In this document: piece after piece, positions 1 through 64,000 of the stretch
Position numbering within the stretch: position 1 is the stretch's first letter
How the letters are laid out: every line of letters starts with the position of its first letter
From: Anaerolineaceae bacterium
Lineage (GTDB): Bacteria > Chloroflexota > Anaerolineae > Anaerolineales > Anaerolineaceae
Direction: 5' to 3'
Length of the DNA: 64,000 nt
Assembly: GCA_016927865.1 (NCBI GenBank)
Contig: JAFGLU010000047.1
Span: 1 to 64,000 of the forward strand
The notes under the pieces: generated by a model
What the model was told of the DNA's origin: nothing
What the model saw: the letters and a program-made list of their open reading frames with translations, nothing else
Databases searched by the model: none
Made by a program: the position numbers and the translations under genes

Positions 1-847
1 AGGCTGGTCTGATGGGGTATCCGAAGCATCTCGCACCGACTTGAACGTCACCGCTGACCTCAGTGTCACCGCGAACTTCGCCATTGACACCTTCGCCCTA
101 AACTACTATGTCAGCGCGGGGGGAAGCTTGACCGGTCAAATTTCTCAGCTCGTGAACTACGGCGCAGATGGTGCAGCTGTCACTGCCGTCCCCAACACCG
201 GCTACCACTTCGTCAACTGGTCGGACGGCTCCACCGCCAACCCTCGTACAGATACCAATGTAACAGCTAACGTCGACGTCACCGCTAACTTCGCAATCAA
301 TAGCTTCACGATCACGGCGTCCGGCGGTCAGAACGGCTCCATCTCTCCCTCTGGTTCAGTCAGCGTTGCGTACGGTGCCAGCCAAACCTTCACCTTTACT
401 CCTGATTCAGGTTACCGTGTCTCCGATGTTGTCGTTGACGATGTTTCCGTCGGTTCGGTAACAACCTACACCTTCGAGAATATATCGGGTGACCATTTGA
501 TCTCCGTAAGCTTCGTCGCAAACACGCTTCCTGTCATTACCGAAGGTGATTCCATCGCCGTAACGATGGGACGCAACGGAACAGTAATTCCCTTCGCCCT
601 GACCTTGAACGCCACTGACCTGGACAGTGACACCCTTACCTGGAGCATTTTGACTCAGGCAGGACATGGTGAGGCTTCAGCCGAAGGAACAGGAACATCA
701 ATTGCCATCGGCTACACACCCGCGTCTAATTATTCCGGATCAGATAGCTTTGTCGTCCAGGTTACTGATAGCGAGGGTGGCACAGACACCATTGCTGTGA
801 ACGTTGTCATTAAAGTGTTTGTGTTCCTGCCGCTGCTCATGAGGTAA
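1..847 (+). CDS. Secreted repeat protein, C-terminal part (5' end outside window)
   Basis: The frame is open from base 2, so this is the C-terminal 281 or so residues of a longer secreted protein. It contains two units of a Listeria-Bacteroides/InlB B-type repeat (WSDG..., R.D.NVTA..., VTANFAI), then a further beta-rich unit ([11 protein letters not shown]). A cadherin-like Ig segment rich in Asp follows ([25 protein letters not shown]). These domains are typical of surface or extracellular adhesion proteins. The last residues are [10 protein letters not shown], a hydrophobic tail with a terminal Arg that recurs in the small protein at 5784-6104. No catalytic residues are visible. A perfect hairpin terminator follows 32 bases after the stop. 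Start, signal peptide and full domain count cannot be judged. Confidence 0.8.
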
Positions 848-878
848 TGCTTATTTTCTTAGTTCGATATTTAGAAGA

Positions 879-915
879 TTCAAAAGAGGGCAGTGCTAAA
901 CCGCCCTCTTTTGAA
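879..915 (+). terminator. Rho-independent terminator of the repeat protein gene
   Basis: A perfect 13-bp inverted repeat (879-891 with 903-915, arm TTCAAAAGAGGGC) has an 11-base loop and an A-run/T-run on its two sides, so it could stop transcription in both directions. It lies inside the longest possible upstream extension of the next reading frame, which argues that the next gene starts at 1027. Confidence 0.85.
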
Positions 916-969
916 TCTCCGAACAGCTGCTTTAAAACATCTTCAACTGAGCGATCTTTGGCGACATTG

Positions 970-975
970 TATAAT
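970..975 (+). promoter_or_regulatory. Candidate -10 box for the dehydrogenase gene
   Basis: A perfect TATAAT lies 51 bases upstream of the GTG start at 1027 and just after the terminator. No convincing -35 box sits at 16-18 bp, so the assignment is weak. Confidence 0.35.
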
Positions 976-1026
976 GATCTTATACCCGATCATCGAGCGA
1001 ATATTCGCGAAAGAAGAGGCCTACCC

Positions 1027-1866
1027 GTGGAAAATATCGGCATCCTTCACCCTGGCGAGATGGGTTCATCCATCGCCTGGAATGCCCAAATCAGCGGCCA
1101 CACGCTTTTTTGGGTTTCGGATGGGCGTAGCCCAGAGACCCGCATGCGTGCTGAAAAACTCTCTCTGACCGAAACAAAATCCCTGGAAGAGTTGGTTCAG
1201 AATTGCTCCATTTTAATCTCCGTCTGCCCACCCCATGCTGCAGAAGAAGTTGCCGGTCAAGTATGCACAACATCCTTCCAAGGACTATACGCCGATCTAA
1301 ATGCGATCTCGCCCCAACGGGCAGTGTGCATTGGTGAAATGATGCAATCGCACGGAATCATCTTTGTCGACGGCGGAATCATCGGCGGCCCAGCCTGGAA
1401 GCCCGGCGACACCTGGCTCCATCTATCCGGCAGCGAGGCGCAGTCCGTGGCCGGCCTGTTCTCCGGCGGTCCGCTGCAAACCGAGGTCATCGGGGATGAA
1501 ATCGGGAAGGCGTCTGCTTTGAAGATGTGCTTCGCAGCCTACACCAAAGGCAGCACGGCGTTGCTATGCGCAATTCTTGCGGCAGCCGAAGGGCTGGATG
1601 TGCGCCGGGAGTTGGAACAACAGTGGTCATCCGACGGCTCTAATTTCGCCGAACAAACCCGCCAGCGAGTCACACGAGTGACTGCCAAAGCCTGGCGCTT
1701 TTCTGGCGAAATGGAAGAAATCGCGGCCACCTTTTCTGAAACCGGGCTGCCCGGCGGCTTTCACCAGGCAGCCGCGGAAATCTATTCGAGGATGGCGGAT
1801 TTCAAGAACCAGCCATCCCCACCTGATCTCGCTGAAGTACTGTCTGCTTTACTGAACCGTTCATAA
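1027..1866 (+). CDS. 6-phosphogluconate dehydrogenase-like NAD(P)-binding protein (DUF1932 type)
   Basis: The 279-aa product starts with a Rossmann fold whose nucleotide loop reads GILHPGEMG (residues 5-13). The C-terminal helical half (SALKMCFAAYTKGSTALL) matches DUF1932, the C-terminal domain of a beta-hydroxyacid dehydrogenase subgroup. Such proteins oxidise or reduce hydroxy acids with NAD(P). The substrate cannot be read from sequence. The frame is open back to 847, but that would run through the terminator at 879-915. The GTG at 1027 has a purine-rich AGAAGAGG upstream and places the glycine loop where the family expects it. The gene is 58 bp upstream of an alpha-mannosidase in the same direction, so a role in sugar-acid metabolism is possible but inferred. 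Confidence 0.75.
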   Translation: MENIGILHPGEMGSSIAWNAQISGHTLFWVSDGRSPETRMRAEKLSLTETKSLEELVQNCSILISVCPPHAAEEVAGQVCTTSFQGLYADLNAISPQRAVCIGEMMQSHGIIFVDGGIIGGPAWKPGDTWLHLSGSEAQSVAGLFSGGPLQTEVIGDEIGKASALKMCFAAYTKGSTALLCAILAAAEGLDVRRELEQQWSSDGSNFAEQTRQRVTRVTAKAWRFSGEMEEIAATFSETGLPGGFHQAAAEIYSRMADFKNQPSPPDLAEVLSALLNRS

Positions 1867-1924
1867 TCGGATAGCTCCTCGAATAACTAACCTAACGGCT
1901 TTTTGAACAACAAAAGGAGGAACC

Positions 1925-4369
1925 ATGAACCAGGCAAGAAACCCGGCCGAGATGGAACTTCGTCAACGACTAGGCATTCCTGCAGATGCGGGGCACGTGC
2001 TGGTCTTTTCCGAGTCCAGCCACTGGGATCCCAACTGGCTCTTCACTGCCGGAGAGTATTTCGAGCGTTTTGTGCACAGTAACCTCGACCAGGCCTTGGA
2101 CGCGCTTCAGCAGGAGCCGCGTCGAATTTATTCGGTAGAGTGTATGTTCTTCCTGCGCATGTATTGGGATCGCTATCCTGAGAAGCAAGCCCTCATCCGT
2201 GAGTATGTGAACAATGGACGGTTGCGCCTGACAAGCAGCGGCGTTACCACGGCGGATACCATTGTGCCCAGTGCCGAGGCAATTTTGCGTGATCTTCTCA
2301 TCGGGCAAGAGTGGCTGCGCGCCAACGGAATGCACCAGGAGCCAAAGCTGGCTTACTTTACCGACAGCTTCGGATGCACGCCGTCACTGCCTTCCATGCT
2401 CAGCGCTGCCGGTTTCGATCGCACCGCAATCACCCGAGTAGATGGAATGTACTTTATGGGCTGCGATTTAGAATCTGCGAAAAATTTCCCCAGGCCAGGA
2501 TCGACCGCAGAGCGCCTGCTGAAACAAGAACGCAGCCTCGATTTTGTCTGGCGCGATCAAAGCGGCGCCGAGTTGTTAACCCATTGGAATGCATATACCT
2601 ACGGTCAGGGCGACATGCTGGCCTTTACCGGACTCAGCAGGGTTTACCTTGTTCGGGTTGCCTTTTCCAACCGCTCAGACTCTCACATTGCCCGTCGCAT
2701 TCATGAATACACTGCACAGCTATCACCCTATAGCCGCACGCCTTACCTATACTGCCCCATTGGCTTTGATTTCGTCGAGCCTATCCCCGAACTAACCTCG
2801 CTTCTGGATCGATATAACCAGAATCATTATCCGACGACCGGGGTGTGGGTAGTGAACGCTGGATTGGACGATTATCTTTCTTTGATCGAATTCCACAAAG
2901 AGACGCTTCCTGTCATCCAACTGGATCCCAACCCTTATTGGACAGGCTTCTACACGGCTCGGCCAACCCTCAAGCAACGCGGGGGCAAATTGGTTAACAA
3001 TCTGTTGTTGGCCGAAAAACTATCTTTCCATCCGCAAAACCAACTCCCAGAAGAAAACATCGCCGCACGTTTGGAAGAAGCCTGGTGGCGCGCAGCCGTC
3101 TCAAATCACCATGATTTCATCACCGGCACCTCACCTGATCGGGTCGCCGAAGAGGAACAGATTCCTTGGCTAGATCAAGCCTTGCAATCGGTAAACCCAG
3201 TGCTCGAACAACTTAGCCAGGGGCTGCCCTCACCCTCTACACACTTACAAGGGGGCGATTCCGTCCGCTGGGAACGAGTAGACGACACAATCCGCATAAA
3301 GACCACCCATTACCATTTGCAGCTAGATGAAAACGCCGGAGGTATCGTCATCCAGCAGCTACACTCTCGTGATTCCCAGACACCCCTTCTGCAGGCTGCC
3401 TCGAATGAACTGGTCAGCTACCAGGAATCGGGTGGCTTGTGGCGCATGGGGTATGAGTTTGCCGGTGGCAAATGGAAGGAGTCAGCTCGGGATCGCCGAA
3501 ATCCCGTTCCCATAAAGGTGATCGGGAGAGAAGGTGGGCTGGAATTGTCCAGCCAGGTAGAACTAGACGGCGAACTCTTCACACACCGGTTATTTATCAG
3601 CAACACTTCACCGTTGATATTTGGGCGTGTGGAAGGGAAAGCCGCCCAGGGTCACACAGTCACGGTTCGTTTGAACACCGGCATCCACACTAATAACTTG
3701 TGGATGGATACGCCGGGCGGGATGGTAAAACGTCCGCCAGAACGTATCTACTACCCCACCTATTGGCCTTTGCATCGCTTCGTCCATATTCAGGCAGAAG
3801 CTGGACGCGGGCTGGCAGTCTTCCAGGCGTTTCCTGGAGCAATCTCCTACCAACCGGATGGCCGACTGGAACTCGTCGCCGCGCGTAATGCAACCAAAGA
3901 AAAGGTTTTCGGCTTCATCAGCATTCCCGGCAATCCAGCCAGCGGTCACGAGCGCGAAAGCTACACCTTCGATTACGCCCTGCTTTTCACAGAGAAAGGC
4001 GACTGGCAGGAAAACAATCTAGCCGCACACCTGCGTACATTTTCTATATCTCCCTGGAGTGAGAAAAAAGATCGCTCGCCACAAATCGCCGCCGAATCAA
4101 TCCTCACGACAAACATTCCAGACGTATGGGTGGCTGCAATCAAACCCGCCTCTCGCGGCGAAGGGATTATAGTACGCCTGAATGCTCTGACAACACCCGA
4201 GTTGCCTGTTCTACTTTCATCTCCCGAAATCAAAGTAACTCAGGCATTTCTGTGCGATGCCCGCGAACGTGACATCCACCCGTTGACTGTTCAGAATGGC
4301 GCCACGGAAGTTAGAATGGCGGGAACGGTTGCCACGGTTCGGTTAATCACATCGGAGACTTACGGTTAA
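1925..4369 (+). CDS. Alpha-mannosidase, glycoside hydrolase family 38
   Basis: The 814-aa protein hydrolyses terminal alpha-mannosides by the retaining GH38 mechanism. The N-terminal catalytic domain has the zinc-binding SHWDPNW near residue 33-38 and the nucleophile in TDSFG, Asp at about 147. The helical middle domain carries SNHHDFITGTSPDRV near residue 395-405, where family members have a further zinc-site His/Asp pair. The C-terminal half is the beta-sandwich region of GH38. No signal peptide is seen, so the enzyme is probably cytoplasmic and works on imported oligosaccharides. AAAAGGAGGAACC gives a strong ribosome site just before the ATG. A GH2 beta-mannosidase is encoded at 26192-28741, which would complement it. 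The exact linkage specificity is unknown. Confidence 0.9.
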   Translation: MNQARNPAEMELRQRLGIPADAGHVLVFSESSHWDPNWLFTAGEYFERFVHSNLDQALDALQQEPRRIYSVECMFFLRMYWDRYPEKQALIREYVNNGRLRLTSSGVTTADTIVPSAEAILRDLLIGQEWLRANGMHQEPKLAYFTDSFGCTPSLPSMLSAAGFDRTAITRVDGMYFMGCDLESAKNFPRPGSTAERLLKQERSLDFVWRDQSGAELLTHWNAYTYGQGDMLAFTGLSRVYLVRVAFSNRSDSHIARRIHEYTAQLSPYSRTPYLYCPIGFDFVEPIPELTSLLDRYNQNHYPTTGVWVVNAGLDDYLSLIEFHKETLPVIQLDPNPYWTGFYTARPTLKQRGGKLVNNLLLAEKLSFHPQNQLPEENIAARLEEAWWRAAVSNHHDFITGTSPDRVAEEEQIPWLDQALQSVNPVLEQLSQGLPSPSTHLQGGDSVRWERVDDTIRIKTTHYHLQLDENAGGIVIQQLHSRDSQTPLLQAASNELVSYQESGGLWRMGYEFAGGKWKESARDRRNPVPIKVIGREGGLELSSQVELDGELFTHRLFISNTSPLIFGRVEGKAAQGHTVTVRLNTGIHTNNLWMDTPGGMVKRPPERIYYPTYWPLHRFVHIQAEAGRGLAVFQAFPGAISYQPDGRLELVAARNATKEKVFGFISIPGNPASGHERESYTFDYALLFTEKGDWQENNLAAHLRTFSISPWSEKKDRSPQIAAESILTTNIPDVWVAAIKPASRGEGIIVRLNALTTPELPVLLSSPEIKVTQAFLCDARERDIHPLTVQNGATEVRMAGTVATVRLITSETYG

Positions 4370-4483
4370 TCTTCGATTTAGCGAACTTGTTACAAACTTC
4401 TGCCAAAGTGGTTCATTCCTGGGATTTGGTGACTGAAAACCTGGGGAATTTCGGAAAATCATTCATCCATAACCCCGATTCTT

Positions 4484-4492
4484 TGCTATGAT
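4484..4492 (+). promoter_or_regulatory. Extended -10 promoter for the lipoprotein operon
   Basis: TGC followed by TATGAT (4487-4492) forms an extended -10 element that needs little -35 help. Transcription would begin near 4499, immediately before the palindromic element 4504-4621. The message at 4663 would then carry a structured leader of about 160 bases. Confidence 0.5.
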
Positions 4493-4503
4493 GAATATAT
4501 CTT

Positions 4504-4621
4504 CGATGGTAATTGCTCAGGCTGAGCGGTAGAAGTTCCAATTAGAGGTGTATGTGGGCGAAGCTCCCACATACACCTTTTATTTGGCCTCTTTCCCCAG
4601 ATAACTGAGAAGTTACCATCG
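4504..4621. repeat. 118-bp imperfect palindrome with terminator-like core
   Basis: Outer arms CGATGGTAA (4504-4512) and TTACCATCG (4613-4621) are perfectly complementary, and pairing continues imperfectly inward (CTCAG with CTGAG). The core is a perfect 13-bp stem, 4546-4558 with 4566-4578, followed by TTTTATTT. Read on the minus strand, the core centre is GCTTCGC, as in the palindromes at 16094, 38898 and 44507. It may act as a terminator or attenuator, or be an immobile relic of a palindromic mobile element. The centre of the outer arms coincides with the centre of the core. Confidence 0.7.
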
Positions 4622-4662
4622 GCTAACCTTTTGTTGGGTCCTTAAGAAAGGAGGAATGGAAC

Positions 4663-5787
4663 ATGAAGCATTATTCGTTATCCAAGACCTTCTTATCGAT
4701 AATAATTATTGGCCTCCTGGGAGCCGTGCTTCTGACCGCTTGCACAGGGGTTCCCCCCAAGGTTAGCTACCAAGGGCGGTTGACAGACGAGAACGGTACG
4801 CCTCTGAACGGAACTTTCTCGTTCACCCTAGGGGTGTACGTAGTAGAGGAGGGAGGCGATCCCCTATATACCGAAACGAAGGATGTCGTTGTCACGGATG
4901 GTTTGTTCGACTCTACCTTGGGACCGTCGACCCTACAGGCGGGTCTGGACCCGGAATGGCTGACCAAACCACTGTGGCTGCAAGTATCCATAAACGCCGA
5001 GGTGCTTACACCCCGCCAGCAGTTACTGGGTTCACCCTACGCCCTCACCCTGATGGCTGGAGCGGTGGTGGCAGGAGAGCTAAACGACTCGGTGCATGGG
5101 GATATTACGGGCGCTGTCCTGACGGTCGCTAACCGGGATGATAGGTCGCTTGGCAACCCCTTGCCGGCCCTAAGCGTCCAAGGGCGGGGCGGGCTTGAAG
5201 TTGTGGGCTATGAAAATAGCGATGGTAAGACTTACGCAGGTACCATCCATAGCCTTATTTCCTCACCCCACAGTGATCTCGTACTGGCAACAAACGACGA
5301 ATTACACATCGCCCTTGATGCAGACAATAACTCAACCAGCTCCCTGCGAGTTTCCGACGGCGGCGGTGCTGATGTGTGTACCATCAATGAATCGGGAAAC
5401 CTGCATTGTATTGGGACCTTGACGATGGGGGGCACAAAGAGCGCAGTTGTTCCAGTGGATGGCCAACAGCGTTTATTGTATGCTATCGAAAGCCCCGAAG
5501 TCTGGTTTGAGGATTTCGGCAGCGGCGCTCTAGTTAATGGCGTTGGTGCAATAGCTATCGACCCGCTCTTCGCCGCCACGGTCAACCTGACCGATTATCA
5601 TGTTTTCGTCACGCCGCTGGGCGACTGCCAGGGATTATATGTGACCGCCAAAACACATGCCGGTTTTGAAGTACATGAGTTGAACGGAGGCACAGCCAAC
5701 ACCCACTTTGACTACCGTCTGGTTGCAAAGCGCCTGGGGTATGAGGAGGAGCGACTGGAACTGGCCAGCCCCGTGGAGGAGCCATGA
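4663..5787 (+). CDS. Secreted lipoprotein of unknown function
   Basis: The 374-aa product has a classic lipoprotein signal: Lys/Ser-rich start, hydrophobic stretch, and lipobox LLTAC with the acylated Cys near residue 27. Residues about 33-115 (VSYQGRLTDENGTPLNG...) look like the short beta-sandwich often found at the start of secreted or fibre-like bacterial proteins. The C-terminal third (from about VPVDGQQRLLYAIESPEVWF) resembles a structural domain of similar proteins. No enzyme motif is visible. AAAGGAGGAATGG provides a strong ribosome site. The gene overlaps the next one by ATGA, so the two are translated together. A role at the cell surface is inferred. Confidence 0.75.
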   Translation: MKHYSLSKTFLSIIIIGLLGAVLLTACTGVPPKVSYQGRLTDENGTPLNGTFSFTLGVYVVEEGGDPLYTETKDVVVTDGLFDSTLGPSTLQAGLDPEWLTKPLWLQVSINAEVLTPRQQLLGSPYALTLMAGAVVAGELNDSVHGDITGAVLTVANRDDRSLGNPLPALSVQGRGGLEVVGYENSDGKTYAGTIHSLISSPHSDLVLATNDELHIALDADNNSTSSLRVSDGGGADVCTINESGNLHCIGTLTMGGTKSAVVPVDGQQRLLYAIESPEVWFEDFGSGALVNGVGAIAIDPLFAATVNLTDYHVFVTPLGDCQGLYVTAKTHAGFEVHELNGGTANTHFDYRLVAKRLGYEEERLELASPVEEP

Positions 5788-6104
5788 AACGGCGTTCTCT
5801 CCCCTATTTAGCCGGCCTCGTACTGGCACTTTTGTTGATATCGATCATTACCCAACCGGGCAGTTCACTTAGGACAGCCTCCACCGACCTACCAGCCGCC
5901 CCCATGAGTCAATCAGCACATTACAACCTCTCCTGGGACGCAATCGGCAGCGGTGGCGGGGTACTCTCATCACCGAACTACAAGTTACGCCATACCATCG
6001 GCCAACCATCCGTCGGTAACATGACCAACCCCAATTACGCACTACATGCCGGTTACTGGCAGTGGTTTTATCAGAAGGTCTTCCTGCCGCTCATCCTGCG
6101 GTGA
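5784..6104 (+). CDS. Small secreted protein with FLPL-type C-terminal tail
   Basis: The 106-aa protein has an N-terminal signal or anchor segment (RRSLPYLAGLVLALLLISII). Its conserved-looking middle contains SSPNYKLRHTIGQPSVG and YALHAGYWQ. It ends in KVFLPLILR, nearly the same as the end of the protein at 1-847 ([11 protein letters not shown]). The mature protein would be only about 75 residues. The start codon overlaps the stop of the preceding lipoprotein gene (ATGA), so they form an operon. The function is unknown. The tail may be a sorting or anchoring signal, but nothing in this window shows a dedicated processing enzyme. Confidence 0.75.
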   Translation: MKRRSLPYLAGLVLALLLISIITQPGSSLRTASTDLPAAPMSQSAHYNLSWDAIGSGGGVLSSPNYKLRHTIGQPSVGNMTNPNYALHAGYWQWFYQKVFLPLILR

Positions 6105-6489
6105 TCTACGATGTGGGTGCGATAACTTAAGAACAACAGCTTCTAATCTTGTCCTCTCCCATCTGGACCGGTCCGGATATTCGCCAATTGGTGAGGCAAG
6201 TGCTATCCGAGCTGGTCCAGGCGCTGTGCGATTCTGCCTGCTAGCTGTATGCCATCATCTTCGTCGCAACCGGCCGCATTTTATAAGCTGGCCTCACACC
6301 CCAATATGTGGGTTTCACCACGTAATTCCTAATGAATGTCCAATGTCCCCTATTGAGATTTAATTTATCTGGTTTATAATTACACTGAAATAGTCCGAAT
6401 TCCTTGATTCGGCCCATTTCTGACTTTCCAGTTGAACCCCGCAATAATTGTGGGTTTCGAGCTTACCTCATCGCTTAAAGGAGTTTTGT
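6105..6489. other. Intergenic region, mostly featureless
   Basis: These 385 bases hold no convincing gene. The open frames here are short and lack codon signal or ribosome sites. The identifiable items are the promoter at 6353-6380 and an imperfect palindrome at 6434-6458 (11 of 12 positions paired), which could be an operator for the gene at 6490. Confidence 0.6.
6353..6380 (+). promoter_or_regulatory. Sigma-70 type promoter for the DoxX-like gene
   Basis: TTGAGA at 6353-6358 and a perfect TATAAT at 6375-6380 are separated by 16 bp. Only one base departs from consensus. The start codon is 110 bases downstream, leaving room for a leader that contains the palindrome 6434-6458. Confidence 0.7.
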
Positions 6490-7065
6490 ATGTCGCAAAA
6501 AGAAATAACTGCTAACGCTGTTTTTGCCGATCCCCCGTTCGCCCAGAGTTTATTCAACAGCCCAAAATGGGCCTGGTTATGGTTGCTTGCCCGCCTGTAC
6601 GTGGGTTACACCTGGTTGTCCTCAGGTCTTGGGAAACTATCAAACCCCGGCTGGACTCAAACAGGCGAGGCGCTGAAAGGCTTCTGGGAACGTGCAGTAG
6701 CCATTCCCGACGCTCCGGCTCGGCCCATGATCGCTTTTGACTGGTACCGTGCCTTCTTACAGTTAATGATTGACGCCGGAGCCTACACATGGTTCGCTAA
6801 ACTGATTTTTGTCGGCGAAATTCTGATTGGTGTGGTGCTGATCTTGGGCTTGTTCACCGGGATTGCCGCTTTCTTCGGTGGATTCATGAATTGGAATTTC
6901 ATGATGGCCGGAACCGCCAGCACCAACCCGCTTTTGTTCACCATATCGATTCTCCTGATCCTTGGCTGGAAAACCGCCGGATGGTGGGGTCTGGACCGCT
7001 TTGTGTTACCAGCCTTAGGCACCCCCTGGCAACCCGGAAAAATATTCGGTAGAAAAGCGGCTTAA
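6490..7065 (+). CDS. DoxX-family membrane protein
   Basis: The 191-aa protein has about four membrane segments. The DoxX-like pattern is recognisable: LARLYVGYTWLSSGLGK in the first segment, then AKLIFVGEILIGVVLILGLFTG and a final helix before the DRFVLPALG tail. DoxX relatives include the small subunit of thiosulfate:quinone oxidoreductase and many redox-linked membrane proteins of unknown role. The frame is open from 6448, but the ATG at 6490 is preceded by AAAGGAG at a good distance and is preferred. The gene is monocistronic, with its own promoter and a strong terminator at 7086-7133. A second, distinct DoxX-like protein is at 41586-42050. Confidence 0.8.
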   Translation: MSQKEITANAVFADPPFAQSLFNSPKWAWLWLLARLYVGYTWLSSGLGKLSNPGWTQTGEALKGFWERAVAIPDAPARPMIAFDWYRAFLQLMIDAGAYTWFAKLIFVGEILIGVVLILGLFTGIAAFFGGFMNWNFMMAGTASTNPLLFTISILLILGWKTAGWWGLDRFVLPALGTPWQPGKIFGRKAA

Positions 7066-7085
7066 TCCCCAAAAATATAAAGAAG

Positions 7086-7133
7086 GCCACGAGGTTCAGC
7101 GAATCACAATTTGCGACAACCTCGTGGCTTTTT
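7086..7133 (+). terminator. Rho-independent terminator after the DoxX-like gene
   Basis: Perfect 11-bp arms GCCACGAGGTT (7086-7096) and AACCTCGTGGC (7118-7128) are followed by TTTTT. The stem begins 20 bases after the stop codon. Confidence 0.85.
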
Positions 7134-7241
7134 GATTTGTCTTCCAGATCAAAATTCAGAATCTGCCAGACTCTATCATATCGGCGTTTTCCAATCCGAT
7201 TATTATTCAATATACCAGCCAGATGGCGGTATTGGCTAAGA

Positions 7242-7455
7242 GTGTGCACGCAAAGGTTGTCATGGTGAAAAAAGCAACCCCCACCCGGCCTCCCCCAAAT
7301 TCCAAAAAGCACGGAATTTAGGGGAGGAGCAGCGTCCAGATGTCACTCACAGGTCGTTTTTGATGTGATTCTGGCTCCTTCCCCCAAATCCGTTCTTGAT
7401 TTGGGGGAAGGCAGGGGATGGGGGTTAAAGTGGCTGACAACATTTGCTTGCACAC
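7242..7455. mobile_element. 214-bp MITE with imperfect terminal repeats and 9-bp target duplication
   Basis: The ends are imperfect inverted repeats: GTGTGCACGCAAAGGTTGTCA at the left, and its match GTGTGCAAGCAAATGTTGTCA when the right end is read on the other strand. The match continues inward to AACCCCCA and CCCCCAAAT blocks, about 50 bp in all. Direct repeats TGGCTAAGA flank it exactly (7233-7241 and 7456-7464). Each half is itself a hairpin (7289-7325 and 7377-7411). There is no open frame for a transposase, so it must be mobilised in trans. The parent element is not in this window. Confidence 0.8.
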
Positions 7456-7540
7456 TGGCTAAGAATGCCGACCGTTAATCCACCCAAATGCGGTAAAATG
7501 GGTGAAGTTCCATTACCCAATCAACATATCAGGTTTTAAT

Positions 7541-8995
7541 ATGCCCCTCCTTACCCCCGGACGCCGATGGCAGCCAATCTATTACCCGTTCCGCAAAGAA
7601 AAACTCTCCCACAGCATTCTCAATACCCTGGAAATGCTCTACAAAGGTCCACTGTGGGGCTGCCGCCAATGTGGCAACTGCCTCCTCCAAGAGACAGCCT
7701 TCATTTGCCCCATGGAATGTCCCAAGGGCATTCGCAATGGTCCCTGCGGTGGAGCGACCGAAGAATATTGCTACATCGATAAAACACGCCCCTGTATCTG
7801 GCACAAAATCTACGAACGCGCCTTTAAGATGGGCCGCCAGGAAAGACTCCTCGAGGTGCTGCCACCCCTGGATTGGGAACTGGTCGGCTCCGAACAGATC
7901 GGCAAACTAGTTGCCCAGGTGAAGAAGAACGGCACTAGCAAAGTCATCCGCGGGCTGACCTCCTCTGACCCGGTCAAGCGCAAAGTAACCTGGGACGGCA
8001 TCTTCCGCCCGGTGCGCCAGCCTGATTGGTGGCAGGGAGACGCTGAATACCACGCGCCCGCCTACACCGAGCCCATCTCTGGGCTAGAAGCAGCGCTTAA
8101 GACCGGTCAGTTCGTCGTCACCGCCGAAATCCAGCCACCGCAAACCAGCGCCACCACCAAACTCAAGAAGAACATCGAGATGATCAAGCCCTATGTAACG
8201 GCGGTTAACTTCACCGACGGCGCCTCCGCCACCCCGCGCATGGCCGCGGTGGCCTGCTCAACCCTGGCTGCCCAACAAGGCGCCGAACCCGTCCTGCAAA
8301 TCGCCGCTCGCGACACCACCCGCGTCGCCCTACAATCGGATGCCCTTGGAGCCAACCCCCTGGGGATCCAAAACGTGCTGTGCCTTTCCGGTGATAGCAA
8401 CAAGCTGGCCCCTGCCCCGCAGGGTCGTCTGGATATCCTCGACCTGGACTCTATCCAAATGCTGTGGATCTTGCGCCGCATGCGCGACGAAGGCCGCTAC
8501 CTGGACGGACGTGAGATCAAGTTCCCGCCCAAGCTGTTCCTGGGCGCTGCGGCCTCCCCCTTTGCCTCGCGCCCCGAATTCCAGGCTCTGCGCGAACACA
8601 AGAAAGTCAATGCCGGAGCGCAGTTCTTCCAAACGAACCTGGTCTTTGACCCCGACCGCCTGGATATCTGGCTCAATGAGCTGGCCAAACGCAACATCCT
8701 CGACAAGGTTTACATCCTCATCGGCCTTCTACCGCTCAAGACTTTCAAAGTCACAAAATACATGCAAGCAGAAATCCCCGGCGTGTTCATTCCCGATTCA
8801 ATCATGAAGCGCATGGAAGCCGCGGATGCAGCCGGGAATGCCGCCGAAGAAGGTGTGCAAATCACACTCGAACTCATTGAGAAAATCCGCACCAAGCAAG
8901 GCGTGCATGGCATCCACCTCATGTCGGTGGGCTGGGAAGAGATCATCCCTCGCATCGTCACCGAGGCCGGTCTACTCATCACAGGAGCCCCATGA
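7541..8995 (+). CDS. Methylenetetrahydrofolate reductase with N-terminal MetV-like Cys-rich domain
   Basis: The first 110 or so residues form the domain called MTHFR C-terminal, or MetV-like: CRQCGNCLLQ, CPMECPKG, GPCGG and CYIDKTRPC supply eight or more Cys for metal or Fe-S binding. The rest, from about GLEAALKTGQFVVTAEIQPP, is a MetF-type TIM barrel that reduces methylene-H4folate to methyl-H4folate. In acetogens MetV and MetF are separate subunits. Here they are one chain with the Cys-rich part first. The frame is open from a GTG at 7502. I prefer the ATG at 7541 because a TAAAAT box lies at 7494-7499. The stop overlaps the next start by ATGA. Confidence 0.8.
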   Translation: MPLLTPGRRWQPIYYPFRKEKLSHSILNTLEMLYKGPLWGCRQCGNCLLQETAFICPMECPKGIRNGPCGGATEEYCYIDKTRPCIWHKIYERAFKMGRQERLLEVLPPLDWELVGSEQIGKLVAQVKKNGTSKVIRGLTSSDPVKRKVTWDGIFRPVRQPDWWQGDAEYHAPAYTEPISGLEAALKTGQFVVTAEIQPPQTSATTKLKKNIEMIKPYVTAVNFTDGASATPRMAAVACSTLAAQQGAEPVLQIAARDTTRVALQSDALGANPLGIQNVLCLSGDSNKLAPAPQGRLDILDLDSIQMLWILRRMRDEGRYLDGREIKFPPKLFLGAAASPFASRPEFQALREHKKVNAGAQFFQTNLVFDPDRLDIWLNELAKRNILDKVYILIGLLPLKTFKVTKYMQAEIPGVFIPDSIMKRMEAADAAGNAAEEGVQITLELIEKIRTKQGVHGIHLMSVGWEEIIPRIVTEAGLLITGAP

Positions 8996-9999
8996 AACCC
9001 TTCCACAACCTCACCAACCCCGGAAAACTGCGCCGCTTGCGGCAACTGGCCGATTTCGCCATTAGTCATTACGACCTCGACCAACCTGAACTCATCTATC
9101 ACTGTTTCGAAACAAACCTGCTCTACCGAGTAACCACAAAATCTGGCGAGCGCTTCATCTTGCGCCTGGCCTCTCCCGGCTGGCGCACGCTGCAAGACCT
9201 GCAAGCCGAAGCACTTTGGCTGCGCAGCATTGATGAAGATACCGACATCCCTGCACCGAAAATCATTCCAGCCCGCTCCGGTGAGTTTGTACTACCCACC
9301 AGCATTCCATCTGTGCCTGATCCTTGGAACGTCAGTTTGATGACCTGGGTACCGGGGCGGCTCCTGGGCGGCTACCTGAACGAGCCCAACCTCGAAAAGA
9401 TGGGCGCGTTGTTCTCCCAACTCCACCAGCACAGCGGAGCCTGGACTCCGCCCGCCGGCTTCTCCACGCGCCGCTTCGAACACTGGCTCTCGCGCGGCGA
9501 AGCCAACAGCATCCTCGGCAATGACCTCTCCCCTGAAGCAGCCGCGCTGCCTCCCGCCTCCCGCGACCTCCTGGAGCGCATGAGCAACCGCGTAGAAGCC
9601 GCCTATGCGGCTATCGACCGCGCCGACCTGCGCATCATCCACTGCGACCTATGGCACGACAACATCAAAATCCACCACGGCGTGCTCTATCCCTTCGACT
9701 TCGAAGACACCGTGTGGGGTTTCCGCGCCCATGATATTGCAATGGCCATGCTCGACCTGCTCGAAACCGCCGGCGAAGAGCGCTACCCCGCCCTGCTGGC
9801 GGCTTTTCGGCGCGGATATACTGCCCTAATGGATTGGCCCATCGACCCCATCGAGCCGCTGCAAATCGGTCGTATGTTGTGGATGATCAACTGGGTGGCC
9901 CGCAACCAGTCGCAATGGTTGGGCAACATGGTCGAGCGGCATGTACCAGTGTTTGAGCATTTCGAGAAAACCGGCCAGATTATTCTTCCAAAGGAATAA
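8992..9999 (+). CDS. APH-fold phosphotransferase (kinase of unknown substrate)
   Basis: The 335-aa protein belongs to the aminoglycoside phosphotransferase / choline kinase / homoserine kinase fold. The ATP lid region reads RFILRLASP. The catalytic loop is IHCDLWHDN at about residues 216-224, and the magnesium site is DFEDT at about 236-240. These match the Brenner motif and the metal Asp. Family members phosphorylate small hydroxyl compounds or Ser/Thr residues. The ATGA overlap with the methylenetetrahydrofolate reductase suggests a one-carbon or methionine-related substrate, which is inference only. Antibiotic resistance is not implied by the fold. Confidence 0.75.
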   Translation: MKPFHNLTNPGKLRRLRQLADFAISHYDLDQPELIYHCFETNLLYRVTTKSGERFILRLASPGWRTLQDLQAEALWLRSIDEDTDIPAPKIIPARSGEFVLPTSIPSVPDPWNVSLMTWVPGRLLGGYLNEPNLEKMGALFSQLHQHSGAWTPPAGFSTRRFEHWLSRGEANSILGNDLSPEAAALPPASRDLLERMSNRVEAAYAAIDRADLRIIHCDLWHDNIKIHHGVLYPFDFEDTVWGFRAHDIAMAMLDLLETAGEERYPALLAAFRRGYTALMDWPIDPIEPLQIGRMLWMINWVARNQSQWLGNMVERHVPVFEHFEKTGQIILPKE

Positions 10000-10107
10000 C
10001 CTTTATTCCCATCGAAAGACTGGACGCGTAGAGATTCGCTGTAGTTGGCATGCTATTTGGGGGGATATTGGTTTGCCAAAAACCGATAAAAATTTTGCGG
10101 TTCTGCA

Positions 10108-10113
10108 TATAAT
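10108..10113 (+). promoter_or_regulatory. Candidate -10 box for the acetate transport operon
   Basis: A perfect TATAAT lies 44 bases upstream of the ATG at 10158. No good -35 match is at the normal distance, so activator dependence is possible. Confidence 0.4.
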
Positions 10114-10157
10114 TTACTTAACGTATTCCCTTTGTTTTTCGGTAAGGAGTTTTGGCC

Positions 10158-10475
10158 ATGTTACACGAACCCGCAACACCCGCTGGGAAAGATCCCGCCG
10201 GGCCATATAAGATGCGTTTGGGCATCCGTATGTTCATTTTTTATGCCCTTTTCTATGCCAGTTTTGTGGCAATTAACCTCCTCAGCCCTGCGACGATGGC
10301 GAAGATTGTCTTTGCCGGACTCAATTTGGCCACAGTTTTCGGATTTAGCCTGATTCTTGTCGCTCTGATCGAGGCCCTGGTCTATGATTGGCTTTGCCGC
10401 AAAAAAGAAACCGAACTCGAACATACAGAACATAGGCATAAAAAATCCACTACACAAGGCAAAGGGAAGCGCTAA
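10158..10475 (+). CDS. DUF485 family membrane protein
   Basis: This small protein (105 aa) has two membrane helices (FIFYALFYASFVAINLL and AGLNLATVFGFSLILVALIEALVYDWLC) and a charged, His-rich C-terminus. DUF485 proteins (YjcH type) are nearly always encoded next to ActP-family acetate symporters, as here with only 2 bp to the next gene. Their exact role is not established; they are presumed transporter partners. The start at ATG 10158 has TAAGGAG just upstream. A TTG two codons earlier would be in frame but is less likely. Confidence 0.85.
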   Translation: MLHEPATPAGKDPAGPYKMRLGIRMFIFYALFYASFVAINLLSPATMAKIVFAGLNLATVFGFSLILVALIEALVYDWLCRKKETELEHTEHRHKKSTTQGKGKR

Positions 10476-10477
10476 TC

Positions 10478-12373
10478 ATGGCCATCATCATCTTCCTCAT
10501 TTTCGTTGTATTTGTGATTGGCTTGTCCTTGTATTTGGGCAATAAAGCCAAGACATCTAGTGGATATTACGCAGCTGGTGGAAAAATCCATTGGGGTGTG
10601 AACGGGATCGCTTTTGCCGGCGATTATCTCTCGGCTGCTTCATTCCTTGGCATCTGCGGCATGATCGCCACAGTTGGCTATGATGGTTTCCTGTACTCGA
10701 TTGGCTATCTGGCCGGATGGATTGTCGCGTTGTTTGTCGTAGCAGAACCGCTAAAACGCCTTGGAAAATATACCTTCACGGATGCCGTAGACGCTAACTA
10801 TAACTCCCGCGGCATTAAGCTGGCTGCTGCGATTAGCACACTTGTGGTCTCCATATGCTACCTCATCCCTCAAATGGTGGGCGCAGGTGTATTGGTAGAA
10901 CCGCTGTTAGGGATTCCCCATTCCTGGGGCGTCATTATGGTTGGCGCAATCGTAATCACAATCGTTGCGACAGCCGGCATGGCCTCCACCACCTATGTCC
11001 AATTCTTAAAGGGGTCGTTGTTAATCATTTTTTCAACCGTTTTAGTCGGCGCTGTTGTGATCCGTGGGTTATCAACCCAACCCGACCAGAGTGGAAAGGT
11101 CCCTTACTACGAATATACCCAACATGCAGCCACAAAAACAGGTGATCAATATACAGTCGATGAGGCCGGTTGGAATGTTGTAGAACAAAAAGAAATCAAA
11201 GGCGGGCTGGTTTTCCTCAAACTGGACCATGAAGACAAAGAAACCTGGTGGTATGCTTCTGAGAGCGATGGAGTGACCTTGCTCAAAGAGACGCAATCTG
11301 TGGTTGCCAAATCGGACGGCAAGTGGATTAATGGTTCGCCTGCTTCCGCGACCAATCAACTGCGCCAGGTGGGGAACCTTGAAAAAATTGCGGGCGATGG
11401 TGGAGTTGAGACCGGCAGTCTCTCTGTCTTTGAATTCTTATCCCTGCTTACGGATAAAGATACTTCCGTCCGGACCTGGAAAACAGCGAATTTTGTTGAT
11501 GCCGCCGGGGAAAAAGTCACCGTCTACTATCCACAAATCGTATCGGGCGATCGAATCATGCGCCCTGGTTTGAAATTCAAAGTCGAAGGAACCCTGTTAG
11601 AGCGGCTCGATTTCCTATCACTAATGCTGGCGTTGTTCCTGGGCACTGCCGCCTTACCCCACATCCTTATCCGCTATTACACAGTACCCAGTCCGGCAAG
11701 CGCACGCAAATCTACGATTGTTGCCATTGCATCCATTGGCTTCTTCTACATCTTGACCCTGTTCATGGGCTTGGGAGCCATGGTCAATGGCGTCATTAAT
11801 CCAGCAGACAGCAACATGGCTGCCCCATTGCTGGCCCGCTCGTTCGGCGAACTGCTTTTTGCGATCATTTCCGCCATTGCTTTCGCCACCGTTTTAGGAA
11901 CAGTTAGCGGCTTAATTGTGGCTGCTTCCGGCGCAGTCGCGCATGACCTGATGGATCGCTATCTGAAGGTCAAGATGGACGATCGCCAGAAGGTAACCGC
12001 TGGAAAAATCTCGGCATTTGTCATCGGTGGGATAGCCATCTTACTCGGCATCCTTTTTAAGGGCATGAATGTCACCTTCCTCGTCGGTCTGGCATTCGCT
12101 GTAGCGGCCTCAGCGAATCTACCCGCAATAACCATGCTGTTATTCTGGAAGAAAACCACAGCCAGGGGCATTGCTGCCTCAATTGTCGTGGGTATCGTCG
12201 CGTCATTGGGTTTGATCGCATTTTCCCCAGACCTGTATACACTGTATGGATTGAACCCGCTGGATGCACCTATTCCATTTAGCAACCCAGGGATCATCTC
12301 TATTCCGTTGAGCTTCATCACCCTCGTTGTGGTCTCGCTGCTGACCCAAAAGGCTGAAATAGCCAAAGCATAA
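10478..12373 (+). CDS. actP: Cation/acetate symporter of the SSS family
   Basis: The 631-aa protein is a sodium:solute symporter. Early signatures are SSGYYAAGGKIHWGVNGIAFAGDYLSAAS split over TM1-2, then YLIPQMVGAGVLVEPLLGI and a typical ALPHILIRYYTVPS before the later helices. This set is characteristic of ActP-type monocarboxylate carriers. A soluble insertion of about 170 residues (roughly 200-370) between the two halves makes it longer than the usual 550 residues. Insertions of this kind are common in ActP-like proteins outside the Proteobacteria. Upstream DUF485 and downstream PHP/Cache/DUF294 genes form one unit. Acetate is the likely substrate, but pyruvate or propionate cannot be excluded. 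Confidence 0.85.
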   Translation: MAIIIFLIFVVFVIGLSLYLGNKAKTSSGYYAAGGKIHWGVNGIAFAGDYLSAASFLGICGMIATVGYDGFLYSIGYLAGWIVALFVVAEPLKRLGKYTFTDAVDANYNSRGIKLAAAISTLVVSICYLIPQMVGAGVLVEPLLGIPHSWGVIMVGAIVITIVATAGMASTTYVQFLKGSLLIIFSTVLVGAVVIRGLSTQPDQSGKVPYYEYTQHAATKTGDQYTVDEAGWNVVEQKEIKGGLVFLKLDHEDKETWWYASESDGVTLLKETQSVVAKSDGKWINGSPASATNQLRQVGNLEKIAGDGGVETGSLSVFEFLSLLTDKDTSVRTWKTANFVDAAGEKVTVYYPQIVSGDRIMRPGLKFKVEGTLLERLDFLSLMLALFLGTAALPHILIRYYTVPSPASARKSTIVAIASIGFFYILTLFMGLGAMVNGVINPADSNMAAPLLARSFGELLFAIISAIAFATVLGTVSGLIVAASGAVAHDLMDRYLKVKMDDRQKVTAGKISAFVIGGIAILLGILFKGMNVTFLVGLAFAVAASANLPAITMLLFWKKTTARGIAASIVVGIVASLGLIAFSPDLYTLYGLNPLDAPIPFSNPGIISIPLSFITLVVVSLLTQKAEIAKA

Positions 12374-12375
12374 CG

Positions 12376-15300
12376 ATGGATGAAATCGTTCAGGTCAATT
12401 TCCACTGCCATTCCAACTTCAGTGATGGCGACCAGGCTCCTGAAGTTCTGGCAGGGAATCTGGCCTCAGCGGGTGTGCGTTATGCAGCTTTAACTGATCA
12501 CGATACAATAGATGGCTTGCCGCGTTTTCAGGATGCCCTCCGAAAACGCGGCATTGCCTTCTTGTCTGGGGTGGAATTGACCACCCAATTCAATGGCCGC
12601 GAAGCTCACATCCTGGGTTACGGCTTTGATCCAGACCACACCGGATTAGCATCCACGCTTCTTTCACTCCGGCAGGTCCGCGGACTTGAGGTGCACAGCA
12701 TCGCCGGGTCCATCCGCAAGGCCGGTAGCATTCGGCAGAATGAAACCAACCTTCCTCACTCAGTGAGCGCCGCCCCACACGGGTATTTGGAGATTGAGGA
12801 AGCCATCGCACTCATTCATCGCTCTGGCGGATATGCTTTTTGGGCACATCCACTCATATTTGAACCCGACCTGGAGAAGATCGACCGCCTGGTCGAGGAA
12901 CTGAAATCAAAAGGACTGGACGGCATAGAAGCGATCTATGCCCCATTTTCCGAGACAGAGCAAGCAGCCCTTCATTCATTAGCCCAGAAACATCATCTGC
13001 TCGTATGTGCCGGCACTGATTTTCACAGCGGCAATGGTATAGGCGGTCAATCCTATAGCATTGGAATGCCTCGCGAAGACTGGAACAGCTTCCGCGAAGC
13101 GGTATTTTCAAGCCACTCAGTTTCCAAAACACATGTAGCGGTTGGCAGAACCACCTCTACTGCTCATGTTTCCCATGGGAATCCTGGCGGCCAATCGCAC
13201 CATTTTCGCCGGCGTTCCTTTGTGCTGCGGATTTTTCTCCCTACTTTTCTAGCAATTGCACTATTCTTAGCCGCAATCTGGGGCTTTTTCATGCCCTCGA
13301 TCGAACAAACGCTGCTCGATCGCAAACGGGAGATGATTCGGGAATTAACCAATTCCGCCTGGAGCATTCTTGCTTCGTACCAACTCGACGAACAAAACGG
13401 CCTGCTTTCGCGCGAGCAAGCACAAGCGATGGCAATTACTCGCATTGAAGCCTTGCGTTATGGAGATGAAGGTAAAGATTATTTTTGGATTCAAGATATG
13501 CAGCCGCGCATGATTATGCACCCTTATCGCGCCGATTTGAATGGGCAGGATCTGCGTAATTTTACAGATCCACGCGGCGTGCCCATATTCGTGGAGTTCG
13601 CTTCCCTGGTACAACGCTCAGGCGAAGGGTATATTGATTACGTCTGGCAGTGGAAAGACGATCCCCAACGCCTCGAGCCAAAAGAATCATTTGTGAAAGG
13701 GTTCTCGCCCTGGGGGTGGGTCATTGGGACAGGTATCTATATAGATGACGTCAATCAGGAAATCGCACGGATTGAGCAAAGGCTGATCAATACATCGCTC
13801 GCAATTTCTGGTGCGATTGTGTTACTCCTCTTTTTCGTCCTTCAACAAAGCTTGCGCATTGAACAAAAGCGACAGGAAGTGGTTGATAACCTGCGCGAAT
13901 CGACAGAGCGCTACCACACTCTCGTCGAAGCAACCACCGAAGGCACGTTACTGGTTCTGGATGATCGTTGCCGCTATGCCAACCCCATTTTTCTCAGTAT
14001 GCTCGGCTACACCGCCCGCCAATTAGAGTTCCTCGAACTAGTCGACATATTACCCCGCCATGCTCATAACGAGGCCATCTGGGAACGCCTGCAAAGCAGC
14101 AATGGCGAACTATCCGTGACAGGGGGAGCGCTCGAGGGCAGCTTATTGCGCGCAGACGGAATCCGGTTGGAATGTATTTTAAACATTAACCCAATACAAT
14201 TTGCCGAACAACATGGTTTTATCTTATTAGCCAGAGACATAGCCAGGCAGCCTTCTTCGATTAGCCACGAAGGACTGGCCCTCGCAGCGCAGTCCTCTCC
14301 GTTTGGCATTTTCCGCGCCAAGGCCGCGCGACAGGGGATTTTCCTGGAGATCAACCCAATTGGCTTATCTTTTCTTCCCCAGTCCTCGGTCGCCGAATCC
14401 GCCCAACCGGCCCTGGCCGATTTCTTTACCGACCCCACGGAATATGACCAAGTTCTTCAAACCCTGCTCACGCAGGGAGAGATCAAGGACCACATCCTTC
14501 ATATTGAAACCAGCAATGCTGAGGCCCGTTTCATCTCGCTATCGGCCATTCTCGTCCGCGACGAACAGAACCACCCCGACTACATCAGCGGATTGCTAGA
14601 GGATGTTACCGCGGCCCGTAAGCATGAGATCGGGAGGGAAGCGCTCATCGAGAAATTGCAGTCCTCCCTTTTGTTCCTGCATGAGCCAATTGCAAACTTA
14701 GGCCGCGAAATAGTTGTCTGTAAAATGGACACCAGCATCGAACAACTTTCCCGGATCATGACATCGCATCAGGTGACTGCCGCGCTCGTTTCTAATGAAA
14801 CTTCGACCATCATTGGGATTGTCACCGACCACGATCTGCGCGCCCGCGTGTTGGCCGAAAGCGTGAAATTGAACGCCCCAATCCACACCATTATGAGCGC
14901 GCCGCTGACAAAAATTTCGGAACATGCGCTCATCTATGAGGCCCTGTTACGCATGGAAGAAAAAGGCGTGCGCCATCTGGCTGTGGAAGACCAGAATGGA
15001 CAGATTGTCAGCGTCATTGATAGTAAATCCCTAATCCAATTCCAACGCTACGGGCCAATTGTGCTTTCCCGTGAAATTGGCCGGGCGAAAACACCGGATG
15101 AAGTCGCCCAGTTCTGTGAGCGCAACGTTCCGCTGGTGAAATCACTCCTCGATAGCAGCGCTCGTCCGCGCCACGTCACCAACATGCTCGCATCAATCTG
15201 CGATGCGGCCACAGAGAGGCTGATCCACCTTGCGATAGACGATCTCGGCCCCCCGCATGTCCCATTTGCATTCATCGCTATGGGCAGCCAGGGACGCCAG

Positions 15301-16092
15301 GAACAGACCCTGTTGACCGACCAGGATAACGGAATAATTTTTGCCTCCCCCGCCGATACAGAGTTGGAAAGCGTGACGGATTACTTCCTGCGCCTGGGAA
15401 CGCGAGTATGTGACGGCTTAAATCGCGCCGGATTCGCATTCTGTCGCGGCAACGTGATGGCCAGCAATCCCCACTGGTGCCGCTCTCTACCCAGTTGGAT
15501 TGCCGGGTTTAACGAATGGGTCAATAAGACAGAACCACAAGAATTAATGGACCTGAGTATTTTCTTTGATTTCCGCACAGTTTACGGGGAAACGGAATTA
15601 ACACATGAATTACGTCGCCACATTCACTCTGTTTTGCATGATCAACCCGCTTTCTTCCACCTTTTTGCCCAAAACGCCCTCACTTTCAAGCCGCCTTTCC
15701 GCTTGCTCGGAAATATCTACTTTAGCGGCGGCGCAGAGCATAGCGGAGAAATCAACCTCAAAGATGCCATGATGCCAATGGTGAGCTTTGCGCGTCTGTA
15801 TTCGCTGCAACATCAGATCAACCAAACGCACACCCTGGAACGAATTGAAGCACTTACAGAAAGAAACCTGATCCTTTCTTCTAGCCGGGACGAAATCACC
15901 GCCTCCTATGATTTCTTAATGCAACTCAGGCTTCAAAACCAAATTGCCGCCATCCAGGCTGGACGACCGCCCGGCAACACGATCCATCCCAGCAAGTTGG
16001 GTTACATACAACAGGAACTGCTAAAACAAGCATTCGCCCAAATTGCAGCAGTACAAAAGAAAGTTAGCTATGATTTTCTGGGTGGAACCTAA
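12376..16092 (+). CDS. PHP-Cache-PAS-PAS-CBS-DUF294 multidomain sensor protein
   Basis: This 1238-aa protein combines modules rarely seen together. Residues 1-245 form a PHP phosphoesterase domain with an intact metal set: HCH at 10-12, D17, TDHD with H42, GVE with E67, H78, WAHP with H158, GTDFH with D215 and H217. Helix 283-304 leads to a periplasm-side Cache region (about 305-470; DYFWIQD, MHPY, GWVIGTGIYIDDV) of the sCache_2 type, whose known ligands are short carboxylates. A second helix (474-491) returns to the cytoplasm. Two PAS-like regions (about 510-620 and 655-770) and a CBS pair (about 800-925) follow. The DUF294 nucleotidyltransferase has GSQGRQE near 970 and TDQD near 981, and the DUF294 C-terminal domain ends the chain. 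The gene starts 2 bp after actP. A role in sensing acetate and controlling uptake is inferred. Confidence 0.85.
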   Translation: MDEIVQVNFHCHSNFSDGDQAPEVLAGNLASAGVRYAALTDHDTIDGLPRFQDALRKRGIAFLSGVELTTQFNGREAHILGYGFDPDHTGLASTLLSLRQVRGLEVHSIAGSIRKAGSIRQNETNLPHSVSAAPHGYLEIEEAIALIHRSGGYAFWAHPLIFEPDLEKIDRLVEELKSKGLDGIEAIYAPFSETEQAALHSLAQKHHLLVCAGTDFHSGNGIGGQSYSIGMPREDWNSFREAVFSSHSVSKTHVAVGRTTSTAHVSHGNPGGQSHHFRRRSFVLRIFLPTFLAIALFLAAIWGFFMPSIEQTLLDRKREMIRELTNSAWSILASYQLDEQNGLLSREQAQAMAITRIEALRYGDEGKDYFWIQDMQPRMIMHPYRADLNGQDLRNFTDPRGVPIFVEFASLVQRSGEGYIDYVWQWKDDPQRLEPKESFVKGFSPWGWVIGTGIYIDDVNQEIARIEQRLINTSLAISGAIVLLLFFVLQQSLRIEQKRQEVVDNLRESTERYHTLVEATTEGTLLVLDDRCRYANPIFLSMLGYTARQLEFLELVDILPRHAHNEAIWERLQSSNGELSVTGGALEGSLLRADGIRLECILNINPIQFAEQHGFILLARDIARQPSSISHEGLALAAQSSPFGIFRAKAARQGIFLEINPIGLSFLPQSSVAESAQPALADFFTDPTEYDQVLQTLLTQGEIKDHILHIETSNAEARFISLSAILVRDEQNHPDYISGLLEDVTAARKHEIGREALIEKLQSSLLFLHEPIANLGREIVVCKMDTSIEQLSRIMTSHQVTAALVSNETSTIIGIVTDHDLRARVLAESVKLNAPIHTIMSAPLTKISEHALIYEALLRMEEKGVRHLAVEDQNGQIVSVIDSKSLIQFQRYGPIVLSREIGRAKTPDEVAQFCERNVPLVKSLLDSSARPRHVTNMLASICDAATERLIHLAIDDLGPPHVPFAFIAMGSQGRQEQTLLTDQDNGIIFASPADTELESVTDYFLRLGTRVCDGLNRAGFAFCRGNVMASNPHWCRSLPSWIAGFNEWVNKTEPQELMDLSIFFDFRTVYGETELTHELRRHIHSVLHDQPAFFHLFAQNALTFKPPFRLLGNIYFSGGAEHSGEINLKDAMMPMVSFARLYSLQHQINQTHTLERIEALTERNLILSSSRDEITASYDFLMQLRLQNQIAAIQAGRPPGNTIHPSKLGYIQQELLKQAFAQIAAVQKKVSYDFLGGT

Positions 16093-16409
16093 GCACCTGT
16101 CCGAAAATTCGGAAGGGAAGCGATATTGAGGTTGTTGTGCGTGCTTCGCACGCACAACAACCTCAATATCGCAAACCTCCCCCAAAATTTTTAGGATAGG
16201 TTCTAAGTGATTCTCTCTTTAAGTTGGGATCTCATATTTTATGAGCGTTAGTGCGGCGCCGTAAAAACACTCTCAACACAAAAACCACTTATTTAGCGAG
16301 AGAACCCCAAAGTCGTATACAAAAAATAAACCGTCAGGCACGTATCTCCCGATAAGATCAAAGTAGCTGAATCTTTCGGCCAAATTATCCTATCTGAGGT
16401 ACCAAAGCC
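16093..16409. other. Intergenic region between the DUF294 fusion and CotH genes
   Basis: These 317 bases contain the palindromic element (16094-16202). The rest is AT-rich sequence without a gene, and no promoter box for the CotH gene is convincing. Confidence 0.6.
16094..16202. repeat. 109-bp palindromic element with 25-bp perfect core stem
   Basis: The core is a perfect 25-bp stem (16120-16144 with 16148-16172) with loop TTC, so the centre reads GCTTCGC. Outer arms pair imperfectly (CACCTGTCC against AACCTATCC on the other strand). CTAAG occurs at 16089-16093 and 16203-16207 and may be a 5-bp target duplication that includes the TAA stop of the preceding gene. No T-run follows the core, so ordinary termination is less likely, though the stem would be a strong 3' RNA structure. 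Confidence 0.75.
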
Positions 16410-18053
16410 ATGATTAAAATGTCGGCAGCACACCGGTTTTTATCTATCTTCGTGTTATTGATCACCCTGACCGGCTGCGCCCCACGCGCCCAGAGCATGC
16501 CACTATACAGTTCGGGAACGGAAGGAACCAACTCATCGGAAGAAACAACTCGCGCCTCAAATTGGAACGAGGCCACCCACGGCAATGCCTCCGAACCTGA
16601 TTATGCCACTGTTTTTCCCCAGGATTCTGTTAACCGCATTGATATCACCCTGACAGAGGAAGCCTGGACGGCCCTACAAACCGAGATGGAAGAGCAATTC
16701 GGCGAATTCGGCACAGGCAACCGCCAGGGGGACTTCAACAACCGCCAACCCGGGCAGAACCCGCCCGAAGGCTGGGAACCCCCGACAGGCCAACAGCCGC
16801 CGACCGGGGACCAGCAGCCCCAAGAGGGGAATCCGCGCGGGCAGATGCCCGAAGGCCAGGCCACTCGTCAGGCCCCTGGGAACTTTCCTCAGGGTGGGAT
16901 GCCAGGAGGCGGCATGGGCCGTATGGATCTAGGCGAAACCACCTACGTAGAAAGCACAATCGCCTTTAACAGTGAGACCTGGGAAAACGTAGGCTTCCGC
17001 TACAGCGGCAATTCCACACTACGAACATCTTGGAGCAACGGCACACACAAAATCTCATTCCGACTCGACTTCGATGAATTCGAGGGTTCATACCCTTCCA
17101 TCGAAGACCAGCGTTTCTACGGTTTCAAGCAGCTCTCGTTCAAAAGCAACGCCATGGACGACTCTTACCTGCGCGAGAAAGTTGCCGCAGATGTGTTCCG
17201 TGATGCAGGCGTGGTATCTTCTCAGACCGCTTTTTATGAGGTGTATATTGACTACGGCGAAGGCCCGCAGTATTTCGGCCTCTACACCGCTGTAGAAATA
17301 GTCGACGATACCGTCATCGAAACCCAATTTGAGGACGACTCTGGTAACGTTTATAAACCCGAAGGCACGGGCGCTGCTTTCGCCGAAGGCACCTTTAACG
17401 AAGAGTCCTTCGAGAAGCAAACTAACGAGGATGAAGCCGACTGGAGCGACATCCAGGCTGTCTTTGCCGCCCTCCACACTGTCGAGCGAACCTCCGACCC
17501 CGAGGCCTGGCGCGCCGGCCTGGAGTCCGTCTTTGACGTAGACGCCTTCATCCGCTGGTTAGCCGTGGATACCATCATACAAAATTGGGACACCTACGGC
17601 GCTATGGCCCACAACTACTACCTGTACACCGATCCTGCCGACGGCCTGGTCACCTGGATCCCCTGGGACAACAACATGTCCTTCAGCGCCGCCTCCGGAC
17701 CGGGCGGTGGCGATCGAGGCGGCGGGGGTGGGCGTATGGGAAACGTTCGCGAGCTGGACATGGAAACAATTAACGATCAGTGGCCGCTCATCCGCTACCT
17801 GATAGACGACCCAATTTACAATGCCAAATACCAGCAGTACCTCGAGGAAACGATAGAGGACACTTTTGAGCCAGAGAAAATGGCTGCCACCTACCAAAAA
17901 TACCACGACCTGATCGCCCCCTTCGTTGAAAAAGAGGAGCAGGGCTTCACCCAGATCAATTCCATGAAAGCGTTTGAGGCCAGTCTGGACGAACTGACCC
18001 TGCATGCCCAATCCCGCGCGGAGGCTGTAGAGGAGTACCTAGCTGGGCAATAG
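16410..18053 (+). CDS. CotH-type kinase family lipoprotein
   Basis: The 547-aa product starts with a lipoprotein signal (lipobox LTGC, Cys near residue 23), so it is anchored outside the cell. After a Ser/Thr-rich spacer come DSVNRIDITLTEEAWTAL, then a Gln/Pro/Gly-rich low-complexity insert (about 97-175). The CotH core follows: YRGN-like YSGNSTLR, KISFRLDF, KQLSFKSNAMDDSYLREKVAADVF, YFGLYTAVE, VYKPEG and WIPWDNNMSF. CotH proteins are atypical secreted kinases that phosphorylate protein Ser residues; the Asp of WDNN is in the metal-binding position. The insert is unusual and may be a flexible stalk. The gene appears to stand alone. Confidence 0.85.
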   Translation: MIKMSAAHRFLSIFVLLITLTGCAPRAQSMPLYSSGTEGTNSSEETTRASNWNEATHGNASEPDYATVFPQDSVNRIDITLTEEAWTALQTEMEEQFGEFGTGNRQGDFNNRQPGQNPPEGWEPPTGQQPPTGDQQPQEGNPRGQMPEGQATRQAPGNFPQGGMPGGGMGRMDLGETTYVESTIAFNSETWENVGFRYSGNSTLRTSWSNGTHKISFRLDFDEFEGSYPSIEDQRFYGFKQLSFKSNAMDDSYLREKVAADVFRDAGVVSSQTAFYEVYIDYGEGPQYFGLYTAVEIVDDTVIETQFEDDSGNVYKPEGTGAAFAEGTFNEESFEKQTNEDEADWSDIQAVFAALHTVERTSDPEAWRAGLESVFDVDAFIRWLAVDTIIQNWDTYGAMAHNYYLYTDPADGLVTWIPWDNNMSFSAASGPGGGDRGGGGGRMGNVRELDMETINDQWPLIRYLIDDPIYNAKYQQYLEETIEDTFEPEKMAATYQKYHDLIAPFVEKEEQGFTQINSMKAFEASLDELTLHAQSRAEAVEEYLAGQ

Positions 18054-18101
18054 CACAGACACCAATTCCACAAAATTTCCGGTTTGTGGGAGAAAATGCT
18101 A

Positions 18102-18156
18102 AAATTACCTCTGTCCCGGTAAGCCTGTCCTGGCCATGCCCGGGAGGAGGTAATTT
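18102..18156 (+). promoter_or_regulatory. Inverted repeat enclosing the ribosome site of the 153-aa gene
   Basis: AAATTACCTC (18102-18111) pairs perfectly with GAGGTAATTT (18147-18156), and TCCCGG (18114-18119) with CCGGGA (18140-18145). The GGAGG ribosome site (18146-18150) sits in the stem, 9 bases before the ATG. If transcribed from upstream, it would hide the ribosome site. However, a TGCTAAAAT extended -10 (18097-18105) would start transcription near 18112 and remove most of the left arm. The repeat could therefore be an operator instead. Confidence 0.6.
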
Positions 18157-18159
18157 CTT

Positions 18160-18621
18160 ATGTCCATCGATTACGGCGTTCACCCAGTAGACCCCGATCA
18201 TCCAGGCTTTTGCGACTGGCTGTCATCAGAAGGCGTCGAGATTCCCCGTGAAAAAGGCCGCTTTCCAACCCTGGCAGAACTCCTCGAAGTCCTGCAAACC
18301 TTCGCTGACCTCGCTGTAAATATCGATGAAATGGGTGGAACCCTGGTTAGCCTGGGAGAATCCGATCAGCCGGGATTCGCCCTGATGCATGGCGAAATTT
18401 CCGCCGACGGAACCTATCACTTCTCTTTTAGTGGTTCCCAGAATCAGGACCAAACCATGGCCGAGATTCTCAAGAGACTATCTCTCCGCTGCGGCCCTTT
18501 CATTTTGCGAGAACAATTCGGAGCGACTCCCCTACTGATACGACCCGACACCGATTTAGAGTCCGCTTTATTGGATTGGCACCGGCGGTTCAAAGCCAAA
18601 TATCCAGGTTCAATAAGCTAA
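18160..18621 (+). CDS. Hypothetical protein, 153 aa
   Basis: I do not recognise this family. The protein is acidic and probably soluble, with no signal peptide or membrane segment. Recognisable traits are HPGFCDWLSSEGVEIP near the start, a helical middle (LAELLEVLQTFADLAVNIDEM), a beta-rich stretch (GFALMHGEISADGTYHFSFSG) and a C-terminal ALLDWHRRF. The ribosome site GGAGG is good but lies in an inverted repeat. The gene is 18 bp upstream of a GH13 enzyme and is probably co-transcribed with it, so a link to glucan metabolism is possible but unproven. Confidence 0.65.
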   Translation: MSIDYGVHPVDPDHPGFCDWLSSEGVEIPREKGRFPTLAELLEVLQTFADLAVNIDEMGGTLVSLGESDQPGFALMHGEISADGTYHFSFSGSQNQDQTMAEILKRLSLRCGPFILREQFGATPLLIRPDTDLESALLDWHRRFKAKYPGSIS

Positions 18622-18639
18622 ACGACCAACAGAGGGAAA

Positions 18640-20166
18640 ATGAAAACCAGCTACGAGTCGCTTCACAAAAACGAAACCGCGAAATTCGCTGTACGCGAAG
18701 CCGATTGGCGCAACGGCGCCATCGTCTACCAGGTCATTGTCGATCGCTTCGCCCCGTCCCAAGAACTCCCCGCCAAACAACATCTCTACGCTGACCCACG
18801 CAAGCTCAGAAAATGGGACGAGACTCCTGCCCGCGGCTACAGCCTGCCCGAGCACCATGTCTGGACTCACGAGCTGGATTTTTGGGGCGGTGACCTCAAC
18901 AGCCTGCGAAGCAAGCTGAAATACATTATGGAGCTCGGCGCCGACGTGCTCTACCTCAACCCAATCCACAAGGCCTTCACCAACCACAAGTACGATGCCA
19001 CCGATTACATGGAGATCTCCCCAGAGTATGGCACGCGCGACGACCTGACCGCGTTGATCCAGGCGACCCATGAGTCGGGCATGAAAATTGTCCTGGATGG
19101 GGTCTTCAACCACATGGGACGCCAGTCGCCCATCTTCCAAAGCGCTTCAACCGATCGAAAAAGCCTTTATCGCGACTGGTTCTACTTCGGCGACGAGTTC
19201 CCGCGCGGTGTGCGCCTGTGGGCTAATGCGCCTAGCCTTCCCGAGCTGAACTTTGAGAATCTTTCCGTCTGCAATTACATCTATGGAGACCCAAATTCGG
19301 TGGTGCGCAGCTACCTGCGCCAGGGCATCGATGGCTGGCGCCTGGACACGGCCTTTGAACTGGGCTACCAATATCTTGCCGAGTTGACTGCCGCGGCTCA
19401 CGTCGAGCAAGCCGGCTCGTTGGTGGTGGGTGAAATCTGGAATTACCCGCAAGAGTGGTTCCCCGCTCTTGACGCAGTCATGAATTTCACCCTTCGCGAA
19501 ACCCTCCTGCAATTCATCAAGGGCACGCTCTCACCGGCAATGTCCGGGCAATTCATCTCGAAAATAATCGCTGACGCCGGCATCGAGCCGATCCTCAAAT
19601 CCTGGCTCTTGCTTGACAACCACGACCTGCCCCGCGTCACCGCCATTCTACCCGACCCGCTGGATCAGCGCCTGGCCCAGGCTTTGCAGTTCACATTGCC
19701 CGGTTCTCCTAACCTATACTACGGCAGCGAGTTTGGCATGGAAGGTGGTGAAGACCCCGCCAACCGCGCCCCCATGCGCTGGGACCTGCTCACCCTAGAC
19801 AACGCGGTCTTGCAGTGGCACAAGACTCTCATCCAATTGCGCAAGAGACAGCGCGCCTTGCGTATCGGTGATTATCGCGAGGTCCTCTCTAGCAAGCTGC
19901 TAGCCTTTGAGCGCTGCACCGAAAAAACTGCCGAGACCCTGGTAATCGTTGCTAACCCCACCGGAGAGACCGTGCAAGAAAAACTGCTTGTACCCGACTC
20001 GCGCATCATGAACGGTACCCGCATGGTGGACCTTCTGGGCAACCAGCAACCTTTCTTCATCTTCTCCGCCATCCTGGATGTTACCGTGCCACCCAAATCT
20101 GCCCTGGTCTTGCAGCCCCAAACCGGCCCCTTTGACGGCTATACACCCTACAAGCGCATCCTGTGA
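18640..20166 (+). CDS. Alpha-amylase family enzyme (GH13)
   Basis: The 508-aa protein has the four conserved GH13 regions: DGVFNHMG near residue 153, GWRLDTAFE with the nucleophile Asp near 236, VGEIW with the acid/base Glu near 265, and LLDNHD near 329. DRFAPSQ and FWGGDLNSLRSKL in the first part resemble the neopullulanase / cyclomaltodextrinase group. No signal peptide is seen, so action on imported maltodextrins is likely. The typical C-terminal beta domain is present (LVIVANPTGETVQEKL). Exact specificity cannot be read. The stop lies 12 bp from the converging operon on the other strand. Confidence 0.85.
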   Translation: MKTSYESLHKNETAKFAVREADWRNGAIVYQVIVDRFAPSQELPAKQHLYADPRKLRKWDETPARGYSLPEHHVWTHELDFWGGDLNSLRSKLKYIMELGADVLYLNPIHKAFTNHKYDATDYMEISPEYGTRDDLTALIQATHESGMKIVLDGVFNHMGRQSPIFQSASTDRKSLYRDWFYFGDEFPRGVRLWANAPSLPELNFENLSVCNYIYGDPNSVVRSYLRQGIDGWRLDTAFELGYQYLAELTAAAHVEQAGSLVVGEIWNYPQEWFPALDAVMNFTLRETLLQFIKGTLSPAMSGQFISKIIADAGIEPILKSWLLLDNHDLPRVTAILPDPLDQRLAQALQFTLPGSPNLYYGSEFGMEGGEDPANRAPMRWDLLTLDNAVLQWHKTLIQLRKRQRALRIGDYREVLSSKLLAFERCTEKTAETLVIVANPTGETVQEKLLVPDSRIMNGTRMVDLLGNQQPFFIFSAILDVTVPPKSALVLQPQTGPFDGYTPYKRIL

Positions 20167-20178
20167 CTCTGGCTTATA

Positions 20179-20721
20179 TCACCGGTTCACTTCCCAAAGG
20201 ACTCGCTCCAGCATCCACACACCCAAACCAACCAACAATGCCACCACAATAAAGGGCAGCCGCACTTGAAGGTTCTGCCCAACCACGGCTCCCATCAGCC
20301 CTATGCTCACAGCCAGAGCTAACGAGCGCAAATGGTTTTTTTCGATTTCACCCGTTAGCTTTGCGCCGGAATCTGCATCTCTCGGGTGGCGAGTTTCTTC
20401 CAATGCCAGGTCCCACCCAGCCAGCGCGGCGGCAGCCCCCGCCAACATCAACACCGAGTCCGCCTGGGCCAACAGGCCGTAAGCCGCGAGTCCGGTAAAT
20501 GCCACCAGGGCAATCGTCGCCAACCAGACCGAAGCCCAGCGACGGGTAAGAATCATGGCCAGCGCAGAAAGCAATGCCACACCGGTTACGAAAACCAACG
20601 TAGCAAAGCCTCCCGGACTCGCAGAGGCCATTCCTATTGTCAGGCAGGCCGCCGCCGCAATCGGACAGGCCAAGCGCAGCAAGCGGGAAGGTGTCAGATC
20701 CTCACCGCGTTTCACCGTCAT
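20179..20721 (-). CDS. Hypothetical membrane protein, last gene of the MoxR operon
   Basis: The 180-aa protein has about six hydrophobic segments: CPIAAAACLTIGMASA, TLVFVTGVALLSALAMIL, WLATIALVAFTGLAAYGLL, VLMLAGAAAALAGW, and a pair near the C-terminus. A short charged loop separates the two halves. I do not recognise a named family. It overlaps the DUF58 gene by four bases, so it is the final member of the operon running from 24575. It may be a membrane partner of that system. Confidence 0.65.
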   Translation of the reverse strand: MTVKRGEDLTPSRLLRLACPIAAAACLTIGMASASPGGFATLVFVTGVALLSALAMILTRRWASVWLATIALVAFTGLAAYGLLAQADSVLMLAGAAAALAGWDLALEETRHPRDADSGAKLTGEIEKNHLRSLALAVSIGLMGAVVGQNLQVRLPFIVVALLVGLGVWMLERVLWEVNR

Positions 20722-22094
20722 TCCGGCTCCTTCCGCGACTGAAGCCCACCGCGTCGCAAGTGCTCAGGTTTGAGCGCAGCTCGCACCAGTGGGTACAGGG
20801 GCTCACTCACTCGCCAATCGATTACCCCAACCTGCATCTGGGAGATGTCGCGCAGCAGCAGGTTTCGTTCCAAATGCGCCGCGCGAACTGCCAATCCGGT
20901 CTCAGGGCGCCTGCGCCAATCCCGGTATGCCGCCCCATCCGCAGGCTGTTTGACTTGGGCCGGGTCGCCGCCCATAAAGTCGAACGGATCAGGGCTGATC
21001 AGCAACCCCTGGTGTCCCGCAGCGCGCAGCCGCAGGAAAAAAGATCGATCACTGCGCACAAGCGGAGAAATAACAATCAACAACGCCCGGCTGGAGAACA
21101 TCCGCAACGGCAAGTAGTCCGAAAAATCATGAATGCCGCCGCCGCCAACCCGGGTATTGGCCAGGCAGCGCATGATTTTATTGAGCTGCACTTTTCCATA
21201 CCCGGCGAAAACTGGTGCTGCTTCACAGCCGAACACAAGCATGCTCACCCGGTGACCTTGGTGCAAAAATGCCTCTGCCAGGGCGCCCGCAGCAGACGCT
21301 GTGTGTTCAAAAAGGCTATCCTCCTCACCGCTAATCGGATCCACAATGCTCAGGTTGGTTTTCCCCCGCGCATCCACAATCAACCCCACGTCGGCTATCT
21401 CTTCCTGCTCAAATTCCTTAGTGAAAAATTTTCGCGGGTGACGGGCGGTCAACCGCCAATCCAGCCATCGCAGCGGATCGCCAGGGTGATATTCGCGCAC
21501 GCCCCAAAAATCTGTGCCGCTGCCGCCAACTCGAGCCGGGATGGACCCGGGAGCGTGCAGCGTGGAACGGGGGCGCAATGGCAGGCGGCGCATGGCTGGC
21601 TGCTCCGGAAGCACATCTATCTCGCCCGGAGCGGGCAGCAAGTATTCCGTTTCAACGACGCCCAATGGGTCACTCACCCGCGCGTGAACGGTCTTCCAGA
21701 CATAACTACCCCGTTTTTCTCGGAATGAATAGATCAACTGCGCTTCATCTCCTGCGCGCAGGGGTCCTTCCCATTCCAAAGCTCCAGCGCTCACCACCAG
21801 GCCCTCCCCAGGCTCATCACAAAGTGCCACCCGAACAAGGTTAGCCCCCAGGTTGCGCACACGCACCCGCACTTCTATCATAGAGGCGTCCCCGCCGTTC
21901 GTTCGGCTGACGTGTCGTTCGGCCTCCAGTCGCACTAATTCACGCGCCGGGTATTGAAAGATGCCTACACCAAGGTACGCCAGGAACAGAAGCGCCAGCC
22001 AGGCCAGGTCTCCGCTGCGCGCCATCAGGGCCGCAAGGAAAAGGCCAGCCACCAGCAGAGAAACCGTCAGAGTCTTGTTATTCACGGTCCCCAT
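20718..22094 (-). CDS. DUF58 domain-containing protein
   Basis: Two N-terminal membrane helices (LTVSLLVAGLFLAALMA, LAWLALLFLAYLGVGIF) are followed by a beta-sandwich region. The DUF58 signature GTDFWGVREYHPGDPLRWLDWRL is split around the middle, and a VWA-like half (IADVGLIVDARGK) ends the protein. DUF58 proteins pair with MoxR ATPases, probably in metal insertion or assembly of envelope proteins. The open frame reaches 22133, but the ATG at 22094 starts directly before the first helix. It overlaps the upstream MoxR gene by 17 bp. The function within this family is largely uncharacterised. Confidence 0.8.
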   Translation of the reverse strand: MGTVNNKTLTVSLLVAGLFLAALMARSGDLAWLALLFLAYLGVGIFQYPARELVRLEAERHVSRTNGGDASMIEVRVRVRNLGANLVRVALCDEPGEGLVVSAGALEWEGPLRAGDEAQLIYSFREKRGSYVWKTVHARVSDPLGVVETEYLLPAPGEIDVLPEQPAMRRLPLRPRSTLHAPGSIPARVGGSGTDFWGVREYHPGDPLRWLDWRLTARHPRKFFTKEFEQEEIADVGLIVDARGKTNLSIVDPISGEEDSLFEHTASAAGALAEAFLHQGHRVSMLVFGCEAAPVFAGYGKVQLNKIMRCLANTRVGGGGIHDFSDYLPLRMFSSRALLIVISPLVRSDRSFFLRLRAAGHQGLLISPDPFDFMGGDPAQVKQPADGAAYRDWRRRPETGLAVRAAHLERNLLLRDISQMQVGVIDWRVSEPLYPLVRAALKPEHLRRGGLQSRKEPE

Positions 22095-23067
22095 TAAGCA
22101 CAGGCACCGTGACAGCCCGGCTGATCTCATCAATAAGTGTTACTTCGGATTTCTTCGTCCCCCAAAGATTGGGGTCGATAAGTATGCGATGGGCGAAGAC
22201 CGGCTGGATAAACTGCTTGACGTCATCCGGCATGACAAAGTTGCGGCCCTGCAGGGCAGCCCAGGCGCGTGACATCTTAAGCAACGCCAATGACCCGCGC
22301 GGGCTCACTCCCACCACCACCTGGCGGTGATGACGCGATTCATCGGCCAATTGGACGATATAACGGCGCACATCGGGGTCAACATACACCTCTTCCACCG
22401 CTGCACGCATCGCCAGAAAAACTTCTGGTGAGATTACCGGTTGAAGCTGTACCACATCCTGCTTGCGCTCGGCCCGCCGCCGCAGGATTTCATCTTCCTC
22501 CTCCACCTTCGGATAACCGATTGAAAGCCGCACCATGAAACGGTCTAGCTGGGCCTCGGGCAGAGGGAAGGTTCCTTCGTACTCAATCGGGTTCTGGGTG
22601 GCAATGACGACAAACGGCTGCGCAAGGGGCAACGACTCGCCTTCCAGGGTCACCTGGTATTCTTGCATAGCCTCCAGCAGCGCTGACTGAGTCTTGGGCG
22701 AGGCCCGGTTGATCTCGTCAGCCAGCAGCACGTGGGTGAAGATAGGGCCTCTGCGCAGCACAAAGCGATTTTGGTTGCTGTCAAACACATAGCCGCCGGT
22801 GATATCGCCGGGCAACAAATCGGGGGTGAACTGGATACGGCGGAAATCCATGCCCAATGCGGTGGCGAAGCTGTTAGCGATCAACGTCTTAGCCAGACCA
22901 GGGAAGTCTTCCAACAGAATATGCCCGCCTGATGACAAGAAGGCCGCCATCAACATACTCAGTGCGGGCCGTTTTCCCACCACGGCCTTCTCGACTTCAT
23001 CGATCACCTGGCCGCTCAGCGCGGCTACCTGTTCAATGGTTATTGTGGTTTGAGGGTTCAATGTCAT
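22078..23067 (-). CDS. MoxR-family AAA+ ATPase
   Basis: The 329-aa protein is a MoxR-type AAA+ chaperone-like ATPase. The P-loop is DFPGLAKT (residues 54-61), Walker B is LLADEINRA near 113-121, sensor 1 is VIATQNPIEYEGTFPLPEAQLDRF, and the arginine-rich lid follows. MoxR ATPases act with VWA-containing partners, here DUF58 directly downstream. The gene overlaps its upstream neighbour (23033-23707) by 35 bp. This is one of two MoxR-like ATPases in the window; the other (32153-33235) is more divergent. Confidence 0.9.
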   Translation of the reverse strand: MTLNPQTTITIEQVAALSGQVIDEVEKAVVGKRPALSMLMAAFLSSGGHILLEDFPGLAKTLIANSFATALGMDFRRIQFTPDLLPGDITGGYVFDSNQNRFVLRRGPIFTHVLLADEINRASPKTQSALLEAMQEYQVTLEGESLPLAQPFVVIATQNPIEYEGTFPLPEAQLDRFMVRLSIGYPKVEEEDEILRRRAERKQDVVQLQPVISPEVFLAMRAAVEEVYVDPDVRRYIVQLADESRHHRQVVVGVSPRGSLALLKMSRAWAALQGRNFVMPDDVKQFIQPVFAHRILIDPNLWGTKKSEVTLIDEISRAVTVPVLNGDRE

Positions 23068-23707
23068 TTGAATTCTCCAGCATGGTCTCCAAGGTATTTA
23101 GGACAATTTCGATGGACCGGTGGTACTCGGCGGTCTCCTGTCCGGACCACTTACGCCACCATCTGCGCGGCAAATCAGGAAGGGAGCGCAGTTTTTGTAC
23201 AAAGGTAAGCGGAATATCTTTTGTCTGCGGGAGAAGCAGAAAATCATACACTGGGTCAGGAAGTGGAATCTGGCGCTGCCGCAGCGGTTCGAAGACTTCT
23301 GAATAGGTTAATCCTTGCTGGCGGGAGGAAAACAGGGCGACCAGCATTTGGATGAGCTCATTCTTGAGTTGCTGTCGCCACTCAAGATAATTAGCAGCCA
23401 ACGTCATACTGCTCATCCATTTTTCGATGTTCATCACAGCTTCATTTGGCACAGTATCGGCAAGGGCAACGGGCTCTGCCCCACGGACAACCAAGCGGCG
23501 TACAAGCCAGATTACCGCGATTAAGATTAAAAGGCCCCAATAAATGTACTGACTAATGCTCAACACAAAAATGCGTAGGAACAACCAGGCCGCCACCGAG
23601 AGTGGTTTCAGGATGTGTTCAATCACATAGGGCGCAAACACCAGCCCCAAAATGACAAGTACGCACAAAACCAGAATGAAAAGAATGATACGCTGGCGGT
23701 CAGTCAT
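23033..23707 (-). CDS. Hypothetical membrane protein of the MoxR operon
   Basis: The 224-aa protein has two membrane segments (IILFILVLCVLVILGLVFA and QYIYWGLLILIAVIWLV). A basic, helical cytoplasmic part of about 140 residues follows (AANYLEWRQQLKNELIQML, LPRRWWRKW). No named domain is recognised. It overlaps both neighbours (8 bp with the DUF4129 gene, 35 bp with MoxR), which indicates translational coupling. Its size and position suggest a dedicated membrane component of this MoxR system. Confidence 0.65.
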   Translation of the reverse strand: MTDRQRIILFILVLCVLVILGLVFAPYVIEHILKPLSVAAWLFLRIFVLSISQYIYWGLLILIAVIWLVRRLVVRGAEPVALADTVPNEAVMNIEKWMSSMTLAANYLEWRQQLKNELIQMLVALFSSRQQGLTYSEVFEPLRQRQIPLPDPVYDFLLLPQTKDIPLTFVQKLRSLPDLPRRWWRKWSGQETAEYHRSIEIVLNTLETMLENSNDIEPSNHNNH

Positions 23708-24575
23708 TTTCCTTCGCCTCTCGCGTCTCTCGGCTGTGCTGGATAATCGCCTCCAGGCAGGCAGTGGCCTTTAGTTCATCCTCCAACCCCGGCTGCCAGC
23801 GGCTGTAGCGCACAAAGTTGAACAAGCTGGTAAGCTGTTGGACCGGGGCTGCGGGAAAACCCTCTGCAGCCAGCAGCCGCTCAAAGTCGCCGGTGGTCAT
23901 GTACGCCTGTCGCTCAATGCCGTGGTCTTCCTGGAGTGCATTACTCATCTTACGGTAGCATTGCAAAATTACCTCGCGCAGACTCTCCCCTGCCAGCAGC
24001 GCCTGGCGCGCCTTCTCTGCCTCCAGCTCAATCTGCAGTAGGGCCTGGTTGGGTGCCGGTCGGGTCCGAATGATCCATGCAGCCACCAACGCCGCACCCA
24101 CCGCCAGCACAATGCCCACAACCCATTTCAAAGAAGGGGGCGGCTCATCGAGCAGAACCGCTTCGATCACCATCGGAGTAGGGACCGCCTCCTGCCCCAG
24201 TTCCATGACCTCCCCCGTTGGAATCATCAGCACGATCAACGCCAGAACACCAAAAACAGCCAGGCAAGCCGCAATGGAGCGGAGCAAGCGCTTACGCAGA
24301 TCAAACCACGGGGTGCCCCGGATAGCTTGATAAATAGCCCACAGCGCGACCACCACCAGCATGGTCATCAACAAGCTGAAGAAAAAGTCGTTTACCTTGT
24401 AATCACTGTACTGCCCTTCTCCTGACACACCGACTGCGAATAAGCCATTATCCACCCGCGGCAACGGCGCCCCCGGCTCCAACTCCAGCCGTGGCAGAAC
24501 AGCAGCAATCAACGCCAGCACGGCGGTGAAGAGAATGAGGAAAAGGAGAAGTTTTCGTTTGGTTGCAAGGGACAC
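23700..24575 (-). CDS. DUF4129 domain-containing membrane protein
   Basis: The 291-aa protein carries four membrane segments: LLLFLILFTAVLALIAA, FFFSLLMTMLVVVALWAI, SIAACLAVFGVLALIVL and WVVGIVLAVGAALVAAWII. The C-terminal region fits DUF4129 (VILQCYRKMSNALQEDHG, TTGDFERLL, LFNFVRYSRW). DUF4129 proteins are frequent partners of MoxR/DUF58 and of transglutaminase-like proteins in actinobacteria and Chloroflexota. This is the first gene of the five-gene operon that ends at 20179. Confidence 0.75.
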   Translation of the reverse strand: MSLATKRKLLLFLILFTAVLALIAAVLPRLELEPGAPLPRVDNGLFAVGVSGEGQYSDYKVNDFFFSLLMTMLVVVALWAIYQAIRGTPWFDLRKRLLRSIAACLAVFGVLALIVLMIPTGEVMELGQEAVPTPMVIEAVLLDEPPPSLKWVVGIVLAVGAALVAAWIIRTRPAPNQALLQIELEAEKARQALLAGESLREVILQCYRKMSNALQEDHGIERQAYMTTGDFERLLAAEGFPAAPVQQLTSLFNFVRYSRWQPGLEDELKATACLEAIIQHSRETREAKEND

Positions 24576-24614
24576 GGCGAACTATTCATCCACGGGCGAA
24601 TAATTTACTGAATC

Positions 24615-24620
24615 ATTATA
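24615..24620 (-). promoter_or_regulatory. Candidate -10 box of the MoxR operon
   Basis: TATAAT on the minus strand lies 39 bases upstream of the DUF4129 start and gives a leader of about 33 bases. A TTGGAA further upstream is only 14 bp away, so the -35 is doubtful. Confidence 0.45.
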
Positions 24621-24822
24621 CGTGAGTTCCAAACTTCCAATAAATGGAAACACATCCGATTATTGTACAGTATTCAACGCTCCCACTGAACGGCTACACG
24701 CCATTTTCCCGTACCCCGTGATCCTGGCTCGATTCCACAAACAGGCGTATCATCAGTAAGGTCAATACATAACTCCAGAAAAGGTAACTTCTCAGGCCCT
24801 GGTAGAAAAGTAAAACAACCTT

Positions 24823-26109
24823 ATGAACACAGCCGACCAAGCCATCTCTGCCCAAGAAAAAATCCGCAAGGATTTCCGCTGGAATTTCATCGTCAACATG
24901 CTGGATGGAACCAGCTTCTGGTTCGGAATCAGTTTCATGTCTGTCGCGGTCATTTTACCGCTGTATGTCAGCCATTTCACTGATAACCCCATCCTGATCG
25001 GCCTGATCCCCTTCTTCGGAACAGCCGGGTATCTCGTCCCGCAGTTATTCGCCTCCAATGTTGTAGAACGGGCATCCGTCAAGAAATTTTTCCCGGTCAC
25101 TCTGGGTTTTTTTCTCATGCGCCTGCCAATCCTTCTTCTGGCACCGGCGACTTTTTTTCTAGCCGTTAACCAACCCATCTGGGCCTTGCTGGCTTTCTTC
25201 CTTATGTACGCCTGGCACACCATAGGGACCGGCTGGCAAATCGTTGGCTATCAGGACATGATCGCCAAGATCATTCCGGTAGATAAACGCGGACGATTTT
25301 TTGGAATTACCAACTTCATGGGCAACGGGATGGGCATCCTTGGGGCGTTGGCGGTTCCGGTCATACTATCCAGGTTTCCATTCCCTCAAGGTTTTGTGAT
25401 CTCCTTCGCCATCGCGGGCGTGCTCATCTTCCTCTCCTGGTTCTTCCTATCCCTCACGCGCGAGCCCGCTGTCAAGAGCAACAAGCCCCCGGTCTCCCAA
25501 TGGAATTATTTTCGGTCCTTGCCCCAAACCTTGCGCAAGGATCACAACCTGCGTATGTACCTGCTGGCTCAAATTCTCTTTGCGTTGAATGGCATGGCCG
25601 CCGGTTTTCTGGTGGTTTATGCTGTTAAAACCTGGAACATGTCGGATGCGCAGGCCAGCGGATTCACCATCGCTATGCAGATTGGGTTGGCCCTGGCGAA
25701 CTTGTTTTTCGGCTTTCTGGCTGACCGTAAAGGGCACAAACTGAACCTGGAGATATGCGTCATCCTGGGTACATTCAGCCTTCTGGTGGCTGTCATTGCC
25801 CCCAGCCCGCTGTGGTTCTTTCTCATTTTCTTCCTGCGTGGGGCCATCGGCGCCGGAACGTATATTTCAGGCGTTTCCATCGTATACGAATTCACGGATG
25901 CCGAGAACCGCGCCACTTACATCGGGTTGGCCAATACCATCCCAGGGATCATGGCCGCAGTCGCCCCGCTGATCGGCGGCTGGTTAGCAGGAGCCGTCAG
26001 CTACCAAGCCATGTTCATCGTGGCAGCGGTTTTTGGGGTCATTAGCTGGGCGGTATTCCGTTTTGCCGTCCAAGAACCGCGGCACGTGAAGGCTGCGCCA
26101 TTGCCTTGA
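24823..26109 (+). CDS. MFS transporter
   Basis: The 428-aa protein has twelve predicted membrane segments arranged as two sixes. A cytoplasmic loop near the middle reads REPAVKSNKPPVSQ. After helix 8 comes the motif GFLADRKGHKLNL, an MFS motif-A variant. Helix 1 begins after a short, polar 19-residue N-terminus. The substrate cannot be told. The beta-mannosidase starts 82 bp downstream in the same direction, so uptake of a mannoside is one possibility. Chloroflexota carry several such proteins of unassigned function. Confidence 0.75.
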   Translation: MNTADQAISAQEKIRKDFRWNFIVNMLDGTSFWFGISFMSVAVILPLYVSHFTDNPILIGLIPFFGTAGYLVPQLFASNVVERASVKKFFPVTLGFFLMRLPILLLAPATFFLAVNQPIWALLAFFLMYAWHTIGTGWQIVGYQDMIAKIIPVDKRGRFFGITNFMGNGMGILGALAVPVILSRFPFPQGFVISFAIAGVLIFLSWFFLSLTREPAVKSNKPPVSQWNYFRSLPQTLRKDHNLRMYLLAQILFALNGMAAGFLVVYAVKTWNMSDAQASGFTIAMQIGLALANLFFGFLADRKGHKLNLEICVILGTFSLLVAVIAPSPLWFFLIFFLRGAIGAGTYISGVSIVYEFTDAENRATYIGLANTIPGIMAAVAPLIGGWLAGAVSYQAMFIVAAVFGVISWAVFRFAVQEPRHVKAAPLP

Positions 26110-26191
26110 GCCAGTCGATCATTTGAGATATCTTATTCAATCAGATCCACACAATGAATGAATTTTCCATATAACTGCGAAAGGTTATTCT

Positions 26192-28741
26192 ATGATCAAA
26201 CAATCCCTGTCCGGCAACTGGCGAATGCGTGAAGTGAACACCAACGAGTGGCTGCCCGCAATTGTTCCAGGCGGAAACTTCACCGACTTGATGGCCGCTG
26301 GAAAAATCCCTGATCCATTTGACCGCGAAAACGAAAAGCAGGTGCAGTGGGTGGCAGACCGAGATTGGGAATACCACCGCCAGTTCGAGGTGAGCGACGA
26401 CTTGCTCAACGAAGAACACATCGAACTGGTTTGCCACGGGCTGGATACCCTGACCGAAGTCACTCTCAACGGTCATCTCCTGGGCAAAACAGACAACATG
26501 TTCCGCACATACACTTGGGAAGTTAAGAACGCTCTCCAGGCGGGCCAGAACACCCTATCGGTCATCTTCCGCTCTCCAGTAGCTTATGTTGACAAGCGCC
26601 AACATGAGCGCAAACTGCCCACCGTGATGAACGGAGGCATGGCTCACTTGCGCAAAGTACAAAGCCACTTCGGCTGGGATTGGGGCCCGCGCCTGCCCGT
26701 CAGCGGCATCTGGCGCGAAATCGAGCTGCGCGGGCATTCCATCGCCCGTCTCGAGGATGTCCACCTTCGCCAACTCCACCAGGATGGCCGGGTGACCCTG
26801 ACTGCTTCTGCGCAGGTAGAGATCTGGCAAACAGGCCACTTATCTCTACACCTGAAGCTGACTGCTCCAGATGGCTCCGTTCAAGAAGTCGAAGCCCCCC
26901 TGGAGATGTCCGCCACCGGCTTGCAAGCCGTCAATGTGCCGTTGTCTTTGGAGGTAGAGTCCCCCCAGTTATGGTGGCCCAACGGGCTGGGCAACCAGCC
27001 GCTCTATCAGGTCGAAATAATGCTATCAAAGAACGGGCAAGTTCTGGAGGCGCGCCCCTTCCAAGTGGGGTTGCGCCGGTTAGCGCTGCGCCAGGACCCG
27101 GACTCCTGGGGCAAGACCTTCACCTTTGAGGTGAACGGCGTGCCCTTATTTGCCAAAGGCGCCGACTGGATCCCCGCCGACTCCTTCCCTGCCCGTCTGA
27201 CTCCCGAGCGCTACGAGCGCTGGATCCATGAATGCGCCGCCGCAAACATGAACATGCTGCGCGTCTGGGGCGGCGGATATTACGAGGACGAGGCCTTTTT
27301 CGATGCTTGCGATCGCTACGGCATCCTGATCTGGCACGACTTCATGTATGCCTGCGCCGCCTATCCCTTCGATGAGCCCGCCTTTCTCGAAAACGCCCGC
27401 CTGGAGGCCGCGGACGCTATCCGCCGCCTGCGGCACCGTGCCTGTCTGGCTTTGTGGTGTGGAAACAACGAGATCGAAATGATGTGGGGGATGTTCAAGA
27501 GAAATAAATCGCTCACCGCAGCCTGTGACAGCTTCTTCTATCACCAATTGCCCCAATGGGTGGCAGAGTTGGACCCCGACCGCCCTTACTGGCCCAGTTC
27601 TCCCTCATCAGGTGAATTCTTGAAGCAGACCAACAGCGACGCTTACGGAGACACTCATCTATGGCAGGTCTGGCACGGGTTGCAGCCCTTCACCTTCTAC
27701 CGCAAGCGCATGACCCGCTTCGCCAGCGAATTCGGCATGGAAGCCTTCCCCGACATGGAAACCATCGCCGGTTTCTGCGCGCCTGAAAATTTCAAATTGG
27801 ACTCGGTCACCATGCGCCACCACCAGCGTTCGGTGGGCGGCAACGACAAAATGCTCTACTACCTTGCCGAACGCTTCCGCTTTCCCCGCGATTTTTCGGA
27901 TCTGGTGTACCTCACCCAGGTGCAACAGGCCGAAGCCATCCGCATTGGCGTCGAACATTGGCGGCGGAACTTCCCCCGCTGCAGCGGCGCGCTTTACTGG
28001 CAATACAACGACTGCTGGCCGGTCGCCTCCTGGGCCAGCGTTGATTACAACGGCGCCTGGAAAGCGCTGCAATACGCGGCCCGGCGCTTCTACGCTCCGG
28101 TTGCGCTGTCTCTACTCGATGAAGGCAGCCAGATTGGTGTGTACATTGGCAATGACAAACCCCTGCCCTGGAGCGGGATACTGCAATGGACTCTCGAGAC
28201 GCTTACTGGCGAAAAGATTGATGCGGGCAAGCTGGAGGTTCAGGCCAAGCCTTTACAGGCAACCCGTCTGCAGCAGTTCGACTTCGCCGCCCAGTTGAAG
28301 GCCAACGGCAAAAATAACGTAGTGTTCACCGCCAGCTTATATGAAGGAGATCAGCGCATTGCCTGGCAGATTGCCACCTTCGCCCTTGAAAAAGATATGC
28401 CCCTCCCCGATCCGAGCCTGGAATGGACTCTCACCGGCGAGGGTGACACCTTGACGGTCAACCTGACCAGCCGCCGCCTGGCGCGCTTCGTCTGGCTGCG
28501 CTTCGATGGCGCGCCGGTCATCTTCAGAGACAATTACTTCGACCTGCCTGCCGGCTGGACAGCACAGGTGAAATGCCCGCTACCCGCCGGCTGGACGGTA
28601 GACCAGGCTCGCCAGGCGTTGCGGGTTCGCTCTCTAGCCGATGTGGTTCCTGGCGGCTCGGCCTTCACCGACCGCCTCCAGCAGATATGGATCGGGTTGA
28701 AACCCATCAACATCGCCATGCGAGTCGTGATGGGGAGGTAG
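26192..28741 (+). CDS. Beta-mannosidase, glycoside hydrolase family 2
   Basis: The 849-aa protein has the GH2 order: jelly-roll (1-200, ending VQSHFGWDWGPRLP, typical of beta-mannosidases), Ig-like domain (to about 300), TIM barrel, then C-terminal beta domains. The acid/base Glu is in LWCGNNEIEMMW near residue 427, and the nucleophile Glu in FASEFGMEAFP near 513. It removes terminal beta-mannose, for example from N-glycan-derived or mannan oligosaccharides. No signal peptide is visible, so it is probably intracellular. GCGAAAGG precedes the ATG. With the GH38 alpha-mannosidase at 1925 it points to mannose-glycan use. Confidence 0.9.
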   Translation: MIKQSLSGNWRMREVNTNEWLPAIVPGGNFTDLMAAGKIPDPFDRENEKQVQWVADRDWEYHRQFEVSDDLLNEEHIELVCHGLDTLTEVTLNGHLLGKTDNMFRTYTWEVKNALQAGQNTLSVIFRSPVAYVDKRQHERKLPTVMNGGMAHLRKVQSHFGWDWGPRLPVSGIWREIELRGHSIARLEDVHLRQLHQDGRVTLTASAQVEIWQTGHLSLHLKLTAPDGSVQEVEAPLEMSATGLQAVNVPLSLEVESPQLWWPNGLGNQPLYQVEIMLSKNGQVLEARPFQVGLRRLALRQDPDSWGKTFTFEVNGVPLFAKGADWIPADSFPARLTPERYERWIHECAAANMNMLRVWGGGYYEDEAFFDACDRYGILIWHDFMYACAAYPFDEPAFLENARLEAADAIRRLRHRACLALWCGNNEIEMMWGMFKRNKSLTAACDSFFYHQLPQWVAELDPDRPYWPSSPSSGEFLKQTNSDAYGDTHLWQVWHGLQPFTFYRKRMTRFASEFGMEAFPDMETIAGFCAPENFKLDSVTMRHHQRSVGGNDKMLYYLAERFRFPRDFSDLVYLTQVQQAEAIRIGVEHWRRNFPRCSGALYWQYNDCWPVASWASVDYNGAWKALQYAARRFYAPVALSLLDEGSQIGVYIGNDKPLPWSGILQWTLETLTGEKIDAGKLEVQAKPLQATRLQQFDFAAQLKANGKNNVVFTASLYEGDQRIAWQIATFALEKDMPLPDPSLEWTLTGEGDTLTVNLTSRRLARFVWLRFDGAPVIFRDNYFDLPAGWTAQVKCPLPAGWTVDQARQALRVRSLADVVPGGSAFTDRLQQIWIGLKPINIAMRVVMGR

Positions 28742-28768
28742 GAAAGACTCTACGCCGCGTTTCTTCTA

Positions 28769-29947
28769 TCACTGTTCCGCCCGCACGGTAACGATTCCCT
28801 CTCCAGCCGCCCACTGGTGGATGCTCTCGCGCTTAATTGCCGCGGCCATCAGTCCGGGGAACTGGTCGGGGCTGCAAGCAAACGTCGGGATGCCCATCGC
28901 GTCGAACTCAGCGGCGATCCCTCGATCAAAGGAAGGCGCGCCTTTGTCACTCAACGCCAGCAATGTAATAAATTGGATCCCGGCGTTGACCAGCGTCTGC
29001 GCCCGGCGCAGTATCCTGGCCCGGTTCTCTTCTTCGTACAAATCGCTGACCAATATCAAGATCGTGTCCTGCGGGGTGCACACCAACCCCTGGCAGTAGG
29101 CCAGCGCCCGTTCAATGTCATTCCCGCCGCCTAACTGCGCCCCAAACAACACGTCCACCGGGTCCTGCAAGTCTGGAGTCAAATCGACCACGTGCGTATC
29201 GAAAACCACCAGGGAAGTACGCACTGCTGATATGGAAGCCATCACCGCCGCGCAAATCGAGGCATATACCACCGAGGTTGCCATTGACCCGGATTGATCC
29301 ACGCACAGGATCACATCCCGCAAGCTAGAGGAAGTCCGCTTGCGCCCAAAGCCGATGCGCGTCACTGGGATGATCGTCTTATAGTCCTTCTGGTAATGCT
29401 TCAGGTTCGCCCGGATGGTGCGCTGCCAATCCATGTCGCTGTGGCGCGGACGTCGGTTGCGCACCGCCCGGTTCAGGCTGCCCAAGATCGATTGGCGCAG
29501 CGGCCCTTCCAGCTTTTTCTCCAAATCCTCCACCAGCTTGCGCACCACCATGCGTGCCGTCTCCCGCGTCTTCTCCGGAATGACCCGGTTCAACGAGATC
29601 AGCGTAGAGACCAGGTGAACGTCCGGCACAACCGCTTCCAGCAATTCGGGCTGCAGCAGCATCTGACGCAAGTTGAGCCGCTCCAGGGCGTCCTTCTGCA
29701 TCACCTGAACCACCGAAGTCGGAAAATACGTCCGGATGTCACCCAGCCAACGGGCCACGCCCAGGCGTGTCTCACCGCGGCCCGACTTCTTTTCCTCCGA
29801 GTACAACTCCGCCAGGTTGCGGTCCATGCCCAGGTCTTCAGCAGCGCTCAAGGCAAAGCCCGTCCCGTCTTCCTCGCCGCCCAAGATCAACCGCCAGCGG
29901 CGCAGGCGTTGCTCGGCAGAATTCACATCCGGTTGCATATCGGTCAT
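28769..29947 (-). CDS. VWA domain protein of the SWIM/MoxR cassette
   Basis: The 392-aa protein has a helical N-terminal half (GETRLGVARWLGDIRTYFP, LEKKLEGPLRQSILG). The C-terminal half is a von Willebrand A domain with an intact MIDAS, DQSGS at 217-221, plus a conserved Thr/Asp context (GGGNDIERAL). This arrangement is CoxE-like. Such proteins work as the substrate- or metal-binding partner of MoxR ATPases, here encoded two genes upstream. It is the last gene of the cassette. TGAGGAC provides the ribosome site, and 13 bp separate it from the DUF5682 gene. No membrane segment or signal peptide is seen. Confidence 0.8.
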   Translation of the reverse strand: MTDMQPDVNSAEQRLRRWRLILGGEEDGTGFALSAAEDLGMDRNLAELYSEEKKSGRGETRLGVARWLGDIRTYFPTSVVQVMQKDALERLNLRQMLLQPELLEAVVPDVHLVSTLISLNRVIPEKTRETARMVVRKLVEDLEKKLEGPLRQSILGSLNRAVRNRRPRHSDMDWQRTIRANLKHYQKDYKTIIPVTRIGFGRKRTSSSLRDVILCVDQSGSMATSVVYASICAAVMASISAVRTSLVVFDTHVVDLTPDLQDPVDVLFGAQLGGGNDIERALAYCQGLVCTPQDTILILVSDLYEEENRARILRRAQTLVNAGIQFITLLALSDKGAPSFDRGIAAEFDAMGIPTFACSPDQFPGLMAAAIKRESIHQWAAGEGIVTVRAEQ

Positions 29948-29960
29948 CGTTCAGTCCTCA

Positions 29961-32150
29961 TTACTCAGCACCAGTTCCACCGCCCAGGATAAAAGCCACC
30001 AATGCCAGCGCTTTCCGCGCCCTGACCGGGTCCACGTCGATCTCGCCAGTCTCCACAACCATCAAGCCGTTGTTCTTGGCTAATTCGCCAATCTGGCGGC
30101 GTTCGGCAGCCGAGAACGTGCTGAACACCCGCCGCAGCAGCGGCAAAACCGCTCGAAACGGTTCTTCGGGCAATTCCACCAGCCAGGTGTCCAACAACTG
30201 CCACAGGCGCGGGTGATGAATCAAGGCCTGCCCGCTGCTGTGGAAGAACCCCTCCACCCAGGCCGCCGATTGCCCCGTGGGTGTTCCCGGCGAGAGCGCC
30301 TGGCTCATGCGCAGCGCGGCAACCGCCTCTTCCGGTGAGCGGTCAAAGATCAGCCGAGCAGCCCGTCCCCGCACCAACCCATGCACGCGTTCCTGATCGG
30401 CCAGGTGAGACAATGCGCCTGTCCAGGCCTGTTCATGCGCTTCGTTCTGGATCACTGCCAGGGCGCTCTGCACCTGGTTGATCTTCTCAAAAACCTCTCC
30501 AGCCGCCTCATCATCCAGCGATTGGCAGGCCGCAGGCAGCCCAATGCAAATACGCGTCACCAGTTCATCTACCACCTGGGTAACCATGCTTGCATCCGTA
30601 TTGCGCACATTCCCATAGCGCAGCACATTGGCCAGCGGCGGCAGGGCTTCCATTAGATGTGGAATGTCACTGCTGATCGCTGCCGCCTGCTGCACCCGCG
30701 TCAGCAGACCCGGAATCGCCTCGGGTAAATCGGCCAGCAGCGCCCCTTCCACCAGGCGGGTCAAGACGGGTAGCTCCGTCGCCCGGGTGGCCTCGGCCTG
30801 CACCTTGTTCGCCGCTGCTTCCAGCACCGTGTTTCCCCACAGACTGGCCTCGATCACCACCACGGCAAACTCTGGTTTCCACTCCATCTGCCAGATTTCG
30901 TGGAAGGTGCCCTTCGCTCCGCGCGCCTCGCGCAGCCGCCCCCAATGGATGCCCAACAACCCCAGGCGGTGCAGTAGCTGGCTGCGCTCCAGCAACAGCG
31001 GTTTACGCAAATCCAGGTCGATCGCTTCGGGAGATGCGCTCGGCTCCAGGCGCAGGCGTTTTTGCTGGGCTGCCAGGTCGCGCTGCAGGGGCACGGTCGG
31101 CGCCGCGTCAGGGATGCGCCCCATCTTCTGTGCCACCAGCAGCTTCTCGCCGATCAAACGCATGGGCGCGTCGTCCCCAAAGCACATCACCGCCTGCACC
31201 GCTTCCAGCAACTCGGGCAGGCCCGGCAGTGGCCGTCCGCGCAGCGCTGCCAAGGTGTCTGCCAGGCGGGTGGCTTCAATGGCATGGGCCGGAGAAATGT
31301 ACAGGTCTTCGGCGCGCAGCATTTGCGCCACCTTGACCATCCACTGCTCCACAATCTGCTCATCCGTCCGCCAGAGGTGCTCATACCACCCCGGCGAGGC
31401 AATCCCCGCCCCGTATCCGCTGTACCTTGCCAGGCGGTCGTAAGTCCACGGTACCCACGTCACGGCCACATCCTGCTTCGGCAGCCCCTTGAGCAACTTC
31501 GCATCGTCGGAAAAGTACTCCAACTCCGCCAGCACCGGGGCATGCCACGCCCCGCATACCACCGCGATTCGTTGGTAGCCCTGCGCTTGCCCGGCGCGGA
31601 TAATCTCGCGCATGGCCGCCTCGCGTAGCAAATCTCGCTCGCGCACCCCGCCCGGCAGCCGTTCGGCTTCTGCCCGCAGCGCGGTCATCAATTCCAATAT
31701 CCCCTTAAATACAGTACCGCCCTCCCGGCGCTGTTCTACAAAATGCTCCCACCAACGCTCGCCATCAGAATACCCCGCGGCTTCCGCCACCATCGCAAAG
31801 GGATCAAGCCCCTCGTCTTTTTCCTCAGGGGTTTCCACGCCCAACTGGTGCGCCTGCCGAAGGTCCATGAAACGCACAGGGATACCAGCCCGCACCCCAA
31901 ACAGAATCGCCTGCCACTCTGGCGAGAATTCCGCGAAGGGATAATACACCGCCTCCTGGGGCCGGTTGGGCAAGGTGATCAGCAAGGCAACCGGCGGAAC
32001 CATTTCCGCCAGCCCCGCCAGCGAAATCATCCCATCCGCGTCCGGCGGGCCTTCCACCAACAGCAGGTCGGGGCGCAGCTTCTCTAGCTCGGCGCGCAGG
32101 CTGCGTGCCGAACCGGGGCCGTGGTGCCGGATGCCAAATACAGTGACCAT
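29961..32150 (-). CDS. DUF5682 family protein
   Basis: The 729-aa soluble protein begins with FGIRHHGPGSARSL, then LLLVEGPPDAD near residue 30, and later VVCGAWHAPVL near 195. These match DUF5682. The spacing of His, Glu and late His motifs also resembles the EreA/ChaN/TraB-like superfamily, an inference that needs profile searches. The long C-terminal part is helical, with Leu- and Ala-rich repeats and no known motif. The gene starts 2 bp after the AAA ATPase stop, so translation is coupled. No membrane segment is present. The biochemical role is unknown. Confidence 0.75.
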   Translation of the reverse strand: MVTVFGIRHHGPGSARSLRAELEKLRPDLLLVEGPPDADGMISLAGLAEMVPPVALLITLPNRPQEAVYYPFAEFSPEWQAILFGVRAGIPVRFMDLRQAHQLGVETPEEKDEGLDPFAMVAEAAGYSDGERWWEHFVEQRREGGTVFKGILELMTALRAEAERLPGGVRERDLLREAAMREIIRAGQAQGYQRIAVVCGAWHAPVLAELEYFSDDAKLLKGLPKQDVAVTWVPWTYDRLARYSGYGAGIASPGWYEHLWRTDEQIVEQWMVKVAQMLRAEDLYISPAHAIEATRLADTLAALRGRPLPGLPELLEAVQAVMCFGDDAPMRLIGEKLLVAQKMGRIPDAAPTVPLQRDLAAQQKRLRLEPSASPEAIDLDLRKPLLLERSQLLHRLGLLGIHWGRLREARGAKGTFHEIWQMEWKPEFAVVVIEASLWGNTVLEAAANKVQAEATRATELPVLTRLVEGALLADLPEAIPGLLTRVQQAAAISSDIPHLMEALPPLANVLRYGNVRNTDASMVTQVVDELVTRICIGLPAACQSLDDEAAGEVFEKINQVQSALAVIQNEAHEQAWTGALSHLADQERVHGLVRGRAARLIFDRSPEEAVAALRMSQALSPGTPTGQSAAWVEGFFHSSGQALIHHPRLWQLLDTWLVELPEEPFRAVLPLLRRVFSTFSAAERRQIGELAKNNGLMVVETGEIDVDPVRARKALALVAFILGGGTGAE

Positions 32151-32152
32151 AC

Positions 32153-33235
32153 CTACTCGTTCAAGTCCTTACAGGCCCGGTACAGGTCTTTCCAGTCCTT
32201 GCGCTCCTTGGCCACAGTCTCCAGGTACTCTTGCCACACGATACGATCTTGCACCGGGTCCTTGATCACCGCGCCCACCAGGCCGGCCGCCATGTCATGA
32301 GCGCGCATCTTACCGTCGCCAAAATGAGCCGCCAGAGCCAGCCCGCTGTTGACCACCGAAATCGCTTCCGCTGTCGAGAGTGTCCCGCTGGGGGGCTTCA
32401 GTTTGGTTTTACCATCCCCGGTCACCCCGCCGCGCAGCTCGCGGAAAATGGTCACAATGCGTCGAATTTCTTCCAGAGCCGGCGGCTCGGCAGGCAGTTC
32501 CAAGGCCCGCCCCAGGCTCTCCACCCGACGGCGGACAATGTCTACCTCCTCGTCCAGGGTGGCAGGCAGCGGCAGAACCACCGTGTTGAAACGCCGCCGC
32601 AGCGCCGAAGAAAGCTCATTCACGCCCTTGTCGCGGTTATTGGCCGTCGCAATCACATTAAACCCTTTCACCGCCTGCACTTCGCTATCCAGTTCTGGAA
32701 TAGGCAGCGTCTTTTCCGACAGAATAGTGATCAAGGTATCTTGCACATCCGCCGGGATACGGGTCAGCTCTTCCACCCGGGCTAGCTTCCCCATCCGCAT
32801 GGCGGTCATCACCGGGCTGGGCGTGATGGCGCGCTCGCTGGGGCCCTCTGCCAGCAGCAAGGCGTAGTTCCAGCCGTAGCGGATGGACTCCTCTGCCGTT
32901 CCAGCCGTGCCTTGGATAAGCAGGGTCGAGTCGCCGGAAATAGCCGCCGCCAGGTGCTCGGATACCCATGTTTTTGCCGTCCCGGGCACCCCCAGGAGCA
33001 GCAAAGCCCGGTCGGTAGCAAGGGTGGCAATGGCTATCTCGATCACTCTCCGGCTGCCAATGTACTTCGGCGAAACCGTAAAGCCATTTTCCAACTTGCC
33101 CCCCAGCAGGTAAGTCGCCACAGCCCAGGGCGAAAGCTTCCAATTCGGCGGTCTCTGGCGTTTGTCCGTTTTTACCAGCTCGGCCAGTTCTTCGGCAAAC
33201 TGTTGTTCGGCATGTTCTCGTAATAATGCGGGCAT
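32153..33235 (-). CDS. MoxR-like AAA ATPase of the cassette
   Basis: The 360-aa AAA+ ATPase has P-loop LGVPGTAKT (residues 81-89). The Walker B position reads LARVEELTRIP instead of the usual DE, so it is altered (EE). Sensor 1 is FNVIATANNRDKG, and an Arg pair follows in SSALRRRFNTVV. An N-terminal extension of about 60 residues precedes the AAA core. In this cassette it is the presumed motor for the VWA partner. AAAGGAG lies just before the ATG, and DUF5691 ends 20 bp upstream. Confidence 0.85.
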   Translation of the reverse strand: MPALLREHAEQQFAEELAELVKTDKRQRPPNWKLSPWAVATYLLGGKLENGFTVSPKYIGSRRVIEIAIATLATDRALLLLGVPGTAKTWVSEHLAAAISGDSTLLIQGTAGTAEESIRYGWNYALLLAEGPSERAITPSPVMTAMRMGKLARVEELTRIPADVQDTLITILSEKTLPIPELDSEVQAVKGFNVIATANNRDKGVNELSSALRRRFNTVVLPLPATLDEEVDIVRRRVESLGRALELPAEPPALEEIRRIVTIFRELRGGVTGDGKTKLKPPSGTLSTAEAISVVNSGLALAAHFGDGKMRAHDMAAGLVGAVIKDPVQDRIVWQEYLETVAKERKDWKDLYRACKDLNE

Positions 33236-33255
33236 AAGCTCTCCTTTGTTCCGTT

Positions 33256-34743
33256 CTACTCCGCCAGGATCTGTATCATCTCGGAGCGGGAATTTAACAC
33301 TTGCAAAAATCGTTCAACATGGGTCTCCCAATAACCTTTGAGATTACCCGGCCAACCGGCAGACAATTCATCTGCCAGGTCAATTGGAACATATCGCGCA
33401 AACTCAGGCAAAGCTGCCGGCAGATAATATCCGCTTCCACCGGCCTGTCGTTGTGCGCTGCGGATGACTGCGAGAGCCAGCTTTTTCGACCACGGGCGCT
33501 GATACTTTTTCAGCACAGCCATCAACCGTCCTTTTTCATCCAACTCCTGAACCACTGGTTTGATCGCCCCCACCGCCAGGCGTTCCATCTTCTCCGCAGG
33601 CAGCATGAGAATTAGCTCATCCAGGCATTCTCCATCCAGTATTTTTGAAGCCTGGCTGTTCATGATCCAAAAATCAACCAGCGCTTCCGCCCAGCCAACA
33701 TCCTCCACAGCCCGCGCCGCCAATTGCCATCCCAGCACCAAAGGCTCCTTCCACTCACAACCCATTGCCGCGGCCAACAGCTTTTCGGGCGTGCGATTGA
33801 ATTCCTGACTCCATCTGGAGGGAGCAATCAAAGCAACCATCTGCGCCAGCAGGTTGGCCTTTTCGCCCATATCTTTACGCAGCGCTACCCCGCCCAGCCC
33901 GTCTCCTTTGGCTGCCGCATCCAACCCTTCAGGTAAGTGCGCCTCCAAACGGTCCCCCATTAAAAAGCGAGATTTCAAGTCCACGAGCGGCCTGGCCCGC
34001 TCCCACATCCGCTGCGCAAAGCGCGACTCTTCCAGACCCACCAGCAAACGGCGCGCAGCCTCGCGCACTTCTTTGCGCTTGTCATCCAGGCACGCTTCGA
34101 GGAAAGGTTCATCGGCCATACTCAAACCCAATTGCAGTACGCGCACAAAGGCCGCCCGCTCTTCGGGGGGCTCGCTTTGCCAGGATGCTTCCAACCAGGC
34201 GCTCGCCGTGGCCGGGTCCTGCCCGCGGATTTCTTCCAGAGCCGCCAACCGTTCAAGCCGCGTACCGTGCTCCCAGGCGTCTTGCGCCTCCCGCCCCAGC
34301 GCATAGGCCCAGGATGAGTTACTTTCCGCCAGCCAGCGCCCGCATGCCCCGCTCACTTTCACCACCAGCGGGCGCAACTCACTCTTGCCCAATCCCAACA
34401 GCGTCGGGACGGTTTCTGGCGGCACGCACATTTTGCGCGCCGCAATTTGCGTCAGGAACTCGGGCAAAAGAAAAGCGTTCTCTTCCTCTAAGACGCGTTT
34501 CAACAAAGCCACAGCACGATCGGGCAGCGGGCGCAGGGTTTCGGACGCGCAAGGCACGCGCTGCTCGGTTACAACTTGCGCAATCACCCCGCCCATTTGG
34601 GCAGCGCCCAATGCCGCCGCGGCGGCCAACACGGCTCCCTCCAGATCGGATGCAGACAAAGAAACGCCATCCACCATTGGAGGTGTAAAGCCGTTCCCAG
34701 TTCCCAGCATGGCGCTTTGAGCCAGCGCGCGCAGCGTGCTCAC
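33256..34743 (-). CDS. DUF5691 family protein
   Basis: The 495-aa soluble protein is alpha-helical and rich in Ala, Leu and Glu. Its N-terminus (LRALAQSAMLGTGNG) and a helical-repeat middle (AALEEIRGQDPATASAWLEA) fit DUF5691, a family found with SWIM and MoxR genes. The start codon is GTG and overlaps the SWIM gene stop (GTGA). No catalytic residues are visible. A scaffold or adaptor role is inferred from the repeat-like helices. Confidence 0.7.
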   Translation of the reverse strand: MSTLRALAQSAMLGTGNGFTPPMVDGVSLSASDLEGAVLAAAAALGAAQMGGVIAQVVTEQRVPCASETLRPLPDRAVALLKRVLEEENAFLLPEFLTQIAARKMCVPPETVPTLLGLGKSELRPLVVKVSGACGRWLAESNSSWAYALGREAQDAWEHGTRLERLAALEEIRGQDPATASAWLEASWQSEPPEERAAFVRVLQLGLSMADEPFLEACLDDKRKEVREAARRLLVGLEESRFAQRMWERARPLVDLKSRFLMGDRLEAHLPEGLDAAAKGDGLGGVALRKDMGEKANLLAQMVALIAPSRWSQEFNRTPEKLLAAAMGCEWKEPLVLGWQLAARAVEDVGWAEALVDFWIMNSQASKILDGECLDELILMLPAEKMERLAVGAIKPVVQELDEKGRLMAVLKKYQRPWSKKLALAVIRSAQRQAGGSGYYLPAALPEFARYVPIDLADELSAGWPGNLKGYWETHVERFLQVLNSRSEMIQILAE

Positions 34744-36065
34744 AGGCCAACCATCCTTTCTTTATCCCAGGCCGCCTGCGGGTTGAGGGCGAAGCCATTC
34801 CACAGGCAGAAAACCGTAATCGGGCGCTCGCCGGACAGGGCATACAACTCCCACGAAGCAGTAAATTCCGTCGCCAGGGGCAGCGTCCGCGACTCGCGAT
34901 CACCCAGCGCCCAACCCTCGCCCATGCGCAGCGGTACTACTTCTTCCAGCACCACCGGGAAAACCTCCAGCCACGGATTCTTCCCCAGTGCGGCGGCGCA
35001 TTCATCCAAAAACGCCGTAAGGGTCGGAAAGCCCTTTGGAACTAACACCGGGCTCGCCAACTGCATCTGCTTAAAAATCCCGCGCAGCGGGTAGGCTCCC
35101 GGGAAGAATACCATCTCTCCCCTGGCCACCAGCCCAGGAGCCAGGCTGGTATCCATCGGCTGGTTGCGATAAGCAAATTGCAAAATCTGCGCGGCGCGGC
35201 GACTATCCTTTCCCCACAGCCAGTTCACCTGCGTGCGCAAGCCCGTTTTCTCGTCCTCGTCCGTACGTGAGGATAGCACCAGCCAGTCATCCGTTACCGC
35301 CGTCCCATTTTGCAGCAATTCATCCTGGTTGACGTTCCAGCCCAACAAGCCACGCACATCTTCTTGCGATTCAACCGGCAGTCTACCCAGTTTTTGGTAA
35401 GCCTGGGTCAGCAAGTAAAGGCGCCCCATGCGCCACAGCAGCTTTTGCGCCCAATCCGGCCCTGCCTTGGGCAGCAGCCCCATCTCGCGGATCATGCGGG
35501 CTGCTCCGGGCAATTGGCTGTCCACCATGCGAGCCGCAGCCTCTTCCCAATACGATGCCGGAGCATTCTGCGCCGCAGCCAGGCCCATGCGGACTGCATC
35601 TTTCAACCACTGTTCCAACGCTTCTCTGCCACCCTGGACCAGCTTTTCCCGCTTTTGGGCCCGCCGGGCCGCATCTTTCTTGCGCGCTTCCGGATCAGGC
35701 TTCTTCTCGCTGCGCTTCTCGGCGGCTTCGCTGCGCGCTGCGCGTTTTTCGAGCCATTCGCTCACCCACGCCGGCGGAACTCCGGCAGATATCTTTCCTC
35801 TCGAAGCTGCCAGCAGCATCAAAGCCAGAGCATGCTTGCAAGGGAACTTCCGGCTGGGACAGGAGCATGCCGTGCCATTGTTCGAAAGGTCGACCCGCAC
35901 CTTGTAAGGCTCTTTCGCGCTGCCTTTACACTCACCCCACAACGCCAGATCATCCCTGCCTAAGGTTGTCCATTGCCGCTCATTGGCCAACCCTTGAGCT
36001 GCTCGCAGGGCGGTTGGGTCGGGGGCAAGGCTAGATACCTGTTCGATGGTGAGGTTTGGCGGCAT
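34740..36065 (-). CDS. SWIM zinc-finger protein, first gene of the cassette
   Basis: A SWIM zinc finger is visible near the N-terminus as CSC and, after six residues, CKH (Cys67, Cys69, Cys76, His78 from the ATG at 36065), embedded in ACSCPSRKFPCKHALALMLL. SWIM fingers bind DNA or protein. A charged linker follows (KKPDPEARKKDAARRAQKRE), then a long helical part. The frame is open to 36125, but a promoter at 36096-36125 lies there, so the ATG at 36065 is preferred and gives 441 aa. Five genes with small gaps or overlaps (SWIM, DUF5691, AAA, DUF5682, VWA) follow in order. Confidence 0.8.
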   Translation of the reverse strand: MPPNLTIEQVSSLAPDPTALRAAQGLANERQWTTLGRDDLALWGECKGSAKEPYKVRVDLSNNGTACSCPSRKFPCKHALALMLLAASRGKISAGVPPAWVSEWLEKRAARSEAAEKRSEKKPDPEARKKDAARRAQKREKLVQGGREALEQWLKDAVRMGLAAAQNAPASYWEEAAARMVDSQLPGAARMIREMGLLPKAGPDWAQKLLWRMGRLYLLTQAYQKLGRLPVESQEDVRGLLGWNVNQDELLQNGTAVTDDWLVLSSRTDEDEKTGLRTQVNWLWGKDSRRAAQILQFAYRNQPMDTSLAPGLVARGEMVFFPGAYPLRGIFKQMQLASPVLVPKGFPTLTAFLDECAAALGKNPWLEVFPVVLEEVVPLRMGEGWALGDRESRTLPLATEFTASWELYALSGERPITVFCLWNGFALNPQAAWDKERMVGL

Positions 36066-36095
36066 AGGCAAAATCGTCAGCAGTAGAATTGCATG

Positions 36096-36125
36096 ATTAT
36101 ATCTACGCCGCCACCGCTCCGTCAA
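36096..36125 (-). promoter_or_regulatory. Promoter of the SWIM/MoxR/VWA cassette
   Basis: On the minus strand TTGACG (36125-36120), an 18-bp spacer and a perfect TATAAT (36101-36096) form a near-consensus promoter. It overlaps the 3' end of the upstream pRiA4b-type gene and would start the message about 24 bases before the SWIM ATG. Confidence 0.75.
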
Positions 36126-37518
36126 TCTCCAGCCGCTGGAGCATCTTCCGCCCCATCGCCGTCAACATCATGTCAGTGAGCACCGGAAAATCCTCACCCA
36201 GCAATGGATGTGGCTGAGTGCCCAAGATCAATACCCCCAAATCCTTCATAGGCTCAGCCACAACCATTTGCATTTCACGCTGGAATCCCAACCGCCGATC
36301 AACCCCACTCCCTTCCTGAGACGGTCCGGCAAGAACCTCCATGAGCTGATCGGCAAACAACTCCCAGGCCAGCGGACCATCCTTCGGCAAAACCAGTAAA
36401 TGCTTGAGAACAATTGGACGGACATACTGCGTGGGATAATCGGCAGGGCCATACCCCGCGGCAATACCCCAATTGACTTGTGTCCACCAGGTGTTGAATA
36501 GCTGCCACACCTGTGAGCCTTCAGGAAGCTGCTGAAATGCCACCCCCTGGTCGGTCACCCGCCAACGCCGTCCCGGCCCGCCTTGCACCCATCCCGCGCA
36601 CGCCGCCAAAATATGGACAAACTGCAGCGGCCACACCTCGGCAGAACTTTGCACCTTAAGAGAGGATTTTTCCTCTTGTCCTGCGAAATCAATTGGTTTA
36701 GAAAAATTTCCACAAATTACCGCGCCATCTTTCACCGGCAAGTTCCCCGTGGCCTGAGTCCCGATCACCCGGTTGGCCAACAGATAATCAAGGAAAACAT
36801 TCATGTCATGGGGCAAAGGCAGGCTTCTTGCCACGGATTGAAACTGCTGACCGAAATCTTTAAGCCAGGCCTCATCCACCGGTTGGATCTCCCTGGCAGC
36901 CGGATCAATGTAATCCGGTTCATAAGCCCAATCGCTGGAATCAAGCGTCTCACGATTCTTGAGCTTACGAAGCTTTCGATTGGCTTCATCCAAATCAAAG
37001 AAAGCCGGGTCAAATGCTCCGCCGAACCATTCCATATAACTTTTGTGCTCTTCATGTTTGGGATCACGGAGCGCTTCCAGAAACAGGCCGTAACCCGGGA
37101 AGCCCCCCACATCTTCAGGAGGGCAAGCCCTGGCTCCGTCCAGGCAAACCGGGTGGCGCATCTTGGGATCAGGCGGCAAAATTTTTTCCAAGACGATTTT
37201 ATGCCCCCAACTGTCCCCAAAATCGTACTCGTAAAATATTTTTGTACCTTCGCGCAAGTGAAGGTCCTTGAGCCGCACCGCCCATTCATCCATGAAACCC
37301 AACTCGCCCCATTCATCAAACAACGGGTCACTAAATTCCATGCCGTTGATTTCAAACCGGTGTAAATGCGAGTTGCTCCAACCCATCACCGCCTGGACAA
37401 TATCGTGCAGCCGGCCCAGGCGAATAATTGCCGGCACTTGTATGCGCCGCCACACGGCTGGCCGAACATGTTCCAGGTTGATCTTAAATTGATAGATCGG
37501 GGAATGTTTGGAAGGCAT
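36103..37518 (-). CDS. Plasmid pRiA4b ORF-3-like protein with C-terminal extension
   Basis: Residues 1-190 match the pRiA4b ORF-3 family: YQFKINLEHVRPAVWRRIQVP, HDIVQAVMGWSNSHLHRFEI, FYEYDFGDSWGHKIVLEKI and CPPEDVGGFPGYGLFL. That family occurs on plasmids and transposons, but its biochemical function is unknown. About 280 further residues are unlike the family core and show no domain I recognise. The gene lies just upstream of the SWIM cassette and ends within its promoter, so a shared transcript is possible. Confidence 0.75.
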   Translation of the reverse strand: MPSKHSPIYQFKINLEHVRPAVWRRIQVPAIIRLGRLHDIVQAVMGWSNSHLHRFEINGMEFSDPLFDEWGELGFMDEWAVRLKDLHLREGTKIFYEYDFGDSWGHKIVLEKILPPDPKMRHPVCLDGARACPPEDVGGFPGYGLFLEALRDPKHEEHKSYMEWFGGAFDPAFFDLDEANRKLRKLKNRETLDSSDWAYEPDYIDPAAREIQPVDEAWLKDFGQQFQSVARSLPLPHDMNVFLDYLLANRVIGTQATGNLPVKDGAVICGNFSKPIDFAGQEEKSSLKVQSSAEVWPLQFVHILAACAGWVQGGPGRRWRVTDQGVAFQQLPEGSQVWQLFNTWWTQVNWGIAAGYGPADYPTQYVRPIVLKHLLVLPKDGPLAWELFADQLMEVLAGPSQEGSGVDRRLGFQREMQMVVAEPMKDLGVLILGTQPHPLLGEDFPVLTDMMLTAMGRKMLQRLEIDGAVAA

Positions 37519-37763
37519 CGAAAATTACGCTCCGCTTCAGACAGGGACAATTTCTATAAGTGTAGCAGAAATCATACTTTGAGATGTAATCCTCCAGCCT
37601 GCCAGTTGTGGGTCGCCCCTACCGAACAACGCCAGTTCGTCGCGAACTGGTAAGATGAGGCGCGATTTTGAGTTTATACATACGGCAACTGATGGAGTTT
37701 CAAAGCTTACTGTCCTCGAAAATTTCAAGTATCATGGGAATATAACTTTTTGGAGGACATACC

Positions 37764-38330
37764 ATGCACATGGATCGGACAATCAAAATTCTAGGCGTCT
37801 CCGGCAGCTTACGCCAAAAATCTTACAACACCGCGCTTCTCCGAGCCGCCGCCGAGCTTCTGCCCGCTGGAATAAGCCTGGAAATCTTTGACCTGGCCCC
37901 GCTGCCCATGTACAACCCAGACCAAGAAAAACCCTTCCCCGATTCCGTGGCTGAATTCCGCCGCCAGATCGCCGAATCCGACGCCGTCCTCTTTGCCACG
38001 CCGGAATATAATAGTTCTGTCAGCTCCAGCCTGAAGAACGCCATCGACTGGGCCTCTCGCCCGCCCAACAAACCCCTGGACCGAAAGCCTGTCGCCCTGA
38101 TCGGCGTGACTACAGGCAACTTTGGCACCGTCCGCGCTCAACTGCAGTTGCGCCAGATTCTCACCCACGTAGGAGCAATAGTGTTGGCCAAACCCGAAGT
38201 GCTCGTTGCCCGCGCCGAGCAGGTCTTTGATGTCGAAGGCCGCCTGGTAGATGAAGCCGCGCGCGGCTTTCTCCGTGATTTGCTGATTGCGCTGGGTAAA
38301 TGGGTAGAAACACTGTCGCCCGAAGAATAG
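37764..38330 (+). CDS. NADPH-dependent FMN reductase
   Basis: The 188-aa flavodoxin-like protein has the FMN phosphate loop GSLRQKSYN near residues 14-22. The later motif is TPEYNSSVSSSLKNAIDW near 78-95, which is typical of NAD(P)H:FMN/quinone reductases of the WrbA/ArsH/SsuE-like group. It transfers electrons from NADPH to FMN or quinones in the cytoplasm. TTGGAGG precedes the ATG, and a second in-frame ATG follows two codons later. No neighbour obviously depends on it. Confidence 0.85.
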   Translation: MHMDRTIKILGVSGSLRQKSYNTALLRAAAELLPAGISLEIFDLAPLPMYNPDQEKPFPDSVAEFRRQIAESDAVLFATPEYNSSVSSSLKNAIDWASRPPNKPLDRKPVALIGVTTGNFGTVRAQLQLRQILTHVGAIVLAKPEVLVARAEQVFDVEGRLVDEAARGFLRDLLIALGKWVETLSPEE

Positions 38331-38392
38331 GCCCTGGGATCTGGTGACCGCTGTTTGCGAATTGCGATAGAAAAAGACGATAAGGCTTTTTT

Positions 38393-38896
38393 ATGAAGAA
38401 CGCCGATTTGTTACAAAGTCAAAAAGAACACATTCTCAGCGAACTGCACCAGGTTCGCATCGAAATTATCTCAGCCGTCCAACAGTTGCTCCCTATTCAG
38501 CGCAGCGAAATCTTCCTGGGCACATGGTCGGTCGAGGATTGCCTGGCTCATCTGGTTGGTTGGGACTACACCAATATCGAGGCCGCCAAAGCGATTCAAA
38601 ATGGCTTATTGCCCGAATTCTACGCTCACCGCGACAAAGATTGGCAAGGATATAACGCAATCCTGGTCAACAAATACAAACTCAAAGACTGGGATGAACT
38701 GATCGCATCAGTTCACACTTCACGTCGCCTCCTGAACGATTATTTCGAGCAACTCCCGGTAGAAACTTTCTTCAAGGATTGGGGAGTGCGCTATAAGGGG
38801 TATAAGGTCATTATCTCCAGGCTTCTGGAAGCAGACACCAAAGATGTACGAATGCACCTACAACAAATCAATTCTTATTTTTTCGAGCGAATCTGA
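38393..38896 (+). CDS. DinB-like / ClbS-DfsB family protein
   Basis: The 167-aa protein is a predicted four-helix bundle. Conserved-looking elements are GTWSVEDCLAHLVGWDYTNI near residue 42-62 and a C-terminal helix with ADTKDVRMHL. This fits the DinB-like superfamily, in which some members bind metal through His, while ClbS-like members act as hydrolases. The stop codon TGA lies inside an 8-bp sequence that is repeated after the palindromic element at 38898-39006. Confidence 0.65.
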   Translation: MKNADLLQSQKEHILSELHQVRIEIISAVQQLLPIQRSEIFLGTWSVEDCLAHLVGWDYTNIEAAKAIQNGLLPEFYAHRDKDWQGYNAILVNKYKLKDWDELIASVHTSRRLLNDYFEQLPVETFFKDWGVRYKGYKVIISRLLEADTKDVRMHLQQINSYFFERI

Positions 38897-38897
38897 G

Positions 38898-39006
38898 GGA
38901 TCATTGGGAATTGGCGTGGTGAAATCCGCAATTTGGGGTGTGAGAGCGGCTTCGCCGCTCTCACACCCCAAATTGCGGGACCTACTACGGCAACTCCTAG
39001 AGAACC
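38898..39006. mobile_element. 109-bp palindromic MITE-like element with 8-bp target duplication
   Basis: The core is a perfect 25-bp stem (38926-38950 with 38954-38978) with loop TTC, centre GCTTCGC. Outer 28-base arms match when one is reversed and complemented (GG.TC..T.GGA.TTG.CGT.GT), so the whole unit is an inverted repeat. AATCTGAG flanks it on both sides (38890-38897 and 39007-39014), and the left copy contains the stop codon of the preceding gene. There is no coding capacity. Confidence 0.8.
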
Positions 39007-39110
39007 AATCTGAGTGTGAGCCGCGTAAACACTAATTGTGGTAAACTAACTGCCGCTTCTACACTCAAGTATCTTAAGCTCCAACTTGCCTATTTCGGAG
39101 AGTTTCCCCT

Positions 39111-40541
39111 ATGGTACGAACTAGATTTGCCCCCAGCCCCACCGGCTACATGCACATCGGCAACCTGCGCACTGCCCTCTACGCCTACCTGTTCGCCAAA
39201 CGCCACGACGGAAAGCTCATCTTGCGCATCGAAGACACCGACCGCAAGCGCACCATGCCCCAAACTATCCGCGTGATCTATAACAGCTTGGAACTGGCGG
39301 GCATCGAGTACGACGAGGGTCCAGAAAAAGACGGGGGTTACGGCCCCTATACCCAATCTCAGCGTCGGGAGATTTACAACCGCTACGCGGCTGAAGCGCT
39401 CGAGAAAGGCCTGGCTTACCGCTGCTTCTGCACGAACACTGGCGAAAAGGCTGCCAAGACCAAGGTTGTCGAACGGCGCGACCCTTGCCGCACGCTGACT
39501 CCGGAGCAAGTTCAAGAGCGCCTCAATCAGGGCCAGCCCTTCGTCATCCGCCAGCGCGTCCCCGATGAGGGCACCAGCACCTTCCATGACCACGTCTTCG
39601 GCGAGATCACCGTCAAGAACAGCGACCTGGACGATCAGGTACTGCTAAAATCCGACGGCTTCCCTACCTACAATTTCGCCAACGTAATCGACGATCACCT
39701 GATGGGCATCACCCACGTCATCCGCGGGTTGGAATACCTTTCCTCCACTCCCAAGTACAACCTGCTCTACGCGGGTTTTGGCTGGCCCACCCCCGAATAC
39801 ATCCACTTACCGCACATTACCAAAGAAAACGGCCGCAAGCTGAGCAAGCGCGAAGGCGACGCTTCTTTTGAGGACCTCCTGGCCAAGGGCTATCTGCCCC
39901 AGGCAGTCGTTAACTACATTGCTCTGCTAGGATGGAATCCGGGCGACGAGCGCGAATTCTTCACACTCCCCGAACTGATCGCGGCCTTCGACATCGACCG
40001 CATCAACAAGTCCAGTGCATCTTTCACGCTGGTCAAGCTCGATTGGCTCAACAGCCAGCACGTCCGCGCTTTGTCCCCCGAAGAATTCTACCAAATCGCC
40101 CTGCCTTACTACCCCGCTGAAGCCGTGCAGCGCTTCGATGTCGCCGCCATCAGCCGCCTTATCCAATCGCGCGTCATTCGCCTCACCGATATCCCCCAGA
40201 TGGTCGATTTCCTCTTGCGCCTGCCCGATTTTCCCGTCGATCTGTTCGTGCACGAGAAATCAAAGTCCACCATTGCCAGCAGCCTCAACATTCTTGAGCA
40301 AGCTCTCCCCCTCCTTCAATCCTTGGAAACATGGGAAAACCTTGCCCTGCAAGAAGCTCTGAAGGCCTTTGCCCAGCAAACCGGCCTCAAAACCGGCACG
40401 GTCATGTGGCCCATACGCATCGCCATCTCCGGTCTGCTCAACACCCCCGGCGGCGCCACCGAGATTGCCGAAATTCTGGGCCGTGAAGAGACCCTGCGTC
40501 GTATCAATCAGGCTGTCTCCTGCCTACGACAGGCAGCTTAA
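39111..40541 (+). CDS. gltX: Glutamate--tRNA ligase
   Basis: The 476-aa class I synthetase attaches glutamate to tRNA-Glu (and possibly tRNA-Gln). The HIGH-type motif is SPTGYMHIGNLRTAL (HIGN near residues 15-18), the RIEDTDRKR sequence follows, and the KMSKS-type motif is KLSKREG near 242. Length and order are normal for the enzyme. Its ATG has only a weak ribosome site. The zinc-binding SWIM-like insert of other GluRS is not evident. No tRNA gene is near. Confidence 0.92.
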   Translation: MVRTRFAPSPTGYMHIGNLRTALYAYLFAKRHDGKLILRIEDTDRKRTMPQTIRVIYNSLELAGIEYDEGPEKDGGYGPYTQSQRREIYNRYAAEALEKGLAYRCFCTNTGEKAAKTKVVERRDPCRTLTPEQVQERLNQGQPFVIRQRVPDEGTSTFHDHVFGEITVKNSDLDDQVLLKSDGFPTYNFANVIDDHLMGITHVIRGLEYLSSTPKYNLLYAGFGWPTPEYIHLPHITKENGRKLSKREGDASFEDLLAKGYLPQAVVNYIALLGWNPGDEREFFTLPELIAAFDIDRINKSSASFTLVKLDWLNSQHVRALSPEEFYQIALPYYPAEAVQRFDVAAISRLIQSRVIRLTDIPQMVDFLLRLPDFPVDLFVHEKSKSTIASSLNILEQALPLLQSLETWENLALQEALKAFAQQTGLKTGTVMWPIRIAISGLLNTPGGATEIAEILGREETLRRINQAVSCLRQAA

Positions 40542-40583
40542 CAAGGTTCATCAAAACCAAACAGACACCCCGGAGGTCACCCC

Positions 40584-41423
40584 ATGCAAACGCTTACCGG
40601 AAAAGTTGCTCTGGTCACCGGCGCCAGCCGTGGAATCGGGAAAGGTATTGCCCTCGGATTAGGTGAGGCAGGCGCGACGATCTACATCACGGGCAGAACA
40701 GTCGAAGAAGGCAAATCCGCAGCCCACTTGCCTGGAACTATTTATCAAACCGCTGAAGAAGTTACCCGTCTTGGCGGCAATTGCATCCCTCTGCCATGCG
40801 ATCACCGCGATGACCAGCAAGTAGCGGCAGTGTTTGAACAGGTCACAGCTGAACAAGGTCAATTGGACATCTTGGTCAATAATGTGTGGGGCGGCTACGA
40901 GCACTTCACCGACGGCACAGAGTTTTGGAAAGAGACGGGGTTCTGGACCGCCCCCATCTCCCGCTGGGACTCCATGTTCCAGGCTGGAGTCCGCGCCCAC
41001 TACGTTGCCAGCGTCCTGGCAGCGCCAATCATGATCGCCCAACACAGCGGGCTGATGGTCAATATCTCGTTTTTTGCCGCCCAACGAGATGATAAAGGCG
41101 TAGCGTATGGCGTAGCCAAAGCTGCCGATGACCGCATGGCGGCATGCATGGCGTACGAACTTCGTCCGCACGGCGTTGCCGCCGTATCGCTTTATCCGGG
41201 GTTGGTGCGCACCGAATCGGTGATGAAAGCGGCAGAGTTCTTTGATTTATCCAATTCAGAGTCGCCGCAATTCATTGGGCGAGCCGTCACCGCCCTCGCT
41301 GCTGATCCCAACATTTTACAGAAATCAGGCAAAACGCTGGTGGCCGCCGCCCTCGCCCTTGAGTATGGGTTTGCCGATATTGATGGCAAACAACCCCGCC
41401 CCTTATCAGTTGACGAAACCTAA
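40584..41423 (+). CDS. Short-chain dehydrogenase/reductase (DHRS1-like)
   Basis: The 279-aa SDR has the cofactor loop TGASRGIG near residues 13-20, NN in ILVNNVWGG, the catalytic Ser in NISFFAAQ, and YGVAK with Tyr and Lys near 175 and 179. The start MQTLTGKVALVTGASRGIGKG and the insertion EFWKETGFWTAPISRWDSMFQ suggest the DHRS1-like group. NADPH-dependent reduction of a carbonyl compound is likely; the substrate is unknown. GGAGG lies 5 to 12 bases before the ATG, 42 bp after gltX. Confidence 0.85.
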   Translation: MQTLTGKVALVTGASRGIGKGIALGLGEAGATIYITGRTVEEGKSAAHLPGTIYQTAEEVTRLGGNCIPLPCDHRDDQQVAAVFEQVTAEQGQLDILVNNVWGGYEHFTDGTEFWKETGFWTAPISRWDSMFQAGVRAHYVASVLAAPIMIAQHSGLMVNISFFAAQRDDKGVAYGVAKAADDRMAACMAYELRPHGVAAVSLYPGLVRTESVMKAAEFFDLSNSESPQFIGRAVTALAADPNILQKSGKTLVAAALALEYGFADIDGKQPRPLSVDET

Positions 41424-41534
41424 CCGGTATCTTTTTCCCGGCATTATCCCACCTCACTTTTCAGCTCTGGATTAGAACCTCCTCCCACAAATCGTTATAC
41501 AAAGCCTTTTCTTTCTGGAGATATTCGGTAAAAT

Positions 41535-41565
41535 ATATCTTGTACGACATAATCATACAAGATAT
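41535..41565. promoter_or_regulatory. Candidate OhrR/MarR operator (10-bp inverted repeat)
   Basis: ATATCTTGTA (41535-41544) and TACAAGATAT (41556-41565) are perfect inverted repeats with an 11-base spacer. They lie 20 bp upstream of the first gene of an operon that encodes its own MarR-type regulator. CATAAT within the spacer could be a -10 box. Autoregulation by the protein at 42059 is inferred. Confidence 0.65.
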
Positions 41566-41585
41566 TAAGGAATACAGAAAAGGCC

Positions 41586-42050
41586 ATGAACACATCCCAC
41601 TGGTATCTCGTTAAAACTAACCTGCTCCAGCATTTCCTACGCATTCTTTTGGGCGCCAGCCTGCTCTTCACCGGCACCGCCCACCTCACTTTTTCCCGCG
41701 TGGAATTCCTGGCTCAGGTTCCGCCCTGGCTGCCGTTGGATGACGATCTGGTCGTCGTTCTGTCCGGGATCGCCGAGTTGGCTATCGGTCTCGCCCTCAT
41801 CCTTCTGCCCCGCTTCAAGGTTTTCGTCGGCCTTCTGGCTGCTGCCTTCTTCGTCGCCATCTTCCCCGGCAACATCTCCCAGTACGTCAACCAGGTGGAC
41901 GGTTTCGGATTGAACACAGACCAGGCTCGCTTCACGCGGCTTTTCTTCCAGCCTGTTCTCGTGCTGTGGTCATTATGGGGTACCGGCGGGTTTCAAGCCT
42001 GGAAAAACTGGCGCGCCGCAAGAACATCCCCAATCCCGGTCACGAAATAA
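41586..42050 (+). CDS. DoxX-like membrane protein
   Basis: The 154-aa protein has about four membrane helices (HFLRILLGASLLFTGTAHL, DDLVVVLSGIAELAIGLALILL, FVGLLAAAFFVAIFPGNI, LFFQPVLVLWSLW). The pattern SGIAELAIG...LLP and the position next to a peroxide-type MarR regulator suggest a DoxX-like redox-linked protein. AAGGAA precedes the ATG. It is the first gene of a four-gene operon; the next gene begins 8 bp after its stop. Confidence 0.7.
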   Translation: MNTSHWYLVKTNLLQHFLRILLGASLLFTGTAHLTFSRVEFLAQVPPWLPLDDDLVVVLSGIAELAIGLALILLPRFKVFVGLLAAAFFVAIFPGNISQYVNQVDGFGLNTDQARFTRLFFQPVLVLWSLWGTGGFQAWKNWRAARTSPIPVTK

Positions 42051-42058
42051 GCACTCAC

Positions 42059-42514
42059 ATGAACAACAATCCGCTCAAACTGGAAAACCAATTCTGTTTT
42101 CCCATCTATGCTGCCTCGAACCTCATCACGCGGGCGTACCAGCCGCTTTTGGACCGGCTCGGCATTACCTACCCGCAGTATCTGGCTCTCTTGGTTTTAT
42201 GGGATACAGACGAGCTAACTGTGAATGAAATCGCCCGCCGGCTGTTGCTGAATACCAACACCATCACCCCCCTGCTCAAACGAATGGAAGCTCAAGGGCT
42301 CATCACCCGCCGCCGCTCGCAGCAAGACGAACGCAAGGTCATCATCCAACTGACCGAACATGGGGCTGCGCTGCAAAGCCAGGCTGCTTCTATTCCCCAA
42401 AACCTACTCTCTCAGCTTCACTCCGATGCTGTTACGCCCCAAGACCTGTACGAGCTAAAAGAAAAACTTGTCGAACTCGTCCAGTCACTCTCCCAAAAGC
42501 AGGAGGCCGCATGA
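42059..42514 (+). CDS. OhrR-type MarR-family transcriptional regulator
   Basis: The 151-aa winged-helix protein closely follows OhrR: LENQFCFPIYAASNLITRAYQPLL places Cys13 where OhrR has its peroxide-sensing Cys. GITYPQYLALLVLW and a recognition helix (NTNTITPLLKRMEAQGLI) follow, and the wing is RRRSQQDERKVII. OhrR releases DNA when organic hydroperoxides oxidise the Cys. The longest open frame starts at 41966 in the upstream gene; the ATG at 42059 fits the family start. The likely operator is 41535-41565. Confidence 0.8.
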   Translation: MNNNPLKLENQFCFPIYAASNLITRAYQPLLDRLGITYPQYLALLVLWDTDELTVNEIARRLLLNTNTITPLLKRMEAQGLITRRRSQQDERKVIIQLTEHGAALQSQAASIPQNLLSQLHSDAVTPQDLYELKEKLVELVQSLSQKQEAA

Positions 42515-43770
42515 AAAATCCTCGTCTTCTCACCATATTCGTCATTGTGTTTGTCGACCTGCTCGGCTTTGGCCTGATTCTGCCGCTGCTTCCTTTCTAT
42601 GCCAATAGTTACGGCGCCAACGCCATCGTCGTGGGGCTGCTCGTCGCCTCTTATGCCGCGGCCCAATTGATTGGCGCTCCACTGCTGGGCCGCCTGTCCG
42701 ACCGCTACGGTCGCCGCCGGATCCTGTTGGTTTCTGTTGCGGGTACCGGTGTTGGCTTCCTGCTGTTAGGCCTGGCCGACCCGCTTGGGCGTTGGCTTTC
42801 GTCTATCCTTGCGCCCCAGTCGGCCAACCTGTTCATCATCGGCATGTTGTTCACCAGCCGCATTCTGGACGGCCTGACCGGGGGAAACATCTCGGTGGCG
42901 CAAGCCTACATTGCAGACATCACCGATGAATCCAATCGTGCCAAGAGTCTCGGCCTCATTGGCGCAGCTTTTGGGCTCGGCTTTATCATCGGCCCCGCTG
43001 CCGGAGGATCTCTAAGCCAGTTCGGTTATGCAGTTCCAGCTTTTGTCGCCGCCGGGATCGCCGCGCTCAACCTACTGGCCATCTACTTCTTCCTGCCCGA
43101 ATCCCTTACCGGCGAGCTTCGCGATGCCGCCTTACAACGCAGCCGCACTCCCATGACCCCACGGGCCTTGATCCAGGCGCTACGCAAACCCATCATCGGC
43201 CCGCTGCTCCATGTGCGTTTTTTCTACGGTCTGGCGTTTGCAACTTTTCAGACCATCTTCTCGCTCTATGCTCAGTCCATCGGCCTTAACTCTCAAACAA
43301 CCGGCTACGTTTTGGCCTACGTCGGGCTGCTGTCTGTCATCGTCCAGGGCGGTTTGATTGGCCTGCTCACCAAACGCTTCCGCGAAAACTGGTTGATTAT
43401 TACAGCCCTTTGGCTGATGGGTGGAGGGCTGCTGGCCTGGGCTTTCACCAGCACCCTGCCGGTCTTACTGGTGGTTCTGTTGCCCATCGCCCTCTCTGGC
43501 GGCGTGCTCAATACCGTCATTCAAAGTGCCATCACCAAATCCGTCAGCCGTGAAGAAGTGGGCGGTATGTTAGGCATCGCAACTTCCCTCGAAGCCGCCT
43601 CGCGGGTCGCCGCACCGACCATTGGCGGCTTTATGCTGGGCGCCTTTGGCACCTGGGCTCCCGGCGTGTTCAGCGCGCTGCTCATGGCCTGGGCGGTCAG
43701 CTTTGCCTACCGGCACATCATCATTCCAACAAACCGCGCTCAATTGGCCGCAAAAGAAGGTAAGGCATGA
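42511..43770 (+). CDS. MFS drug efflux transporter (TetA-like)
   Basis: The 419-aa protein has twelve membrane segments. Motif A is GRLSDRYGRRRIL between helices 2 and 3, and DLLGFGLILPLLPFY is in helix 1. The latter is characteristic of the proton-driven TetA/MdtG-like drug:H+ antiporters. The gene overlaps the regulator by ATGA. Substrate and any drug resistance cannot be inferred; under an OhrR-type regulator it may export an oxidised or toxic compound. Confidence 0.8.
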   Translation: MKNPRLLTIFVIVFVDLLGFGLILPLLPFYANSYGANAIVVGLLVASYAAAQLIGAPLLGRLSDRYGRRRILLVSVAGTGVGFLLLGLADPLGRWLSSILAPQSANLFIIGMLFTSRILDGLTGGNISVAQAYIADITDESNRAKSLGLIGAAFGLGFIIGPAAGGSLSQFGYAVPAFVAAGIAALNLLAIYFFLPESLTGELRDAALQRSRTPMTPRALIQALRKPIIGPLLHVRFFYGLAFATFQTIFSLYAQSIGLNSQTTGYVLAYVGLLSVIVQGGLIGLLTKRFRENWLIITALWLMGGGLLAWAFTSTLPVLLVVLLPIALSGGVLNTVIQSAITKSVSREEVGGMLGIATSLEAASRVAAPTIGGFMLGAFGTWAPGVFSALLMAWAVSFAYRHIIIPTNRAQLAAKEGKA

Positions 43771-44507
43771 AATCACGCTTTCGTTTCGCCCTGCTGGCTT
43801 TCATTCCGTTGCTGTTCATCAGCTTAACGGGGTTTTTATTTCTGACTACAACATCCGCAGAGCCAATGCCAGAAGCGCTGATCGCACTCCAATCCGATTC
43901 ACAGGTGCTCGTTAAAGGCGAGACCTGGCTAGCTTTCGAACCGAACGGCATTCAAGCCAACACAGGCTTCATCATCTACCCCGGAGGGCGGGTGGACTAC
44001 CGGTCGTATGCTCCTCTTGCCCGCCAAATCGCCGAACAAGGATATTTGGTTGTACTTCTAAAAATGCCCTTCGATCTGGCAGTTTTTGACCCAAACGCAG
44101 CCAACGAGGTGATTCGCTCCTATCCTGAAGTTTCTCAATGGGCAGTCGGCGGGCACTCCTTAGGTGGGGCTATGGCAGCCGGCTTCGCCGCAGAAAACCC
44201 GCAACAAGTCTCTGGCCTTGTCCTGTGGGCTGCCTACCCGCCCCAAAACACCGACCTCTCCGCCCTAAGCATGATGACAACTTCGATTTACGCCTCGTTG
44301 GATGGACTCGCAACCACGAATGACATTCAGGATTCAATATCTCGCCTGCCTGCTAATACCATTTACGTTGAAATTGAAAGTGGCAATCACGCCCAATTTG
44401 GATGGTATGGCAACCAGGATGGAGATAACCCGGCAAAAATTTCGCGACAAGACCAACAAGAACAGATCCTTTTCGCTACCCTGAATCTATTAGCAGGACT
44501 AAAATAA
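43767..44507 (+). CDS. Alpha/beta hydrolase with N-terminal membrane anchor
   Basis: The 246-aa protein has a hydrophobic N-terminus (FALLAFIPLLFISLTGFLFL) that could be a signal or anchor. An alpha/beta-hydrolase fold follows: the nucleophile elbow is GGHSLGG near residue 131-137, and the catalytic His is probably in ESGNHAQFGWYG. It fits the dienelactone-hydrolase-like group without a clear substrate. It overlaps the MFS gene by ATGA and is the last gene of the operon. The stop codon is followed at once by a palindromic element. Confidence 0.75.
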   Translation: MKSRFRFALLAFIPLLFISLTGFLFLTTTSAEPMPEALIALQSDSQVLVKGETWLAFEPNGIQANTGFIIYPGGRVDYRSYAPLARQIAEQGYLVVLLKMPFDLAVFDPNAANEVIRSYPEVSQWAVGGHSLGGAMAAGFAAENPQQVSGLVLWAAYPPQNTDLSALSMMTTSIYASLDGLATTNDIQDSISRLPANTIYVEIESGNHAQFGWYGNQDGDNPAKISRQDQQEQILFATLNLLAGLK

Positions 44508-44617
44508 TTGTAACTACAGTCATAAGTGGAAGAGGCTTGAATTTTCGGTGTGTATGGGGTGCTTCGCACCTTTACACACCGAAAATTCAAGCACCTTACC
44601 AGTTGTTTTGAAGCAAT
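44507..44617. repeat. 111-bp palindromic element after the hydrolase gene
   Basis: The core arms 44535-44562 and 44566-44592 pair over about 27 bases with one bulge, with loop TTC and centre GCTTCGC. Outer arms begin ATTG and end CAAT and match in part. No clear target duplication is seen. It has the same layout as the elements at 16094 and 38898 and starts at the last base of the TAA stop. Confidence 0.7.
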
Positions 44618-44631
44618 CAGGGAGCATTTCT

Positions 44632-45612
44632 ATGATAAGGAACCAATGGTATGTGGTGCTCGAGTCCTCCGAAGTAAAAAAACAGCCCATTGGAACAACT
44701 CGCCTGGGCGAAAAAATGGTCTTTTGGAGAGACGAGTCTGGCAAAGTGAACGCGGCTGTCGATCGCTGCCCGCACCGCGGCGTGGAATTGAGCCGCGGCA
44801 AAGTCCAAGAGGGTCATTTGCAATGCCCATTTCATGGCTTCGAGTTTGATTCGTCCGGAAAATGTGTTCTCGTCCCGGCCAACGGCCGCAATGGTGTAAT
44901 TCCTGCGGCAATGAAGGTAAAAACCTATCCCACCTATGAAGCGCATGGACTCATCTGGCTGTGGTGGGGCGAAACCCCACCAGCCGAACTCTCAACGCCC
45001 CAATTCTTCGACAACCTGGGCGACACCTTCCAGTACGGTTCAGCCCGCGATCCCTGGGACGCACACTATTCGCGAGTCATTGAAAACCAGTTGGATGTGG
45101 TCCATCTCCCCTTCATCCACAGCCGAACCATCGGTCGCGGCAACCGTACCATCGTAGACGGCCCGGTTGTCGAGTGGAAAGGCAACCACATGTTTTATAC
45201 CTACGTCTTCAATCGCCTGGATGACGGCACCCCGCCGCGCAAACCCAGCGAGCTTTCGCCAAGAAAACCCACCGACTTTCACCTCGAGTTCATCTTCCCC
45301 AACCTCTGGCAAAACCATATCAGCGAGAAGGTCAGGGTTGTGGCTGCCTTCGTCCCGGTAGATGATAACCACACCCTGCTGTACCTGCGCTTCTATCAAA
45401 ACTTCCTCAAACTGCCCGGGTTAGGCAAACTGGTAGCCCAACTTGCCATGCCCAGCAACGTCTACATTGCCCACGAAGATCGCCGCGTGGTAATCACCCA
45501 ACAACCCAAACCCAGCGGACTCAAAATCGGCGAAGTGCTCATTCAGGGCGACCTGCCCATCATTGAGTACCGCCGCAAACGCGCCGCCCTCCAAGAGGCA
45601 TGCAAAAGCTAG
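44632..45612 (+). CDS. Rieske non-haem iron oxygenase, alpha subunit
   Basis: The 326-aa protein has a Rieske [2Fe-2S] site: CPH at 46-48 and CPFH at 65-68. The mononuclear iron site is NQLDVVHLPFIH at 152-163 (N-x2-D-x2-H-x4-H). It belongs to the ring-hydroxylating oxygenase family of small, membrane-free type (PaO/VanA-like). No partner reductase is encoded nearby. The open frame begins at 44548 inside a palindrome. The ATG at 44632 has AGGGAG upstream and starts MIRNQWY, as expected. The substrate is unknown. Confidence 0.85.
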   Translation: MIRNQWYVVLESSEVKKQPIGTTRLGEKMVFWRDESGKVNAAVDRCPHRGVELSRGKVQEGHLQCPFHGFEFDSSGKCVLVPANGRNGVIPAAMKVKTYPTYEAHGLIWLWWGETPPAELSTPQFFDNLGDTFQYGSARDPWDAHYSRVIENQLDVVHLPFIHSRTIGRGNRTIVDGPVVEWKGNHMFYTYVFNRLDDGTPPRKPSELSPRKPTDFHLEFIFPNLWQNHISEKVRVVAAFVPVDDNHTLLYLRFYQNFLKLPGLGKLVAQLAMPSNVYIAHEDRRVVITQQPKPSGLKIGEVLIQGDLPIIEYRRKRAALQEACKS

Positions 45613-45638
45613 CCCCAATCACCGAGACAGCCCGAAAT

Positions 45639-46547
45639 TTATATCTGGCGGCGCGCTTCAGCCAATGCCGCCGGGAAATCTCTTATTGCTTCTGCACTGG
45701 AACCATCCAGCGGCCTCTCAATTGGCAGGCCGTACTTCATTTGCACAACCACCTTCTTAACATCCCCCGAAATCGGTTCTATCTCCACAGACTCCAGCAT
45801 GCGCAGCGGAATGTAGTGCAGCGTGCCTCCATACTTGCCGCGGTTTTTCTCGGTAACGTGCTCCGCTTCTCCGATCAAAATTAATTCCCGGTCGGTGAGC
45901 AAAAGGAGATGAGCCGGGAAAGCATTGCGGTAAAACGCACGGCCTAAAAACGTCACCAGCGTTTCACGGCGAACCGGTTGATACACAGCGTGAAGCACTC
46001 GCTCGCCGGGGATCAGATTTTGGCAGGCAAAATTCATGAACTTAAAATTTTCGCTCGACAAAAAACTGAGTTTTGCCTGCTGCGCTGCCCGGTCTGCTCC
46101 CTCTTCACCGGCAGGGCGCATCCGCGCAAAAAATGGCTCAAAATGCCGCAGGGTCGATTCATTGAACTCCACTGTCACCGCAACCTCATCCCCTAGAGTC
46201 GACTTTCCCCGAATCGAGAACCAGGAGTACAGCAGGATATTCCCGACTTCCAACAGGGAAATATCCGAATAACGAAGACTGGTCTCTGTTACTTTGCCAT
46301 TGGTCTCTTCGTAGATAAAAATTGTTTCGCCGGCGTGGCATAACACTCGCTGTTTGCGCGTACTACCCGGCCCTTCCATGCAGGGCGCAAAAACGGTATA
46401 TGGGAATTCATCCAAGCGCTTTTCGAGTACGTCCAGTGCAGATTGAAATCCCTCCGGAGCATCGGCAACAGATTCGATCACCCTGGCCCAGGTCTGCATG
46501 GTCTGACGGGCGCCGGTTATATTGGAAGACGAGCGGTTTGAATTCAT
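45639..46547 (-). CDS. Hypothetical protein with PH-like repeats
   Basis: The 302-aa soluble protein has two similar halves of about 110 residues, each with a strand-rich start and a turn reading (R)VLCHAGETIFIYE or HLLLLTDRELILIGE. A helix follows each. This pattern resembles bacterial PH-like domains used for lipid or protein binding, which is inference. It is the last gene of the minus-strand group that starts at 49577. No enzyme motif is visible. Confidence 0.55.
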   Translation of the reverse strand: MNSNRSSSNITGARQTMQTWARVIESVADAPEGFQSALDVLEKRLDEFPYTVFAPCMEGPGSTRKQRVLCHAGETIFIYEETNGKVTETSLRYSDISLLEVGNILLYSWFSIRGKSTLGDEVAVTVEFNESTLRHFEPFFARMRPAGEEGADRAAQQAKLSFLSSENFKFMNFACQNLIPGERVLHAVYQPVRRETLVTFLGRAFYRNAFPAHLLLLTDRELILIGEAEHVTEKNRGKYGGTLHYIPLRMLESVEIEPISGDVKKVVVQMKYGLPIERPLDGSSAEAIRDFPAALAEARRQI

Positions 46548-46604
46548 TTGTTACAGGGTCTCTCGTAGAAATAGAGTGACAAAACATTTACTCTTGTAAA
46601 GACA

Positions 46605-48725
46605 CTAAGACCACCAGATACTGGTGTCTAAATCGGCTGTTATTGCATCTACAATTGCCCTTTCGCCGCCCATCTGGTAAAGGATGGCATGAAAGGCTCG
46701 CAAATAGTCGGAAACAAACCAAATCGGTCCCCCCATCACCACGCGCAGCGTCTTCACAAGTGTATCATATGGATCCACGTCGTTGATCCGGCACATCTCA
46801 AACCATACCTTACTGAACTGGTAAAAAACATCTTTGAAATCGTGCCAATTTTTATACGCACGATCGTCGCTATAAAGCTCCCACAAGCCTTCAAGAATAG
46901 AATACCGCAGTCCAACGGGCAGACGCCCGGTGATATCGCGCAAAACCCGTTCACGGTAATCAAGTTGCACTTCTTCCCTGGCCCACCGCACAGCCTCCGC
47001 TAGAATTTCCATCCGCCGATCATCAGGGATCGCAGGCGCCAGCGCCAAAACCGCCTGGCTGCGTGACCACGATGAATACCCCCGGAATGGATGATCCAGT
47101 GGCGTGCGGCGGGCAAGTTCTAGCACGGTTTCCGCCTGTCTTGCGTTTAATAGCGGTCCTAGTTCCATAATGGCTTTAGCGGTATTTCCTTCATCGGGAA
47201 GTTTCCACAGTAAGTTCAGGGCTTCCTCGATCAACATGTCACGCTGGTCAGTTTTTATTTTTTGAATATACGTTATCAGGCGAGAAATTCGCCAGCTTAA
47301 ATCCTTAATCCCACGGATTTCAGCCAGTTCTTTTGTCAACTCAACTTCCGATGGAGGCAACCGTTCAACAGAAGAGGCATACTGCGCATCGTTTTTCTTG
47401 CTTTCTGCTGCCTGCTTCCGCGTATCGAGAAGCCGGCGTAGTTCCTCAACCGCTTTTGTGACCTCTTCCCCTTTTCGTTCCCGACTCAATTTATCCAAGA
47501 GCATCTCCAGGACCGGGGTTGGCAACTCCGACACCACAGGTTCAATCGAAAAGTCCCTTTTCGCAGAGATTCGATGTAACTCTATAAGGTTCATCAACTG
47601 CCGGTCCGTCAGGCGAGGTAAAAGCATCGTCAGCACATCGATGCCGCTAGCAGTGGCATATTTTGACCCGCTGTAAAGCATCGTTATACCCATGGAAAAT
47701 ACCCTTTCCACTAACCGCTCTGGCAACCTGTAAATGACATCTGTTGGAAAGGAATAATCATAATCGGCTGCTTGCTCCCATAAATCAAGACCCCGTTCAA
47801 TATAGTTCTCGGGAAGCATATCTACCAGGTCGATGATTTTATAGATCACCTCTTCAGAACGCACACCTCCCAGAGATTGCTCATAATGTTGCAATTGCTC
47901 TTCAGCATCCTTTTCCGGCAACACCTTTCCGGGGTCTTCCACTCCTGAAGAATCCCACTGGACGACTCGGACATGTAGATTGGCAATCTCCTCGTCAATC
48001 TGTCTGGCATAATCTGGGGGCAGCAGCCGATAAATTGTTCCCAGCGTCTCACCATAGATGCGTTCGTCACCGTTTGCAAGATCGGCCAGTGAAAGAGTCT
48101 GTGCCGGACTGATCAGATCTCGCTTCAAAGCCTCTCCCATGAACCTCGGCGGGATCGCCACCCAGTGCCCCACCGCTCCGTGGCACAACCCCGCCAAAAT
48201 CATGATTCCCAGGTTGGCCGGGTCCTTTGCAGCCGAATCAAAAATACGCGTTGCTTCAGCCTGGAAGCCCTGCGGCCAGCCCAGCCACTCCCAGGCATCC
48301 GCCCAGGCCCGACATAACAGCCGGGCACGAACTTCCAAGGGCGCTTCTATCGCCTCCAGCGCTCGCCCATAGCCATACACCACGCAAGCTGGAGTCTGGC
48401 GGGGAGCGAGCAACTGCGTTCGCAACCCCTCCAGAATGCGCCCGCCATAATCTAAAAACCGCATCTGCCACCCCGACCACAGGTCGGAAGATTGCAGTTC
48501 GGTCATCCACACGGCTTGCATCTCAGGGTCGCTCAGGGTATACCCCAGCGTTTCTCCATCACCATAAATCCGCTCCCCCGCCTGCCTGGCGGCATCCAGC
48601 ACTGACACAGGCCCCGAGAACAGGTCTGGAGCCATCGCCAGCACATCTCCGATCAAGACCGGCTCTCCCACCGCCGCACACAAAGCCAGGAGATTGCGAG
48701 CTTCTTCAGTGAGTGCGTTGAACAT
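46605..48725 (-). CDS. Large alpha-solenoid protein resembling a STAND C-terminal part
   Basis: The 706-aa protein begins with MFNALTEEARNLLALCAAVGEPVLIGDVL, which looks like the winged-helix segment after the NTPase core of STAND/AP-ATPase proteins. A long run of helices (helical repeats about 35-40 aa, with LPENYIERGLDLWEQA and ILAEAVRWAREEVQLD) fills the rest. No P-loop is present. GGAGTAGGG precedes the ATG. It may be a standalone scaffold, a degenerate STAND, or part of a split system. No partner NTPase is encoded next to it. The function is unknown. Confidence 0.5.
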   Translation of the reverse strand: MFNALTEEARNLLALCAAVGEPVLIGDVLAMAPDLFSGPVSVLDAARQAGERIYGDGETLGYTLSDPEMQAVWMTELQSSDLWSGWQMRFLDYGGRILEGLRTQLLAPRQTPACVVYGYGRALEAIEAPLEVRARLLCRAWADAWEWLGWPQGFQAEATRIFDSAAKDPANLGIMILAGLCHGAVGHWVAIPPRFMGEALKRDLISPAQTLSLADLANGDERIYGETLGTIYRLLPPDYARQIDEEIANLHVRVVQWDSSGVEDPGKVLPEKDAEEQLQHYEQSLGGVRSEEVIYKIIDLVDMLPENYIERGLDLWEQAADYDYSFPTDVIYRLPERLVERVFSMGITMLYSGSKYATASGIDVLTMLLPRLTDRQLMNLIELHRISAKRDFSIEPVVSELPTPVLEMLLDKLSRERKGEEVTKAVEELRRLLDTRKQAAESKKNDAQYASSVERLPPSEVELTKELAEIRGIKDLSWRISRLITYIQKIKTDQRDMLIEEALNLLWKLPDEGNTAKAIMELGPLLNARQAETVLELARRTPLDHPFRGYSSWSRSQAVLALAPAIPDDRRMEILAEAVRWAREEVQLDYRERVLRDITGRLPVGLRYSILEGLWELYSDDRAYKNWHDFKDVFYQFSKVWFEMCRINDVDPYDTLVKTLRVVMGGPIWFVSDYLRAFHAILYQMGGERAIVDAITADLDTSIWWS

Positions 48726-48752
48726 ACCCTACTCCTATCGCCAATCGAAAAC

Positions 48753-49577
48753 CTACGCCTCTATGCGGGTCAAATGGCGGATGATTTCGTCTGCGCCAAG
48801 CTCGATGGTCTTGTCGGTCATATTGATGACCGTGAACCTGCCCCTTTTGAAAGCTGCCTCGGCGCTTTGCACCTCTTCAAATACCGCCTTCGGGTCCACG
48901 TAGGATGATGCGCCTGTTACCCCCAATTGCCGTTGGCGCTGCGAACGATACTGCAACAACTGCCCAGGTTCAATAGTCAAACCAAAAACCCGCCTTGGGT
49001 CCAGCGAAAACAATGCTTCGGGAACAGGAATTTGCGGTACACACGGGTAATTGGCCACCTTCCAGCCCAAAACCGCCAGATAAATGCTGAGCGGCGTCTT
49101 GCCCACCCGTGACACGCCCACCAGCATCGCCTCCGCCTCCGGCCAACCTTCGCGACGCTTACCGTCGTCGTGCTTTAAGGTGAAATCGATGGCCGCTACC
49201 CGGTCAAAGTAATCCCGGTTCAAATGGCGATACAAACCGGGTTGGCCGGCAGGAGGGTGACCGATTCGCCCAGACACCCACTCCAGAATCGGCCCCATCA
49301 CATCCACCGCCCGCACCCCCGTCCGGGCCGCCTCTGTCACAAGCAGTTGCTGGAGGGTTGAGTCCACCAATGTGTGCACCACCAGCGCCCCGGCTTGCTG
49401 CGCCTGGCGGAGCGCATCTCTCACCTGCTCCGGTTGGCGCACATTTCCGATCGTCGTCACTCGCGCCACATCCGCCGGGTACTGGGCCAGCGCGGTGTAT
49501 ACCAACTGCTCGCCGCTGGCGCCCACGCCGCCGGAGATAATGAAGATGGAAGGAATAGAATCTTGGGATACTGTCAT
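48753..49577 (-). CDS. Pyruvate/PEP dikinase regulatory protein (PPSR, DUF299)
   Basis: The 274-aa protein matches DUF299: it has N-terminal IFIISGGVGASGEQLVYTAL and a P-loop GVSRVGKT at 154-161 (MLVGVSRVGKTPLSIYLA). The family phosphorylates and dephosphorylates a Thr next to the active-site His of pyruvate phosphate dikinase or PEP synthase, turning them off and on. No dikinase is encoded in this window. The ATG at 49577 lies in the loop of an 11-bp inverted repeat with a promoter just upstream. An alternative start eight codons earlier is unlikely. Confidence 0.8.
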   Translation of the reverse strand: MTVSQDSIPSIFIISGGVGASGEQLVYTALAQYPADVARVTTIGNVRQPEQVRDALRQAQQAGALVVHTLVDSTLQQLLVTEAARTGVRAVDVMGPILEWVSGRIGHPPAGQPGLYRHLNRDYFDRVAAIDFTLKHDDGKRREGWPEAEAMLVGVSRVGKTPLSIYLAVLGWKVANYPCVPQIPVPEALFSLDPRRVFGLTIEPGQLLQYRSQRQRQLGVTGASSYVDPKAVFEEVQSAEAAFKRGRFTVINMTDKTIELGADEIIRHLTRIEA

Positions 49578-49589
49578 GGTATCCCAAGA
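49561..49589 (-). promoter_or_regulatory. 11-bp inverted repeat around the PPSR start codon
   Basis: TCTTGGGATAC and GTATCCCAAGA flank a 7-base loop CATGACA that holds the ATG. Upstream on the minus strand, TTGTCT (-35), 17 bp and TATTCT (-10) end nine bases before the ATG, so the message would have almost no leader. The repeat may be an operator at +1 or a start-codon hairpin. Confidence 0.55.
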
Positions 49590-49624
49590 ATAGCGCAACA
49601 TCGAGTGAAAGACAAGACGGATAT

Positions 49625-51442
49625 TTAGCGCATGCTTACTGCAATCTTCAATAAGTTACTCCGCACTTCATCTCCGTCTTCCAGACTCCAAGGCCCGCCC
49701 ACCGTAACCAGAAGCCCATCCTTCTGCCAATAAAGCGTCGGGATGAAACCTGGCGACTGATACCAGCGGACCGTGCCATCTTCTTCGCTCACCCAAGCCC
49801 CCAGCATCAAGATCCCCTCGCTGCCGTTGATCTCCACCAGTTCGTACCCGTCGGCGGGAATTGCTTCACCTTCCGGTGTAGCCATTCGTGCCTCCACCAG
49901 TTCCAGCAGGTTTGTGCCATCCGCATCAGCGATTGGCTCTTGAAGAAGGGTCAATGCCGCGTGGATGTCGCCAGGGTATCCATAATACAGCATGGCGCTT
50001 CGGCTCTCCCCCCACCCAGATGCCCCCCGCAAAGCAAGCCCGTCGGGCAGCCAGCCCGGTGACTGAATTGAATAATCGAGATAATCCGAAAGCTGCGCCA
50101 TATCCATCGTGCAAGCCGGGTCGAATTCATCTCCCGCATGGGTCGAAACGCCTGTCACGCCTTCCGCCAGCCGCAGGCGATCCAGGTCGCTCAGCGCTTC
50201 GGCCATCAAACACTTACTGCCTATCGCCGAGCTGTACAGGTCATATTGCTGTCCCTCAACCTGCCAGGTCAGGGTCAGGTAAGCCTGATCATAATTACTT
50301 TCCGTATCCGCAGAGGTGCAGGCCCATTCGCTCTCCCGCGCCCAGTCAAAAGGTTGCAGTGCAAAGGCTTGCTCCGCCCCGCCGACCGTCACCGGTGTTA
50401 GCGCCCCATTCTGTGCGCCTTGAGTCTGGACAAGCGCTGGAGTTTGATCCGCCGGTCCCTGGGCCAGAAGCAAATATGGCCCTGGACCGTCATTGCGCGT
50501 GTACATATAATGCAGGCATACACTTTTCGTCTCAGCCTGGATACTGGCATGGGTGAAGATGTATCCATCAGGAACTGGATTGAGCGGGTGGATGGAGTAA
50601 CCCACCAGCGCTTCTGCTGCGCCAATCTCGCGGATATAGCTCAGGTCAGGCGCCGAGGCCATTTCCACAACCGTCAAACCGGCAGCCCAGGCCAGCATTT
50701 GCTCCTTTTCGGCGGAGTTGCCAAACACCAACAGCCTGAAGCGGATGCCCTCCTTCGCCCAGACCAGAGTCTGCAAGCCTTCGTTCTGCCATTCAGCAAG
50801 TGGATCATCGGCATCTGCCTGCCACACCCCCCGCACATATTCTCCGCGCGCCGGGCCTATTTGCACTTCTTCAACTTGCGCGCTGGCGCCCACCTCCCAC
50901 GGAATTTCAGACGCCTCGTTTACCGGCTCTTGAGTCAAAACCACGCCCGGGTCGTAATGCAATACAACCATCCCATCCTGAACATAAGCCCCCCTGAAGG
51001 TCAGGCCTTGGCCCAGGGCAATCTGCTTGACGGGGTAGTCTACTCGCTCTTGAACCTCGTCCAGCGTACATAACGGGCTGCCAAAGCTGCCGCAGTCCGC
51101 TGCTGAGATGGTCGTGGGCGTTGGCTGAATGCCCGGCTCTCCGGTCGCCACAGGCTTGGGCAGCGCGTCGCTTTCCGCAGGTCTGAAATAGCCCAAAAGC
51201 GTTTGGGTGGCGGCTCGCCCCTGGGGTGTAGCCAGGAAAACAACCATCAACAAAATAACGCCGGCGGCCACTGCCGCGATTCGATAATTTCTTTGAGCAA
51301 AACGGCTTTTCATCGCAAGAGTTCCTTGTGGAGTTTTGCCCGTCTCAAGGCGGCTGAAAACATCCGCTCGCAGGTCGCTTTTTGCAGGAATGGCTTCGGA
51401 CGCCATTTGTTCAAGGATTTGGGTAAGTGGGTGTTGTTTCAT
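49625..51442 (-). CDS. Anti-sigma-like membrane protein with large extracytoplasmic part
   Basis: Residues 1-60 are cytoplasmic (MKQHPLTQILEQM...), followed by one membrane helix (YRIAAVAAGVILLMVVFLATP). The remaining 500 or so residues are outside and carry repeated units with VEEVQ-like and DLSYIREIG-like segments. The unit IHPLNPVPDGYIFTHA occurs once and LDYSIQSPGWLPDGLALRGA once, reminiscent of DUF4367-type domains. It starts 4 bp after the sigma factor stop, so it is the likely anti-sigma factor. No zinc-binding HxxxCxxC is seen in the N-terminus. The gene is 47 bp upstream of PPSR. Confidence 0.65.
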   Translation of the reverse strand: MKQHPLTQILEQMASEAIPAKSDLRADVFSRLETGKTPQGTLAMKSRFAQRNYRIAAVAAGVILLMVVFLATPQGRAATQTLLGYFRPAESDALPKPVATGEPGIQPTPTTISAADCGSFGSPLCTLDEVQERVDYPVKQIALGQGLTFRGAYVQDGMVVLHYDPGVVLTQEPVNEASEIPWEVGASAQVEEVQIGPARGEYVRGVWQADADDPLAEWQNEGLQTLVWAKEGIRFRLLVFGNSAEKEQMLAWAAGLTVVEMASAPDLSYIREIGAAEALVGYSIHPLNPVPDGYIFTHASIQAETKSVCLHYMYTRNDGPGPYLLLAQGPADQTPALVQTQGAQNGALTPVTVGGAEQAFALQPFDWARESEWACTSADTESNYDQAYLTLTWQVEGQQYDLYSSAIGSKCLMAEALSDLDRLRLAEGVTGVSTHAGDEFDPACTMDMAQLSDYLDYSIQSPGWLPDGLALRGASGWGESRSAMLYYGYPGDIHAALTLLQEPIADADGTNLLELVEARMATPEGEAIPADGYELVEINGSEGILMLGAWVSEEDGTVRWYQSPGFIPTLYWQKDGLLVTVGGPWSLEDGDEVRSNLLKIAVSMR

Positions 51443-51446
51443 CTTG

Positions 51447-52064
51447 CTACTTTCCTTCATCCACAACATGGTGTGAATCCGCCGCAGGACGAAGCTCGGG
51501 CCGCAGCAGTCGGGCCAAGCGCTTTCGCGCTTCGTGAGCCAGCCACTTCACCGTTCCGGCTGGACGCTTCATCTCCTGGCTCATTTCCGCCTCGCTCATC
51601 CCCAAGTAGTAGCGCTGCACAATGACCGCGCACTGCTCCGGAGAAAGCTGCCCCATCGCCCGCCAAACCGCCCGGCGAGTTTCCTCGTCTGCCACCAGCG
51701 TTTCCGGGTCTGGGCTGGGGTCTCGCAGACATTCAAGCAATTCCGGCGCAGACTCATCGTCGTCTGCCTCCAGCGACACCTGGCGCTGCTGCTTGCGCAA
51801 AAACATCAGGGCATCGTTGATCACGCTGCGGAAAAACCACGGTCCAAATGGCCGCTGTGTATCGTATTGATCAATCTTGCTCACCAGACGCACAAAAGCA
51901 TCCTGAACAATATCCTCCGCCGCATCCTGGTCCCGCACAATGAGATATGCCGCCCGCAGTGCCCGGAGCTGATAGTGTTGCATCAGCCAGTCCAGGCCCT
52001 TCATGTCACCGCGTTTGAGACAAGCAATAGAATATGTTTCTTCCATGGAAGTTGGTTGCATCAA
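51447..52064 (-). CDS. ECF-type RNA polymerase sigma factor
   Basis: The 205-aa protein has sigma region 2 (LDWLMQHYQLRALRAAYLIVRDQDAAEDIVQDAFVRL, then DTQRPFGPWFFRSVINDAL). Region 4 is LSPEQCAVIVQRYYLGMSEAEMSQEM, followed by a C-terminal helix. This is a typical two-domain ECF factor. It directs RNA polymerase to a small set of promoters, probably in response to a cell-surface signal through the membrane protein downstream. GAGGACC lies about 11 bases before the ATG at 52064. A likely promoter with TTGTCA and CATAAT is at 52085-52115 (19-bp spacing). Confidence 0.85.
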   Translation of the reverse strand: MMQPTSMEETYSIACLKRGDMKGLDWLMQHYQLRALRAAYLIVRDQDAAEDIVQDAFVRLVSKIDQYDTQRPFGPWFFRSVINDALMFLRKQQRQVSLEADDDESAPELLECLRDPSPDPETLVADEETRRAVWRAMGQLSPEQCAVIVQRYYLGMSEAEMSQEMKRPAGTVKWLAHEARKRLARLLRPELRPAADSHHVVDEGK

Positions 52065-52157
52065 AAGTGAGGTCCTCTGTATATATTATGCACAAAGCGG
52101 CCAAAAGGTTGACAATGATCATTCAATGCCATAGGGCTTCCTACAAAACCGGCACAT

Positions 52158-52187
52158 TTCACAATCAAATTGTTTTCGATATATAAT
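52158..52187 (+). promoter_or_regulatory. Promoter of the KimA-like permease gene
   Basis: TTCACA at 52158-52163 and a perfect TATAAT at 52182-52187 are separated by 18 bp. The ATG is 79 bases downstream. Confidence 0.65.
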
Positions 52188-52266
52188 TTCCTTAGGGCTC
52201 CACAAAAATTCCCGTTCTCACGCTTCATCGCAACATCATCACTACCACGATATCAAGGCAAACAAT

Positions 52267-54645
52267 ATGGCCCGCATCTCCCATAAACTCAAGAATTCGT
52301 TTGAAGGTGCTTTGGCTGGCGGCGGTGACCCGGCAACCTCCCCCCTATATGTTTTTGGACCCTTTTTGAGTCTCATTGTCGTCTCCGGGGCCGCCAAAGT
52401 CGTTTTTGGCGGGGCTGTCTGGCTGGCTGTGCTGACCATTGCGGTAGTTTCAGCCATGTACCGGTTGGTGATGAAGTGGGTTACCGATGGCTCCGGCGGA
52501 AGCGGCTTGAGCGAGGAAGAATTTGGCGGGTGGGCTGTTAAGGTAAATGCCGCCATAACCTTCATAGAATATACCCTCACCTTCCTGGTCAGCATGGCGG
52601 CCATGGTCACCTTCATTGCTGACCGTTTTCCGACCTTAAACGGCCAAGTCCTCGGGCTACCCTACCGAACTCTGGTCGCCATAGCACTCAGCGTATTTAC
52701 CGGTTGGCTGGTCAACCGAGGGCCCAAAATGGCCGCCCGAACCTTTGGCCCTGCCACCGGCGGTGTTCTTGTTTTGCTTTGGTTGATGATCCTCTCCACG
52801 CTAATAAAAACAGGGCTTCACCTTCCAGTCTTGTCTGTGGAAGCCTTTCTGCCACCCAACCTACACTTCACCGTTGGCGGTTTCGTGCGTATCCTCGCCG
52901 TCATGACGGGCGTCGAGGTGTTCGCCAACCTGGTGGCAGCTTTTGATGGCACGCCTCAGCAAAAAAGCAGTAAAGCATTTCAAAGCCTGCTCATCATCAT
53001 GATTACTACAGCCGCAACCATGCTCATCGTCGGCCCTGCCATCTTTACACTATCCGATCCAACCAACACTTCGGTTTCGGTTTTCACCCAAACAATGGAC
53101 CAGCTTCTGCCGCCGCCGCTACCTTATCTCGGCTCGCTGGTGGGGATCATCGTTCTCATGTCAGCATCTGCCGCCAGCGCGCAAGGCCTACAAAATTTGG
53201 CACTTGGGCTGAAGGAACGACATTACATCCCCCCTACATTTGGCGCACTAAATCCATACGAAGTTGCCAACAAACCTGTCTGGCTTCAGGTTGGAATCGT
53301 CAGCTTCTGTTTTCTGCTGTTCGGTACTCATGAAGAAACTTACCTGGCTTTGTATGCTGCCGGAGTCTTCATCTTGCTTAGTATGACCGGGTGGGCCGTC
53401 ACTCACCGTTTGATGCGCGAATATTTCGAAAAACGTTCTGTTGGCAAAATTGGTACCATCATTGGTACCACGATTGGCGCTCTCTTAACCACAGCCGCGA
53501 CCCTGATCATCTTTGAAGAACGTTTCTTTGAAGGCGCATGGGCCTACTTCATCATGGTACCAATCCTCTATCTGGCCTTTACCTATTTCCGCAAAAAGAT
53601 CGGCGCCCCATCGCCAGAAATGGACTACCTCGGTCAAATCAACTCGGCCTTACTGGCGGGCTTTGGGTTTGGACAGGCGCCTGACCAGGGTCAGACAATT
53701 GCAAATGGCGAACAACTTCCTAAAAAACTACAATGGGAGCCGGAACCCATTCCCCACCAGTTAGCTTTAGCGCAACAAAGAGACATCCATCATGTCATGG
53801 TACTGTTAGACGGCTCGGAATACGCTGCCCAAGCGTTGCCTGTAGCCCAATTCGTTTGTGAGACCACCGGCGCACAATTAACCTTGCTAACCGCATCACG
53901 CGCTTTTCAATCGGAAGGCGAGAATAAAGAAGCTGCCGAAGATTACCTCTGTTCAATCGCCGAGAAAATCCATGCCACAGGAATCCAGGTCAACTGTGAG
54001 GTGCGCTCCGGATCACCGGCAGAAGTAGCCCGGCAGTTGGTGGTCGAAAAAGAAATTGATCTCGTTGTGGTTACAACCCATGGCCGCTCAGGAGAAAAGA
54101 ACTGGCTGCAAGCAGGCTTATCCAGTAAACTGGTTCGCCTTTTGGATATCCCTGTATTGTTGGTTCAAGTGTTTGACAGCGGCCCTTCTGAAGCCCCACA
54201 CTTCGCCCGGATTTTGGTAGCGCTGGACGGCTCAGCCTTTGCCGAACAACTCCTACCCTATGCGCGTTTCCTCGCCAAACAGTTTGATTGTGAATTGATG
54301 CTGATTAGCGTCCCGGCGGTCCCCGAAAGCGGAAAATATCGCGCCCCGGCAAGTGTCATGCAAACCATCCGCAAACAGGCTGAAGAGGGTATGCGCAAAT
54401 ACCTTACGGCTGTGGCAAAATCTATGGAGGAAGAGGGCTTGGCCGTTCGCACGATTGTAACAGGATCGTATCCAGCCCGAACGATTGTTGATGTTGGTAA
54501 ACGCGAAGGAGTGGACTTAATCATGGTTACTTCCCAGGGCAGAGGTGGCTTAGACCTGATCTTTATGGGTAGCGTTGCACAGCAAGTCGTCCAACTATCC
54601 GACAGTCCCGTATTCATATTACCCATCAACAATGAACTTTCGTGA
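52267..54645 (+). CDS. APC-family permease with two C-terminal universal stress domains (KimA-like)
   Basis: The first 450 or so residues form twelve membrane segments of an APC-type carrier (start GALAGGGDPATSPLYVFGPFL). About 80 residues later come two universal stress protein (USP) domains (roughly 505-635 and 650-790). The first contains HVMVLLDGSEYAAQALPVAQ and THGRSG, the second RILVALDGSAFAEQLL and SQGRGGLDLIFMGS, the usual USP nucleotide-binding motifs. KimA-type potassium importers have one USP-like C-terminus, so this arrangement is close but doubled. Potassium as substrate is inferred. The second USP has the better match to G-x9-GS. Confidence 0.7.
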   Translation: MARISHKLKNSFEGALAGGGDPATSPLYVFGPFLSLIVVSGAAKVVFGGAVWLAVLTIAVVSAMYRLVMKWVTDGSGGSGLSEEEFGGWAVKVNAAITFIEYTLTFLVSMAAMVTFIADRFPTLNGQVLGLPYRTLVAIALSVFTGWLVNRGPKMAARTFGPATGGVLVLLWLMILSTLIKTGLHLPVLSVEAFLPPNLHFTVGGFVRILAVMTGVEVFANLVAAFDGTPQQKSSKAFQSLLIIMITTAATMLIVGPAIFTLSDPTNTSVSVFTQTMDQLLPPPLPYLGSLVGIIVLMSASAASAQGLQNLALGLKERHYIPPTFGALNPYEVANKPVWLQVGIVSFCFLLFGTHEETYLALYAAGVFILLSMTGWAVTHRLMREYFEKRSVGKIGTIIGTTIGALLTTAATLIIFEERFFEGAWAYFIMVPILYLAFTYFRKKIGAPSPEMDYLGQINSALLAGFGFGQAPDQGQTIANGEQLPKKLQWEPEPIPHQLALAQQRDIHHVMVLLDGSEYAAQALPVAQFVCETTGAQLTLLTASRAFQSEGENKEAAEDYLCSIAEKIHATGIQVNCEVRSGSPAEVARQLVVEKEIDLVVVTTHGRSGEKNWLQAGLSSKLVRLLDIPVLLVQVFDSGPSEAPHFARILVALDGSAFAEQLLPYARFLAKQFDCELMLISVPAVPESGKYRAPASVMQTIRKQAEEGMRKYLTAVAKSMEEEGLAVRTIVTGSYPARTIVDVGKREGVDLIMVTSQGRGGLDLIFMGSVAQQVVQLSDSPVFILPINNELS

Positions 54646-54738
54646 TAGTCCCATGAAATACTGGCAGCTAATTTAAACCACATCCCATGTAACCATTCAT
54701 CATTACAGCATCACTGAAAACCCTATCAGGAGGAAAAT

Positions 54739-55743
54739 ATGAAATACACAAGATTAGGCAGATCCAACCTCGAGGTCAGCCGCGTTTGCCTGGGCACCAT
54801 GCACTTTGGCAACCGCACCAGCGAAGAAGAAGCCTTCAAAATCATGGACCGCGCCCTTGAGACGGGCATCAACTTCTTCGACACCGCCAATGTCTACGGT
54901 GGTAGAGGCAACCAGGGCCTCTCCGAAGAAATCATCGGGCGCTGGTTCAAAGCCCGCCCCGGCGCGCGCGACCAGGTGGTGCTCGCCACCAAGGTCTACG
55001 GTGCCATGAACGATTCCGGCCTGCCTAACACCGGCGGCGGCATCTCTGCCTACAAAATCCGCATGCACGCCGCCGACTCGCTGCGGCGCCTACAAACCGA
55101 CCGCATTGACCTCTACCAGGTGCATCACATCGACTACACCATCAGCGTTGAAGAATTCTGGGGCGCTTTCGAGAATTTGATCCACCACGGCGACGTGCTC
55201 TATATCGGCACCAGCAACTTCCCCGGTTGGGGCCTGGCCAAATTCCAGGTCCATGCCTGGAATCGCGGACAGGTGGGCATCATCTCCGAGCAGTCTATGT
55301 ATAACCTGCTGTGTCGCGCCCCCGAGCTGGAAGTGCTGCCCGCCGCGTTGGAATTCGGCATCGGCGTCATTCCCTATATGCCTCTGGCCGGCGGCATCCT
55401 CACCGGCAAGTTGCGCGCTGAAGAAGGCTCGCGCACCCATCAGGTAGAAAATGAGTACGGTATCAGTCTGGGCGAGCAGAACAAACAAATGGCCGAGTTC
55501 TCCGCCATCTGTCGTGAAATCGGCGAGAAAGAATCGGTCGTCGCCATCGCCTGGACCCTGGCGCACCCCGCCGTGGCCTCCCCCATTGTAGGCATCCGCA
55601 CCCTCGAACAGATGGAAGGCCTCGACCGCGCCGCCGATTTGGTCATTCCGCCCGAGGCCCTGGCCCGTTTGAATGATCTCTTCAACATCAATCGCGGCAG
55701 AGCCCTTCGCCCTGGACCCGCTCCGCAAGCCTACGCCTGGTAA
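54739..55743 (+). CDS. Aldo/keto reductase
   Basis: The 334-aa TIM-barrel protein carries the catalytic set FDTANVYGG (Asp, Tyr), LATKVYG (Lys) and YQVHHIDY (His). The later NADPH-binding region is SPIVGIRTLEQMEG. It is an AKR of the YajO/YccK-like group, which reduces aldehydes or sugars with NADPH. CAGGAGGAAAAT gives a strong ribosome site. It stands alone between the permease and the DUF2723 gene. Confidence 0.85.
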   Translation: MKYTRLGRSNLEVSRVCLGTMHFGNRTSEEEAFKIMDRALETGINFFDTANVYGGRGNQGLSEEIIGRWFKARPGARDQVVLATKVYGAMNDSGLPNTGGGISAYKIRMHAADSLRRLQTDRIDLYQVHHIDYTISVEEFWGAFENLIHHGDVLYIGTSNFPGWGLAKFQVHAWNRGQVGIISEQSMYNLLCRAPELEVLPAALEFGIGVIPYMPLAGGILTGKLRAEEGSRTHQVENEYGISLGEQNKQMAEFSAICREIGEKESVVAIAWTLAHPAVASPIVGIRTLEQMEGLDRAADLVIPPEALARLNDLFNINRGRALRPGPAPQAYAW

Positions 55744-55774
55744 ACAGCCAATTTAGCGCCTCGCGTCAAAAGTC

Positions 55775-55809
55775 CCCCCCAGTGAATGATATAATCATCC
55801 CCTGGGGGG
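55775..55809 (+). promoter_or_regulatory. -10 box framed by an inverted repeat upstream of the DUF2723 gene
   Basis: CCCCCCAG (55775-55782) and CTGGGGGG (55802-55809) are perfect inverted repeats around ATGAT-ATA-ATCAT and a TATAAT at 55790-55795. The -10 box lies 45 bases upstream of the ATG at 55841. A repressor or structure-based control of the envelope operon is possible. Confidence 0.5.
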
Positions 55810-55840
55810 TATTGATTCATCCGTCGGTTTGAGGGAGGCA

Positions 55841-57322
55841 ATGACAAGACTTTCCTGGTGGGAAGACAAAATCTGCTGGCTGGCAGGCGCAGTTCTCCTG
55901 GCCCTCTACCTGGCTGTCCTCCCGCAGGACCTAACCTGGGCCAACTTTGGCGGTGATGGCGGCGATTTTCTGGCAGCCATCCGCTCTGGGGGCGTGCCCC
56001 ATCCCAGCGGCTACCCCACCTACACTCTTCTGGGCAGCCTACTCCAACACCTGCCCTTTGGCAGTCCACCGTGGCAATTCGCCTTGCTATCTGCCTTGCC
56101 CGCTGCGTTGGCCGCCGCCTGGGCCGGACGTTGGGTGCAGAGTCAGCTTTTTCCAGGCAACCGTCTGGGAACTTTAGCCGGTGTCATCACCACCCTGGCC
56201 TGGGGCAGCGCGCCATTATTCTGGTCCCAGGCTGTGATCATCGAAGTGCATGGCTTGCAAGCACTGGCTCTGGTATCCTGGCTGTGGTGGCTATCGCTCC
56301 TTAACAGCTCCGCGCCCGCCTGGAAGGTCGCCTTGCTCTCCATTGCAATCGGCTTCTCATTGGGTAACCACCTCACAATCCTCCTCCTGGCCCCTGCCGC
56401 CGCCTGGGTTTTCTACAAAGCGCGTCGCAATGGCGAATCCCTGAGTTTCCTGTTCCTGCAAATAATCTTGGTGCTTGGCACCACTGTTGTTTTATATGCC
56501 GGACTGGCCCTTCGTGCTGCGGGCAACCCTCCTATCAATTGGGGCGGCGCAGATACGTGGGCAGGGCTGCTCTGGCTGGTCAGCGGGCGGGCTTACGCCG
56601 GGCTATTGGGCAGTACTCCCCCGACACAAATTCTCGAACGTCTCTCTGCCTGGGCCAGCCTGATGATCCAGCAATTTTGGGCTCCCGGCGTCCTCGCCGC
56701 CGCCTGGGGCGCCGTGCAAGGCCCGCGTCCTCAAACACGCCTGCCCTGGCTGCCCTTGTGGATTTTCGCCTCGTTTTCCATCTTTGCCATTTTCTACAAT
56801 ACCGCCGACTCTCTTGTTTATCTGATTCCTGCCTTGCTGACAGGCGCCATCTGGATCGGTTCCGCAGCCGCCTCCCTGTGGACAGTCTCGTGGAAAGGTA
56901 AACCCTTGGGCAAAGCCCTGGCGATGATCCTTCTGGCCATCATTCTGGTCCGGCTCCCCCTCACCCTGCCCCAGGTCGATCCGCGCAGCGACCAGCGCGC
57001 CGCCAATTACCTAGCCTATGCGCAAGAAGTTGTTCCCCACAACGCGCTGGTCTTCACCCAGAACGATGCGGAAACCTTCCCGCTGTGGTACCTGCACTTT
57101 GGTCTGAGGAAGCAACCGGGCTGGCATATCATCGTCCTGCCCCTCACCCATTACGACTGGTATCGCCAATCGTTAGCCGCAGCTTATCCCGACCTGACTC
57201 TGCCTCAGCCGACAGAGGCATGGGGAATCGCCCTTCCTGCGAATAACCCTTCCCTTCCTGTCTGTCATGTCGTCCAAATCGACGCATCCACTGGCCAGAT
57301 GGACATTGGCTGTGAACCTTAA
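55841..57322 (+). CDS. DUF2723 membrane protein (TMEM260-like)
   Basis: The 493-aa protein has many membrane segments. The DUF2723 core is seen near the N-terminus: DLTWANFGGDGGDFLAAIRSG and VPHPSGYPTYTLLG. This family is related to polyprenyl-phosphate-mannose glycosyltransferases (GT-C type). The Asp-Gly-Gly-Asp-Phe region is in the position of the acidic loop. GAGGGAGG lies just before the ATG at 55841; the TTG at 55829 is less likely. It overlaps the following gene by 56 bp. Protein O-mannosylation or another lipid-linked sugar transfer is inferred. Confidence 0.75.
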   Translation: MTRLSWWEDKICWLAGAVLLALYLAVLPQDLTWANFGGDGGDFLAAIRSGGVPHPSGYPTYTLLGSLLQHLPFGSPPWQFALLSALPAALAAAWAGRWVQSQLFPGNRLGTLAGVITTLAWGSAPLFWSQAVIIEVHGLQALALVSWLWWLSLLNSSAPAWKVALLSIAIGFSLGNHLTILLLAPAAAWVFYKARRNGESLSFLFLQIILVLGTTVVLYAGLALRAAGNPPINWGGADTWAGLLWLVSGRAYAGLLGSTPPTQILERLSAWASLMIQQFWAPGVLAAAWGAVQGPRPQTRLPWLPLWIFASFSIFAIFYNTADSLVYLIPALLTGAIWIGSAAASLWTVSWKGKPLGKALAMILLAIILVRLPLTLPQVDPRSDQRAANYLAYAQEVVPHNALVFTQNDAETFPLWYLHFGLRKQPGWHIIVLPLTHYDWYRQSLAAAYPDLTLPQPTEAWGIALPANNPSLPVCHVVQIDASTGQMDIGCEP

Positions 57323-58274
57323 GCGCATCTGGCCCTTTTTGCGCCTGGCACTGGGCGTGCTCTTGCTCATTCTGGCCTTGGAGCAAATCGACTGGCAAGC
57401 CGTCGGCAGCGCAGTGATGCAGGTCAGCCCTGGATGGCTGCTTCTGGCGCTGGCGTCGTTCCTGATCACGCAGCTCATAAAAATCATGCGCTGGGGCTGG
57501 TTGGCCGGCCTGCCGCCGCGTCCCTGGCTGGGTCGCTTGAGCGCCGCCTTCTTCACCGGTCAAGCCGCCAACATCCTCCTGCCCGTGCGCGGGGGCGAGG
57601 TAGTCCGCCTGGGCTGGCTTTCAGCCTCAGCCAAAGGCGAATCTGCGATCACCGTCTCAGCCGGCGCGGCCCTGGTCTTGGAAAAATACCTCGACATGTT
57701 GGCCCTGCTCATTCTCCTCGCCCTGCTCCTGCCGGTCCTGCCCGCCGAACTGCTGGCCCGCGCCCAAAATTGGCTGCTACCGCTGGGTATCGCCGCGTCA
57801 ATCCTCATCCTGGGAAGCCTGTGGCTCATCCCACTCCTGTGGCGTATGATCCGCCCCGTTCTGCAAGTGCGCTTTGGCTGGAACACATCTCACGTTGAGT
57901 CCTGGATGGAGCGCTTATCAGCCCTGCGCAGCGCCCGCGCCTTGCTGCCTTCTGCCGCCGCCACGCTGCTCATCTGGCTGATTATGTGGCTGACCAACCT
58001 ACTCGTGCTACGCTCACTGCACCTGCCTGTCACGCTTCCAGGCGCGGCACTCTCTCTGGCCTTGATCTACGCCGGTTTGATTCCCGCCGTCATGCCGGGC
58101 AACTTTGGCCCCTTTTACTTTTTTGCCATGCTCGGCCTGGCCCCTTATGGCATCAGCACCGGCGGGCAAGCCGCCTTCGCAATCCTACTCCATGCCTTGG
58201 TCACCCTGCCGCCCCTGCTCATTTCAGGCGGGCTGCTGCTGGCCCCGCGCCTGGGAAAACGAGACCCCGCATGA
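57267..58274 (+). CDS. Lysylphosphatidylglycerol-synthase-TM-like (UPF0104) membrane protein
   Basis: The 335-aa protein has about eight membrane segments and matches the flippase-like UPF0104 family: FFTGQAANILLPVRGGEVVRLGWLS and AGAALVLEKYLDML early, IPAVMPGNFGPFYFFAML late. It lacks the LPG synthase catalytic domain, so only the flippase-like part is present. Its frame overlaps the DUF2723 gene. A GTG at 57312 would reduce the overlap to 11 bp and is an alternative start. It overlaps the GT2 gene by ATGA. Lipid or lipid-linked sugar translocation is inferred. Confidence 0.75.
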   Translation: MSSKSTHPLARWTLAVNLKRIWPFLRLALGVLLLILALEQIDWQAVGSAVMQVSPGWLLLALASFLITQLIKIMRWGWLAGLPPRPWLGRLSAAFFTGQAANILLPVRGGEVVRLGWLSASAKGESAITVSAGAALVLEKYLDMLALLILLALLLPVLPAELLARAQNWLLPLGIAASILILGSLWLIPLLWRMIRPVLQVRFGWNTSHVESWMERLSALRSARALLPSAAATLLIWLIMWLTNLLVLRSLHLPVTLPGAALSLALIYAGLIPAVMPGNFGPFYFFAMLGLAPYGISTGGQAAFAILLHALVTLPPLLISGGLLLAPRLGKRDPA

Positions 58275-59284
58275 TCGCCTCGGTCATCGTCCCGGCTTAC
58301 AACGCCGAAACTCTGCTGCCAAAGTTACTAGAGTCCCTCCGCTCACAGGAAGGCCTCACCTTTGGACAGGATTACGAAATCATCGTGGTCGATGACGGCT
58401 CTAGCGACCTCACATCTGCCATCCCCCCAAAGTATGGTGCACAAGTGCTCACCCAGCCCAATGCCGGTCCGGCTGCCGCCCGCAACCACGGCGCCCACGC
58501 TGCCCAGGCGCCCCTGCTGGCCTTCACCGACGCCGATTGCATCCCCGCGCCCGATTGGCTGGCATCCTTATTATCACCCTTTGCCGATCCGCAAGTCATT
58601 GGCGTCAAAGGCGTCTACCGCACCCATGAAAGGGGTACCATCCCTCGCTTTGTGCAGGCCGAGTACGCCCACAAGTACGAGCGCATGAACCGTTTGCCCC
58701 AAATTGACTTCGTCGACACCTACTCGGCCGCCTATCGCCGCGAAAATTTCCTCTCCGAAGGCGGTTTTGATGAGCGTTTTCCTGTCCCTTCGGTCGAGGA
58801 TCAGGAGTTCTCCTTCCGTCTGGCACGCAAAGGCTACAAGATGGTTTTCCAACCCCAGGCCGCTGTCTACCACCACCACGACCGCACCCTGGCCGAATAT
58901 ATTCGCCGGAAGTTCGGCATCGGCTACTGGAAAGCCTTCTTGCTGCGCCAGATGCCCGAAAAAGCCCGCGGCGATTCGCACACCTCACCCACCCAACCCC
59001 TGGAAATTCTTGCGGTTGGCTTGCTCGGGCTGGGCCTGTTGCTGGCCTTCTTCCACCCCGCCGGTTGGGGGCTGGCTTGCCTCGGTTTGGCTGCTTTCCT
59101 CATCCTCACAATGCCCCTGAGGAGATTCATCCAACGTTACGACCCAGCCATCCTTTGGGTCGCGTTCTTCCTTATCCTGATCCGAGCGCTTGCGCTTGGC
59201 TTTGGTCTGGTCGCCGGTTTTCTCTCCCCAAAAACGAAAATGCGGTCCGTAAACCGGTTTGCCGGAACAAATCAACAAGATTAA
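58271..59284 (+). CDS. Family 2 glycosyltransferase
   Basis: The 337-aa enzyme has a GT-A fold: VIVPAYNAETLLPKLLESL, IIVVDDGSSD and the DxD-type TDADC near residue 87-91. The acceptor region SVEDQEFSFRLARKGY is next, followed by two membrane helices at the C-terminus. The reading frame is open back to 57986, but that is antisense-like coding within the upstream gene. The ATG at 58271 overlaps its stop by ATGA. It probably adds a sugar from a nucleotide donor to an envelope acceptor together with the neighbours. Confidence 0.85.
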   Translation: MIASVIVPAYNAETLLPKLLESLRSQEGLTFGQDYEIIVVDDGSSDLTSAIPPKYGAQVLTQPNAGPAAARNHGAHAAQAPLLAFTDADCIPAPDWLASLLSPFADPQVIGVKGVYRTHERGTIPRFVQAEYAHKYERMNRLPQIDFVDTYSAAYRRENFLSEGGFDERFPVPSVEDQEFSFRLARKGYKMVFQPQAAVYHHHDRTLAEYIRRKFGIGYWKAFLLRQMPEKARGDSHTSPTQPLEILAVGLLGLGLLLAFFHPAGWGLACLGLAAFLILTMPLRRFIQRYDPAILWVAFFLILIRALALGFGLVAGFLSPKTKMRSVNRFAGTNQQD

Positions 59285-59321
59285 AATAGTACAACCCCCT
59301 CGAAAGCGAGCGCATCCCTCT

Positions 59322-61310
59322 ATGCCTATTTTTCGCAAGAACGCAACCCCACAACCTGCCCCGCCCCGCTCTCCCGCCGCAAAATGGCTGCGCCGGGCAG
59401 GGCTGCTGCTTCTGGCTCTACTCCTGCTGTGGCTGGGCTTTATCACCTGGCAGGGCGTGGCTCTAATGCAAAATGCCAAAGCTGGTTTAAGCATGGCCCA
59501 ATCCGGCCTGGATGGACTGGACCCGCAACAGGCACTGACCACCCTCGCCCAAACCGAGCAACATCTGGTCAGTCTGCGGGGCGGCCTCACCCCGCTCATG
59601 CCTGTCGTCAACCTGGCCGCCCGTCTGCCCGGCAAAGTTGGCCGTTACGCCTCCCAGGCCGACCCAGGCCTGGATTACGCCATCGAGATGGTCCGTACTG
59701 CCCGGCAAACCCTCCAAGGGCTGCTCCCGGCCTGGGAAACGCTCAACGACCCAAGCACCGGCGATGCGCCTGCTACCTCCCGCCTGACCGCCGCTTTGGT
59801 AGAAGGCAGCGCTTACTTCTACGGTGCGCAAACCTCCCTCGGCCAGGCCGCTGCATTACGCGAGAAGATTGACGGCAGCCTGCTCCCCGAACCGTGGGAC
59901 AGCCGCTACCAGCAACTGGATGAAAACTTTGAGCAATTGGAAGCCGGCCTGGATGCCCTCATCGCCCTGCCCGAGCTAGCCGGAGAGCCGGAAGAACGCA
60001 CTTACCTGCTGGCAGCCATGAACGACGACGAACTGCGCGGCACCGGCGGCTTCATCTCGGGCCTGGGGCTGCTGCGTGTCAAGGATGGTGATATTATTCA
60101 TCTGACGATGGTCGACTCTTACATCCTCGACAACCCCGTAGCCGAATATCCCGAAGCCCCCGGCGCGCTCAAGGAGTTCATGACTCTGGGCATGTGGCTG
60201 CCGCGGGATGCCAACTGGTCTCCCGATTTTCCTCAATCCGCCCGCGACCTACAAAATTTATACACCCTCACCACCGGGCAAGCTGTGGACGGCGTGATTG
60301 CCTTTGACACGCAGGCTGCCAGCCTGTTTGTGGACGTACTTGGGCCGCTGCCCCTTCCAGGTGCTCCGGAGCCGGTCAATGCCTCCATTGTGCAAGCCTG
60401 GATGCGCACCGCCTGGGGGCCTGAAGCTGGTGAAGACATGACGAACGATTGGTGGCTGGGACGCAAGGACTTCATGCTGGACCTGGCCCAGGCAGCAGTC
60501 GATCGCGTGCAAACCCTCGAAGATCGCCAGTCACTGGTAGACCTGGCCTGGGTCGCCCACGAAACCCTCCAGACCGGGCATCTGTTCCTGTATTTCAACC
60601 ACGATACCGGCCAAGGCGCTTTAGAACGCGCCGGGTTGGACAACGGCGTGCATCCCGGCCCCGGAGACTTCCTCATGATCGTGGACAGCAACATCGGCTT
60701 CAACAAAGTCAACGCCCGGGTCACCTCCCAGGCGACTTACACAGTGGATCTCAGCGACCCCGCCCAACCTAAAGCCTCCCTGGAGGTCACCTACAAGAAC
60801 CCCAGCCAGACACCCGATGGCTGCACCCACCAGGCCGTCTACGGCGAAGATTACGCCGATATGCAGAACCGCTGCTATTGGAATGCCTGGCGGGTGCTGG
60901 CTGCCGGTGGCAGCCGCCTGGAAGATTCCACAGCGCAAACCGTGCCCGCCGAACTGATCCTCAACGGCTCCGGATGGGATGGAATGGTCCGTTCAGAACA
61001 AGGCCCCAACGCTACCGCTCAGTTCTCTGGCATGATGGTCTTGCCCGGTCAGGCCGAACAAACCTACCGTCTCGACTGGAGCCTGCCAACACGGGTCGCA
61101 TACCGCACAGACAACGGCTGGATATATACGCTCAAGCTGCAGAAGCAAGGCAGCGCTGCCGCGCTGCCCGTCACCGTGCAGATCCAGGCCCCGCCCGGCA
61201 CTACCCTCTCTGCCGAGGGCTGGACCGAGCAAGGCGCTGGGCTCTGGCAGTGGCAGGGCACCGTCAACGAACCCCTCAACTTTGAACTTTCTTTTGAGGC
61301 TACGCGTTAA
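59322..61310 (+). CDS. DUF4012 domain-containing protein
   Basis: The 662-aa protein has one membrane helix near the N-terminus (AGLLLLALLLLWLGFITW) and a large external part. DUF4012 is recognised by LLAAMNDDELRGTGGFISGLGLL near residue 225-250 and by VIAFDTQAASLFVDVLGPL. Members are found in Chloroflexota and actinobacteria and are thought to act in envelope assembly, with no biochemistry known. The frame is open from 59259, overlapping the GT2 gene; the ATG at 59322 starts MPIFRKN. It closes the four-gene envelope set. Confidence 0.8.
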   Translation: MPIFRKNATPQPAPPRSPAAKWLRRAGLLLLALLLLWLGFITWQGVALMQNAKAGLSMAQSGLDGLDPQQALTTLAQTEQHLVSLRGGLTPLMPVVNLAARLPGKVGRYASQADPGLDYAIEMVRTARQTLQGLLPAWETLNDPSTGDAPATSRLTAALVEGSAYFYGAQTSLGQAAALREKIDGSLLPEPWDSRYQQLDENFEQLEAGLDALIALPELAGEPEERTYLLAAMNDDELRGTGGFISGLGLLRVKDGDIIHLTMVDSYILDNPVAEYPEAPGALKEFMTLGMWLPRDANWSPDFPQSARDLQNLYTLTTGQAVDGVIAFDTQAASLFVDVLGPLPLPGAPEPVNASIVQAWMRTAWGPEAGEDMTNDWWLGRKDFMLDLAQAAVDRVQTLEDRQSLVDLAWVAHETLQTGHLFLYFNHDTGQGALERAGLDNGVHPGPGDFLMIVDSNIGFNKVNARVTSQATYTVDLSDPAQPKASLEVTYKNPSQTPDGCTHQAVYGEDYADMQNRCYWNAWRVLAAGGSRLEDSTAQTVPAELILNGSGWDGMVRSEQGPNATAQFSGMMVLPGQAEQTYRLDWSLPTRVAYRTDNGWIYTLKLQKQGSAAALPVTVQIQAPPGTTLSAEGWTEQGAGLWQWQGTVNEPLNFELSFEATR

Positions 61311-61326
61311 CAGAGACCGATCCTTA

Positions 61327-61355
61327 TTGACCTCCGTAATCTCTGGTGATAAGAT
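61327..61355 (+). promoter_or_regulatory. Promoter of the ABC transporter operon
   Basis: TTGACC at 61327-61332, 17 bp, and TAAGAT at 61350-61355 form a fair sigma-70 promoter, 75 bp upstream of the ATP-binding protein start. Confidence 0.6.
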
Positions 61356-61430
61356 CATCTTAATATTTCGTGTAACTGAAATAACTCCCTCTTTTTTTTC
61401 CTGAACAACTGAACAGTAAGGAGATCCCTG

Positions 61431-62303
61431 ATGAGCATCATCGAAGTGAATCATCTGACCAAATATTATGGAAAATCCCGCGGAATCGTGGATGTATCCT
61501 TTAATGTAGAAGAAGGTGAGATTTTTGGCTTCATCGGCCCCAACGGGGCAGGGAAATCAACCACCATACGTCTATTCCTGTCCTTAATCTTCCCTACCGA
61601 TGGAGACGCAAAAGTTTTTGGTAAGGATTGCATCCAATTTGGACCGGAGCTTCGGCAGGAGATTGGCTACTTGCCCTCAGAAGTCTTCTATTACGAGGGC
61701 ATGAAGGTCCTTGACCTGCTTAAATACTCGGCGAGCTTTTTCAAGAAAGACTGCACCAAGCGTCTGCACGACCTTGCCGAGCTGATGGAATTAGATCTAA
61801 ACAGAAGGATCAGTGACCTCTCTTATGGGAACAGGAAAAAAGTAGGCATCGTGCAGGGGTTATTGCATCAGCCAAAGCTGATTATTCTGGACGAGCCAAC
61901 AGCCGGTCTTGATCCCTTGATGCAACACAAATTCTTCAACCTGATCCGTGAAGAGAACAAGCGCGGCGCGACCATCTTCTTCTCATCCCACATCTTGGGC
62001 GAAGTGCAACGGATGTGTAATCGCGTGGCGATCATCAAGGAAGGCAGCATCACCGAAATTAAGGATATGAAGACTCTGCAAAAAGATCAGTACAAGAAAA
62101 TCCGGGTAACGGCAGATGGGCTGGACGATGATATTTTCCAGGTGGAAGGGGTCAGTGAGATAGAAAGAGAAAATGGCACAGTGAGTTTCTTTTTTAAGGG
62201 TGATATCAATACGATCACCGGGTTGGTCAGCAAGGAAACGCTTTCCGATTTAACCATCGAAGACCTCACCCTCGAAGAGATTTTCATGCACTATTACGAA
62301 TAG
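61431..62303 (+). CDS. ABC transporter ATP-binding protein
   Basis: The 290-aa ATPase has Walker A GPNGAGKST near residues 37-45, signature LSYGNRKKVG near 128, Walker B LIILDEPTAGLDPL near 147, and the switch His in FFSSHILGE. It is a DrrA/CcmA-type subunit, commonly driving export of small molecules. AAGGAGATCC precedes the ATG. It is followed by two permeases, 9 and 12 bp downstream. Confidence 0.92.
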   Translation: MSIIEVNHLTKYYGKSRGIVDVSFNVEEGEIFGFIGPNGAGKSTTIRLFLSLIFPTDGDAKVFGKDCIQFGPELRQEIGYLPSEVFYYEGMKVLDLLKYSASFFKKDCTKRLHDLAELMELDLNRRISDLSYGNRKKVGIVQGLLHQPKLIILDEPTAGLDPLMQHKFFNLIREENKRGATIFFSSHILGEVQRMCNRVAIIKEGSITEIKDMKTLQKDQYKKIRVTADGLDDDIFQVEGVSEIERENGTVSFFFKGDINTITGLVSKETLSDLTIEDLTLEEIFMHYYE

Positions 62304-62312
62304 GCAGCGAAA

Positions 62313-63116
62313 ATGAACATCTACATGCATGAAATCAAAGCAAAACTTCAATCTATTCTGATCTGGTCGGGATCGTTGTGCGTCTTGATCCTGGTCTTCT
62401 TATCGATGTTCCAGGTGTTTTCAGCCGAAACGGCTATGGTCACCGAGTTGATGGCCAGCTTTCCCGAAGAACTACTCATCGCCTTCGGGATGACAGACAT
62501 GGATTGGTCAACCATCTTGGGATTCTACGGGCTCGTCTTCACCTTCGTTCAGATCTGCCTCGCAGTTCAAGCCGCGAATTATGGAGTAGGCTTGGTGTCG
62601 ATCGAGGAAACCGAATGGACGGCTGATTTTCTGCTTTCCAAGCCCGTCGGGCGCGTGCAGATTTTAACCAGCAAACTACTAGCAGCCGTCACCAGCCTGG
62701 CCATCACGCAAGCGGTTGTTTGGGCCAGTAGTTTCCTGTTCCTCAACATCTTCCGCGAAGGGCAGGAACTTGATGCAAAAACAGTCGTTGTACTTCTCCT
62801 GAGCATGATCGTTTTCCAGTTGTTCTTCCTCACGGTTGGACTCGCTATTTCGTTGTTGGTGAAGCGTGTGCGGAACGTCCTTCCCTATTCCATGGCGCTG
62901 GTATTCGGCCTGTACATCCTGAATGCTTTTGGCAGCCTGCTCGGTGAAGAAAGCCTGGAAATCCTATCGCCCTTCAAGCACTTTGCCCCCAGTGCCATCA
63001 TCAAGCACGCAGCCTGGGATTGGCCTTTGATGATGATAAGCGTAGCCCTGACCATCATATCGGTGATCGCAAGCTACATGCTCTATGCGCGCCGGAACAT
63101 CTCCTCGGCGGTATAA
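62313..63116 (+). CDS. ABC-2 type transporter permease
   Basis: The 267-aa protein has six membrane segments in the ABC-2 arrangement: SILIWSGSLCVLILVFLSMFQ, then LGFYGLVFTFVQICLAVQAANYG and VVVLLLSMIVFQLFFL, ending in a C-terminal helix. EETEWTADFLLSKPVGR is the ABC-2 family's cytoplasmic loop motif. It is the first of two homologous permeases (the other is 63129-63923). The substrate is unknown. Confidence 0.85.
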   Translation: MNIYMHEIKAKLQSILIWSGSLCVLILVFLSMFQVFSAETAMVTELMASFPEELLIAFGMTDMDWSTILGFYGLVFTFVQICLAVQAANYGVGLVSIEETEWTADFLLSKPVGRVQILTSKLLAAVTSLAITQAVVWASSFLFLNIFREGQELDAKTVVVLLLSMIVFQLFFLTVGLAISLLVKRVRNVLPYSMALVFGLYILNAFGSLLGEESLEILSPFKHFAPSAIIKHAAWDWPLMMISVALTIISVIASYMLYARRNISSAV

Positions 63117-63128
63117 GGAGAAGAAACC

Positions 63129-63923
63129 ATGAATATCATCCTAAGAGAACTGCGCGCCAACTTAAAATCTCTGCTCATCTGGAGCGGGATCGTTATCCTT
63201 TTCAGCCTGGTAGGTTTTTCAAAATTTTCGGCATTCTACGGAAATCCAGAACTCCTGAGCATCCTGGATAGCATGCCGGCGCCGGTAATCTCCACACTTA
63301 ACATGAATGCCTTCAACTTGACCACCGTGACCGGTTTCTTTGGCATCATGGTCATGTACTTCAGCCTGATTCTTGCCATTGCCGCGGTCATGTGGGGCAG
63401 CGACACCATTTCCAAAGAAGAGCGCGACCGGACCGTTGAGTTTTCCCTGACCTTGCCCGTTACCCGTGGCAGGGTGGTGATTGCCAAAACCGTCGCGGCA
63501 GCAGTCAACTGCATTGCCCTGTTGCTAGTCACGTGGGGCATCACGGTGGTCGGAGCGCAAAACTACCAACCGGACGAACAATTCTATAAGTTTGTTTCTT
63601 TGACCATGCTGGCCTTTCTGTTCTTGCAAATGATCTTCCTGGCACTGGGCATCTTTCTGGGATGCGCCCTGAAACGCCACAAGCTGGCTGGCTCTTTGGC
63701 AATGGGGATCCTGCTGGGAACCTATTTCCTCTCGATCCTCTCCGGCTTAACCAAGGATTTAGAATTTCTGAAATATTTCACCCCTTTCAAGTACTTCGAT
63801 GCAGCATTTTTATTGCGCGAGTCCAGGCTGGAGCTACTTTTCATCCTGTTATCGCTGGGGATCGTTGCTGTTCTTTTAGCCGCCGCGTACGCGAGCTACT
63901 CAAAGCGAGATGTCTACATCTAG
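63129..63923 (+). CDS. ABC-2 type transporter permease
   Basis: The 264-aa protein has the same six-helix plan as its neighbour: SLLIWSGIVILFSLVGFSKF, MVMYFSLILAIAAVMWGSD, VAAAVNCIALLLVTWGITV, and the loop SKEERDRTVEFSLTLPVTRGR. The pair presumably forms a heterodimeric channel with the ATP-binding protein. Loss of an environmental toxin or lipid export is possible; no evidence favours one. AAGGAGAAG precedes the ATG. Confidence 0.85.
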   Translation: MNIILRELRANLKSLLIWSGIVILFSLVGFSKFSAFYGNPELLSILDSMPAPVISTLNMNAFNLTTVTGFFGIMVMYFSLILAIAAVMWGSDTISKEERDRTVEFSLTLPVTRGRVVIAKTVAAAVNCIALLLVTWGITVVGAQNYQPDEQFYKFVSLTMLAFLFLQMIFLALGIFLGCALKRHKLAGSLAMGILLGTYFLSILSGLTKDLEFLKYFTPFKYFDAAFLLRESRLELLFILLSLGIVAVLLAAAYASYSKRDVYI

Positions 63924-63966
63924 TAATTTGCCAAACCCAGACTAATCTCCATAATTACGAAATACT

Positions 63967-64000
63967 GGGTGTTTTGCCAGCCTCACCACGCAAAACACCC
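63967..64000. repeat. Inverted repeat at the window end
   Basis: GGGTGTTTTG (63967-63976) and CAAAACACCC (63991-64000) are perfectly complementary with a 14-base loop, 43 bases after the last stop. The window ends exactly at the right arm, so further arms or a T-run cannot be seen. Confidence 0.5.

What the first reader, a model, noticed from the sequence alone, without database searches (positions are those of the whole stretch)
12376..16092. PHP-Cache-PAS-PAS-CBS-DUF294 fusion coupled to a DUF485/ActP acetate symporter
The sequence shows one 1238-aa frame with an intact PHP metal site at the N-terminus, two membrane helices around a Cache domain, PAS regions, a CBS pair and a DUF294 nucleotidyltransferase (GSQGRQE, TDQD). 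It begins 2 bp after actP. It is established that DUF485 accompanies ActP, and sCache_2-type domains are known to bind small carboxylates. I infer a membrane sensor that reads external acetate and internal nucleotides (CBS) and modifies a partner by nucleotidylation. The PHP domain might reverse or degrade the modification. A forward and reverse enzyme pair on one sensor chain would be unusual.
Basis: partly seen in the sequence, partly recalled or inferred. Interest (0 to 1): 0.75.

Follow-up and report, generated by a model that had tools for sequence, protein, structure and literature searches.

The report
Acetate-type sensor joining two opposing enzymes
One bacterial membrane protein beside an acetate-type uptake pump combines an outside pocket of the kind that binds acetate with an enzyme that probably attaches nucleotides and one that probably removes them, and relatives replace the remover with unrelated enzymes encoded next door, which suggests an undescribed way to control uptake of small organic acids.

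Summary
The reading frame is real. Window 12376-16092 encodes one 1238-aa protein: PHP, membrane helix, sCache_2, membrane helix, PAS, a weak second PAS, CBS pair, DUF294, DUF294_C. It starts 2 bp after an SSF symporter gene that follows a DUF485 gene. It is no assembly join: the PHP form occurs in 64 of 81 loci examined, in many phyla. All nine PHP metal ligands are kept in 61 of 62 assessable proteins, and all seven residues of the PscD acetate/propionate pocket in 75 of 76. Symporter and fusion occur in the same 5 of 61 genomes.

PHP-less relatives carry a calcineurin-type phosphoesterase gene directly upstream (16 of 29) or a DnaQ-type exonuclease gene (6 of 29); neither was detected in the 64 PHP loci. 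Stand-alone CBS-DUF294 genes also sit beside DnaQ (25 of 29 Chloroflexota loci). In Pseudomonas putida a seemingly corresponding exonuclease gene, but not its CBS-protein neighbour, is needed for normal growth on pyruvate, as is actP-I (PMC9927547).

Best reading: a carboxylate-gated write/erase regulator of monocarboxylate uptake, with NTase as off-switch and phosphoesterase as on-switch. Architecture is shown; substrate, reaction and direction are inferred.

The parts
10158..10475 (+). DUF485 small membrane protein; the mechanical ORF starts at TTG 10152, the likely start is ATG 10158 (MLHEPA...)
   Evidence: Pfam DUF485 28.9 bits, cut-off 28; the consensus of 53 aligned homologues keeps the MLHEPA start region
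10478..12373 (+). SSF-family sodium:solute symporter, ActP/MctC-like (monocarboxylate/acetate)
   Evidence: SSF 229.7 bits; best NCBIfam model MctC 430.8 bits, below its cut-off of 670
12376..16092 (+). PHP-TM-sCache_2-TM-PAS-(PAS)-CBS-DUF294 fusion, 1238 aa
12376..13140 (+). PHP phosphoesterase region (residues 1-255), metal ligands H10 H12 D17 H42 E67 H78 H158 D215 H217
   Evidence: Pfam PHP; PDB 2yb1, 7ug9, 9etk, 3e0f relatives; 9/9 ligands in 61 of 62
13222..13278 (+). transmembrane helix 1 (residues 283-301)
   Evidence: hydropathy 2.39
13318..13776 (+). sCache_2 extracytoplasmic sensor (residues 315-467), pocket Y369 W371 H382 F405 Y422 W424 K436
   Evidence: PDB 5g4y/5g4z (PscD), 4k08; residue mapping from PMC5062169
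13786..13842 (+). transmembrane helix 2 (residues 471-489)
   Evidence: hydropathy 2.31
13906..14241 (+). PAS domain (residues 511-622)
   Evidence: PAS_9, PAS, PAS_8 above cut-off
14416..14619 (+). possible second PAS (residues 681-748)
   Evidence: PAS_4 19.2 bits, below its cut-off of 23.1
14704..15033 (+). CBS pair (about residues 777-886)
   Evidence: Pfam CBS, two stretches; PDB CBS proteins matched around 764-890
15133..15540 (+). DUF294 nucleotidyltransferase (residues 920-1055); GSQGR...TDQD, D982 D984, with D1065 just beyond the match
   Evidence: 148.5 bits; D982 and D1065 68 of 68, D984 67 of 68
15649..16077 (+). DUF294_C substrate-binding domain (residues 1092-1234)
   Evidence: 133.9 bits

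Best explanation
A carboxylate-gated write/erase regulator of monocarboxylate uptake, working like GlnD but built from other parts. The Cache domain reads external C2/C3 carboxylate, PAS and CBS domains add internal signals, and the signal passes through two membrane helices to two cytoplasmic catalytic domains. DUF294 (GlnD/GlnE-type nucleotidyltransferase) transfers a nucleotide to a target needed for ActP-type uptake, most simply the co-encoded symporter or its DUF485 partner. The PHP phosphoesterase, or in relatives a calcineurin-type phosphoesterase or DnaQ-type exonuclease, removes it. I infer that the NTase is the off-switch and the phosphoesterase the on-switch. Shown: architecture, conserved active sites and pocket, gene linkage, exchange of the phosphoesterase. 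Inferred: substrate, nucleotide, direction, ligand.
For: 1) Both catalytic centres are kept: PHP 9/9 ligands in 61 of 62, NTase GS/R/E/D/D in 69 of 70, a third carboxylate D1065 in 68 of 68. 2) The only protein with a broken NTase motif, L063, also lost two PHP ligands while its Cache pocket is whole. 3) Partner exchange: calcineurin-type gene directly upstream in 9 of 17 PHP-less and 0 of 64 PHP loci (Fisher 9.3e-8, not corrected for kinship); DnaQ 4 of 17 and 0 of 64; the same with profiles of both families. In 12 further PHP-less loci from genome draws: 7 calcineurin-type, 2 DnaQ. 4) Stand-alone CBS-DUF294 has DnaQ next door in 25 of 29 Chloroflexota loci. 5) Symporter and fusion in the same 5 of 61 genomes. 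6) Pocket 7/7 with PscD, which binds glycolate, acetate, propionate and pyruvate (PMC5062169). 7) The DUF294 profile also matches, above its cut-off, proteins that Pfam names GlnD (with HD) and GlnE; a paper groups DUF294_C with GlnD/GlnE C-terminal domains. 8) P. putida: loss of the exonuclease pp_0353 or of actP-I slows growth on pyruvate, loss of the CBS protein pp_0354 does not (PMC9927547 section 8). This is what an eraser/writer pair acting on uptake predicts.
Against: No modified target is known, and no activity of a DUF294 protein turned up in the searches. The PHP's nearest named relatives are RNA or 3',5'-nucleotide enzymes and DnaQ is a nuclease, which suits an RNA or nucleotide substrate as well. 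The authors of PMC9927547 suggest mRNA decay. In P. putida neither gene mattered on acetate, and in P. fluorescens deletion of pflu5625 or actP had a negligible effect on acetate. Three of 29 PHP-less loci show none of the recognised partners (L085, which has an unrelated convergent phosphoesterase gene, L088, L202) and four have only a convergent TIM-barrel gene. The exchange may rest on few independent events. That pp_0354 is of this DUF294 family is my inference; the passages call it a CBS protein.
Confidence: 0.47

Rival explanations
1. RNA-end editing: DUF294 adds nucleotides to an RNA and the PHP, DnaQ-type or calcineurin-type enzyme trims them, so carboxylate sensing changes the fate of a transcript or tRNA.
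For: DnaQ-type partners match Pfam RNase_T; the PHP is near a 5'-3' exoribonuclease (7ug9) and 2yb1; NCBIfam's best PHP models are 3',5'-nucleoside bisphosphatase and RNase RNM; the authors of PMC9927547 propose mRNA decay; DUF294_C is grouped with HEPN-type domains.
Against: No RNA-binding domain was matched; the DUF294 profile detects GlnD/GlnE, protein modifiers; the PHP lacks about 35 residues between its two halves that 2yb1 and 7ug9 have; linkage is to a transporter.
Confidence: 0.2
2. Signal nucleotide: DUF294 makes a small nucleotide messenger and the phosphoesterase degrades it, like a cyclase/phosphodiesterase pair on a sensor.
For: Cache-PAS-CBS input with two catalytic outputs resembles cyclase/phosphodiesterase sensors (recalled); the best PHP model acts on small nucleotides by its name.
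Against: GlnD/GlnE-type NTases act on proteins (recalled); DUF294_C is a putative substrate-binding domain; beyond symporter and DUF485 no gene family recurred near the PHP loci in the neighbour clustering.
Confidence: 0.13
3. The PHP (or DnaQ or calcineurin-type) enzyme is not the reverse of the NTase but a separate output or a clean-up enzyme, for example for 3',5'-bisphosphonucleotides; the parts are linked only by a shared acetate signal.
For: PHP best NCBIfam model is 3',5'-nucleoside bisphosphatase (132 bits, cut-off 400); the window's genome has a separate similar PHP gene (G000:C63), so PHP chemistry is used elsewhere in the cell.
Against: Mutually exclusive exchange of three unrelated phosphoesterases beside the same NTase and joint decay in L063 point to one shared task.
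Confidence: 0.14
4. Assembly join or frameshift fused two neighbouring genes.
For: Draft genome (147 contigs).
Against: Same architecture in 64 of 81 loci across many phyla; 65-69% identity over the full length in three relatives.
Confidence: 0.01

Closest known systems
pp_0354/pp_0353 operon of Pseudomonas putida (CBS protein + RNase_T-family exonuclease) in the MxtR/ErdR (CrbS/R) acetate regulon
   Same: CBS-domain protein paired with a phosphodiester-cleaving enzyme; in P. aeruginosa PAO1 the homologues lie next to actP and yjcH (PMC9927547; that YjcH is a DUF485 protein is recalled). Pflu5625 of P. fluorescens, annotated with cAMP-binding, CBS and nucleotidyltransferase domains, is in the same kind of regulon with actP and a DUF485 gene (PMC5715377)
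   Different: Separate genes, a cAMP-type input and an RNase_T enzyme; here one membrane chain with its own Cache sensor and PHP. In Pseudomonas the carboxylate response comes through a two-component system
GlnD uridylyltransferase/uridylyl-removing enzyme (functions recalled; a GlnD with HD seen in L159)
   Same: NTase plus metal hydrolase plus sensor domains in one chain; the DUF294 profile detects it (33.1 bits, 30.6, cut-off 21)
   Different: GlnD uses HD and ACT domains, is soluble and modifies PII (recalled); here PHP, Cache, PAS and CBS, membrane-bound, target unknown
PscD / McpP / Adeh_3718 sCache_2 chemoreceptor domains
   Same: Seven of seven pocket residues
   Different: Output is enzymatic, not chemotaxis
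RNase RNM (YciV) / 3',5'-nucleoside bisphosphatase PHP enzymes (PDB 7ug9, 2yb1)
   Same: All nine metal ligands, best PHP relatives
   Different: Lacks an insert of about 35 residues, far below the equivalog cut-offs (132 of 400; 105.1 of 375), fused to a sensor
MctS sensor kinase and MctC transporter models of NCBIfam
   Same: Sensor (74.5 bits) and transporter (430.8 bits) both match monocarboxylate models
   Different: Both below their cut-offs (700, 670); no kinase domain here

Membership tests
DUF294 nucleotidyltransferase (PF03445/PF10335) | score over Pfam cut-off, with the NTase motif | tested here: met
   148.5 and 133.9 bits, cut-offs 21 and 22.5; motif conserved
sCache_2 carboxylate sensor | Pfam cut-off and the seven PscD pocket residues | tested here: met
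   131 bits, cut-off 25; 7/7. Y369, W371 and H382 lie in the peptides used to find the loci, so their conservation is partly selected; F405, Y422, W424 and K436 are not
sCache_2 carboxylate sensor | binds acetate, propionate or pyruvate | not testable with these tools
   needs purified domain
PHP phosphoesterase | Pfam cut-off and nine metal ligands | tested here: met
   40.6 bits, cut-off 26.4; nine ligands, assignment partly recalled and checked on alignment to 2yb1 and 7ug9
RNase RNM / 3',5'-nucleoside bisphosphatase | NCBIfam equivalog cut-off | tested here: not met
   105.1 of 375; 132 of 400
GlnD | NTase domain of the GlnD/GlnE kind | tested here: met
   by profile relation only: the DUF294 profile hits a Pfam-named GlnD and a Pfam-named GlnE over its cut-off
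GlnD | HD hydrolase and ACT domains | tested here: not met
   none among the Pfam matches; so not a GlnD, though it may work like one
GlnD | reversible nucleotidylation of a protein | not testable with these tools
   needs biochemistry
ActP cation/acetate symporter (upstream gene) | NCBIfam cut-off of an ActP model | tested here: not met
   PRK09395 381.6 of 750; TIGR02711 316.6 of 1099; SSF family itself met
pp_0354/pp_0353-type CBS-NTase + exonuclease operon | DnaQ/RNase_T partner gene | tested here: not met
   none detected in any of the 64 PHP loci, the window (2000-26000) included, by tblastn with four DnaQ queries and by a profile of 22 DnaQ sequences

The most novel reading that the evidence does not exclude
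A previously undescribed class of bacterial nutrient-uptake switch: a writer of nucleotide marks with an acetate-type sensor on the same chain, paired with an eraser that evolution has swapped among at least three unrelated metal enzymes (fused PHP, calcineurin-type, DnaQ-type; perhaps a fourth, an AP-endonuclease-type TIM barrel), acting on an SSF carboxylate transporter or its DUF485 partner.
Probability: 0.4. Interest if true: 0.86.

Novelty: new variant of a known kind. Interest (0 to 1): 0.7.

Why it matters
DUF294-type proteins recur beside acetate-type symporters, and a Pseudomonas protein of the same description belongs to the acetate regulon, yet no activity turned up for the family in the searches made here. 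The exchange of unrelated phosphoesterases at one locus is good comparative evidence that a phosphodiester bond is made and cut by this system, and it turns an unknown family into a testable hypothesis. The published P. putida mutants already provide half of the epistasis test. If true, it adds reversible nucleotidylation, known best from nitrogen control, to carbon uptake, with an external sensor on the same chain.

Tried and rejected
Chimera or frameshift: rejected. Calling the symporter ActP: not supported at equivalog level. A second PAS: below cut-off. Promoters and terminators around the locus: 6 and 11 found, shuffled means 7.1 and 7.1 (sd 2.2 and 2.6), nothing to claim. Solved structures for DUF294: none matched at E 0.001. 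Conserved tyrosines as modification sites: DUF485 keeps a tyrosine near its C-terminal end (ALiY...C), a candidate only. Literature: DUF294 with acetate, 5 papers, no title or abstract start on this architecture (listing only); DUF294 with PHP domain 0; DUF294 with symporter 1, on nitrogen control in Bacilli (listing only); PHP domain with nucleotidyltransferase and Cache domain 0; DUF294 with nucleotidyltransferase and CBS 1, read in passages; the RpuS/R paper was seen in listing only. These cover open-licence PMC papers only.

Limits of the counts. The 80 loci are the best of 367 and were found by Cache peptides, so they favour near relatives, and Cache conservation at three of seven positions is partly selected. 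Some rows are the same or nearly the same record: L029, L031 and L041 have the contig lengths of L003, L004 and L002; L025 and L042 come from one MAG; L092/L095 and L081/L084 share stretches at about 90% DNA identity; L187 equals L037, and L197 has the contig length of L093; L187 and L197 were left out of the 12 further loci. Motif tables cover 76 of 81 loci: L052, L071, L081, L084 and L088 were not picked by my ORF caller, but were included in the partner counts by tblastn. L035 has its PHP and the rest in two frames and counts as PHP-bearing by tblastn. The stand-alone loci are 29 of the 35 matches besides the window, and 12 of 13. The tree is a quick one of 82 rows; L096 and L182 were dropped as short, PHP rows and stand-alone rows were subsampled by me, and several rows have long branches or odd composition. 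Fisher values ignore kinship. Absence of DnaQ and of the calcineurin-type family in PHP loci holds for tblastn at E 1e-5 and profiles at E 1e-3 over the stretches held, some of them short; it does not exclude other phosphoesterase families.
Full report
WHAT IS THERE. Window 12376-16092 (+) holds one 1238-aa frame that starts 2 bp after the stop of a 631-aa SSF symporter gene (10478-12373), itself 2 bp after a DUF485 gene. Pfam supports PHP, sCache_2, one PAS, a CBS pair, DUF294 and DUF294_C above cut-off; a second PAS is below it. Hydropathy shows two helices, 283-301 and 471-489, bracketing the Cache domain. This puts PHP at the N-terminus and PAS-CBS-DUF294 at the C-terminus on the same, presumably cytoplasmic, side (topology inferred).

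IT IS A REAL, OLD ARCHITECTURE. Among the window's genome and 40 relatives, the full-length protein occurs in four, the three others with 65-69% identity to the window. A scan of one genome per species kept the best 80 of 367 loci. With the window, 64 of these 81 carry PHP upstream of the Cache domain and 17 do not. By record titles the PHP form reaches Chloroflexota, Armatimonadota, Verrucomicrobiota, Omnitrophota, Spirochaetota, Acidobacteriota, Gemmatimonadota and others; titles of MAGs can be wrong. In 61 of 62 proteins with the PHP region filled, all nine metal ligands are present; in 69 of 70 the checked NTase residues are present. D1065, a likely third carboxylate, is present in 68 of 68.

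THE SENSOR. The Cache domain is closest to PDB 5g4y/5g4z and 4k08. PMC5062169 (passages; sections 7 and 8) names 5G4Y/5G4Z as PscD and 4K08 as Adeh_3718. It gives seven propionate contacts in PscD: Tyr90, Trp92, His103, Phe126, Tyr143, Trp145, Lys156. It reports binding of glycolate, acetate, propionate and pyruvate, and acetate in the Adeh_3718 crystal. By alignment these are Y369, W371, H382, F405, Y422, W424 and K436 here, and all seven are kept in 75 of 76 homologues. Three of them lie in the peptides used for the scan, so only the other four are free of that bias. The prediction that a C2/C3 carboxylate is the ligand is therefore strong, but untested.

THE LINK TO THE TRANSPORTER. In 61 genomes (the window's own and 60 relatives), the symporter (E at most 1e-40) occurs in 5. 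DUF294 rings in 10, of which 5 are strong (E below 1e-40) and 5 have only weak matches of 21-27 bits; the window's own genome also has one such weak match, and that one is a GlnE. The 5 strong genomes are the same five as for the symporter (chance about 1.7e-7 if genomes were independent), and all five carry the fusion. An SSF gene lies within 6 kb in 46 of 55 PHP-form loci with at least 3.2 kb upstream, 41 of them directly upstream on the same strand, and in 17 of 17 PHP-less loci; DUF485 is there in 42 of the 55. Nine of the 55 show no symporter, mostly Armatimonadetes-type records. The symporter is best described as ActP/MctC-like.

THE MAIN NEW OBSERVATION: THE PHOSPHOESTERASE IS EXCHANGEABLE. 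PHP-less relatives have the same Cache-PAS-CBS-DUF294 chain. In 9 of 17 a gene for a calcineurin-type metallophosphoesterase of one family lies directly upstream on the same strand (L078, L086, L090, L092, L093, L095, L097, L098, L099; Pfam Metallophos in the four members scanned). None of the 64 PHP loci has it (Fisher 9.3e-8, uncorrected for kinship; also none with a family profile). In four others (L071, L080, L081, L084) a DnaQ-type exonuclease gene is next to it (Pfam RNase_T for L071 and L081). A second, stand-alone-type gene lies beside the exonuclease in L071 and L080 (CBS-DUF294 by blast) and in L081, where only DUF294_C is matched and not the NTase domain. None of the 64 PHP loci has the DnaQ-type gene. 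Twelve further PHP-less loci from genome draws gave calcineurin-type in 7 (L181-L186, L199), DnaQ in 2 (L200, L201, in the order stand-alone DUF294, DnaQ, Cache-DUF294, DUF485, symporter), a convergent TIM barrel in 2 (L196, L198) and none in 1 (L202). In all, of 29 PHP-less loci: 16 calcineurin-type, 6 DnaQ, 4 with only a convergent AP_endonuc_2-like TIM-barrel gene (L076, L077, L196, L198; Pfam for the first two), 3 others (L085 with an unrelated convergent Metallophos gene; L088; L202). Stand-alone CBS-DUF294 genes have DnaQ directly beside them in 25 of 29 loci of the window's phylum (29 of the 35 matches besides the window were given as loci) and in 6 of 12 loci from the phylum of G452 (four by tblastn; two, L204 and L205, by eye, and RNase_T by Pfam; the other six show none that I could see). 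So one NTase family is accompanied by three unrelated metal-dependent phosphoesterases, and no locus in this sample showed two of the three.

EVOLUTION. A quick tree of the CBS-DUF294 part (82 rows) separates the Cache type from the stand-alone type (100*). Well-supported branches force at least two changes for the calcineurin-type label (the Aminicenantes pair lies among PHP rows, with weak local support) and three for DnaQ; the fewest changes for PHP are five, but one is not excluded. The number of independent exchanges is thus small and uncertain. One Armatimonadetes protein, L063, has lost two PHP ligands and the second NTase aspartate together, with the pocket intact and no symporter within 6 kb of its Cache domain. 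It is a single case, but what coupled activities would give.

MECHANISM. DUF294's Pfam model also matches, above its cut-off, a protein that Pfam names GlnD (with an HD domain, L159) and one it names GlnE (L140, the window's own genome), and PMC3710099 (passages) groups DUF294_C with the C-terminal domains of GlnD/GlnE. GlnD joins an NTase to an HD hydrolase and sensor domains (functions recalled). Here PHP, the calcineurin-type enzyme or DnaQ would take the hydrolase's place. The fused PHP lacks about 35 residues between its two halves that 2yb1 and 7ug9 have, which may open the site to a larger substrate (inference). The best functional hint is published: in P. putida, ErdR binds the promoter of pp_0354 (CBS protein), which forms an operon with pp_0353 (RNase_T family); deletion of pp_0353 or actP-I, but not of pp_0354, impairs growth on pyruvate; in P. 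aeruginosa PAO1 the homologues lie next to actP and yjcH (PMC9927547, abstract and passages, section 8). In P. fluorescens, Pflu5625, annotated with cAMP-binding, CBS and nucleotidyltransferase domains, is in the CrbS/R regulon with actP and a DUF485 gene; its deletion, like that of actP, had a negligible effect on acetate (PMC5715377, passages). Loss of an eraser harming uptake while loss of the writer does not is what the model predicts with the NTase as off-switch. The authors themselves suggest mRNA decay, and the data allow it.

WHAT IS NOT SHOWN. No substrate, no nucleotide, no direction, no ligand. Whether CBS binds nucleotides here is unknown. PHP may act on RNA or on small nucleotides.

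VERDICT. It is a new variant of a known kind: GlnD-like in logic, close to the Pseudomonas CBS protein/exonuclease operon, but membrane-bound, self-sensing and with a different, swappable phosphoesterase.

Noticed in passing
L076 11902-12741 (-), L077 11865-12698 (-), L196 8169-8987, L198 3304-4080: A TIM-barrel gene (Pfam AP_endonuc_2 in L076 and L077; tblastn in L196 and L198) lies convergent to the PHP-less Cache-DUF294 gene in four loci that lack the calcineurin-type and DnaQ genes; possibly a fourth partner type.
   Followed up: partly
window 10478-12373: The symporter carries an insert of about 120 residues (around 225-345) between conserved membrane segments; at least 100 residues of it are present in 49 of 52 aligned symporters beside PHP forms and 9 of 20 beside PHP-less forms.
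   Followed up: partly
L063: Natural double decay: two PHP metal ligands and the second NTase aspartate lost, Cache pocket whole, no symporter within 6 kb of the Cache domain.
   Followed up: partly
L200, L201: Two DUF294 proteins (one stand-alone type, one Cache type) with a DnaQ gene between them in one run with DUF485 and the symporter.
   Followed up: partly
L081 6754-8376: Stand-alone-type companion gene matches DUF294_C but not the DUF294 NTase domain, so it may be a degenerate copy; the companions in L071 and L080 have long branches.
   Followed up: partly
L035 6721-10447: PHP part and the rest of the fusion lie in two different frames; a frameshift or assembly error. Described only.
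   Followed up: no
G000:C63:74213-74980: The window's genome has a second, stand-alone PHP gene (306-aa open frame) similar to the fused PHP.
   Followed up: no
L140 (G000:C5): GlnE in the window's genome whose 761-aa visible part also matches an ACT-like domain (ACT_ACR9_3rd, 35 bits) behind its NTase and GlnD_UR_UTase parts; an ACT domain on GlnE seems unusual (recalled).
   Followed up: no
L077 / G453: Record title says Ectothiorhodospiraceae, but the 'class of G453' sample shares genomes with the 'phylum of G452' sample (a Bacteroidetes title); the title or binning is probably wrong.
   Followed up: partly
window 7502-9999: Methylenetetrahydrofolate reductase with a DUF5981 domain (7502-8995) overlapping by 4 bp an APH-family phosphotransferase gene (8992-9999).
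   Followed up: no
window 16410-18053: CotH-family protein gene downstream of the fusion; its family was seen in three loci only (family 13), so probably not part of the system.
   Followed up: no
porin-like gene beside PHP-less loci (e.g. L076 5065-6285, L093 13950-15170): A conserved outer-membrane-like protein of about 410 residues (label by eye; no Pfam match in the one scanned, L076) lies in 12 of 23 PHP-less loci and in 1 of 65 PHP loci (the 23 and 65 include L181-L187).
   Followed up: partly
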